Below, one piece after another: positions 1 to 36,078 of a DNA stretch of 36,078 nucleotides. The notes below the pieces were generated by a model. That model did no database searches. It had not been told where the DNA came from and worked only from the letters and a program-made list of their open reading frames with translations. This stretch comes from Cyanobacteria bacterium SW_9_44_58. GTDB lineage: Bacteria; Cyanobacteriota; Cyanobacteriia; Cyanobacteriales; Rubidibacteraceae. The position numbers and the translations under genes were made by a program. Location of the stretch: the NCBI GenBank assembly GCA_003021905.1, contig PXPI01000120.1, positions 1 to 36,078 of the forward strand. Reading direction: 5' to 3'. Each line of letters starts with the position of its first letter. Position 1 is the stretch's first letter.

Positions 1-1
1 T

Positions 2-184
2 CGCACTTGGACTTGTTCTAATTGTGGAACAGAACATGATAGAGACATCAACGCTGCTGTTAATCTCAGAGATGAGGGTCTGCGACTTCTTTCCTGCGGA
101 ACGCGGGATGAAGCCTATCGCCCAGATGTAAGACCTAACCGTGGAGGACGCAAAAAATCCACAGTTGGGCTGTCTGCTGGGTAG
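2..184 (+). CDS. tnpB: IS200/IS605-family TnpB, C-terminal end (5' part lies outside the window)
   Basis: Only the last 60 residues are present. They contain the half zinc finger CSNCG and, right after it, [11 protein letters not shown], which holds the third acidic residue of the RuvC-like nuclease of TnpB (RNA-guided endonuclease of IS200/IS605 elements). The tail is basic ([10 protein letters not shown]) and ends with TAG, as in cyanobacterial TnpB proteins. The element's right-end hairpin follows at once, so the 3' end looks intact. Whether the gene is complete upstream, or whether a TnpA gene accompanies it, cannot be seen. The family assignment is firm because the motif pair is diagnostic. 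Confidence 0.9.
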
Positions 185-187
185 GAA

Positions 188-227
188 GCCCACGCCATAA
201 TCTTTGATTTGGCGTTGAGTAGTTCAC
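188..227 (+). mobile_element. Right end of the IS200/IS605 element, with hairpin
   Basis: Just after the tnpB stop lies a perfect inverted repeat, ACGCCA (192-197) and TGGCGT (210-215), followed by GAGTAGTTCAC ending at 227. An imperfect subterminal hairpin followed by a short tail ending in TTCAC is typical of cyanobacterial IS605-type right ends, which are recognised as single-stranded DNA by TnpA. The same segment normally forms the 3' scaffold of the TnpB omega-RNA, so the flank from 228 onward would be the guide. The exact cleavage point is inferred, not observed. Confidence 0.7.
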
Positions 228-391
228 AAGAGATTAAAAGCCCGATCGCGCAAGCTGTATCTTTGCCGCCATTTTGGCTAACCTTATCCGAGTCGGAAGG
301 ACGGTTTTACTTTCGAGAATTTATGCAACGCATCGAATTATTCTATCCCGCTTCCGCTAAATGGAATTTAAGGCCGGTTTTCTTGATCTAG
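228..391 (+). other. Open stretch downstream of the IS, possible gene remnant
   Basis: The reading frame that begins inside the IS right end continues to a TAG at 389-391 and encodes about 55 residues outside the IS, including LPPFWLTLSESEGRFYF and ending AKWNLRPVFLI. The composition looks protein-like, but I do not recognise a family. There is no start codon with a ribosome binding site outside the IS. It may be the 3' remnant of a gene split by the transposon, or chance. I assign no function. Confidence 0.2.
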
Positions 392-482
392 AACTCCCTG
401 AAACTAATTTCCCTCGCCTCTCCTTGATATGATGGAAAACAAATTAGAGATGCTTACTTAAGCTAGCGATTTAACTATGGCA

Positions 483-1694
483 ATGGATACAAAAGCCTTT
501 AAAAGGTCTCTCCACAAATCCGATAAATACCATCGCAGAGGATTTGGCCACGAAGAGGAAGTCACTGAATTACTCAATTCCGAATATCAAAGCAGTTTAA
601 TTCAACAAATTCGAGATAATAACTATCGCTTAACAAAAGGCGATGTCACCATTCGTCTTGCTGAAGCCTTTGGATTTTGTTGGGGCGTAGAACGGGCAGT
701 GGCAATTGCCTATGAAACCCGTCAACATTTCCCTAATCAACGCATTTGGATTACCAATGAAATTATCCACAATCCCTCTGTCAATCAACACCTAAAAGAC
801 ATGGATGTTGGGTTTATTCCTGTCAATGAGGAAGGGGAAAAAGACTTTTCCGTTGTCGGTGCGGAAGACGTTGTTATCCTACCGGCATTTGGGGCAAGTG
901 TCAATGAAATGCAACTTCTCAATGATTTGGGATGTACTATTGTTGATACCACTTGTCCTTGGGTATCGAAAGTTTGGAACTCAGTCGAAAAGCATAAAAA
1001 ACGCAGCTACACCTCCATCATTCACGGAAAATATCATCACGAAGAAACCGTTGCCACCAGTTCTTTTGCGGAGAAATATTTGGTGGTTTTAAATATGGAA
1101 GAAGCTGAATATGTGGCTAATTACATTCTTTATGGCGGCGACAAAGACGAGTTTATGAGGAAGTTTGATAAAGCTTCTTCCCCTGGATTTGATCCCGATG
1201 TGGATTTAGAACGAATCGGCATTGCCAATCAAACAACCATGCTAAAAAGCGAAACCGAAGCCATTGGCAAGTTGTTTGAAAGAACCATGCTGCAAAAATA
1301 TGGTCCCACCCATTTAAATGAACATTTCATGAGTTTCAATACCATTTGCGATGCTACGCAAGAACGACAAGATGCCATGTTTGATTTAGTGAAAGAAGAC
1401 TTGTCGTTATTAGTGGTCATTGGCGGGTTTAATTCTTCCAACACCACCCATTTACAAGAAATTGCCATTGAACATGGAATTCCTTCCTATCATATCGATG
1501 GGGCAAATCGAATTTTAGAAGGCAATGCCATTGAACATAAGCCGCTAGAAGAAGATATCAAAGTCACCCAAAATTGGCTTCCCGAAGGAGAAATTACAGT
1601 CGGCCTTACCTCTGGCGCTTCCACACCGGATCAAGCGGTAGAAGAAGTGATTGGTGAAATTTTCAAGGCGAAGAATGTTGCCTTAGTTAGTTAG
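483..1694 (+). CDS. ispH: 4-hydroxy-3-methylbut-2-enyl diphosphate reductase
   Basis: Last enzyme of the MEP isoprenoid pathway: it reduces HMBPP to IPP and DMAPP with a [4Fe-4S] cluster, feeding carotenoid, chlorophyll and quinone synthesis. The product is about 403 residues, the long cyanobacterial/plastid form rather than the roughly 315-residue enterobacterial form. The three cluster cysteines sit in [24 protein letters not shown] and [12 protein letters not shown]. The N-terminus [13 protein letters not shown] matches the usual cyanobacterial start, so I chose the ATG at 483; an in-frame ATG at 477 adds only two residues. It stands alone on the plus strand. A hairpin about 70 bases past the stop may terminate it. 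Confidence 0.96.
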
Positions 1695-1765
1695 TTAAAC
1701 ATTAATCATTGGGAGGGGGGAAATATTCCCCTTTCCTAAACGAGTAAGTCGTTATTTTTGGGCTG

Positions 1766-1790
1766 GGCCAGTTGAATATACTGGCCTTTA
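1766..1790 (+). terminator. Possible terminator hairpin after ispH
   Basis: GGCCAGT (1766-1772) pairs perfectly with ACTGGCC (1780-1786) across a seven-base loop and is followed by a short T-rich CCTTTA. The T-tract is weak, so this may be a processing or pausing hairpin instead. A smaller hairpin, GGGGAA/TTCCCC, lies about 40 bases nearer the ispH stop. Confidence 0.4.
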
Positions 1791-1856
1791 GGTATCAATT
1801 AATTCATGCTACACATTAGAAATCCCATCGTCTTGTCTCCCCAACTTATCTGTAGC

Positions 1857-1879
1857 AAACATTGATCCATTTAATATTA
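1857..1879 (+). repeat. 23-base element shared with 29479-29501
   Basis: This intergenic stretch (AAACATTGATC, one variable base, ATTT, one variable base, ATATTA) matches 29479-29501 at 21 of 23 positions. Both copies begin 126-127 bases before the start codon of a signalling gene (1983 and 29606). It may be a common promoter element, or chance in AT-rich DNA. Confidence 0.4.
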
Positions 1880-1905
1880 ACTTTCACTTAACGACTTTTT
1901 AACAC
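1876..1905 (+). promoter_or_regulatory. Candidate Pho box (three 8-bp repeats, 3-bp spacers)
   Basis: ATTAACTT, CTTAACGA and TTTAACAC occur in tandem, each separated by three bases, so that TTAAC recurs at 1877, 1888 and 1899 with an exact 11-base period. PhoB-family regulators, including cyanobacterial SphR, bind tandem 8-bp repeats resembling CTTAACCT with 3-bp spacers on one helix face. The array ends 77 bases before the start codon at 1983. SphR binding is inference; the periodic repeat is directly visible. Confidence 0.6.
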
Positions 1906-1982
1906 AATCATGATGATCTAATTGCACAAACTTTCTATGATTAGGGACAGAATCATGTTCCCTAAAGACGCATCAGATTGCC

Positions 1983-3182
1983 ATGGTATCCTCTAACTCA
2001 ACTCCTTTCTATCCCAACTCCACTCTTGCCGATTTACCAACCTATCAATATCAAGTTGATGCCAGTACCCTGGGAGAAGTTGTTTCTAATGAATTTCAAC
2101 AGGATCCCAAGCTCCCCGGCGTGATTATTAAACAGGGAGAAGACGCAATTGGCGTCATTTCTAGGCGCAAGTTTTTAGAACAAATGAGTCAACCCTACAG
2201 CCTCGAATTATATATGCGCCGTCCCATTCGGATATTGTTAGAAGTGATGGCCTCAGAGACGCTCAAACTTTCCCATGATTGTCAAATTGATCAGGCAGTC
2301 AGAAAAGCTCTGAATCGTTCCCGCGATCTGGTTTATGAACCCATTGTGGTGATTTAACCCGATCACTCATTTGCCTTGTTAGAGGTTCATGATCTATTGT
2401 TGGTGCAGTCTCAAATATTTGCCCAAATTAACAAAATTGTGAATAAGCAAAAAGAAGAAGCTCGTCAATATGCTGAAACTTTAAAACAAGAACAGGCAAA
2501 AGTTCAAGAATATACCCGTCAATTAGAACAAAAACAGCTAGAAGCCCAGCGACGAAATCAGATACTAGAAAGGCAACGGGCCAAATTATCTCGACAAGCC
2601 AATGCTATTTCGGAATTAAATGAACGCTTTGTGCAATTGGGAGAATTGCTTTCTCAAGAAGGGAAAGCAACTTTTAGCCAGATGTTGAGCAGTGTTGAGG
2701 CGATTTCTGATTGTACAGATCGCATTATGAAAGTAGGGAAAGGGTTTAGTCAAGAATTGGAATCAGTGGATAGTGCAACGCAATTGATTGAGCAGGTTGC
2801 TGAACAAGTTCGGAACTTGTCCATTCAAGCAACTGTAGTCGCCAATCGTTCCCAAAGCGGCTCCCAGGGCCAAATCAGCGGATTAAGCCGAATTACGACA
2901 GAAATTAGCAATTTGGGCCATCGAACCTCGGAAGCAACAAACGAAGTTAACCGGATTGCGTATCGTTTTCGCAATCAAATTGATGAATTAACCAATGCTG
3001 CCCAAGAAAGTGAAGATGTAGCGCGATCGCTGGTTAAACGGTCTCAACAAACGCAACAAGCTCTTGATGAATTAGAACGCTTAATTAATCAGTATAAACA
3101 AGATTATACTATGGATAGTAGTGCTCCCGAAGAGGAAGAGGAAATGTCCCAAAAGGCAACCAAAACCCAGCAATCCGTTTAA
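1983..3182 (+). pseudogene. CBS-like domain plus chemoreceptor-like coiled coil, broken by an in-frame TAA
   Basis: One reading frame encodes about 399 codons but is split by TAA at 2355-2357. Before the stop is a 124-residue CBS-like sensor module (PGVIIKQGEDAIGVISRRKFLEQMSQPY). After it, the same frame goes straight on with PDHSFALLEVHDLLLVQSQ, a long charged coiled coil (KQKEEARQYAETLKQEQ) and a methyl-accepting-like helical hairpin around VRNLSIQATVVANRSQSG, ending in an acidic tail. No transmembrane segment is visible. The downstream part has no ATG or ribosome binding site near its beginning, and the sequence across the stop reads as one continuous domain. I infer a single cytoplasmic sensor gene carrying a nonsense mutation (for example CAA or GAA to TAA). 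A candidate Pho box lies upstream. Confidence 0.75.
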
Positions 3183-3188
3183 ATTATC

Positions 3189-3208
3189 AAGCGCGATCGC
3201 GCTTTTTT
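3189..3208 (+). terminator. Terminator formed by an extended HIP1 palindrome plus T6
   Basis: AAGCGCGATCGCGCTT (3189-3204) is a perfect palindrome containing the HIP1 core. As RNA it can fold into a 6-bp GC-rich stem with a GATC loop, and it is followed by six T residues (3203-3208). It begins 7 bases after the stop codon at 3182. This has the form of an intrinsic terminator built from a HIP1 site. Confidence 0.65.
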
Positions 3209-3235
3209 CAGCAAGCCCTAACTAAGCTTAAAAAT

Positions 3236-3263
3236 GTCCCTCACCAGTCCGAGAACTGCTATA
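3236..3263 (-). repeat. Solitary IS630/MITE-type terminal repeat (relic)
   Basis: Read on the minus strand, this begins TATAGCAGTTCTCGGACTGG and ends GTGAGGGAC. It closely matches the left end of the MITE at 27866 and the IS630 end at 35982. No partner end is visible to its left, so it is a solo relic lying between convergent genes. Confidence 0.6.
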
Positions 3264-3273
3264 GATAGGAGAG

Positions 3274-4413
3274 TTAACGGTTAAAACGGAACAACAGAAT
3301 TTGAGTGGCTTCTTGTTCGTTGAAGTTATCATCGCTAATAACCAGTAAACTTTCACTGCCATCCGGTAAGCGGGGACCGGTTGCTAATCCTTCTAAATTA
3401 TAAAGATCAAAGTCCAGTTGGGAAAAATCGAAGAGCAACTTTTTCCGAAGCGGTTGCAATTGCCCTAAATCGACATTAAATCGTTCGACACCAGAGGTAT
3501 CTGTAGCATTCCCCACTGTTACTAAAAATAGTTTTGCCCCATATCCTGATTTGCCATAAGAGCGTTCTAAACTTAAAAAATATCCTTCCGGTTGAATGGC
3601 AAGCATTTCAGTTAATCCATGATTGGCGGCATCTAAGGGCGGATCATCGAGTAGATAAAGATGTTCGGCAATTGGAAGCGGTTGTCCAATGGGATTGACG
3701 ACATAGTGAAGAAACCGAATTCTGGTTTGTTTCTCTGATTCGGCGGGCAATTGATCTTGGGCTAGGGAAGATTCAGCGGCGGTAAACACACGAAACGGAT
3801 CGCCTTCTGGGCTAGTTACCCCACTGGGATTCAGGGTTAAGGATTCAAATCCCAAATTGTTTCTAACGCATTGCGGGGCTTGTTCTTCTGTTTCCGGCAA
3901 TAAAAACCGCTGAGGAAGGGGCAGCGCTTGCTTCGATTCTCCCGTGTCAATATCAAAGCGGCGGATAAAGGGATTAATCCCTTGCTTGGTATTCCCTTCA
4001 CTGGAAATAAAAACGGTGTTGCCAGCAGCGAGGGCAATTCCTTCGCTATCAATTTCTCCTTTGGGGAACGATTTTCCGTCTGGTGTTTTTAGAAACGTAA
4101 CATCCTCAATGTTGACGTTTTCAATACCTGGCGTTTCCTGGTTTTGATTAAAATTGACAGTGAAGGTATAAAAGCGAGCAGGGGCATACTCACTCCGATC
4201 ATCAGAAATGACATAAAAGCGTCCTTTTTTTTGATCGTAAGTGATGCCCGAGAGTCCCCCCACTGGTGTTTTTTCAAAGACCAGTTTCGGCAATTCGTAA
4301 GCATCAAGAAACGCGACAGAAATATCAGGAAAAAGGCGGTCTTGGGCTTGGGAGGCATTGCTGCAGGCGGTTAAATGAATGAGAATAAGTAAAGAAATTA
4401 AAATTCGGAGCAT
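3274..4413 (-). CDS. Esterase-like activity of phytase family lipoprotein
   Basis: The 379-residue product begins with a lipoprotein signal, MLRILISLLILIHLTAC, whose Cys would be lipidated after cleavage of the LTAC lipobox. The mature part has the beta-propeller-like pattern of the phytase-like esterase family (PF13449): GGLSGITYDQKKGRFYVISDD near the N-terminus, SEGIAL in the middle, LEGLATGPRLPDGSESLLVISDDNF near the C-terminus. Family members are secreted or periplasmic and are often annotated as phytase-like; the true substrate here is unknown. The neighbours include pstB and the PstC-PstA fusion, so a role in organic phosphate use is plausible but inferred. Phased TTTAG repeats lie just upstream of its start. 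Confidence 0.85.
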   Translation of the reverse strand: MLRILISLLILIHLTACSNASQAQDRLFPDISVAFLDAYELPKLVFEKTPVGGLSGITYDQKKGRFYVISDDRSEYAPARFYTFTVNFNQNQETPGIENVNIEDVTFLKTPDGKSFPKGEIDSEGIALAAGNTVFISSEGNTKQGINPFIRRFDIDTGESKQALPLPQRFLLPETEEQAPQCVRNNLGFESLTLNPSGVTSPEGDPFRVFTAAESSLAQDQLPAESEKQTRIRFLHYVVNPIGQPLPIAEHLYLLDDPPLDAANHGLTEMLAIQPEGYFLSLERSYGKSGYGAKLFLVTVGNATDTSGVERFNVDLGQLQPLRKKLLFDFSQLDFDLYNLEGLATGPRLPDGSESLLVISDDNFNEQEATQILLFRFNR

Positions 4414-4431
4414 AACAATAGCAGGGCCTAA

Positions 4432-4469
4432 GTTGAGACATGTTTAGCGAAAGTTTAGCTGATTTTTAG
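4432..4469 (-). promoter_or_regulatory. Phased CTAAA repeats upstream of the phytase-like gene (weak Pho-box-like array)
   Basis: On the minus strand CTAAA recurs three times with an exact 11-base period (plus-strand TTTAG at 4443, 4454 and 4465), followed by TCAAC after 10 more bases. This is the geometry of a Pho box, but the repeats deviate from TTAAC. The array is also only about 20 bases from the start codon, close for an activator site. It might instead serve the divergent gene at 4549. Confidence 0.25.
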
Positions 4470-4548
4470 ATCGCGTTCAGCATTTTCTCAGGGAACCGCG
4501 AGAGTTTAAAAGTGAAGCGATAAAGTTCCCATTAAGTCTTAAATAACC

Positions 4549-5127
4549 ATGGCTAATTACACAAATTTTAACCTGAAAAACTCCTTGCTAGCACTGATGG
4601 CCACTGCCAGTGTTGGCGGCTTAACCCTAGGAGTTGCCCAACAAGCCCAAAGCGCATTCTCTAGCAATAATCATTCTGAAGGTGTCCAAACTGAAACGAC
4701 ACTGGTTGCTGCCGCCTTGACCCAATTAAGCGCCACTGCAAAAAGCGGAACGCCACAGAGCTTTACGGAACAGCAATGGAAAAATGCTAAGGCCAATGTT
4801 GCCATTACTGATGTTAATAATGATACCTATACAGTCCAAGTAGAAGCCAGCGGTTTAGTTCCCAATGAACTTTACACGGTCTGGTGGATTAAAGATCAAC
4901 TTATTGGTAAGGCAATGGGGCCTGCTGGCGGTGTAGAAAATAATGCCTTTAGAGCTGATAGCGAAGGCAATGCCACCATTACGGTTCAAGTTCCCGCTAA
5001 CAATGATTATGACATGATGGGCGTCGCTTACCATGCCGATGACCAAACCCATGGCGATAAACCGGGAAAAATCGGTGAAACGGCATTTCGCCATTTAATG
5101 GGCAAATTTGTCAAACCGAATAATTAA
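4549..5127 (+). CDS. Exported hypothetical protein
   Basis: The product is 192 residues. The N-terminus has a signal peptide (LKNSLLALMATASVGGLTLG, then AQQAQSAF as the likely cleavage region), so it is exported to the periplasm, lumen or outside. The mature domain reads as a compact beta-rich fold: TYTVQVEASGLVPNELYTVW, then MGPAGGVENNAFRADSEG, then VAYHADDQTHGDKPG and a C-terminal FRHLMGKFV. The histidine/aspartate-rich loop could bind metal, which is a guess. I do not recognise a named family. It is divergent from the phytase-like gene, and a symmetric hairpin follows its stop. Its position between a phytase-like lipoprotein and pst genes suggests, but does not show, a link to phosphate. 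Confidence 0.75.
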   Translation: MANYTNFNLKNSLLALMATASVGGLTLGVAQQAQSAFSSNNHSEGVQTETTLVAAALTQLSATAKSGTPQSFTEQQWKNAKANVAITDVNNDTYTVQVEASGLVPNELYTVWWIKDQLIGKAMGPAGGVENNAFRADSEGNATITVQVPANNDYDMMGVAYHADDQTHGDKPGKIGETAFRHLMGKFVKPNN

Positions 5128-5151
5128 TCGGAGTTGTAAGTCTTTTGGCAT

Positions 5152-5170
5152 CCCCAACTTTTGGGGTTTG
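5152..5170. terminator. Bidirectional hairpin between convergent genes
   Basis: CCCCAA (5152-5157), loop CTT, TTGGGG (5161-5166), then TTTG. The perfect 6-bp stem with a three-base loop sits between the stop of the exported protein (5127) and the stop of pstB (5194), so it could serve both directions. The T-tract is short on the plus side. Confidence 0.5.
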
Positions 5171-5193
5171 CCTCTTAATTGCCCAGTTTCCAG

Positions 5194-6000
5194 TTATCGG
5201 AGCGGCATGCGTCTCCCAGTAACATAGTCTTGGGTTGCCCGATAGCTGGGTCGTTGGAAAATAATTTCACTGCGGTCGTATTCGATGAGATGGCCAGCTT
5301 CTTCTTGTTCTCCTTGAAAATCAAAGAACGCCACGCGATCGCTGATTAGGGAAGCCTGTTTCAGGTTATGGGTAACCACAATTAAGGTATAATCTTTTTG
5401 CAGTTCCCGGATTAACTCCTCAATACGAGCAGTGGAAATAGGATCTAAGGCGGAACAAGGTTCATCCATTAAAATAATATCCGGTTGAAGCGCGATCGCG
5501 CGAGCAATACACAACCGTTGTTGCTGTCCCCCAGAAAGGGTCAGGGCATTTTTTTTCAACCGGTTTTTTACTTCTTCCCATAATCCCACTTGACGCAAGG
5601 AATACTCCACTAACTCGTCTTTATCGCCGCGATAACCATTGACTTTTAAGCCCACCGCAATATTGTCATAAATGGATTTAGGAAAAGGATTAGGACGTTG
5701 AAATACCATTCCCACCTGCTTTCGCAATTCCACCGGATTAACGGAAGGGTCATAAATATTTTGTCCGTTTAAAGAAATCCATCCGGTAACTTTTGTCCCT
5801 TTAACCAAATCATTTAAGCGATTAAAACAGCGCAACAGGCTACTTTTCCCACAACCGGAAGGACCAATCAAGCCCACAATTTCATGTCGGAGAATCTCTA
5901 AATTGATCCCTTTTACAGCACATTGCCTATCATAATAAACGGAAACATCATTGCATTGTAAGATAATATCTTGTTGAGTTTGGCGCGATAAAGTTTGCAT
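5194..6000 (-). CDS. pstB: Phosphate ABC transporter ATP-binding protein
   Basis: ATPase of the high-affinity Pst phosphate importer, acting at the inner face of the plasma membrane. The roughly 268-residue product shows Walker A GPSGCGKS (46-53), a Q-loop in VFQRPNPFPKSIYDNI, which is characteristic of PstB, signature LSGGQQQR (155-162), Walker B IILMDE (175-180) and the H-loop VVTHN (His211). The ATG at 6000 is preceded by an AAGGGGA-like ribosome binding site; a TTG one codon earlier also fits. It lies 38 bases downstream of the permease gene on the same strand, so the two are very probably co-transcribed. No pstS or phoU gene is adjacent, so the binding protein must be encoded elsewhere. 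Confidence 0.97.
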   Translation of the reverse strand: MQTLSRQTQQDIILQCNDVSVYYDRQCAVKGINLEILRHEIVGLIGPSGCGKSSLLRCFNRLNDLVKGTKVTGWISLNGQNIYDPSVNPVELRKQVGMVFQRPNPFPKSIYDNIAVGLKVNGYRGDKDELVEYSLRQVGLWEEVKNRLKKNALTLSGGQQQRLCIARAIALQPDIILMDEPCSALDPISTARIEELIRELQKDYTLIVVTHNLKQASLISDRVAFFDFQGEQEEAGHLIEYDRSEIIFQRPSYRATQDYVTGRRMPLR

Positions 6001-6038
6001 CAATTTTCCCCTTGAATGTGTTAGTCGCTCTTTTAAAA

Positions 6039-7964
6039 TTAGGCCAAACGACGATAAAAATCTCTTAGAAAAACAGCAATAACATTAAGCAATAAAACTA
6101 AGACAAGTAAAACAATCGTCGCTGCTGCGGCATTATTCCTTACTTCCTCAGAAGGAGACTGCAACCAATGAAAAATTTGCACCGGCAAGGTAATATATTT
6201 GCTTTGCAACTCAGGGATAAAGCGAACTGAGGCAGCCGCCCCGACTGCGAGTAACGCTGCCGTTTCTCCGACAGCTTGGGATAAAGCGAGCAATACCCCA
6301 GTTATTAATCTGGGCAACGCTGCTGGAATTACCAAATAGCGCAACATTTGTCCTTTGGTCATCCCCACGGCAGCCCCTCCTTGTCGAATACTTTCCGAAA
6401 TTTCCCGCAAGGCGGAACGACTGGTAATAATTACCGTTGGCAACGCGATGGCTGCTACTGTTAACCCCGCTGCTAAAATTGTATTCCCTTTTGTAATAGG
6501 TTCCAGTAAATGAACAAACAACTGTAGCCCTAACAACCCATAAATAATAGAAGGAACCGCGGCTAAATTGGCAATATTAATCTCAATGACTCGATTGAGC
6601 CAATTATCGGGATAATATTCTTCTAAATAGATAGCAGCGCCAATTCCCACGGGAACAATTAAAATAGCGGCTAATAAAAATAGCCATAATGTTCCGGCTA
6701 AGGCCGCTAAAATTCCTGACTGTTCGGCTTTGCGAGAGGCAAAGCTGGTTAGAAATTGCCAATCTAGCTGCGGCAATCCTCGTTGGGCTAAGTCGTAAAA
6801 CAGCACCAACAAAACAATGATGCCGGTAAACGCAGCCAGCAACGTCAGCAACCGAAATCCTCGTTCTCGCCAAAAACGGAAACGTTGTTGCCACCTTTCC
6901 TGCTCAACAACAGTATTTTTGATGCGTTCTCCCAGGGCTTGGGTATATTCAAATTCTTCTGCAATGGTTCCGGCAGGGGCTTCCTGTTGAGATAATTCTG
7001 CCTGGGGCGTTAACAAACCGGCAATTTGTTTTTCACTGCGACGGGTTAACCAATTGCCAAACGTATTCAAAGCAAGGGTAATTAAAAATAAAATCGCTCC
7101 CACCGTAAAAATCGTATGAAATAGAAGCGACCCAGATTCAACGGTTCCCAAACTTACTTGAATAATAAAGGTGGTCATGGTTTCTACAGCGACCAAGGGA
7201 TTTAGGGTTAAATTGGGATTTTGACCCGCAGCAATCGCCACAATCATGGTTTCCCCCAACGCTTGGGAAATGGCTAGGGTGATGGAGGCAATAATGCCGG
7301 GAAACGCAGCTGGGATTAAAATTTTGATGATCGTTTCACTTTTGGTAAAACCGAGGGCATACGCCCCATCTCGAAATTCATCAGGCACATTGCGCAGTGC
7401 ATCTTCACTTAAAGAGGCAATAGTCGGCGTAATTAAAATGCCAACAATAATGCCGGCGCTAAGGGCGTTAAATGTCTCCAGTTCGGGAATAATGTTTTTC
7501 AAAAATGGCGTAAAAACTAACAGCGTAAAATACCCCAATACCACGGTAGGAATCCCGCTGATAGCTTCTAAGGCTGGCTTGAGAAAACGTCGAATATTGG
7601 GCGTTGCATATTCAGCCAGATAAACCGCTCCCATGATCCCCAAAGGAACCGCAGTTACAGCAGCAATTGCCGTTACCATAAAAGTGGCGCTGGCCAAGAC
7701 CAAAATCCCATATTGGGGATTAGAGCGAAACGACGGTGTCCATTGCGTATCCGTTAAAAATTGCCATAGGGAAATCTCTTGAAAAAAGAGAAAAGATTCG
7801 ATCAACACAATCGCGATGATTGCTATGGTAATTAAAATGGGAATTGAGGCCAACAAAGCAAGGCCTCGTCGGAACCAAGTTTCTATGGCTATGGCAGCTG
7901 TCAAGTTTCGTTGCCAATTCTGAGAACTCACTGGAGATTCCATTTCTCCTTGCTTGCTATTCAT
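6039..7964 (-). CDS. pstC-pstA: Phosphate ABC transporter permease, PstC-PstA fusion
   Basis: One uninterrupted 641-residue ORF holds both membrane subunits of the Pst importer. Residues about 30-315 are PstC-like, with the coupling-helix region DALRNVPDEFRDGAYALGFTK and ISQALGETMIVAIAAGQNPN. A charged linker of about 50 residues follows (RRSEKQIAG to QERWQQRFRFW). Residues about 365-641 are PstA-like, with ALREISESIRQGGAAVGMTK and LSQAVGETAALLAVGAAASV. Each half has about six hydrophobic helices. PstC and PstA are normally separate proteins near 300 residues each; here the stop and restart are absent and the frame is continuous. Start ATG at 7964; the ATG at 7943 has AAGGAG two bases before it and is an alternative. 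A Pho-box-like array lies about 150 bases upstream. Confidence 0.95.
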   Translation of the reverse strand: MNSKQGEMESPVSSQNWQRNLTAAIAIETWFRRGLALLASIPILITIAIIAIVLIESFLFFQEISLWQFLTDTQWTPSFRSNPQYGILVLASATFMVTAIAAVTAVPLGIMGAVYLAEYATPNIRRFLKPALEAISGIPTVVLGYFTLLVFTPFLKNIIPELETFNALSAGIIVGILITPTIASLSEDALRNVPDEFRDGAYALGFTKSETIIKILIPAAFPGIIASITLAISQALGETMIVAIAAGQNPNLTLNPLVAVETMTTFIIQVSLGTVESGSLLFHTIFTVGAILFLITLALNTFGNWLTRRSEKQIAGLLTPQAELSQQEAPAGTIAEEFEYTQALGERIKNTVVEQERWQQRFRFWRERGFRLLTLLAAFTGIIVLLVLFYDLAQRGLPQLDWQFLTSFASRKAEQSGILAALAGTLWLFLLAAILIVPVGIGAAIYLEEYYPDNWLNRVIEINIANLAAVPSIIYGLLGLQLFVHLLEPITKGNTILAAGLTVAAIALPTVIITSRSALREISESIRQGGAAVGMTKGQMLRYLVIPAALPRLITGVLLALSQAVGETAALLAVGAAASVRFIPELQSKYITLPVQIFHWLQSPSEEVRNNAAAATIVLLVLVLLLNVIAVFLRDFYRRLA

Positions 7965-8039
7965 CCTAGATTTTCCGTTGCCTTTTCTGCGAAATCAAAA
8001 TCGATAAACAAGATGGGGGCGCGATCGGCCAAAGGGTTA

Positions 8040-8079
8040 GTGCTGAAAGCACATCGCGTTTCAGTCTGATTAGAGACTG
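8040..8079. other. Two adjacent hairpins in the pst/petE intergenic region
   Basis: GTGCT/AGCAC (8040-8044 and 8048-8052) and CAGTCT/AGACTG (8062-8067 and 8074-8079) are perfect short inverted repeats between the divergent pst and petE genes. On the minus strand they would lie in the leader of the permease mRNA. No function can be assigned. Confidence 0.4.
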
Positions 8080-8114
8080 CTTTCGCTACCGTATGATTTC
8101 AATTTAAAGGGAGA

Positions 8115-8141
8115 GTTACACTTTAGTTAACATTTGTTAAA
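8115..8141 (-). promoter_or_regulatory. Candidate Pho box for the pst genes
   Basis: On the minus strand the order is TTAAC, TTAAC, GTAAC (plus-strand GTTAA at 8136, GTTAA at 8126, GTTAC at 8115), spaced 10 and 11 bases. This resembles the tandem TTAAC-type repeats bound by PhoB/SphR, one of them imperfect. It lies about 150 bases upstream of the PstC-PstA start and 124 bases upstream of petE on the other side. Known Pho control of pst operons makes it plausible. Confidence 0.45.
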
Positions 8142-8264
8142 TCATATGCTGTTTGAGAAAATCACCTAATTTCGGAATTTTTCGATTCCTCCTTAAATTT
8201 TGGCGCAATCTCTCCTAAAATAGTCATGTTGATTGAAGAGACAATACTTTAACTTGTAACAATT

Positions 8265-8654
8265 ATGAAAAAACTTGGTGTAATCCTTTCAACGGTTTTA
8301 TTCGCGATCGCGACCTTTGCCTTGAATGCGAATCCCGCTCAAGCTAAGAGTTATGAGGTCAAAATGGGATCCGACACGGGACAATTGGTCTATGTTCCCC
8401 AACAATTAACGGTGGAACCCGGTGATAGTGTTGAGTTTGTCATGAACAAACTTGCTCCCCACAATGTGGTGTTTGACTCTGTTCCCAGCGGGGCGGAATC
8501 ACTCAAAAGTTCCTTAACTATGAATAAACTCTTATTCTCCCCGGGACAAAGTTACAGTGTCACAATTCCTGATGATGCCCCTTCCGGTGAATACAGCTAT
8601 TATTGCCAGCCTCACCGGGGCGCCGGCATGAACGGAAAACTGATCGTTCAATAA
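8265..8654 (+). CDS. petE: Plastocyanin
   Basis: Soluble type I copper protein of the thylakoid lumen that carries electrons from cytochrome b6f to photosystem I. The 129-residue precursor has a signal peptide ending NANPAQA (about residue 27) and a mature domain near 102 residues. The copper ligands are visible: His66 in LAPHNVVF, Cys114 and His117 in YYCQPHRGAGM, and Met122. The ATG at 8265 is preceded by AT-rich sequence with no strong ribosome binding site. It is transcribed alone, divergently from the pst genes, and is followed by a strong intrinsic terminator. In many cyanobacteria petE responds to copper; no operator is evident here. Confidence 0.98.
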   Translation: MKKLGVILSTVLFAIATFALNANPAQAKSYEVKMGSDTGQLVYVPQQLTVEPGDSVEFVMNKLAPHNVVFDSVPSGAESLKSSLTMNKLLFSPGQSYSVTIPDDAPSGEYSYYCQPHRGAGMNGKLIVQ

Positions 8655-8677
8655 CTTCTGCGTTTTGAACTAAATGG

Positions 8678-8710
8678 CTGATCTGCTTGGATAGCGGATC
8701 AGTCTTTTTT
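8678..8710 (+). terminator. Intrinsic terminator of petE
   Basis: CTGATCTGCT (8678-8687) pairs with AGCGGATCAG (8693-8702), a 10-bp stem with one G-U pair and a five-base loop, followed by TCTTTTTT. It starts 23 bases after the petE stop. The stem, loop and T-run are all typical. Confidence 0.85.
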
Positions 8711-8961
8711 AATAGGAGATAAGCTGTTTCATGCTTCAGCAAAATAACCTATGACTCGCTATTTGTCATTCCCTTTGTTTTTTTAGAAACGCTTATTTGC
8801 AATTATCCTCCTTACTGACAAGCAAAAAACTAACGATCCGCTTAAAGTCAAAATATCTGAGAAAATTGAGCAATTTCTAACCGTTGGTCAACTTTTTTAC
8901 GGAATAAGGAAAAGCCATCCTTTAAAATTATTATTAGTGATTGTTTTTGTGAATAATATTA

Positions 8962-9570
8962 GAACAATTTGCCAGCGATAATTATTCTGGGATTTGCCCA
9001 GAAGCGATGGAATATTTAATGAGGGCAAATCAAAGGAATGCTCTGGCATATGGTGACGATGAATGGACACAGCAAGCCGCTGATTATTTCCGAGACTTAT
9101 TTGAAACCGATTGCGACATTTTTTTTGTTTTTAACGGAACCGCTGCCAATTCTTTATCTTTAGCCAGTCTTTGCCAATCTTATCACAGTGTTATTTGTCA
9201 TGAATTTGCTCATATTGAAACGGATGAATGCGGGGCACCGGAATTAGCGTCTCATGGATCGAAATTATTATTAGGCCAAGGCATTCATGGAAAACTAACG
9301 CCAGAATCAATTGGGACAATTGTTAATAAAAAAACCGATATTCACTATCCCAAACCCAGAGTCATTAGTTTACTGATGTTTTCCAGACAAGTCAATAATG
9401 TTTTTGTGAAGATGCCAGAGCGAGTTATTAATACTTTAAGGACAAAAGACTGGCATTTTTATACCTTTATTGGCGGGAGCGGGGTTCGTTTGGCTTGTAG
9501 TTGGGATACAACTCAAGCCAGAATTGATGAATTAATTAATGATATTAAAGATGCCATTGTCGGTTCCTAG
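8962..9570 (+). pseudogene. Low-specificity threonine aldolase, start lost and internally deleted
   Basis: The frame is recognisably the PLP-dependent beta-eliminating lyase / threonine aldolase family: EQFASDNYSGICPEAMEYLM at the N-terminus, VFNGTAANSLSL, CHEFAHIETDECGAPE, HYPKPRVISL, then abruptly LMFSRQVNNVFVKMPER and a normal C-terminus (WDTTQARIDELINDIKDA). About 150 residues are missing between VISL and LMF, including the region that normally bears the PLP-binding lysine (usually in a GGTKNG-like motif). The N-terminal codons before EQFASDN read ATA ATA TTA after a stop at 8950, so the usual ATG is gone; the first ATG is internal (9007). The remaining product cannot be a working aldolase. 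The deletion kept the reading frame. It ends one base from the convergent deacetylase gene. Confidence 0.85.
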
Positions 9571-9571
9571 T

Positions 9572-10483
9572 TCACAAAGACTGGAAAACCGTGGTTGCTG
9601 CCCGATGCAATAAACTGTGCCGTTGGGCTAGCTGATGCAAGTTGTCGCTGTAGCCTCCGCCAATGACACAAGCAGTGGGATAACCTTGATCCAAGCAAGT
9701 GCTTAACACCGCGCGATCGCGCCGATAAAGCCCGGTGTCGGTCAGCGCCAATTTTCCCAAGCGATCATCGACATGAGCATCTACGCCCGCATCATAAAAT
9801 ACCAAATCCGGTTTGACCTCACGCAACACCTCCGGCAATTGTTTGGCTAAAATCTGTAAATACCCATCGTCATCCAATCCCCGAGGCAAGGGAATATCTA
9901 AATCGCTGTTCTGCTTTCTTCCGGGAAAATTTTCCCCGCAGTGCATGGAAAAGGTAAACACCCGAGGGTCGTTTTGAAAGACAAATGCGGTGCCATCTCC
10001 CTGATGCACATCTAGATCAACCACTAAAATTTGATTGACCAATCCCAAATGAAGCATTACTGACGGGGCAACAGCTAAATCGTTAAAAATGCAAAATCCT
10101 GCCCCATAATCCGGGAAGGCATGATGGGTGCCCCCTGCTGTATTGCAAGCCAAACCATGTTCTAGGGCAAGTTTCGCCGTTAAAATCGTTCCCCCAATAG
10201 CTAAACAAGTCCGATGCACCAGTTGCTCACTCCAAGGCAGTCCAATCCGCCGTTGCGCTTTGGCATCGAGCGTTCCCTCGCAATAGGCTTGAACATACGC
10301 CGGGGTATGCACCAATTCTAACCATTCCCGAGGCGGCGGTTCCGGTTGATGAACCTGCTGGGGTTGAATGACCTCCTCGGCTAATAAAATTTCGTAGAGA
10401 ATGCCGAATTTTGCCATGGGAAACCGATGTCCCTGGGGTAACGGTGTAACATAGTGAGGATGGTAAATAATCGGTAACGACAT
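9572..10483 (-). CDS. Histone deacetylase family protein (AcuC/AphA-like)
   Basis: Zinc-dependent amidohydrolase of the arginase/deacetylase fold, 303 residues. Visible signatures: GGTHHAF with the paired catalytic histidines (120-121), DLDVHQGDGT with zinc ligands Asp158 and His160, and DAGVDAH with Asp235 as third ligand, then the glycine-rich IGGGYSD near the C-terminus. Bacterial members deacetylate acetyl-lysine, acetylpolyamines or acetoin-related substrates; the substrate here cannot be told. It is cytoplasmic, with no signal peptide. The start ATG lies 36 bases from the divergent uppP start, so the two share a very short promoter region. Confidence 0.93.
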   Translation of the reverse strand: MSLPIIYHPHYVTPLPQGHRFPMAKFGILYEILLAEEVIQPQQVHQPEPPPREWLELVHTPAYVQAYCEGTLDAKAQRRIGLPWSEQLVHRTCLAIGGTILTAKLALEHGLACNTAGGTHHAFPDYGAGFCIFNDLAVAPSVMLHLGLVNQILVVDLDVHQGDGTAFVFQNDPRVFTFSMHCGENFPGRKQNSDLDIPLPRGLDDDGYLQILAKQLPEVLREVKPDLVFYDAGVDAHVDDRLGKLALTDTGLYRRDRAVLSTCLDQGYPTACVIGGGYSDNLHQLAQRHSLLHRAATTVFQSL

Positions 10484-10519
10484 TAATAGTTGCTTATTGG
10501 CGATTGGTCTGGGATAAAA

Positions 10520-11461
10520 ATGCGCAAATTTTCTCCAAAATTACTTTCCCTATCTTTGTTTGCCGGTTTCGGTTTTCTGGCTTGTTTCATGCTTCCTTCC
10601 GCTTCGGCGCGATCCCCTGCTGTTGATCATTCTACGACAATGAATTGGTTTCAAGCAGTCATATTAGGGATTGTCCAAGGCATTACCGAGTTTCTTCCCA
10701 TTAGCAGCAGCGCTCATTTGAAAGTAGTTCCTGTGGTCTTAGGTTGGGGGGATCCGGGGGTTGCCTTTACTGCTGTGATGCACTTAGGCAGCATTGCTGC
10801 CATTATTTGGTACTTCCGGCAAGATTTGGCGCAATTGACACAAGGAACATTACAAGCCCTTCAAAACCGAGATTATTATAATTCCGATTTGCGTCTCACA
10901 GCAGGAATTTTGCTGGGAACCTTACCCATCTTGGTTTTTGGTGTCTTGTGGAAGCTGTTTGTAACGGATGACTCTCCCCTGCGCAGTATGACCACCATTG
11001 CCGTTACCTCTATAGTAATCGGGCTGCTGTTAGGGATTGCCGAATGGGTCGGAAAGCGCGATCGCGCGGAAAAAGAATTGAAGCCTCTCGATGCAATTGT
11101 CATGGGCTTAGCTCAGGCATTAGCCCTAATTCCGGGCACTTCGCGATCGGGGATTACCATTACCGCCGGCTTGTTTTGGGGCTTAGAACGTCCCACTGCT
11201 GCTCGGTTTGCATTATTAATGGGCATTCCCACCATTGTCCTTGCCGGATTGGTGGAATTAGCGGAGGTTTTTGATTCTGGCTGGGATAATGCTGAAATTT
11301 TCCCCCTTTTAATGGGGACGTTAACCACCTTTATTGTTTCCTATCTCTCGGTTGTGGGGTTAATTGCCTATTTGCAACGTCAGAATACTTGGGTGTTTGT
11401 TTGGTATCGCATCATTTTTGGGGGATTGATTATGTTGGGAGTGATTTTCAATCAATTCTAA
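10520..11461 (+). CDS. uppP: Undecaprenyl-diphosphatase
   Basis: Integral membrane phosphatase (BacA/UppP family) that dephosphorylates undecaprenyl pyrophosphate to recycle the lipid carrier for peptidoglycan and polysaccharide synthesis. From the ATG at 10520 the product is 313 residues. Family signatures are GIVQGITEFLPISSSAHL near residue 55 and PGTSRSGITITAG near residue 205, which form the active site, with about eight hydrophobic helices. An N-terminal extension of about 40 residues (FSPKLLSLSLFAGFGFL) precedes the core, as seen in some cyanobacteria. An upstream TTG at 10490 is possible but has no ribosome binding site. It ends 3 bases from a convergent gene. Confidence 0.95.
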   Translation: MRKFSPKLLSLSLFAGFGFLACFMLPSASARSPAVDHSTTMNWFQAVILGIVQGITEFLPISSSAHLKVVPVVLGWGDPGVAFTAVMHLGSIAAIIWYFRQDLAQLTQGTLQALQNRDYYNSDLRLTAGILLGTLPILVFGVLWKLFVTDDSPLRSMTTIAVTSIVIGLLLGIAEWVGKRDRAEKELKPLDAIVMGLAQALALIPGTSRSGITITAGLFWGLERPTAARFALLMGIPTIVLAGLVELAEVFDSGWDNAEIFPLLMGTLTTFIVSYLSVVGLIAYLQRQNTWVFVWYRIIFGGLIMLGVIFNQF

Positions 11462-11464
11462 AAG

Positions 11465-12082
11465 CTAACCGGTTTGGGCTAACCGCCAGTAGTAACGGTT
11501 CCACTGATAAACCCCGGGGATTTCCCATTCAGCGCCATTATCGAAGCGGATAATACAGTTTTGATAGCGATGCCCTTTATATTCTCCCTCGGAAAAACTA
11601 ACGACAGTGCAAGGATACCAATCTTGATTCTCCGGGGCCGCATCTTGTACCCATTCCCAAATTAAATTCGACACTTCAATGCGATCGCCGACTTTTAATG
11701 CTACTTCCTGAGCGCGATCGCTGTTTTCTAAATATTGAGCCACATGATAGGGTTGCACCCGATTGAGCCATTGCGGGCCGTATTCTTGCCGTAAAAACTG
11801 GACTTTTCCCGAATTTCGCCCTTGCAGCCAATCATTGAGAATGCGGGCCTTCCAAGGACTCTGTCCCTGTTCGACAATAAATTCTAAGAGAGCCTCCCGC
11901 TGATCTGGGGTGAGTTCATCAAGGGGATTTTCCTCGTTAGGCAGATCCCCTGGGGACTCTGTTAAGGTTTCAATTAAGACGCTTTCAATGATTTCTTTTT
12001 GCTCATTGGAAAGCGAGATTTGCCCCTTTTCACAACGATGATAAATGGTTTCCAAGACGGACTGTATTTCCTGATAGTCCAT
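11465..12082 (-). CDS. Hypothetical protein, conserved-looking
   Basis: A 205-residue acidic soluble protein. The N-terminal half is helical and rich in Glu and Gln (ETIYHRCEKGQISLSNEQKE, then LTPDQREALLEFIVEQGQSP). The middle has WLQGRNSGKVQFLRQEYGPQ. The C-terminal 70 residues look beta-rich and tryptophan-rich, ending FDNGAEWEIPGVYQWNRYYW. No signal peptide, membrane segment or catalytic motif is evident. I recall similar proteins only from cyanobacteria but cannot name a family. ATG start at 12082. It is convergent with uppP, and the next gene in the same direction (eda) ends 73 bases upstream, so it may share that transcript. Confidence 0.8.
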   Translation of the reverse strand: MDYQEIQSVLETIYHRCEKGQISLSNEQKEIIESVLIETLTESPGDLPNEENPLDELTPDQREALLEFIVEQGQSPWKARILNDWLQGRNSGKVQFLRQEYGPQWLNRVQPYHVAQYLENSDRAQEVALKVGDRIEVSNLIWEWVQDAAPENQDWYPCTVVSFSEGEYKGHRYQNCIIRFDNGAEWEIPGVYQWNRYYWRLAQTG

Positions 12083-12155
12083 TAGTTTTTTTAAAACATC
12101 AACTCTAATCTTTTATTTTATTCAGGTTTTTTGTTCTCCCCCAAATAAACGCTTT

Positions 12156-12797
12156 TTATGCTGTTGATAGGGTTTGCTTCAATTGCCGAGCGCGTTGGCT
12201 AATTGCTTGCCAGTCTTCGGCTTGTACCAAGGCTTTGGGAAATAGCTGCGATGATAGCCCCACTGCCGTTGCCCCAGCATCGATAAAGGCTTTGGCATTG
12301 TCGAGGGTAACGCCGCCGGTGGGAATTAAGGGAATATTGCCCAATGGCCCTTGCAGACTTTTAATATAGTCAATGCCGCCCATAGCTTGTGCGGGAAATA
12401 CTTTGACAGCGGTTGCCCCTGCTTGCCAGGCTATAATAATTTCTGTGGGGGAGAGTGCCCCGGCAATGATGGGAACATTATTAGTCTGGGCCGTTTCAAT
12501 GAGTTGAACGTTAACATGAGGCGTAAAGACAAATTGCGCTCCCAGCGCGATCGCGCGGTTTAATTCTTCCAGGGTTAAAATTGTCCCTGTGCCAATCACA
12601 CAATCGGGCATCGCCTCTCGCAATTGGGGAATCAAAACCTCCGGTTGATCGCTGTTCCAGGTAATTTCAATTAACCGAATCCCCCCTTGGCGCATGGCGT
12701 CGGCAAGCTGCTTCCCTAAGGTGTGGGGAAACGCCCGAATGACGGCAATGACTTGTTCTTGTTTGAGTGTTTCTAAACGGTCATTGGCAATCGTCAT
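12156..12797 (-). CDS. eda: KDPG/KHG aldolase
   Basis: Class I aldolase cleaving 2-keto-3-deoxy-6-phosphogluconate to pyruvate and glyceraldehyde 3-phosphate (Entner-Doudoroff pathway), or the related 4-hydroxy-2-oxoglutarate. The 213-residue product is a single TIM barrel with the catalytic Glu44 in LIEITWNS and the Schiff-base Lys132 in TAVKVFPAQ. GTGTI, the phosphate-binding IPTGG and AVGLSS also match. The ATG overlaps the stop of the upstream ycf37 gene by four bases, indicating translational coupling. The pairing with ycf37 is functionally odd. No 6-phosphogluconate dehydratase gene is in the window. Confidence 0.95.
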   Translation of the reverse strand: MTIANDRLETLKQEQVIAVIRAFPHTLGKQLADAMRQGGIRLIEITWNSDQPEVLIPQLREAMPDCVIGTGTILTLEELNRAIALGAQFVFTPHVNVQLIETAQTNNVPIIAGALSPTEIIIAWQAGATAVKVFPAQAMGGIDYIKSLQGPLGNIPLIPTGGVTLDNAKAFIDAGATAVGLSSQLFPKALVQAEDWQAISQRARQLKQTLSTA

Positions 12798-13354
12798 GAC
12801 TTAGATTGAGAGGGTTCTTCTTCGGGAGAGGCGTCTTTGGCAAACCGTTTTTCCAGTTTTTCCAATTGACGTTTAGCCGTGGGATTTTCCGGGTCATATT
12901 CCAGGGCTTTTTCATAAGTTTCAATGGCTTGGGCTAGCAATTTTTTTTGCGCATAAGCATTGGCTAAATTGTTCAAACCGATAACATATTCGGGAAACAG
13001 TTTAATGGCTTCTTTATATTGACGAATCGCTAAATCATATTGTTCTTGCGCAAAATAGGCATAGCCCATTGCATTGTAAATCAAGGCCCGGTTTTCGTCT
13101 TCCACATCTTTAAATTTCAGGGCTTGTTGCAACAATTTTGTGGCTTGAACAAACAATTTTTTTTCCACATAAAGACTGGCTAATTCATAATAATCTTTTG
13201 CCGTTGCAGATTCCTCTTTAATTAGTTTTTGGAGTTTCGAAATACGGCTTTCTTTGCGACGGGTTCTTAAAATTTGACGAAACAGGAAAAAAGCAGCCCC
13301 TGCTAAAATTAAGACCAGTAATGATAAATAGAAAAGAAGAAGATTATCTTGCAT
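12794..13354 (-). CDS. ycf37: TPR protein Ycf37 (photosystem I assembly/stability)
   Basis: The 186-residue protein begins with one membrane helix (NLLLFYLSLLVLILAGAAFF) followed by a basic stretch and about three to four tetratricopeptide repeats: AKDYYELASLYVEKKLFVQA, then DENRALIYNAMGYAYFAQEQ, YVIGLNNLANAYAQKKLLAQ and IETYEKALEYDPENPTAK. Length, single N-terminal helix and TPR order match Ycf37, a thylakoid protein that supports photosystem I assembly or trimer stability in cyanobacteria and algae. It is the first gene of a two-gene unit with eda (ATGA overlap). The identification is from recalled similarity to the Synechocystis protein. Confidence 0.82.
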   Translation of the reverse strand: MQDNLLLFYLSLLVLILAGAAFFLFRQILRTRRKESRISKLQKLIKEESATAKDYYELASLYVEKKLFVQATKLLQQALKFKDVEDENRALIYNAMGYAYFAQEQYDLAIRQYKEAIKLFPEYVIGLNNLANAYAQKKLLAQAIETYEKALEYDPENPTAKRQLEKLEKRFAKDASPEEEPSQSKS

Positions 13355-13393
13355 CGTTAATACTTAAATGAGCATTCCTTTTCATTTAGAGTA

Positions 13394-14218
13394 TCATTCG
13401 CTTGGCCCAGTTTCCCAAGTTAGCCCCCACTCTTTTGCCTTTTGCTGCAGCCATCCCGATTCCCGCAACTGACGAATGGTTTGGTTCACTTTTTGATGCA
13501 GGGCAGTGTATTGCAAGCCTTTGGGCATAACAACGGCTAGGGCTTCTCCGCCGATGCGTTGGGAAAGTAAATGATACTGGGAATATTGTTGCACCCATCC
13601 GGTTAAAACCGTTTCATCTCCGGCAAATGCCGCTGCTTTTCCCGCTTCCAGCAGAGATAGGGCTTGTTGATAGGAATCGACGCCCACCAGTTGGGCTTGG
13701 GGCAGCCGAAAACGAACTTCGGCGATGGTGCTGGATTCATTTAAAACCGCAATTTTGCCGGAACGGATATCTTGAAGCTGTTTGATATCCTCATCTTTGC
13801 TGACAAAAGCAGTGCGCGCCAGGTAATAATAGGGGCTAAAGACAACTAGGCGCGATCGCGCTGGGGTTTGACTGACATGGGCAATGGCAATATCAACGTC
13901 TCCGTTTAATACCGCCTTGAATCGTTCGCGATTTGCCACCGGTTCCAATTTGATGGCATTGGCATCCCCCAAAATTTCTTGGGCTAAGCGCCGCGCTAAA
14001 TCAATTTCAAATCCTTGCAGCTTCCCTTGGGCATTTCGAAACCCCATGGGGCGAAGCTGCTCCTTTACTGCCACTGTCAGCTTGCCTTGGGCTTTAATTT
14101 CTGGCAGGGTTGCGGCTTGAACCGTTGCTGGCAAAAAGGAGCAAACACTGCTTAAAATAAGGCCATAACCCAAACTCAAAACTCGGCTTCTCCAAGAAAC
14201 CGAGTTCAATTCAACCAT
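13394..14218 (-). CDS. ABC-type amino-acid-like solute-binding protein
   Basis: The 274-residue protein has the bacterial extracellular solute-binding family 3 fold. A signal peptide ends near ATVQAATLPEIK. The mature part shows GKLTVAVKEQLRPMGFRNAQ, GFEIDLARRLAQEILGD, ANRERFKAVLNGDVDIAI (typical of amino-acid binding proteins) and ARSRLVVFSPYYYLARTAF. No permease or ATPase gene is adjacent, so it is an orphan binding protein; the ligand is probably an amino acid or small acid. Its first codons overlap a palindromic repeat at 14180-14206, which encodes NSVSWRSRV, so part of the N-terminus was apparently captured from the repeat. The true start could be a little downstream. Confidence 0.87.
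   Translation of the reverse strand: MVELNSVSWRSRVLSLGYGLILSSVCSFLPATVQAATLPEIKAQGKLTVAVKEQLRPMGFRNAQGKLQGFEIDLARRLAQEILGDANAIKLEPVANRERFKAVLNGDVDIAIAHVSQTPARSRLVVFSPYYYLARTAFVSKDEDIKQLQDIRSGKIAVLNESSTIAEVRFRLPQAQLVGVDSYQQALSLLEAGKAAAFAGDETVLTGWVQQYSQYHLLSQRIGGEALAVVMPKGLQYTALHQKVNQTIRQLRESGWLQQKAKEWGLTWETGPSE
14180..14206. repeat. Palindromic interspersed repeat inside the start of the binding-protein gene
   Basis: AACTCGG (14180-14186) and CCGAGTT (14200-14206) are a perfect 7-bp inverted repeat. Inside it TTCT (14188-14191) pairs with AGAA (14195-14198) around a three-base loop. I recall this AACTCGGTTTCT...AGAAACCGAGTT pattern as a common dispersed repeat in cyanobacterial genomes. Here it lies in coding sequence. 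Confidence 0.6.
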
Positions 14219-14235
14219 GCTACAACTCCTAAAAA

Positions 14236-14586
14236 CTAGGCTTTTTTGGCGGTTTCCACAACTTTGCTAAATGCGTCGGGATCTAGCATTGCTAAGTTGG
14301 CTAACATCTTGCGATTGAGTTGAATGTTAGCTTTCCGCAGCTTACCGGTGAGTTGCGAATAACTCATCCCGTTTTGCCGGGCAGCAGCGTTGATTCGGGA
14401 AATCCACAGACGGCGGAAATCCCGCTTCCGGCGGCGGCGATCGCGGTAAGAATAGCGCAATGCCTTCATCACCTGCTGATTGGCAGTGCGGAAGAGTTTC
14501 GAATGGCCGCCGCGATAGCCTTTGGCTAATTTTAAAACCTTCTTATGTCGTTTTCGGGCGACATTCCCTCTTTTAACCCGTGGCAT
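14236..14586 (-). CDS. rplT: 50S ribosomal protein L20
   Basis: A 116-residue, very basic protein with the full L20 pattern: [59 protein letters not shown], and [20 protein letters not shown]20 is an early-assembling 23S rRNA binding protein and, in several bacteria, represses its own operon. It lies 25 bases downstream of rpmI, as in the conserved infC-rpmI-rplT order, but infC is not in the window. Confidence 0.99.
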
Positions 14587-14611
14587 ATAATGAGTTTCCT
14601 CGATTGTTAAT

Positions 14612-14812
14612 TTACTTCAAATAGGGCAACATCTGCGTTACATTCTTTTTATCCCGTTCACTGACAAACGTTAATTTGGATAAACGGCGTTTCCGTTCCG
14701 TTGTTTTCGGTTTTAACAAGTGGTTTCTGTAGGCTTTGCGACGGCGGATTTTTCCGGTTCCTGTGGTGCGAAACCGTTTGGCTGCCGAACGATTGGTTTT
14801 CAGCTTAGGCAT
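14612..14812 (-). CDS. rpmI: 50S ribosomal protein L35
   Basis: A 66-residue basic protein: [20 protein letters not shown] at the start, [20 protein letters not shown] in the middle, ending VTQMLPYLK, all typical of L35. It is the first gene of the rpmI-rplT pair. The upstream leader contains a two-tier hairpin (14850-14892) that may regulate the pair. Confidence 0.99.
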
Positions 14813-14849
14813 CTTGGATTTGGCAAGTTGCTGTAAATTTTGACCAACG

Positions 14850-14892
14850 GTTAGAGCAGGCGCCTTCCGTTTAGGGAGGCGTAATCTCTAAC
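14850..14892 (-). promoter_or_regulatory. Structured leader upstream of rpmI-rplT, candidate L20 autoregulatory site
   Basis: As minus-strand RNA the region folds into a lower 7-bp stem (GTTAGAG/CTCTAAC), a symmetric 4x4 internal loop, an upper stem of 8 positions (CGCCTCCC/GGAAGGCG, one A-C mismatch) and a 5-nt loop. It ends about 38 bases before the rpmI ATG. L20 is known to bind leader structures mimicking its 23S rRNA site in E. coli and Bacillus; that this hairpin does so is inference. It could alternatively be a terminator or attenuator without a U-run. Confidence 0.45.
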
Positions 14893-14947
14893 ACAGCCTT
14901 TTATTATAAGTCAACAGAGCGCGATCGCGCAAGGACGCCTTTCCCCA

Positions 14948-15928
14948 TTAATCATTCAATACCACAGTTTTTCCGCTTTCGGCGGCAATACGGGCGGCAT
15001 CAGCCACTCGAGTGGCATAAGAACTGGCATGGGGTTGCACATAAAGGGGCTGCTTCTGGGTTAAATAATCCAAAACGGCGGCGGTATCTTTGGCAAATAA
15101 TCCTCGCCGACTCCCCACTTCAATGGGGGTGGTTTCCTCTCCCCGAATCAGTTTTCCCTCATTGCCGTCAAACAGCAAGGTTCCTTTGTCGCCGTGCAAT
15201 TCAAAACGGCGATCAGTGTGCCAAAAAACTTCCCCTTTGCCATAGGTGATCTCGGCAAATAGTCCGTTTTGGAATCGCAATTGGGCATGATTGAAACAGG
15301 CAACATATTCCTCAGGAGTATCGCGATCCCAATAGCGGGTATAGCAACTGACGGAATTAACTTTGCCGAATAAATCTGTAAAGCGATGCAACCGAGACAC
15401 AGCGCCGCTCAAAGGAAAACCGAATAATTTTTTATGATAGCTCCATTTGCGGGGAGCGGGACGTTTGGGATTAATGGTACTATAGCGTGCGTAAAATGCC
15501 TCGCCAATTTCAGGCAACCATTGACGAATGGCATTGTGCAATCCCCCTAACAGTTCAATGTGTTCCACATGAAGCAGTTGATTTTGAAGTTTGGCAAAAT
15601 GGATTAAATACTGCGCTTGTTCCGGATTTAAAGAAAGGGGATATTCCACCGCCACATGTTTTCCCGCTTCTAAGGCGGCTTGGGCTAAGTCTCCGTGCTG
15701 GGCATTGATATTGCAAATGACGACTAACGCAACATCAGCATTGGCAATAAGCGCCTTTGGGGAGTCATACCCTTTAACGGCGTAAGTTTGACAAAATTCG
15801 TTTAAGCTTTCGGGACGATGTCCGGCAACAGCAACTAGCTGAGCGCGATCGTCTTCTGTCAATGCTTCTGCTCGTCGCTGCGCAGCAAAACCAGTACCGA
15901 TTATACCAGTGCGAATCGAGTTTGTCAT
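14948..15928 (-). CDS. bvdR: Biliverdin reductase (Gfo/Idh/MocA family)
   Basis: NAD(P)H-dependent oxidoreductase of 326 residues. The Rossmann motif GIIGTGFAAQRRAEAL sits at the N-terminus, then CNINAQHGDLAQAALEAGKH and VEYPLSL, the family's cofactor-proximal motifs. The catalytic-domain stretches LLHVEHIELLGG, FYARYSTI, FGFPLSGAVSRLHRFTDLFG, EITYGKGEVFWH and VGSRRGLF match, by my recollection, the Synechocystis BvdR protein, which reduces biliverdin to bilirubin and affects phycobilisome pigments. The generic Gfo/Idh/MocA label is certain; BvdR is likely. It is divergent from sufE with an 80-base promoter region. Confidence 0.85.
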   Translation of the reverse strand: MTNSIRTGIIGTGFAAQRRAEALTEDDRAQLVAVAGHRPESLNEFCQTYAVKGYDSPKALIANADVALVVICNINAQHGDLAQAALEAGKHVAVEYPLSLNPEQAQYLIHFAKLQNQLLHVEHIELLGGLHNAIRQWLPEIGEAFYARYSTINPKRPAPRKWSYHKKLFGFPLSGAVSRLHRFTDLFGKVNSVSCYTRYWDRDTPEEYVACFNHAQLRFQNGLFAEITYGKGEVFWHTDRRFELHGDKGTLLFDGNEGKLIRGEETTPIEVGSRRGLFAKDTAAVLDYLTQKQPLYVQPHASSYATRVADAARIAAESGKTVVLND

Positions 15929-16007
15929 TGTCTCCTCCGGGACAGTACCATTGCTAAGATGAAAGGGAGCAGCGCGAACGAGATTAATTTAAGAAGGTTA
16001 AATTAAC

Positions 16008-16448
16008 ATGTCTTCTCATGAATCCTATCTCCCTCCCAAGTTAGACAAAATTGTACAACGTTTTAAGCGTCGCAGTGACCCGAAACAAAAATATCAACAA
16101 TTGCTCTGGTATGCGAAAAAGCTGGAAGAAATGCCAGAAGAGGCAAAAAATCCAGAGAATAAAGTGTCAGGCTGTGTGTCGCAAGTTTATATTACGGCTA
16201 GTTTAGAAGATGGGAAAGTTCACTATTTAGGAGATTCGGATGCCCAATTAGTTAAAGGATTGGTTGCCTTTTTAATTGATGGTTTAAATGATTTGCCCCC
16301 GGAAGAAATTCTCAAAGTGTCTCCCGATTTTATTGAGGAAACCGGATTAAACGTTAGTCTAACCCCCTCTAGGGCTAACGGATTTTATAATATCTTCCAA
16401 ACCATGAAAAAGAAAGCATTGGGATTTAGTGTTGCCTCGCAAAATTAA
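16008..16448 (+). CDS. sufE: Fe-S cluster assembly sulfur acceptor
   Basis: A 146-residue SufE-family protein. The catalytic Cys56 lies in NKVSGCVSQVY, the site that accepts persulfide sulfur from the SufS cysteine desulfurase and passes it to SufB. YQQLLWYAKKLEEMPEEAKN upstream and SPDFIEETGLNVSLTPSRAN downstream are typical. It acts in the cytoplasm. The ATG follows an AAGAAGGTTAAA stretch serving as ribosome binding site. No other suf gene is adjacent. It precedes the MscS cluster on the same strand, but a separate TATAAT lies between them. Confidence 0.95.
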   Translation: MSSHESYLPPKLDKIVQRFKRRSDPKQKYQQLLWYAKKLEEMPEEAKNPENKVSGCVSQVYITASLEDGKVHYLGDSDAQLVKGLVAFLIDGLNDLPPEEILKVSPDFIEETGLNVSLTPSRANGFYNIFQTMKKKALGFSVASQN

Positions 16449-16482
16449 GTCTTTGGGTAGTGTTGAATAAGGTGAGGTGCTG

Positions 16483-16488
16483 TATAAT
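16483..16488 (+). promoter_or_regulatory. Possible -10 element of the MscS gene cluster
   Basis: A perfect TATAAT lies 38-50 bases before the candidate starts of the first MscS gene. TTGAAT sits upstream but with only 14 bases between them, short for a sigma-70-type promoter, so the -35 is uncertain. Confidence 0.35.
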
Positions 16489-16525
16489 TATTGGCGACTA
16501 AGTTGTTTATTTTCAGCTAAAAACC

Positions 16526-17752
16526 TTGATTTTTACCGTGTTCAGCACTACCAACAACGACAATATTTTGCCAAATTTAGAAATGTTTTTACAAGCTGAT
16601 CCCGCTTCTGCGGAAGATACTGAGTCAATGCTGCAGTTGCTCGATGAAGCGGAGCGGTTTTTTTCAAAACAATCGATTTCCATTGATCCGCTCTACTTGC
16701 TTATTGGATTGGCAACGCTACTAATCGCCATTATTATTTTTGTTATTCCCAAACTTCTTAACTTTTTAGTTTCCCGTTTTTTACCGACAGAATTAAGGGA
16801 TGCCTATCAACAAATTTTTGCCCCTTATCAAAGGTGGATTTTTCTCTCAATTCTTCTTGCCATCGGCGATATTGTTCTCTTATTAACCCCTGATATCCCC
16901 ACCTGGCTATATATCAGCGAGTTTTTCCTGGGGGGCGCGATCGCGATTAACATCTGCCTGTTGGCGTTTACCCTATTTGATAAGTTTTTTGGGGGATATC
17001 TGCTCGATTTGGCCCTCAGAAGCCGCAATAATGTCAATAGCGAACTCTTAGCGTTTATTAAGTTTGTTGCCAACACGCTAATTGTTCTTATTGTTATCTT
17101 TATTTTTGCCGAATCCCATCGTTTAAGCATTACTGGCTTAATTGCAAGTATTGGCGTTGGCGGCCTTGCCATTGCCTTTGCTTCCCAGAAAGTTCTGGAA
17201 CAAATATTGTGGACAATTTTACTCTACGTGGATCGGCCCTTTGTGGCAGATGATTATATTCACCTGCAAGACGGCACCTTCGGCAGAGTGGAAGCCATTG
17301 GCTGGCGTTCCAGCAAAATTCGTCTATCTGGGAAAGGAACTCTGGTGGTTATTCCCAATAGCATGCTCACTCAGATGTCCATTGAAAATCTCTCAGGGGC
17401 ACAGAAAATTATTAGCCTCCTTAATATTTTCTTTGAACGAGACATTCCTGAACAAGAAAAAGCATTGGTTCGGCAAATTATCTTAGATAGCACCAAGGAT
17501 ATTTACGGCATTGACCACCGTTTAACGGAAGTAACTTTTGAAAATGTCGGAAATACTAGCAATGGTCAAACTGGGCAAGTACAAGCTCAGGTGAGATTCT
17601 TTGTTCTAGGCGCGGGATCCACGGCGCTGGAAATTCGCACCCAACTTTTAGATGCGGCGCGACGCAACATTAGCAAACGTCTCAAAGATTACGGCATTGG
17701 TTTCCAAATCGACGAAAAACCCATCAATGTCGATTCTCCCATGAATATTTAG
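16526..17752 (+). CDS. MscS-family mechanosensitive channel, paralog 1
   Basis: About 408 residues (TTG at 16526; GTG at 16538 or ATG at 16582 are alternatives, and none has a clear ribosome binding site). Membrane helices occur near residues 55-75, 105-150 and 185-235. The pore helix and start of the beta domain read IGVGGLAIAFASQKVLEQ and LLYVDRPFVADDYIHL, then FGRVEAIGWRSSKIRLSG, and VVIPNSML, the standard MscS signature. It is the most divergent of the four tandem paralogs: the C-terminal TRARISLF motif of the others is absent, though it keeps NVDSPMNI at the end. MscS channels open on membrane tension to release solutes during hypo-osmotic shock. Confidence 0.92.
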   Translation: MIFTVFSTTNNDNILPNLEMFLQADPASAEDTESMLQLLDEAERFFSKQSISIDPLYLLIGLATLLIAIIIFVIPKLLNFLVSRFLPTELRDAYQQIFAPYQRWIFLSILLAIGDIVLLLTPDIPTWLYISEFFLGGAIAINICLLAFTLFDKFFGGYLLDLALRSRNNVNSELLAFIKFVANTLIVLIVIFIFAESHRLSITGLIASIGVGGLAIAFASQKVLEQILWTILLYVDRPFVADDYIHLQDGTFGRVEAIGWRSSKIRLSGKGTLVVIPNSMLTQMSIENLSGAQKIISLLNIFFERDIPEQEKALVRQIILDSTKDIYGIDHRLTEVTFENVGNTSNGQTGQVQAQVRFFVLGAGSTALEIRTQLLDAARRNISKRLKDYGIGFQIDEKPINVDSPMNI

Positions 17753-17778
17753 TCCACTTTTCATCAGTATTGCCAGTA

Positions 17779-18951
17779 ATGAGCCTACTTGCTTTCAACC
17801 CCTTACAAGTTCTTCCCGAGAGTTGGAAACTGATAAACCCTGTCGAGTTTTATCAAGACAACCAACAGTTCCTGATTGAACTCGGAATTCGGTTAGCAGG
17901 GTTAATCATTCTCCTTTGTATTATCCTTGCTGTTTGTCGAGTCATCCCTTGGATTTTGCTTTGGTTTTGCGCGCGATCGCTGCCCTCAGAAAAATATAAA
18001 GAATACGAGCATTTTAGTGAACCCTTCCGAAAGGACTTAATTAGAGCGCTTACTTTCATCTTCATTGATATCAGTCTGACGATTCTTAAACCTTATGAAC
18101 AGGTTTATCCGATAATTAACTTTATTGCCGACTTTGCGGTCATGGCAAGTACCGCTTGGCTGGTCTCAAAAGTTGCTAAACAAGCGATCCGTATCTATGG
18201 CGTCACTCTCCTGAAACGGGTGAGTCAAGAAGTCAACGATCTCATTTTGATTTTTGAAAATACTGTCAATGTGATCATTGGCTTTCTTGCGGTGGTTATT
18301 TTTGCCCAGAGTAAAGATTTTAATCTCATTGCCCTGTTAACCGGTTTAGGAATTGGCGGGATCGCGATCGCGTTTGCGGCCCAAGAAGCCTTATCGCAAA
18401 TTCTAGCGACCATTGTCATTTACTTGGATCGTCCCTATCTTACCGGCGAGTACGTTCGCATCAACTTTGTCGCTCCTCAGGAAGATGTTTATGGGCGCAT
18501 CGAGTCCATTGGCTTACGCTCCACCAAGTTGCGCATTTCTGCCACGAATACCTTATTGGTGGTTCCCAATTCCCTAATGGTCACCAAAGATATTGAAAAT
18601 ATCTCCCGAGGCACGAAGGTGATGGTGCTGTTTTATCTTGATTTCTTTGAAGTTTTGGATGAGTCGGAACGGGCATTAGTGGATAAGGTAGTACAAGAAA
18701 GCGTCAATCGAGAACTGTTTGGATTGGATCCCGGCAGTACCCAAGTTGTTCTCTTTGAACCGGAAGATAAACCTGGGACACGAGCTCGCATTAGTCTATT
18801 TGTCATGAGCTCTAACCAAGAGTCGATGATTATTCGTAAACGGTTAGTCGAAATTGCTAACAAGTCCATCAGCGACCAGTTAAAAACTCAGGGATTGAAA
18901 TTTGAATTTGCTGAACCAACAATTTATGTGGACTCGCCTGTCACCCTTTAA
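17779..18951 (+). CDS. MscS-family mechanosensitive channel, paralog 2
   Basis: About 390 residues from the ATG at 17779 (a TTG at 17770 is possible). Three or more N-terminal helices (LGIRLAGLIILLCIILAVCR, then INFIADFAVMASTAWLV) lead to the pore segment LGIGGIAIAFAAQEALSQIL and the beta-domain motif LDRPYLTGEYVRI, YGRIESIGLRSTKLRIS, VVPNSLM. The C-terminal alpha/beta domain contains GTRARISLFVMSSNQESM and ends TIYVDSPVTL. It is 26 bases downstream of paralog 1 and 30 bases upstream of paralog 3. In the pore-exit segment it has AAQEA where paralogs 3 and 4 have AAKEV, a charge difference at a conserved position. Confidence 0.95.
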   Translation: MSLLAFNPLQVLPESWKLINPVEFYQDNQQFLIELGIRLAGLIILLCIILAVCRVIPWILLWFCARSLPSEKYKEYEHFSEPFRKDLIRALTFIFIDISLTILKPYEQVYPIINFIADFAVMASTAWLVSKVAKQAIRIYGVTLLKRVSQEVNDLILIFENTVNVIIGFLAVVIFAQSKDFNLIALLTGLGIGGIAIAFAAQEALSQILATIVIYLDRPYLTGEYVRINFVAPQEDVYGRIESIGLRSTKLRISATNTLLVVPNSLMVTKDIENISRGTKVMVLFYLDFFEVLDESERALVDKVVQESVNRELFGLDPGSTQVVLFEPEDKPGTRARISLFVMSSNQESMIIRKRLVEIANKSISDQLKTQGLKFEFAEPTIYVDSPVTL

Positions 18952-18981
18952 TCCTGACTTACCGTCACTTGAGAACAAATA

Positions 18982-20121
18982 ATGGAGATTTTGGAAAATT
19001 TGCAACAAAATTTGGCAATTGACATTAATCTTCGATGGCAATTGCTTAACTTTGCAATCCGACTGGGATGGTTTGTTCTTTTAACCTTAGTCGCTGTGTT
19101 CCTAGGGCGAGCCTTACCCTCTTTGATTCAATGGGGCATTGATCGCTTTGCCCTCAAATTTCTAATTGAGCCCTATGAGCGGGTTGTTATTCCGCTACGG
19201 GGCTTAATTGTTCGCAGCGGTATTTTAATTATTACAGCCATCAACATTAAGCTCTTTCAGCCTTATCCAGGACTGTATGAGTTTTTAAGGTTTGTTGTTT
19301 ATCTACCATTGACCGTTGTGGTAGCTTGGTTTTTATCTCGATTGGTGCGACAAGTGGTTCGGGTATATGGGATCAAGATTCTCCAAAACTTTCGTCGGGA
19401 TGCGGATGACTTTCTTATTATCGGAGAAAGCCTTGCCAATTTTATTATCGGGTTCTTTGCCGTAATTTTCTTTGCTCAAAGTCAGAGCATCAATATCATT
19501 AGCATTCTAACGGGGGTAGGGATTGGCGGCGTTGCTGTTGCCCTTGCCGCCAAAGAAGTTTTATCTCAAGTAATTAAAACGATTCTAATTTACCTGGATC
19601 GACCTTATATTCCAGGAGAATATATCCGAGCCAACTTTAATTTTCTAGACGAGGATATTTACGGTCGTGTTGAATCCATTGGCATTCGTTCCACAAAAAT
19701 TCGGCTCGCTGCTAAAAATACCCTTTTAATTGCGCCTAACTCCCTCATGGCAAGAATGGATGTGGAAAATGTCTCCCGAGGGAAAAAGATCATGATTCTG
19801 TTTTACCTAGATTTTTTCAAGCAATTAAATGACCGGGAAAAGGTGCTAGTCCATCAAGCCATTGAAGACAGTCTCCACAACAAACTCTCCGATGTGGATT
19901 CCAGCAGCACGCAAATTGCTTTGTTTGAATTAGAGGAACAAGCAGGAACGCGCGCTCGCATTAGTTTATTTGTTAAAGGGGCAAATGAAAAGTCAATTAT
20001 GATTCGTAAACGATTGGTGGAGATTGCTAACCAGTCCCTAACAAATCGATTGCAAGCAGAAAATTTACAGTTTGAATTTGCTGAACCAACAATTTATGTA
20101 GATGCACCGATGACAATGTAG
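18982..20121 (+). CDS. MscS-family mechanosensitive channel, paralog 3
   Basis: A 379-residue channel subunit. Opening helices (LLNFAIRLGWFVLLTLVAVF, ILIITAINIKLF) lead to the pore helix VGIGGVAVALAAKEVLSQ, then LDRPYIPGEYIRANFNF, YGRVESIGIRSTKIRLA and IAPNSLM. The C-terminal domain contains GTRARISLFVKGANEKS and IRKRLVEIANQSL and ends TIYVDAPMTM. It is closer to paralog 4 than to paralog 1 and probably arose by tandem duplication. The start ATG lies 30 bases after paralog 2; its stop is 12 bases before paralog 4. No signal peptide is separate from the first helix; the location would be the plasma membrane. Confidence 0.95.
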   Translation: MEILENLQQNLAIDINLRWQLLNFAIRLGWFVLLTLVAVFLGRALPSLIQWGIDRFALKFLIEPYERVVIPLRGLIVRSGILIITAINIKLFQPYPGLYEFLRFVVYLPLTVVVAWFLSRLVRQVVRVYGIKILQNFRRDADDFLIIGESLANFIIGFFAVIFFAQSQSINIISILTGVGIGGVAVALAAKEVLSQVIKTILIYLDRPYIPGEYIRANFNFLDEDIYGRVESIGIRSTKIRLAAKNTLLIAPNSLMARMDVENVSRGKKIMILFYLDFFKQLNDREKVLVHQAIEDSLHNKLSDVDSSSTQIALFELEEQAGTRARISLFVKGANEKSIMIRKRLVEIANQSLTNRLQAENLQFEFAEPTIYVDAPMTM

Positions 20122-20133
20122 CAAAGGGAAATA

Positions 20134-21270
20134 ATGGATCTTTCTGAAATTTTGCTAAAACTTCAATTTGGAGATGCCAACTTCCAACAACTGCTAAAGT
20201 CTTTTGCAAGGGACTTAGGTTGGTTTGTTTTTTGGACGATTTTGGGCATCCTAGTGACGCGATTATTGCCGTTTTTTTTCCAGTGGTGTGTGGATCGCTT
20301 TGCGCCGAAATTTATTGCCGAACCGCATAATCGCATTATTTCTCCATTACGAAACTTACTTGTCCGTACGGCTCTAATCATTATTATTGCCATTAATATC
20401 AATGTATTTCGCCCTTATCCTGCATTATTTAACTTTTTGCAATTATTTGCTTATTTTGCTGTAACCATTAGTGTGGCGTGGTTTATATCACGCATAGTGC
20501 GACAGGTAATGCAAGTTCACGGAACTCAATTGATTAAAAGCTTCAGCGGTAAAGGCGACGATATTATCATTATCGGCGAAACAATAGCAAATGTAGCGAT
20601 TGTTTTTTTTGCCGTCATCTTCTTTGCTCAGAGTCAAAATCTGAATCTGGCAAGTGTTCTCACTGGGGTTGGTATTGGCGGAATTGCCATTGCCTTTGCT
20701 GCTAAAGAAGTGTTGTCGCAAATTGTGGGTACCATTGTTCTTTATTTAGATCGGCCTTATGTCCCCGGCGAATATGTTCGCGCCAACTTTAATCCGGCAG
20801 CGGAAGATATTTATGGACGTGTGGAATCAATTGGGATTCGTTCGAGTAAAATTCGACTCGCTGCCACCAATACCCTCTTAATTGTTCCCAATTCCATTAT
20901 GGCCAGCACCGACGTAGAAAATATTTCTCGGGGAACCAAGGTCATGGCGTTGTTATATTTAGACTTTCCCAGAGTATTGCGAGATGGAGAACGATCCTTG
21001 GTGGATCAGGTTTTAAATAATAGCTTGGGCCATGTTTTTGGCATTGAATCAGGCAGTATCCGCATTGCTACGTTTGAACCGGAAGACAAACCGGGAACTC
21101 GCGCCCGGGTTAGCTTCTTTATCATGAGTGCCAGCAGTGGTTCCCTCAACATTCAGAAACGTTTGGTGGAAGTGGCGAATCAGGAAATTGCCGAGCGTTT
21201 AGCGGCAAATGATCTCCAGTTTTCCATGGAAGAACCGATGATTTATGTTGATTCGCCAGTCACCAAATAA
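20134..21270 (+). CDS. MscS-family mechanosensitive channel, paralog 4
   Basis: A 378-residue subunit. Its ATG follows AAAGGGA, a fair ribosome binding site, 12 bases after paralog 3, so the array is read as one transcript. Helices FARDLGWFVFWTILGILVTR and LIIIIAININVF precede the pore segment VGIGGIAIAFAAKEVLSQIV, then LDRPYVPGEYVRANFNP, YGRVESIGIRSSKIRLA, IVPNSIM, and the C-terminal GTRARVSFFIMSASSGS, ending MIYVDSPVTK. It completes a run of four adjacent MscS genes with no other gene between. It is convergent with the Fur-family gene, 9 bases apart. Confidence 0.95.
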   Translation: MDLSEILLKLQFGDANFQQLLKSFARDLGWFVFWTILGILVTRLLPFFFQWCVDRFAPKFIAEPHNRIISPLRNLLVRTALIIIIAININVFRPYPALFNFLQLFAYFAVTISVAWFISRIVRQVMQVHGTQLIKSFSGKGDDIIIIGETIANVAIVFFAVIFFAQSQNLNLASVLTGVGIGGIAIAFAAKEVLSQIVGTIVLYLDRPYVPGEYVRANFNPAAEDIYGRVESIGIRSSKIRLAATNTLLIVPNSIMASTDVENISRGTKVMALLYLDFPRVLRDGERSLVDQVLNNSLGHVFGIESGSIRIATFEPEDKPGTRARVSFFIMSASSGSLNIQKRLVEVANQEIAERLAANDLQFSMEEPMIYVDSPVTK

Positions 21271-21279
21271 GGAATAAGC

Positions 21280-21873
21280 TTAGTTGGATTCGTTGTTGGA
21301 GGATTGAGCAAATGAATCAGAAGATTCTCTTTCAGCAATTTCTTGTTCAATTTCCTCAATTCCTTCCTCAGAAGATCCTTCAGAAATGGCACGGGTGCAA
21401 GCCCAATTACTGGGAAGGGCTGACGGCCATCCCATCCGAATTGCTTCTGGGCAAATGGTCATAATAGTTAGCTGACAGTCAATTAGTTGTAATCCTTCTT
21501 TTTCCGCTTGCTTCAGGCTTTGTTTTAGGATGGAGTCATTGTTGAATTCAATGGTACGGTTACATTGAATGCAGACAACATGGTGGTGATGGTGGGGATG
21601 AGGGCGATTCAGTTCATAATGTTTGTGTCCCTCGGCTAATTCTAATTCCCGTAAAATCCCCATCCGTGTCATGAGTTTGACACTGCGATAGATGGTGGAT
21701 AAACTAATTTCCTCGCCTCGTTTTTGAAGAAGGTGAAATAGTTCTTCCGCGCTGAGATGATGCCCTCGGGGCAGGTTTTGAAACACATGGAGAATCGTTT
21801 CCCGTTGTGGTGTCAAACGCCAACCGCGAGAGTTCAATTCAGCTTTGAGGGAGGATGAGGTATAGGGAGGCAT
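21280..21873 (-). CDS. Fur-family transcriptional regulator (Fur or PerR type)
   Basis: About 197 residues from the ATG at 21873 (ATG at 21879 and TTG at 21894 are upstream options). The winged-helix domain reads GWRLTPQRETILHVFQNLPR, LSAEELFHLLQKRGEEISLS, TIYRSVKLMTRMGILREL. The metal-binding part has HPHHHHHVVCIQCNRTIEF (Cys101, Cys104) and later IDCQ and ICPEAIRMGWPSALPSNWAC (Cys141, Cys159). The usual second CxxC zinc pair is therefore not conserved: CPEA replaces CPxC. A Ser/Glu-rich 30-residue tail follows. It represses iron-uptake or peroxide-stress genes depending on subtype, which I cannot fix. A perfect palindrome in its promoter suggests autoregulation. Confidence 0.9.
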   Translation of the reverse strand: MPPYTSSSLKAELNSRGWRLTPQRETILHVFQNLPRGHHLSAEELFHLLQKRGEEISLSTIYRSVKLMTRMGILRELELAEGHKHYELNRPHPHHHHHVVCIQCNRTIEFNNDSILKQSLKQAEKEGLQLIDCQLTIMTICPEAIRMGWPSALPSNWACTRAISEGSSEEGIEEIEQEIAERESSDSFAQSSNNESN

Positions 21874-21944
21874 TACCATAATGATTCTTGGCAATAAATG
21901 CTATATATTGAAAATGATACTCGTTAATCGCTTTAGTTGCAACA

Positions 21945-21963
21945 ATTTTCAATTATTGAAAAT
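21945..21963. promoter_or_regulatory. Perfect palindrome in the fur promoter, candidate Fur/PerR box
   Basis: ATTTTCAATTATTGAAAAT is a 9-1-9 perfect inverted repeat about 72-90 bases upstream of the regulator's start. Fur and PerR boxes are about 19-bp AT-rich palindromes of this shape. A related half-site, TGAAAATGATA (21909-21919), lies closer to the start. Autorepression is common in this family. Confidence 0.55.
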
Positions 21964-22009
21964 CTACTGCAATAGAATCCTCCCTTTCTCCCATCTTTCG
22001 TTTTCGTTA

Positions 22010-22999
22010 TTAACCGCCGATTTGAGACATGGTACGGGTATAAGTTCCGCTTTCGGTGCCGTTATTGCGTTCCTTAAAGTTGATTTCAGGTTTAATCTCA
22101 AGAATATGGCGCACGCGATCGCGCATTTGGTTAAAATCGGGATGATTGCGCAAAGAGGTTTTGAGATCGATTTGTCCCATTTCATTTAATAAACAGGGAC
22201 GCAACCAACCATCTGCTGAGAGGCGCATGCGATTGCAATTGTCGCAAAAACATTCCGACATCTGAGAAATAAACCCTAAAGTGCCTTTTGCTCCCGGAAT
22301 TTGGAAGACATCTGCCGGGCCGTTTCCCGCGACGGCTGAAGTTTCTAATCCCCAGTTGTTGCGAATGTCTTGACGAATTTCTTCCGAGGGAATCCAGGCG
22401 CGATCGCTGTATAATTCACTATTGCCAATGGGCATAAACTCAATAAAGCGCACGTGCCAATTTCTTTCAAGAGTCAACGCCGCCAAATCTAAAATTTCGT
22501 GGTCATTGACGCCAGGAATCACCACGACATTTAATTTTAAGGGATCAAATCCCACTTGATGCGCTTTAAGAATGCCATTCCAGGTTTGTTGCCAACGACT
22601 GCGCCCGTTGTTACCGATAATGCTATCGAAATTTTCAGGATTAAGGGAGTCCAGGCTAATATTGATTCGTCTTAAACCAGCCTCATAAAGCGGTTGGGCA
22701 AACTTCTCCAACAGAAACGCATTGCTGCTAATTGCTAAGTCTTCTGTTTCCGGCAGAGAATTAATGGCTTCCACAATTTCTACAATATCGGGACGCAATA
22801 ACGGTTCGCCACCGGTTAAACGAAATTTTTTAAATCCCAAGGGAATAAAAACTTCTTTTAAGAGGGTAATAATTTCCTCTTTTGTTAAGAGACTTTCCTG
22901 AAGAAGATAATTTAATTCTTCGCCGCTGGGCATACAATAATGGCAGCGAAAATTACAGCGATCGATTAAACTAATGCGAAGATAATCAACAGTTTGCAT
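22010..22999 (-). CDS. moaA: GTP 3',8-cyclase (molybdenum cofactor biosynthesis)
   Basis: Radical SAM enzyme that rearranges GTP in the first step of molybdopterin synthesis. The 329-residue product has the SAM cluster motif CNFRCHYC (Cys15, Cys19, Cys22), [20 protein letters not shown], the AdoMet-contacting stretch [13 protein letters not shown], and the C-terminal second cluster [20 protein letters not shown]. The C-terminal end [15 protein letters not shown] has the usual double-Gly, needed for interaction with MoaC. The ATG at 22999 begins [15 protein letters not shown]. It stands between the fur promoter and a Uma2 gene; no other moa gene is visible. Confidence 0.97.
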
Positions 23000-23023
23000 A
23001 AACAGGTGAGTTGTGCTGGCTTC

Positions 23024-23602
23024 TTACCAAATTAGATCAACATTCAGTGTAAAATTGCATAAGACATCTTCCCCCGACAGGGTTTGAGGAGAGTCTAACA
23101 CTTGTTTCGGCTGGTTAGCACGATAAATTTCCACTTGTCGCTGTTGACGGTTAATCAACCAACCTAAGCGAGTTCCATTCTCTACATATTCGCTCATTTT
23201 TTGCTGTAACATTGGTAACGAATCGCTCGCTGACCGCAACTCCCCTACAAAATCAGGACAAATTGGCGGAAATTTTGCCTGTTGTTCCAGTGTTAAACGG
23301 TTCCATCTTTCTAGCCTAAGCCAAGCAACATCAGGCGAGCGAATTGCCCCATTAGGAAGTTTGAAACCGCTAGAAGAATCAAAGGCAATTCCTGTTTGAT
23401 CTTGTTCTGCCCAATTGGCTAATTGTTGAATTAGTTTTAAATTCCGGTTCCCTGTTTCTCCTCCTGTGGGAGACATAATGATCGCTTTGCCGTCTGAGGT
23501 GCGTTCAAACTTTAAGTCGCGATTGGCAATACAAAGCTGATAAAACTGTTCATCGGTTAAATTTGTCGTTTTCAAGTCAAGGGTTAAAGGCATCTGTATC
23601 AT
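23024..23602 (-). CDS. Uma2 family (DUF820) protein
   Basis: About 192 residues; a PD-(D/E)XK-like Uma2 protein, very abundant and expanded in cyanobacteria. Signatures: NLTDEQFYQLCIANRDLKFE, IIMSPTGGETGNRN, FDSSSGFKLPNGAIRSPDVA (metal-binding Asp in SPDVAW), CPDFVGELRSASDS, GTRLGWLINRQQRQVEIYR. The Glu and Lys of the nuclease fold lie in the FVGELRS and LGWLINRQ strands; in many members the catalytic Lys is replaced, so activity is uncertain. The ATG at 23602 sits two bases from the arsR stop (alternative ATG at 23593), implying coupling to arsR. Its biological role is unknown. Confidence 0.9.
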   Translation of the reverse strand: MIQMPLTLDLKTTNLTDEQFYQLCIANRDLKFERTSDGKAIIMSPTGGETGNRNLKLIQQLANWAEQDQTGIAFDSSSGFKLPNGAIRSPDVAWLRLERWNRLTLEQQAKFPPICPDFVGELRSASDSLPMLQQKMSEYVENGTRLGWLINRQQRQVEIYRANQPKQVLDSPQTLSGEDVLCNFTLNVDLIW

Positions 23603-23603
23603 T

Positions 23604-23930
23604 CTAGTCTTCTGCACAATTGGAAGCAGGGCGTATTACGGCATTTTCCCGCAATTGGCTGAGGGATTGTTCCAGCACTAATAATTGCGGCAAGTTGAGA
23701 GAATAATAGACCCAACGGCCATCTTGCCGCGCTTGCACGAGTTTTGCTTCTTTGAGAATTTTCAGATGGAACGATAACTTTGATTGGGCAACCGAGACGC
23801 GATCGCGCAAATCGCACACACATAATTCTTGTTCTTGCAATAATTCTAGGACTTGCATCCGCAAGGGATCTGACAATGCCTGAAACCCTGCGACAATTTC
23901 TTTAGAAGTGATTTGATTGGTTGTAATCAT
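23604..23930 (-). CDS. ArsR/SmtB-family metal-sensing repressor
   Basis: About 108 residues, a winged-helix dimeric repressor. The ATG at 23930 is preceded by GGGGAAAATTGAAA. The alpha-3 region reads ELCVCDLRDR: the C-V-C-D pair (Cys37 and Cys39) is the arsenite/antimonite-type metal-binding motif, and the recognition helix follows in VSVAQSKLSFHLKILKEAKL. GRWVYYSLN is the wing. An extra Cys near the C-terminus (SNCAED) may add a ligand. It lies divergent from glgX, about 99 bases apart, and is directly followed by the Uma2 gene. The effector is probably As(III) or another thiophilic metal. No ars efflux gene is in the window. Confidence 0.9.
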   Translation of the reverse strand: MITTNQITSKEIVAGFQALSDPLRMQVLELLQEQELCVCDLRDRVSVAQSKLSFHLKILKEAKLVQARQDGRWVYYSLNLPQLLVLEQSLSQLRENAVIRPASNCAED

Positions 23931-24028
23931 TTTCAATTTTCCCCTCCTATTTCCACTTTAAACAGAAACCATTTTGCCAACCTTGTAAACTATTAATCAA
24001 AAAGACATAACATATTGGAACGTTTGGC

Positions 24029-26152
24029 GTGAATTTAGAGGTTTGGCCGGGAAAACCCCACCCGCTGGGGGCAACATGGGATGGCGAAGGCGTTAATTTT
24101 GCCGTCTTTTCAGAGAATGCTGCTGAAATTGAGCTCTGCTTATTTACTGGGCAAGGTCATGAAATTCGTCTTCCCCTCAAAGAAGTGCACAATTATGTCT
24201 GGCATGGTTATATCCCGGGGTTGCAACCGGGGCAACGCTATAATTACCGAGTTCATGGCGAATTTCTCCCGAAAAAAGGACATCGGTTCAATCGCAACAA
24301 ACTATTGCTCGATCCCTATGCCCGTGCTATTGCCGGAGATATTGGTTATGGCGAAGAACTCTTTGCTTATCCCTGGGACGCTGAAGAAAAAGATTTAGTG
24401 TGTTCCAATACCGATGATAGCCACTTGATTCCCCAATGCGTTGTTGTTAATGACGACTTTGATTGGGAAGGCGACCAACTCTTGCAAACGCCTTGGCATG
24501 AAACGGTAATTTATGAAGTGCATGTCAAAGGCTTTACCCAACAACATCCGAAAATTCCTAAGCATCAACGGGGAACCTATGCCGGATTAGCGCATCCTGT
24601 TGCCATTGACCATCTCACCTCCTTAGGCATAACTGCTGTGGAATTAATGCCGGTGCATCACTTTTTTGCCTATCCTGGCCATTTGGTTAGCAAAGGACTC
24701 TATAACTATTGGGGATATGATTCCATTGGCTATTTTGCCCCTTATTCAGAATATAGTGCCCATGGCAAGACCGGAGACCAAGTGACAGAATTTAAGGAAA
24801 TGGTCAAAGCATTGCATCAAGCCGGCATTGAAGTGATTTTAGATGTTGTCTATAACCATACCGGAGAAGGGAATCATTTCGGACCAACCCTTTGTTTCCG
24901 CGGCTTTGATAATGTTGCCTATTATCGCTTAGTGGATGATGATCCTCGCTACTATATGGATTTTACCGGTTGCGGCAACTCGATGAATGTCCGTCACCCG
25001 CAAGTTTTGAAATTAATTATGGACAGTTTGCGCTACTGGGTGCAACAAATGCATGTGGATGGCTTTCGCTTCGACTTAGCGTCGGCATTGGTGCGAGAGT
25101 TGTATGAAGTAAATAGTCTGGCGGCGTTTTTTGATATTATCCATCAAGACCCGATTCTTTCTCAGGTAAAACTCATTGCCGAACCTTGGGATTTGGGAGA
25201 AGGCGGCTATCAAGTGGGAAACTTTCCCTTGCTTTGGTCGGAATGGAATGGCAAATATCGGGATACTGTGCGAGATTTTTGGCGCGGCGAGGAAAATACC
25301 TTAACTGAGTTTGCTTATCGCTTAACAGGCAGTTCGGATTTATATCAAGCCCATGGAAAATTGCCTCATGCCAGCATTAATTTCATTACTGCCCACGATG
25401 GCTTTACATTGCGCGATTTGGTCAGTTACAACGAAAAACATAATCACGATAATGGCGAGGATAACCATGATGGGGAAAGCCACAATCGGTCTTGGAATTG
25501 CGGGGCAGAAGGGGAAACCGATGATCCAGAAATTCTAAGGCTGCGATCGCGCCAACAACGCAATTTCTTAACCACCTTAATGTTATCCCAAGGGGTTCCC
25601 ATGCTGCTCGGCGGCGATGAAATGGGACGCACGCAACAGGGAAATAATAATGCCTATTGTCAGGATAACGAACTGACTTGGTTTGATTGGGAGTTATCGT
25701 CGGAAAACCAAGAATTGCTGGCATTTACCCGACAATTAATTGCCTTTCGCCGAGACCATCCCGTGTTTCATTGCCGGAATTGGTTTCAGGGGCGTGCCCG
25801 GGCGCAAATCAACGACTTAGGCTGGTATCATCCTGATGGCACTCATGTAACAGAACAACAATGGGAAGATAATCATTTGACTAAGGCCATTGCTATGTTT
25901 CTCAATGGTAAGGAATTATTGGCACCGGATCGGCGGGGCAATCGTTTAGTTGATGATAGCTTTTTATTGTTGTTTAATGCTAATGATGAAGAAGTGAGAT
26001 TTACGCTGCCGAAAAGCTTACAACCCTGGCAGTGGCAAGGGGTGATTGATACCAACCAATCGCAGCTGCTATCAGGGGAAACGGTGTATTGCGGCGATGC
26101 GGAAATTGTCCTCAATGGGTTTTCGATTATGGTTTTAAAAACTCAGGAATAA
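24029..26152 (+). CDS. glgX: Glycogen debranching enzyme (isoamylase type)
   Basis: A 707-residue GH13 enzyme that hydrolyses alpha-1,6 branch points in glycogen, part of glycogen turnover. The N-terminal CBM48 domain begins PGKPHPLGATWDGEGVNFAV. The barrel signatures are DVVYNHTGEGN, DGFRFDLAS (catalytic Asp nucleophile), LIAEPWDLG (acid/base Glu) and FITAHDGFTLRDLVSYN (transition-state Asp). GGDEMGRTQQGNNNAYCQD is typical of GlgX/TreX. It starts with GTG at 24029, preceded by weak signals. It is divergent from arsR and followed 48 bases later by the helicase gene on the same strand. Confidence 0.96.
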   Translation: MNLEVWPGKPHPLGATWDGEGVNFAVFSENAAEIELCLFTGQGHEIRLPLKEVHNYVWHGYIPGLQPGQRYNYRVHGEFLPKKGHRFNRNKLLLDPYARAIAGDIGYGEELFAYPWDAEEKDLVCSNTDDSHLIPQCVVVNDDFDWEGDQLLQTPWHETVIYEVHVKGFTQQHPKIPKHQRGTYAGLAHPVAIDHLTSLGITAVELMPVHHFFAYPGHLVSKGLYNYWGYDSIGYFAPYSEYSAHGKTGDQVTEFKEMVKALHQAGIEVILDVVYNHTGEGNHFGPTLCFRGFDNVAYYRLVDDDPRYYMDFTGCGNSMNVRHPQVLKLIMDSLRYWVQQMHVDGFRFDLASALVRELYEVNSLAAFFDIIHQDPILSQVKLIAEPWDLGEGGYQVGNFPLLWSEWNGKYRDTVRDFWRGEENTLTEFAYRLTGSSDLYQAHGKLPHASINFITAHDGFTLRDLVSYNEKHNHDNGEDNHDGESHNRSWNCGAEGETDDPEILRLRSRQQRNFLTTLMLSQGVPMLLGGDEMGRTQQGNNNAYCQDNELTWFDWELSSENQELLAFTRQLIAFRRDHPVFHCRNWFQGRARAQINDLGWYHPDGTHVTEQQWEDNHLTKAIAMFLNGKELLAPDRRGNRLVDDSFLLLFNANDEEVRFTLPKSLQPWQWQGVIDTNQSQLLSGETVYCGDAEIVLNGFSIMVLKTQE

Positions 26153-26200
26153 TACAGCGTTAAGCCAATGACCAATGCCTAATGACGAATTATCAAACGA

Positions 26201-27679
26201 ATGTCACGACGAACCCCAAAACTGTGGTATCACCAAGGAACGCTATTACTCCATCCGCCGCCGCAGGGCAAGGCTTGGATTGATTTTGCCGCTTGGGACG
26301 ATCGCGTGGAGAAGTTTCGTATCCCTGCCATTTATTATCGCGCCTTGGTAGAAGCGTTACAAGCTGAAGAAATTGATTTCATTGACGAGGCAAAGGAATT
26401 TTACGCTTTGGCATTGAATTCCCGTTTTGAGATGACGCCCTATCCCCATCAGGCAGAGGCGCTGCAACAGTGGAAAGAAGCAGGAAGACAAGGTATTGTT
26501 GTTTTGCCCACCGCAGCGGGAAAAACCTATTTAGCCCAGTTGGCAATGGAAGCCACCCCGCGCACGACATTAATTGTGGTTCCCACCTTAGACTTGATGC
26601 ATCAGTGGTACGCGCAACTGGAAGCTGCCTTTCCCGATATCGATTTGGGCTTGTTAGGCGGCGGTTCCCATGATCGCAGCGAGATTCTGGTGGCAACTTA
26701 CAACAGTGCTGCGATTTATGCCGAAGCAATCGGCCATCGCTATGCCTTATTAATTTTTGATGAATGTCATCATTTGCCCACAGACTTTTCCCGAGTGATT
26801 GCCGAATACGCGATCGCGCCCTATCGTTTAGGACTCACTGCAACGCCGGAACGGTCCGATGGCAACGAACGAGACTTAGAAGCCCTCATTGGTTCCATTA
26901 TCTATCGCAAAAGCCCCAATGAGTTATCCGGGGATGCTTTAGCCCATTATAAAACGGTGGAAATTAAAGTGAAATTATCCCCAAAAGAGAAACAACAGTA
27001 TCAAGAGGCAATTGCAACGCGGAATCAATTTTTGAAAGAGAAACGGATTTCCTTGAAAGACTTAAAAGGCTGGCAATTGTTTGTCAAAGAAAGCGCGCGA
27101 TCGCAACAAGGCAGACGTGCCATGTTAGCCCATCGTCAAGCCAAAGAAATTGCCCTGGGAACCGAAAGTAAACTGCGAGTGTTAACTGAATTAATCACCA
27201 AACATTCCCCAGAACCGATTTTGGTTTTCACCAATGACAATGCCACGGTTTATCGCATTTCCCAAGACTTTTTAATTCCGGCCATTACGCACCAAACCCC
27301 CGTAAAAGAACGCCATGCCATTTTGCAAAAATTCAAAACGGGGGAATATAAAACCTTAGTTGCTTCTCATGTTTTGAACGAAGGGGTTGATGTTCCCGAT
27401 GCCAGGATTGCCATTATTTTATCAGGAACGGGGTCTGCTCGGGAATATGTGCAACGCTTAGGTCGCGTCTTAAGAAAAGGGAAAAGCAATAATAAACAAG
27501 CCATTCTCTATGAGGTAATTGCCGAAGAAACCAGCGAAGAACGCACTTCCCAACGCAGACGGGTCAAATCGGACAAAAAAGAACATCAACTCGATGTTTT
27601 TTCATCAAACAACAATCAATCTACTTCCCTTCCCAAAGCGGCGGAAAAAGGAGGAGACTATACCGTTGAGGAAGAATAA
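26201..27679 (+). CDS. XPB/Rad25-like DEAD/DEAH helicase
   Basis: A 492-residue superfamily 2 helicase. The N-terminal 90 residues (YHQGTLLLHPPPQGKAWIDF, IPAIYYRALV) form a damage-recognition-like domain found in XPB relatives. Then come the Q-motif region YPHQAEALQQW, Walker A VLPTAAGKT, motif Ib VVPTLDLMHQWY, DECH box (FDECHHLPT), motif III LTATPERSDG and, in domain 2, LVFTNDNATVYR, SHVLNEGVDVPDARIAI and VQRLGRVLRKGK (motif VI). The C-terminus is basic. A role in DNA repair or transcription-linked repair is inferred. In archaea this helicase partners the Bax1 nuclease (DUF790), and I recall adjacency in cyanobacteria; no such gene follows here. Confidence 0.9.
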   Translation: MSRRTPKLWYHQGTLLLHPPPQGKAWIDFAAWDDRVEKFRIPAIYYRALVEALQAEEIDFIDEAKEFYALALNSRFEMTPYPHQAEALQQWKEAGRQGIVVLPTAAGKTYLAQLAMEATPRTTLIVVPTLDLMHQWYAQLEAAFPDIDLGLLGGGSHDRSEILVATYNSAAIYAEAIGHRYALLIFDECHHLPTDFSRVIAEYAIAPYRLGLTATPERSDGNERDLEALIGSIIYRKSPNELSGDALAHYKTVEIKVKLSPKEKQQYQEAIATRNQFLKEKRISLKDLKGWQLFVKESARSQQGRRAMLAHRQAKEIALGTESKLRVLTELITKHSPEPILVFTNDNATVYRISQDFLIPAITHQTPVKERHAILQKFKTGEYKTLVASHVLNEGVDVPDARIAIILSGTGSAREYVQRLGRVLRKGKSNNKQAILYEVIAEETSEERTSQRRRVKSDKKEHQLDVFSSNNNQSTSLPKAAEKGGDYTVEEE

Positions 27680-27735
27680 TAATTCTAATTCATGTTTTTG
27701 ATGAGTTAAATAGAAAGCGATCGCGCGCTAAACCC

Positions 27736-27829
27736 TTAATCGGTTGAATCAAGAATTCTTTTTAGGTATTGCGATATTAAACGCCATCATTAATCAGTTA
27801 AATCAAGGATTTTTTTTAGGTATAACAAT
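27736..27829 (+). repeat. Two-copy imperfect direct repeat, 54-base spacing
   Basis: 27736-27775 and 27790-27829 match at about 33 of 40 positions (TTAATC, GTT, AATCAAG, ATT, then T-rich, AGGTAT). The spacing is 54 bases. They lie in the non-coding stretch after the helicase gene and encode nothing visible. The T-runs in each copy followed by AGGTAT could be degenerate terminators. The origin is unknown. Confidence 0.5.
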
Positions 27830-27865
27830 CTAAATTATTATGACGTTAATAATAAAAACTATTAT

Positions 27866-27987
27866 TATAGCAATTCTCACTCTAATGAGATACGCTCTGA
27901 ACTGAACCAATTAAGTAATTAAATTTTGTCATAAGCCTTAATCAGTCAATGTTGCTACTGTAGCTCGTGAGTCCAAGAACTGCTATA
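27866..27987. mobile_element. 122-bp MITE with IS630-like terminal inverted repeats
   Basis: The left end is TATAGCAATTCTCACTC and the right end, read inverted, is TATAGCAGTTCTTGGACTC; the first 13 bases match except for two transitions. It has no coding capacity. The left end matches the IS630-type end at 35982 almost throughout (TATAGCAATTCTC, ATGAG, then a base, then TAC), so the MITE probably moves with that transposase. Flanking TA is consistent with the TA target of IS630/Tc1-type elements. Confidence 0.65.
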
Positions 27988-28040
27988 AATCAAACTCAAG
28001 GTAAAATAAAATGAAGCGTCAAAAAAACACTATGCTGTCA

Positions 28041-28320
28041 GCACCTCTTCCTTGAAGGAAGAGGCTTCGTGCTTCTTTCTTCAGTAGCTGACCCGCCTAA
28101 GTCCTACGAGGACTACGTTTAGGGGAAGTTGTTAAAGTCCTACCTTGGGATTGTTGCCAGTCCCAAGCTCTAGAAGTTCTAGCTTAAACATCTGTAAAAA
28201 GAGGTAAGGAAGTAGTTAGAGCAAAGTACCGCCCTTAAACATTGGCTAGGCTAACGTCACTCGTGCAGGAAGTTTCCCGTTATTGGGAAGTTTGGAAAGG
28301 AACTGCACCTCTTCCTTTCC
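28041..28320 (+). ncRNA. Structured RNA locus, probable HEARO / IscB omega-RNA without its nuclease gene
   Basis: This non-coding segment is dense in inverted repeats: CCTCTTCCTT/AAGGAAGAGG (28044-28064); GTCCTACGAGGAC flanked by CCTAA and TTTAGG; CTTGGGA/TCCCAAG; CTAGA/TCTAG; TTCCC/GGGAA; and a perfect 9-bp GGAAAGGAA/TTCCTTTCC (28294-28302 and 28312-28320). The order CTGACCCGCC, GTCCTACGAGGAC, GTTTAGGGGAAG, GTAAGGAAGTAGTTAGAGC, CAAAGTACCGCCC matches my memory of the HEARO RNA that accompanies IscB (RRXRR/HNH) nucleases in cyanobacteria. No IscB ORF follows; a sugar kinase starts 52 bases later. The identity is a recalled match, not a search result; the structure is visible directly. Confidence 0.55.
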
Positions 28321-28348
28321 TCTTAAATAAATTATTCCGGAGTGAACG

Positions 28349-28366
28349 ACGGGGTTTTAGACCCGT
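28349..28366 (+). mobile_element. Terminal-type hairpin closing the HEARO-like element
   Basis: ACGGG and CCCGT (28349-28353 and 28362-28366) form a 5-bp stem with loop GTTTTAGA, just before GATTAA and the ATGATG of the sugar kinase. IS200/IS605-type elements end with such a subterminal hairpin, so this may be the element's 3' end. The exact boundary is uncertain. Confidence 0.35.
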
Positions 28367-28372
28367 GATTAA

Positions 28373-29353
28373 ATGATGACACAAGTGCTTTGTTTAGGGG
28401 AAATTTTATATGATTGTTTAGCCCAAGAAACCGGGAAAGCCATCAACGAAGTCAACCATTGGACAGCCTATCCTGGGGGGGCACCGGCCAATGTTGCCAC
28501 AGCTTTAGTGAAACTGGGAACCTCTGCCGGGTTTATTGGCTGTATTGGTCAAGATGAAGCAGGAGAGGCGCTCAAACAGCTATTATCAGAAACCGGGGTC
28601 AACTGTGAAGGCATCCAAGAACATCCCACCGCCCCCACGCGACAAGTGTATGTTTTACGGTCTCCTGAGGGCGATCGCGAATTCGCAGGCTTTGGCGATC
28701 TTCCCCCGGATCAGTTTGCCGATGCCTTTCTCAATGCCGATCAACTCCCGATTCCGTTATTTGAACAGGCCCAATTTTTAGTTATCGGCACCTTAGAACT
28801 TGCCTATCCCACCACCCGCAAAGCCGTTTTTCGCGCCCTCAATTTAGCCAATACCTATAACTTAAAAGTCTTAGTGGATGTCAACTGGCGACCTATGTTT
28901 TGGCCGGATCCCGAGGCTGCCATTCCCCTAATTAAGCAATTGTGGCAGTTTGTGGATTTTGTCAAATTATCCCGTGAGGAAGCCCAATGGTTGTTTCAGA
29001 CAGGAGAATCGGGCGCGATCGCGCATCAACTCAGCTCAGTGGAAGGCGTTTTTGTTACCGATGGCGAGGGAACCATCAGCTATCATTTAAACGATTTTGA
29101 AGGCAAAATTTCTGCTTTTCAAGTGTCAGTTGAAGATACCACCGGGGCTGGCGACAGTTTTGTGGCTGGGTTAGTGCATCAGCTGTGTCAACAGGGGTTA
29201 ACTCATTTAGACAATGCCAAAACGGTTCAAGAAATTGTTATCTATGCTTGTGCGGTCGGGGCGTTGAGTACGACCAAACCAGGTGCGATTTCTGCGCAGC
29301 CAACGGCGAATGAAGTTGAACAATTTTTAAATCAAACAACTTCCTCAATTTAA
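28373..29353 (+). CDS. PfkB-family carbohydrate kinase, probably fructokinase
   Basis: A 326-residue ribokinase-fold enzyme. Substrate-side motifs are GEILYDCLAQ and PGGAPANVATALVKLG; the anion hole and catalytic Asp lie in DTTGAGDSFVAGLVHQL (Asp within GAGD); NWRPMFWPD is typical of fructokinases. It phosphorylates fructose or a related sugar with ATP in the cytoplasm. Two in-frame ATGs (28373, 28376) begin the gene; neither has a ribosome binding site, because GTGATTAA and the end of the HEARO-like element lie directly upstream. The insertion may have replaced its original promoter and leader. The coding region is intact. Confidence 0.9.
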   Translation: MMTQVLCLGEILYDCLAQETGKAINEVNHWTAYPGGAPANVATALVKLGTSAGFIGCIGQDEAGEALKQLLSETGVNCEGIQEHPTAPTRQVYVLRSPEGDREFAGFGDLPPDQFADAFLNADQLPIPLFEQAQFLVIGTLELAYPTTRKAVFRALNLANTYNLKVLVDVNWRPMFWPDPEAAIPLIKQLWQFVDFVKLSREEAQWLFQTGESGAIAHQLSSVEGVFVTDGEGTISYHLNDFEGKISAFQVSVEDTTGAGDSFVAGLVHQLCQQGLTHLDNAKTVQEIVIYACAVGALSTTKPGAISAQPTANEVEQFLNQTTSSI

Positions 29354-29478
29354 GGATTAAAAATAATAATTAACTATAAATTTTAAAAATCAAGGAAAAA
29401 TCATCAATATGAGATCAAATTAATTGATTCCTGCTATAAATCAACCATTCTCTTCCTCCCAAAGAGCCACAATAAAGT

Positions 29479-29501
29479 AAACATTGATCGATTTGATATT
29501 A
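29479..29501 (+). repeat. 23-base element shared with 1857-1879
   Basis: Second copy of the element described at 1857-1879 (21 of 23 identical). It starts 127 bases before the ATG at 29606. The rest of the 252-base gap between the sugar kinase and this gene is AT-rich, with no other structure that I can support. Confidence 0.4.
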
Positions 29502-29605
29502 TTTAATTCACATCAAACATTCAGTCACAACTTAATATGATAAATGTTATTGATTCAATGTTAAAATAACGGTTTAGGGAGTTAACCGAACTATTAATGT
29601 AGCTA

Positions 29606-30976
29606 ATGTCTCCTGTCAATCCAGAAGAATTGGATCAGATTATCAATCAGATCAATGAAACGCTGTTGAAAAATAATCAAGCATCGCTTAATTCTACAGA
29701 AATTATTATTTTACAAGGGATTTGGCAAAATCAAACTTACAATCAAATTGCCCAACAAGCGGCATATAGTTCTGACTATTTAAGCAATGTCGTTGCGCCG
29801 AAATTGTTGCGAAGACTTGGGCAAATCATTGGTAAGCGAGTTACTAAAAAGACTTGTCGTCCCCTACTGCAATCTTACTTTACCCCACCCCCATATTCCG
29901 CGACCAATTCGACCTTGAATTCAGCAGTCATTTCAGAATCGATTTCTTATCCCAGTGGTGCAATTCCCTTTAACTCGCCATTTTATATTAATCGTTTTCC
30001 CATTGAACAACAGAGTTTTGCTGAAATTCAAAAACCAGGGGCATTAGTTCGAATCAAAGCACCGCAAGAAATGGGGAAAACTTCCCTGTTGATTAGAATT
30101 TTAGAATACGGCAAGCAGTTAGGATATCACAGGATTACCCTAGATCTGCAGCAAGCCGATCAAGAAATTTTAGGCAGTGTTGATAAATTTTTGCGTTGGA
30201 TTTGCGCCAATTTAAGCCATCAGCTTGAAGTTGAATCCAAACTAGACGAATACTGGGATGAAGATATTGGCAGCGGTGTCAGTTGCAGCCTTTATTTACA
30301 CTATCTTCTTGAACAACTGGAAGCGCCCCTGGTGCTGGCGTTTGATGAAGTCAATCAGATTTTTGAGTATCCGAAAATTGCCAAAAGTTTTTTACCGTTA
30401 TTGCGATCTTGGTATGAAGAAACGAAGGAAGTGTCCTTATGGCAAAAACTGCGTTTAGTCGTCATTCATTCTACAGAAATTTATGTCCCGCTGCAACTGA
30501 ATCAATCGCCGTTTAGCAATGTGGGATTGCCTCTAGAACTGGGGAACTTTAGCTTTGAGGAAGTCCAGGAATTAGCCGGACGCTATGGCCTGTTTTGGGG
30601 AGAACAAGAAGTGAATCAGTTAATGTCGGTTATTGCTGGACATCCGGCTCTGGTTCATCTCACTCTTTATTATATTACGCAAAAAGAGGCGGCCTTATCG
30701 GAACTTCTCCAAAATGCGGCTAGTTATCGCGGCATTTATGCTTCCCATTTACAGCGGCATCAAGCAACCCTACAAGAACAACCGGCGTTAGCCCATGCGT
30801 GTTACCAGGTGATGACTGCTGAAGAACCGGTTTCCATCGAACCGATTTTAGCTTATAAACTCTACAGTATGGGATTAATCGATTTAGATCGCGATCGCGC
30901 TTTTCCTAGAATTCCCCTTTATCGAACCTACTTTCAAGACAAACTGAAATCCAGCAATTTCCATGAATCAAGCTAA
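29606..30976 (+). CDS. HTH plus AAA-like ATPase signalling protein
   Basis: A 456-residue protein common in cyanobacteria. The N-terminal 90 residues form a vMAP-type helix-turn-helix domain (IIILQGIWQNQTYNQIAQQA, then YLSNVVAPKLLRRLG). An AAA-like domain (AAA_35 type, PF14516) follows: FYINRFPIEQQSFAEIQKPG, a P-loop at about 151-160 (APQEMGKTSLL), Walker B near 241-250 (LVLAFDEVNQIF) and WYEETKEVSLWQKLRLVVIH. P-loop and acidic Walker B residues are intact. It is cytoplasmic; such proteins are thought to act in signal relay or conflict systems, with ligand unknown. Its stop overlaps the start of the carotenoid oxygenase gene by 14 bases, indicating an operon. Confidence 0.88.
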   Translation: MSPVNPEELDQIINQINETLLKNNQASLNSTEIIILQGIWQNQTYNQIAQQAAYSSDYLSNVVAPKLLRRLGQIIGKRVTKKTCRPLLQSYFTPPPYSATNSTLNSAVISESISYPSGAIPFNSPFYINRFPIEQQSFAEIQKPGALVRIKAPQEMGKTSLLIRILEYGKQLGYHRITLDLQQADQEILGSVDKFLRWICANLSHQLEVESKLDEYWDEDIGSGVSCSLYLHYLLEQLEAPLVLAFDEVNQIFEYPKIAKSFLPLLRSWYEETKEVSLWQKLRLVVIHSTEIYVPLQLNQSPFSNVGLPLELGNFSFEEVQELAGRYGLFWGEQEVNQLMSVIAGHPALVHLTLYYITQKEAALSELLQNAASYRGIYASHLQRHQATLQEQPALAHACYQVMTAEEPVSIEPILAYKLYSMGLIDLDRDRAFPRIPLYRTYFQDKLKSSNFHESS

Positions 30977-33032
30977 TTCTCAGCAAAGGCAAAACGAGAA
31001 CAATTCCGTCTTAGTTCCCAGCTCGATTCTGACAGCAAATCGCTACGAACTGAGTGATTTGCCAATGCATATAGAAGGAAACCTTCCAGAGGATATACAG
31101 GGTCATTTTTTTATGGTAGCCCCTGTCGGTTCCATTGCTTCGGGAGGATTGCCTTATCCTAGCAAGGATTCAATTCTCAATGGAGATGGCATGATTTACC
31201 GACTTGATTTTGATGAACCAGGTCAAGTAAAAGTGAAAACGAAGTTAGTTAAACCGCCGGATTATTATGCGGATCAAGCAAGCCAACCCGGCAGCAAATA
31301 TGCGCAGTATGGCTTTAAAAATTATGGAATTACTCGGTTTTCCCTTTCCCTTGGTTTTCGCAATCAGCTAAATACGGCTTTTTTACCCATGCCATTTCCT
31401 GAAGATTCGTTGCAGCGGCTGTTAGTCACGTATGATGGCGGTCGCCCTTATGAACTTGATACAGAAAGTCTGGACTTAGTTACGCCAGTGGGATCAAATC
31501 GAGAGTGGCAAGCAGAAATTAATTTATTTAATTATCCTTTTTAACCGTTTTTAAGCAGTGCGCATCCGGCCTTTGATGGCAATACCGGGGAAATGTTTAC
31601 GGTCAACTATAGCCGTTCCCTGGAAAACTTTTTAAAAACCATTCCTTTCATCGATGAACTGCAAGAGCTGCCGCAAGAAATTGAGGAATTCGCAGGCGCC
31701 ATAATTGGATTTTCCAGTGCTGAGTTAATCCGAGATATTATTAACAGTTTTTATCGCTTCTTTGATCAGGTTAACGACCAAGTTTTCCAAATTTTAGAAA
31801 CAATTTCCGGCATCAATTTAGAAAATTTTGTCTATTTAATTCGTTGGGATGGACACAATGATTTAGAACGCTGGAAACTGGTTTTACCTGATGGAACACC
31901 CATTAAAATCAAACAAACGATTCATCAAATTGGCATTAGCCGAGACTATGTCGTTTTGATGGATACGGCTTTTATTACTGGCATCGAGCAAATCATTAAT
32001 AATCCGATTCCTGAAAATAAAGAACTGGAACAGCTACTGCGAGAGTTGCTGGAAAAAGCGCCGAATCCAGATTCGGCAATTTATATTGTCCGCCGTCAAG
32101 ACCTAACAAGAGGCCAATATTTGGCATTAGGAGAAGAAGAAGTAAAAGTGGTTGCGCAACAACTAACCATTCCCATAGAAGCGGCTCACTTTTTGATGGA
32201 TTATGAAAATCCCAACGGAGAGATGACACTCCATATTGCTCATATTTGTGCTTGGAATGTTGCAGAATGGATGCATCCCTATGATGTTTCTCCTTATCAA
32301 GATTGTTCCTTTGTCTCTCAACGAATTCATGCCATGGAAAGCAGCGAAATGGACATTAGCCGCTTAGGACGTTATGTCATTGATGCTGAACAAGGGGAAC
32401 TGGTGAAATCCCAACTCGTTTCTGAAACTCCGTCAACTTGGGGAACCGGTTTATATGCTTTTCTGGATCGCTTGCCGTCGGGGAAACCTCCCTCCCGACT
32501 CGACAATATTTATTGGGCTTCTTTAGGTCTTTGGGAAGAATTAATGACCGAATTTGGCAGAGAGTTATTTGAGGATTATAAATATCGTGCAATTCCCATT
32601 GACGAGGTTTTAGAGTTGGCGAAAAAAGGAATTCCCTCTTCTCTTTTTAGGGTCGATACTAACAAGATGGTGTTGGAAGACAGTTATCAATTTCCAACCG
32701 GTTATATTGGCAGTTCCCCGCAATTTATCCCCAAGCAGGATTCTGATGGAAATTCCACGGATGGCTACTTAATTTGTACCGTTTTTACTCCTGAAAATAG
32801 CGAATTTTGGTTATTTGACGGCAAGAAATTGAGTCAAGGACCAGTGTGTCAATTATCTCATCCTTCTCTTAACTTTGGTTTCAGTTTGCACACCACTTGG
32901 TTGCCAGCGATTGGGCATCGACAAGCTAAATATAATATTCCGGTTAGCTTAGATTATCAAGCTGTTGTGAATCAGCAATCCGATTCCATGATTCGGGAGT
33001 TGTTTGAAAAGGAAATTTATCCTCACTTTTGA
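30963..33032 (+). pseudogene. Carotenoid oxygenase (RPE65 family), broken by an in-frame TAA
   Basis: A single frame of about 690 codons encodes a non-heme iron carotenoid cleavage dioxygenase, interrupted by TAA at 31542-31544. The four iron-binding histidines are recognisable: SSAHPAFDG, TIHQIGISRDYVVLMD, EAAHFLMDYENPNG and FSLHTTW. The reading continues without gap across the stop (INLFNYPF, stop, PFLSSAHPAFDGNTGEMFTV), so one codon was changed, for example AAA or CAA to TAA. The first iron ligand lies just after the stop, so the N-terminal fragment (193 residues) lacks all iron ligands. The family cleaves apocarotenoids or carotenoids. Operon-like spacing: 14-base overlap with the preceding ATPase and close contact with the kinase gene. 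Confidence 0.82.
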
Positions 33033-33058
33033 TTGCAATTAAAAATGTTATTTTTGCT

Positions 33059-35981
33059 ATGCTCTCAGGATACACAATTCAAGAAAGCATTACGGAACGA
33101 GCGAAAACGATCATTGAGCGCGGAATTAGAAATCATGACGGTCAATCTGTCATTATTAAGCGCTTAAAGGCGGACAATCCGAATATAAAAGATATTAGTC
33201 GACTGCAGCATGAATATGAAATCAGCAAAGATCTTGATTGTTCCGGTATTGTTAAATCCTATAGCTTAGAAGCGGATGGGAATAGCTTTGCTTTAATTTT
33301 GGAAGATTTTGGCGGTCAATCGCTTTCCCAATTTTTAGCTGCGACTCAGCTGCAGTTAGAAGCGTTTTTCAACATCGCCCTGAGTCTTACCAAAACTTTA
33401 ATCCAATTGCATCAAGTTCCGGTTATTCACAAAGATATTAAACCAAGCAACATCATTATCCATCCCGAAACGCAACTGGTTAAATTAACCGACTTTAGCG
33501 TTGCGACTCGTTTACCGTTTCAATCTCCTTCCATACCAGCCCCTAACGCGATCGCGGGCACCCTTGCTTATATGTCCCCGGAACAAACGGGAAGAATGAA
33601 TCGCTATCTTGATCACCGCAGCGATTTGTATTCTTTGGGAGTCACCTTTTATCAAATGCTCGCGGGACAGTTGCCGTTTTTGAGCAACGATCCCTTAGCC
33701 TTAATGTATGCTCATTTAGCAGAAAAACCAGTGCCGCTGCATCAAGAACATAATGTTCCCCCAGCTTTATCTGAGATTATTCTCAAATTGCTTGCCAAGC
33801 GAGCAGAAGATCGCTATCAAAGCGCCCAAGGATTGCAGTATGATTTACAACATTGCTGGAGTCAGTTACAAACCCAAGGAACAATTGAGACTTTTTCCTT
33901 AGGGCAGTGCGATCGCGCCTCCCAACTGCTGATCCCGCAAAAACTCTATGGACGGGAAACAGAAGTCCAAACGCTGCTCAATGCTTTTGACAGCATTCAT
34001 AATAACAACAGCAGATTGATTCTCATTTCCGGCTATCCTGGCATTGGAAAAACCTCTCTTGTCAAAGAATTGTACTATCCCCTTTTGAGATCGCGGGGAT
34101 ATTTGATTAGCGGCAAATTCGATCAATTGAAACGAGATACCCCCTATGCCGCTATTGCTGAGGCTTTCCAAAGTTTAATTCGTCAGTTGCTAACGGCAAC
34201 TCAAAGGGAACTGACTCATTGGCAACAGCAATTGCAAACCGCTTTGGGCGATAATGCTCAAATTATCATCGATTTAATTCCAGAAGCGGAATTCCTAATT
34301 GGCAAGCAACCTGCTGTTACGCCTCTGATAGGAAAGGCTGCCCAAACTCGCTTTTATCGTGTTTTTCAACAGTTTGTTGGGGTATTCTGTCAACCGCAAC
34401 ATCCCCTCGTACTGTTTTTAGACGACTTACAATGGGCTGATTTAGCTTCTCTGCAACTAATTGAGAACTTACTGAGTGAAGAAACCATCCAATCGTTTTT
34501 ATTAATTGGTGCTTATCGAAATAATGAAGTAGATATTACCCATCCTTTACTAAATCTCCGCCAAAAAATTCATAACAGTGAAATACCAATTGATGAAATT
34601 CAAATTCAGTCATTACATTTTGATGATGTTGATAATATAATTAAAGATACTTTAAAGCAAGAAACTGACCAACTCTCAGAACTTAAAAAACTTAGCAATA
34701 TAATATATCAAAAAACTCAAGGCAATCCATTTTTATTAGCCAATTTCTAAAAACGCTTAATGAAGAAAACTTAATTTATTACGATCTGAATCGAAATAAT
34801 TGGAATTGGGATTTACCAAAAATTCGAAGAATTTGTATTACTGATGGCAATATTGTTGAACTGTTAGTTAGAAATCTAAAAAAATTGCCAAAAGAAACTC
34901 AAGAACTTTTAAAGCTAGCCGCTTGTATTGGCAATATTTTTAACCTAAAGACATTAGCTATTATCAACAATCAATCTATCTCAGCAATTACCGATCAATT
35001 ATGGCCAGCTTTAAAGATTGGTTTAGTTTTTGATAATTTTTATGATAATGTCAATTATTCGGAAAATACAAGTCTTTTAGAAAATTATTTTTATATCTTT
35101 TTACATGATAGAATTCAACAAGCTGCTTATTCCCTAATTCCAGAAGTCAAAAGAAAAGAGACTCATTTACGGATTGGCAAATTACTGCTGGAAAACAATA
35201 GCGACTCTCAACAAACAGAAAGTTTATTTACAATTGCTAACCAACTTAATTTAGGTTCAGACTTATTAACTGATTCTCAAGAGCAGGAAACATTAGCAAA
35301 ACTTAATTTAGAAGCAGGACAAAAAGCCAAGGAGGCAAATGCTTATGAGTTAGCAAATGATTATTTAGAATTAGCCCATAAGTGTTTATTGAAATTTTGT
35401 TGGTACACTCAATATGAACTGACTATTCAAATCTACTTAGAAACCACTGAATCGAATTATTTCAATACGAATTTTGATCGAGCAAAACAATTAGCTGAAA
35501 GAGGATATTTATACGCCAATACAAATTTTGAACAAGCCAAATTTCTTAAAGAAACAATTAAAATTAATTTAGCTGAAGGTGATTTTGATTCAACTTTAGA
35601 AAATGGTCAACAAGCTCTTGAAATATTAGGGATTTCCTTAGTAAATTTTCCACCGGAAACAATCAGTGCGAGCGAATTGGTGAATTTGCCAGTAATGACT
35701 AATTCATCCATTATTCTAGCGATGGAAATTCTTAATTTAATTTATGCTCCTGCTTGTTTTGCTGAAAGCGCGATCGCGCTTCCATTCTCTACACAATGCT
35801 GGATTTATCTCGCCAGTATGGAAATTCTATTTTCAGCCCATATGCTTATGCCGTTTATGGCAATATTGTTGCCTGGCAATTATTAGATATTAATTTAGCC
35901 TATGAATTGGGTGAATTAGCCCTAACGGTTGTGGATCAATTAAACGCAAGAACTGTCTTTCCTCAAGTTAATGTTGCAGTT
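33059..35981 (+). pseudogene. Large Ser/Thr kinase-AAA (multidomain sensor kinase), frameshifted and cut by an IS
   Basis: The start ATG at 33059 (MLSGYTIQESITER) is usual for cyanobacterial Pkn2-type kinases fused to an AAA domain and, normally, GAF and histidine kinase domains. The kinase domain has VIIKRLK, HKDIKPSNIII, LTDFSVATR and GTLAYMSPEQTGRMNR. A PATPase follows, with P-loop ISGYPGIGKTSLVKEL and Walker B LFLDDLQWAD. At 34740-34750 a base is lost: GCCAATTTCTAA should read GCC-CAA-TTT-CTA (LAQFLKTL), and the frame continues one base earlier. A second single-base loss near 35796 (CAATG for CAAATG) shifts again at QMLDLSRQYGN. At 35982 an IS630 end interrupts it. The C-terminal sensor and kinase domains are missing. 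Confidence 0.85.
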
Positions 35982-36078
35982 TATAGCAATTCTCGAATTC
36001 ATGAGGTACAGTAACAACAGTGAGTAAACCAATTCCGAATATCTTGATTAGTTACTTTTAGCATCGCCTCTGTAATCG
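35982..36078. mobile_element. IS630-family insertion sequence, one end (continues beyond the window)
   Basis: The element starts with the terminal repeat TATAGCAATTCTCGAATTC, ATGAGGTAC (35982-36009), the same type as in the MITE at 27866. The kinase coding sequence stops exactly at this boundary (preceding codons ...FPQVNVAV). The transposase C-terminus is read on the minus strand inside it. The other end lies outside the window. Confidence 0.75.
35999..36076 (-). CDS. IS630-family transposase, C-terminal 25 residues (partial)
   Basis: Read from the window edge on the minus strand, the frame gives ITEAMLKVTNQDIRNWFTHC and then CYCTS, ending with TGA at 36001-35999 inside the terminal repeat. 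The NWFTHCCYC-type ending just before the inverted repeat is characteristic, in my recollection, of IS630-type transposases of cyanobacteria. The catalytic DDE region is outside the window. Confidence 0.7.
   Translation of the reverse strand: MTEAMLKVTNQDIRNWFTHCCYCTS

What the first reader, a model, noticed from the sequence alone, without database searches (positions are those of the whole stretch)
28041..28372. Orphan HEARO / IscB omega-RNA directly before a sugar-kinase start codon
A dense array of stem-loops matches the order I recall for HEARO RNAs, which are IscB guide RNAs. There is no IscB gene downstream, so it may be a stand-alone RNA that could be served in trans by IscB elsewhere. 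HEARO elements are reported to insert next to ATGA/GTGA; here the element abuts GTGATTAAATGATG at the kinase start. It would now be the leader of that gene.
Basis: partly seen in the sequence, partly recalled or inferred. Interest (0 to 1): 0.75.

Follow-up and report, generated by a model that had tools for sequence, protein, structure and literature searches.

The report
Start-codon-homing orphan guide-RNA element
A small mobile element that carries a guide RNA of the Cas9-ancestor kind, but no nuclease gene, sits exactly in front of a sugar-kinase start codon in a cyanobacterium, and its relatives share an extra RNA pseudoknot and sometimes stay on as permanent gene leaders.

Summary
No iscB follows. 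The one RRXRR gene found elsewhere in the genome is of the HNH-less IsrB kind.

One detail was wrong: GTGATT lies inside the element. Sister elements put the end at 28375; the ATGA target is the kinase's own start codon, kept in four element-free congeners. Orphans are ordinary here: 70 of 126 judgeable copies.

New here: between omega-RNA and right end lies an H-type pseudoknot (28263-28320). In 65 sequences outside the model, 15 of 16 pairs change on both sides. It is in 25 of 70 orphans and 0 of 56 iscB-bearing loci. ATGA/GTGA-ended orphans abut long open frames at 23 of 44 junctions, against 164 of 1057 flank sites. In five species of one genus, pseudoknot and right end persist before a padR-like gene while the omega-RNA decayed.

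Best reading: a non-autonomous IS200/IS605-like element whose 3' part is now the kinase leader.

The parts
28021..28036 (+). putative guide (16 nt directly 5' of the omega-RNA scaffold; length assumed from recalled IscB biology)
   Evidence: position relative to the HEARO match. With a following NTGA, no other site with fewer than 3 mismatches in this genome
28037..28260 (+). HEARO / omega-RNA scaffold
   Evidence: RF02033, 127.9 bits, full length
28263..28320 (+). H-type pseudoknot: S1 28263-28268 with 28303-28308, S2 28294-28302 with 28312-28320, linker CTC 28309-28311
   Evidence: model R1, 60.8 bits at 28258-28321; covariation in independent set
28321..28375 (+). right end of the element, with hairpin 28349-28366 (ACGGG..CCCGT)
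   Evidence: shared with L072, L064, L065; pattern found 22 times in five congeneric genomes
28376..28379 (+). ATGA at the junction, native start codon of the kinase
   Evidence: congeners G001, G002, G003, G005 start with ATGACACA at this point
28373..29353 (+). PfkB-family sugar kinase (element-borne ATG at 28373, native ATG at 28376)
   Evidence: ORF; PF00294 E 1.5e-53
26201..27679 (+). helicase gene, marker of synteny for the element-free alleles
   Evidence: 84-85% identical upstream of the kinase in L034, L035, L036

Best explanation
28037-28375 is a non-autonomous mobile element of the IscB (ISC, IS200/IS605-like) kind: an omega-RNA without its nuclease gene, a pseudoknot found only in one set of orphans, and a right end. 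It sits before ATGA, here the native start codon of a PfkB kinase. Shown: the omega-RNA match, no nuclease in cis, the pseudoknot by covariation, the shared right end, the ATGA boundary, element-free alleles in congeners. Inferred: a Y1 transposase acting in trans moved it; the kinase is now read from the element's right end (its own ATG at 28373 or the native one); the pseudoknot and right end act as part of the mRNA leader, for example by shielding the mRNA or keeping the start region open, which lets such insertions persist at start codons. The omega-RNA itself is probably stranded here, because its likely partner, an HNH-bearing IscB, was not found.
For: HEARO match; sister elements with the same right end before other genes; empty alleles with synteny in G001, G003, G005 and a matching kinase start in G002; only an IsrB-like gene in the genome; 8 Y1 transposase matches, 6 above the cut-off; pseudoknot covariation and restriction to orphans; start-codon enrichment 23/44 against 164/1057; padR-like leader kept in five species while the omega-RNA decayed; 18 of 66 pseudoknot loci with enough upstream sequence have no detectable HEARO.
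Against: No transcript or expression data. No good Shine-Dalgarno was seen before 28373/28376, and only 15 of 44 junctions have one. The left flank has diverged, so base-exact insertion is not proved. In a second set of orthologous leaders (g41, four species) the omega-RNA is intact and the pseudoknot no better kept (0.86 against 0.93). Two orphan families, 15 of 70 copies, do not end at ATGA/GTGA, and one of them (6 copies) carries the pseudoknot. The start-codon control is not matched for intergenic position. Own-genome hits to the guide pattern are 7 (itself included) against 0 on the reversed control.
Confidence: 0.72

Rival explanations
1. Plain transposon relic: the omega-RNA and pseudoknot serve only the element (the pseudoknot caps the 3' end of a stand-alone omega-RNA so that it lasts in trans), and the kinase merely tolerates the insertion.
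For: The pseudoknot directly follows the scaffold in most cases (48 of 69 loci scanned have a HEARO next to it) and is absent where iscB follows (0 of 56). Stand-alone omega-RNAs working with IscB are reported (PMC9581776, passage).
Against: In g5 the pseudoknot and right end are kept while the omega-RNA has decayed; 18 of 66 pseudoknot loci lack a detectable HEARO.
Confidence: 0.35
2. Live guide RNA in trans: the RNA is served today by the genome's IsrB-like protein and nicks the re-joined target.
For: IsrB prefers an NTGA TAM and cuts ATGA sites (PMC9581776, passages); the junction is ATGA; an IsrB-like gene is present; the scaffold is largely intact.
Against: The two RNAs found next to IsrB-like genes in the genus score only 32-43 bits with the HEARO model (L185, L070), those next to IscB 68-167, this one 127.9. 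The IsrB gene's start is cut off by a contig end.
Confidence: 0.12
3. The pseudoknot is a DNA signal: a folded single strand at the right end, used by the transposase rather than the RNA.
For: IS200/IS605 ends are read as single-stranded hairpins (recalled); the module sits near the right end.
Against: Absent from 56 iscB-bearing loci, which need ends too; G-U cells are frequent on this strand (11, 9 and 8 of 58 sequences at three pairs); it lies about 50 or 90 nt from the junction.
Confidence: 0.12

Closest known systems
HEARO RNA (Rfam RF02033), the omega-RNA of IscB
   Same: Full-length covariance match well above the curated cut-off; ATGA flank at the 3' end of the element
   Different: No nuclease gene in cis; followed by a pseudoknot that is absent from iscB-bearing copies
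Stand-alone omega-RNAs reported for IscB (named in PMC9581776, citing the 2021 OMEGA paper, which I could not read)
   Same: Omega-RNA far from any nuclease gene
   Different: Here inside a defined small element with a right end, a pseudoknot and a start-codon junction; no IscB found in the genome
IsrB and its omega-RNA of about 300 nt (PMC9581776)
   Same: NTGA TAM fits the ATGA junction; an IsrB-like gene is in this genome
   Different: RNAs next to IsrB-like genes in this genus score far lower with HEARO; the pseudoknot here lies 3' of the scaffold, unlike the adaptor and nexus pseudoknots described inside the IsrB RNA
MITEs and other non-autonomous ends of IS200/IS605 elements (recalled)
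   Same: Element ends kept, transposase absent, moved in trans
   Different: Carries a structured guide RNA and is enriched before start codons

Membership tests
HEARO RNA (RF02033) | Score above the curated gathering cut-off over the full model | tested here: met
   127.9 bits against 83, positions 1-211 of 211
HEARO RNA (RF02033) | Element flanked 3' by ATGA or GTGA (recalled from the 2009 description) | tested here: met
   ATGA at 28376-28379; 44 of 47 resolved ends in relatives are ATGA/GTGA, partly circular; 15 copies of two other families are not
HEARO RNA (RF02033) | Nuclease ORF downstream (usual, not obligatory) | tested here: not met
   PfkB kinase follows
IscB OMEGA system | IscB with RuvC and HNH in the genome | tested here: not met
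   One RRXRR gene, no HNH match; the assembly is in 136 contigs and the gene is cut
IscB OMEGA system | RNA-guided cutting with this RNA | not testable with these tools
   needs biochemistry
IS200/IS605-like non-autonomous element | Defined ends shared with sister copies at other loci | tested here: met
   L072 81% identical over 354 nt, L064 and L065 in part; right-end pattern 22 hits
IS200/IS605-like non-autonomous element | Empty site in relatives | tested here: inconclusive
   Element-free kinase loci with synteny in three congeners, but the left flank is too diverged for a base-exact site
IS200/IS605-like non-autonomous element | Transposase available in trans | tested here: inconclusive
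   8 Y1 matches in the genome; none tied to this right end
Kinase leader | Transcript spans element and kinase | not testable with these tools
   no RNA data; promoter scan at chance level, no terminator found

The most novel reading that the evidence does not exclude
Cyanobacteria carry a mobile 5' leader: a lineage of guide-RNA transposons that dropped the nuclease, gained a pseudoknot, lands before ATGA start codons and is repeatedly domesticated, the guide RNA decaying while pseudoknot and right end stay under selection as the gene's translation-start leader.
Probability: 0.36. Interest if true: 0.78.

Novelty: new variant of a known kind. Interest (0 to 1): 0.55.

Why it matters
It would show how RNA-guided elements on the line to Cas9 can outlive their nuclease by becoming harmless or useful leaders at start codons, and it adds a pseudoknot, well supported by covariation, that marks one class of stand-alone omega-RNAs. 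Both points can be tested with reporters and RNA mapping in laboratory cyanobacteria.

Tried and rejected
GTGATT as target: rejected, conserved inside the right end. Second target of the guide: with a following NTGA, 6 own-genome sites besides the locus itself, all with 3 mismatches, none listed with fewer; G001 has one site with 2 mismatches. Other Rfam families in 27700-28600: only a microRNA family at E 4.7. Terminator: none; promoters at chance level, 2 found against 2.0. Phage and plasmid records at blastn sensitivity: no match. Five own-genome right-end hits with 3 mismatches (L295, L297, L299, L301, L303) open on no frame of 100 codons and may be unrelated IS ends. A Shine-Dalgarno supplied by the right end: not general, 15 of 44.

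Limits of the counts. Four fetched loci (L027, L028, L029, L032) were left out. 'Orphan' means no tblastn match to nine RRXRR proteins within 1500 nt; 5 of the 75 without a match have under 100 nt downstream and cannot be judged, so I use 70 of 126. A1 was assembled from sequences seen to have the pseudoknot, so its 95.9% pairing is selected; 20 of the 25 orphan hits built the model. A3 was gathered with a model of S2 plus sequence, so S1 in A3 is the cleanest test. Of 98 pseudoknot hits I read 89; one, L256, has an IsrB-like gene about 130 nt downstream. 69 pseudoknot loci were scanned with Rfam; 48 have a HEARO next to them, 3 of the rest are cut by a contig end, 18 have none. Several junction patterns contain ATGA/GTGA and are circular for those rows; one search located ends by alignment alone. 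8 of 55 ends were not resolved. The control takes sites on both strands of flanking DNA, genes included.

Full report
Observation. The window holds one Rfam match at the curated threshold: HEARO (RF02033) at 28037-28260, plus strand, 127.9 bits against a cut-off of 83, whole model. It is the only HEARO found in the genome of the window (2.94 Mb, 136 contigs, 99.7% complete).

Orphan status. A PfkB-family kinase follows, not a nuclease. The genome has one RRXRR gene, on C31 at 1-990, cut by the contig start. It matches RRXRR but no HNH model; L097 and L106 likewise. It is 78-83% identical to L097, L106 and L098 (G004, G003, G005), 46% to L096 (G001), and about 22-33% to HNH-bearing IscBs over short stretches. 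It is IsrB-like. The two RNAs that the HEARO model finds next to IsrB-like genes in the genus score 43 and 32 bits (L070, L185); those next to IscBs score 113-167 (L005, L016, L068, L077) or 68-75 (L030, L066, L183). At 127.9 bits the window RNA looks IscB-type, and no IscB was found in this assembly.

Boundaries. L072 (G001) is 81% identical over 354 nt, omega-RNA to right end; L064, L065 and L069 match in part. Right ends align as GTGATTAAATG|ATGACAC (window), GTGATTTAAGG|ATGACAA (L072), GTGATATAAGG|ATGAGCA (L064), TTTTTAATG|ATGACAA (L065). So GTGATT is element sequence and the element ends at 28375. ATGA at 28376 is the native start: G001, G002, G003 and G005 begin the kinase with ATGACACA and have no HEARO there. 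In G001, G003 and G005 the same helicase gene lies upstream (84-85%). The left flank is too diverged to show a base-exact empty site. Translation may start at the element's ATG (28373) or the native one.

How common. HEARO is found in 32 of 60 genomes searched, this one included, 26 above the cut-off. Of 131 copies read, 56 have a cis RRXRR gene; 70 of the other 75 have enough downstream sequence to be called orphans. Orphans are thus ordinary here, and stand-alone omega-RNAs that work with IscB are already reported (PMC9581776, passages seen).

A pseudoknot after the omega-RNA. Two or three bases after the HEARO match ends, a set of orphans has an H-type pseudoknot: S1 (GTGCAG/CTGCAC in the window), a loop with a small hairpin, and S2 (GGAAAGGAA/TTCCTTTCC), S1's second strand joined directly to S2, then CTC. 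A strict detector finds it in 18 of 70 orphans, 0 of 56 iscB-bearing copies and 14 of 2520 shuffles. A model of S2 plus sequence (R1) finds it in 25 of 70 orphan loci, one weakly, and 0 of 56 iscB-bearing loci. In the order it occurs in 27 of 195 genomes, 98 matches; in a phylum sample, in 15 of 386, all of this order. On 65 sequences that did not build the model (58 distinct), 94.5% of cells pair, 15 of 16 pairs have changes on both sides, 0 of 500 shuffles reach the observed value on any measure, and slid versions pair at 31-54%. S1, which the model did not contain as pairs, has two-sided changes at 6 of 6 pairs. Frequent G-U cells place the structure on the omega-RNA strand. No Rfam family covers it.

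Place. Two orphan families, 15 of 70 copies, do not end at ATGA/GTGA; one of them, six copies, carries the pseudoknot. Of the other 55, 47 ends were resolved: 36 ATGA, 8 GTGA, 3 other. At 23 of these 44 junctions a frame of 100 or more codons begins, against 164 of 1057 ATGA/GTGA sites in flanking DNA. Judged by eye from the first residues (recall, no database call), genes at or close behind such ends include metH, gatC, dnaN, argG, rubredoxin, thioredoxin and CP12. The right end also occurs without pseudoknot or HEARO: at 11 of 20 right-end sites read in five congeneric genomes a frame of 100 or more codons starts at the junction, among them this element and a solo end at C113:22337 of this genome.

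Persistence. In five species of one genus (g5) a padR-like gene has pseudoknot and right end before its start while HEARO is no longer recognised in the loci scanned. Fraction of invariant columns: upstream 0.47, pseudoknot 0.71, right end 0.88, gene 0.88; the paired strands hardly change, the first loop does. Of 66 pseudoknot loci with enough upstream sequence, 18 lack a detectable HEARO. Against this, in the g41 leader (four species) upstream, pseudoknot, right end and gene give 0.93, 0.86, 0.85, 0.95.

Mechanism. Shown: omega-RNA, pseudoknot, right end, ATGA boundary, element-free alleles. Inferred: a Y1 transposase in trans (8 matches in the genome, 6 above cut-off) moved it; where an IscB is present it would recut the resealed site (left flank plus ATGA; IsrB's NTGA TAM fits, PMC9581776) and so keep a copy; at a start codon the right end becomes the new start region and cannot be lost except by exact excision, so it stays while the omega-RNA decays. 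Whether the pseudoknot helps the mRNA, the omega-RNA or transposition is open; the padR case favours the mRNA.

Literature. Eight paper searches were answered. In the listings and abstracts I saw none on HEARO or IscB orphans as start-codon leaders or on a 3' pseudoknot; one search listed 40 of 55. I saw passages only of PMC9581776 and PMC9755519. The papers of 2009, 2016 and 2021 are not held, so absence from print is not established.

Noticed in passing
L003:1-1060 (G000 C31): IsrB-like gene cut by the contig start; its right end (..CAGCACGAAAATAG) abuts ATGAAACAG, the start of a 491-codon frame, so this element too sits before a start codon.
   Followed up: partly
L287 (G000 C113:22337-22358): Right end without HEARO in front of a 291-codon frame, in the same genome.
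   Followed up: partly
L137 and L151; L149 and L215-L217, L220, L265; L026 and L213: The same kind of gene (rubredoxin-like, padR-like, CP12-like; names from recall) lies behind orphan elements in genomes of different families: repeated targeting, old shared insertions or selection.
   Followed up: partly
L074, L076, L078, L080, L082, L084, L086, L087, L186 and L069, L075, L079, L081, L083, L085: Two orphan families in G001 and G003 whose conserved ends (..GTTAACCC and ..GCAGCAG) are not followed by ATGA/GTGA as a rule; perhaps another target motif.
   Followed up: no
window 28041-28053 and 28305-28317: An exact 13-nt repeat, GCACCTCTTCCTT, in the first omega-RNA hairpin and again in the pseudoknot.
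   Followed up: no
window 27736-27780 and 27790-27834: 45-nt direct repeat, 80% identical, in the left flank.
   Followed up: no
L228:1211-1278 (minus strand): Glutamine riboswitch match, 58.5 bits, near a pseudoknot leader in G001.
   Followed up: no
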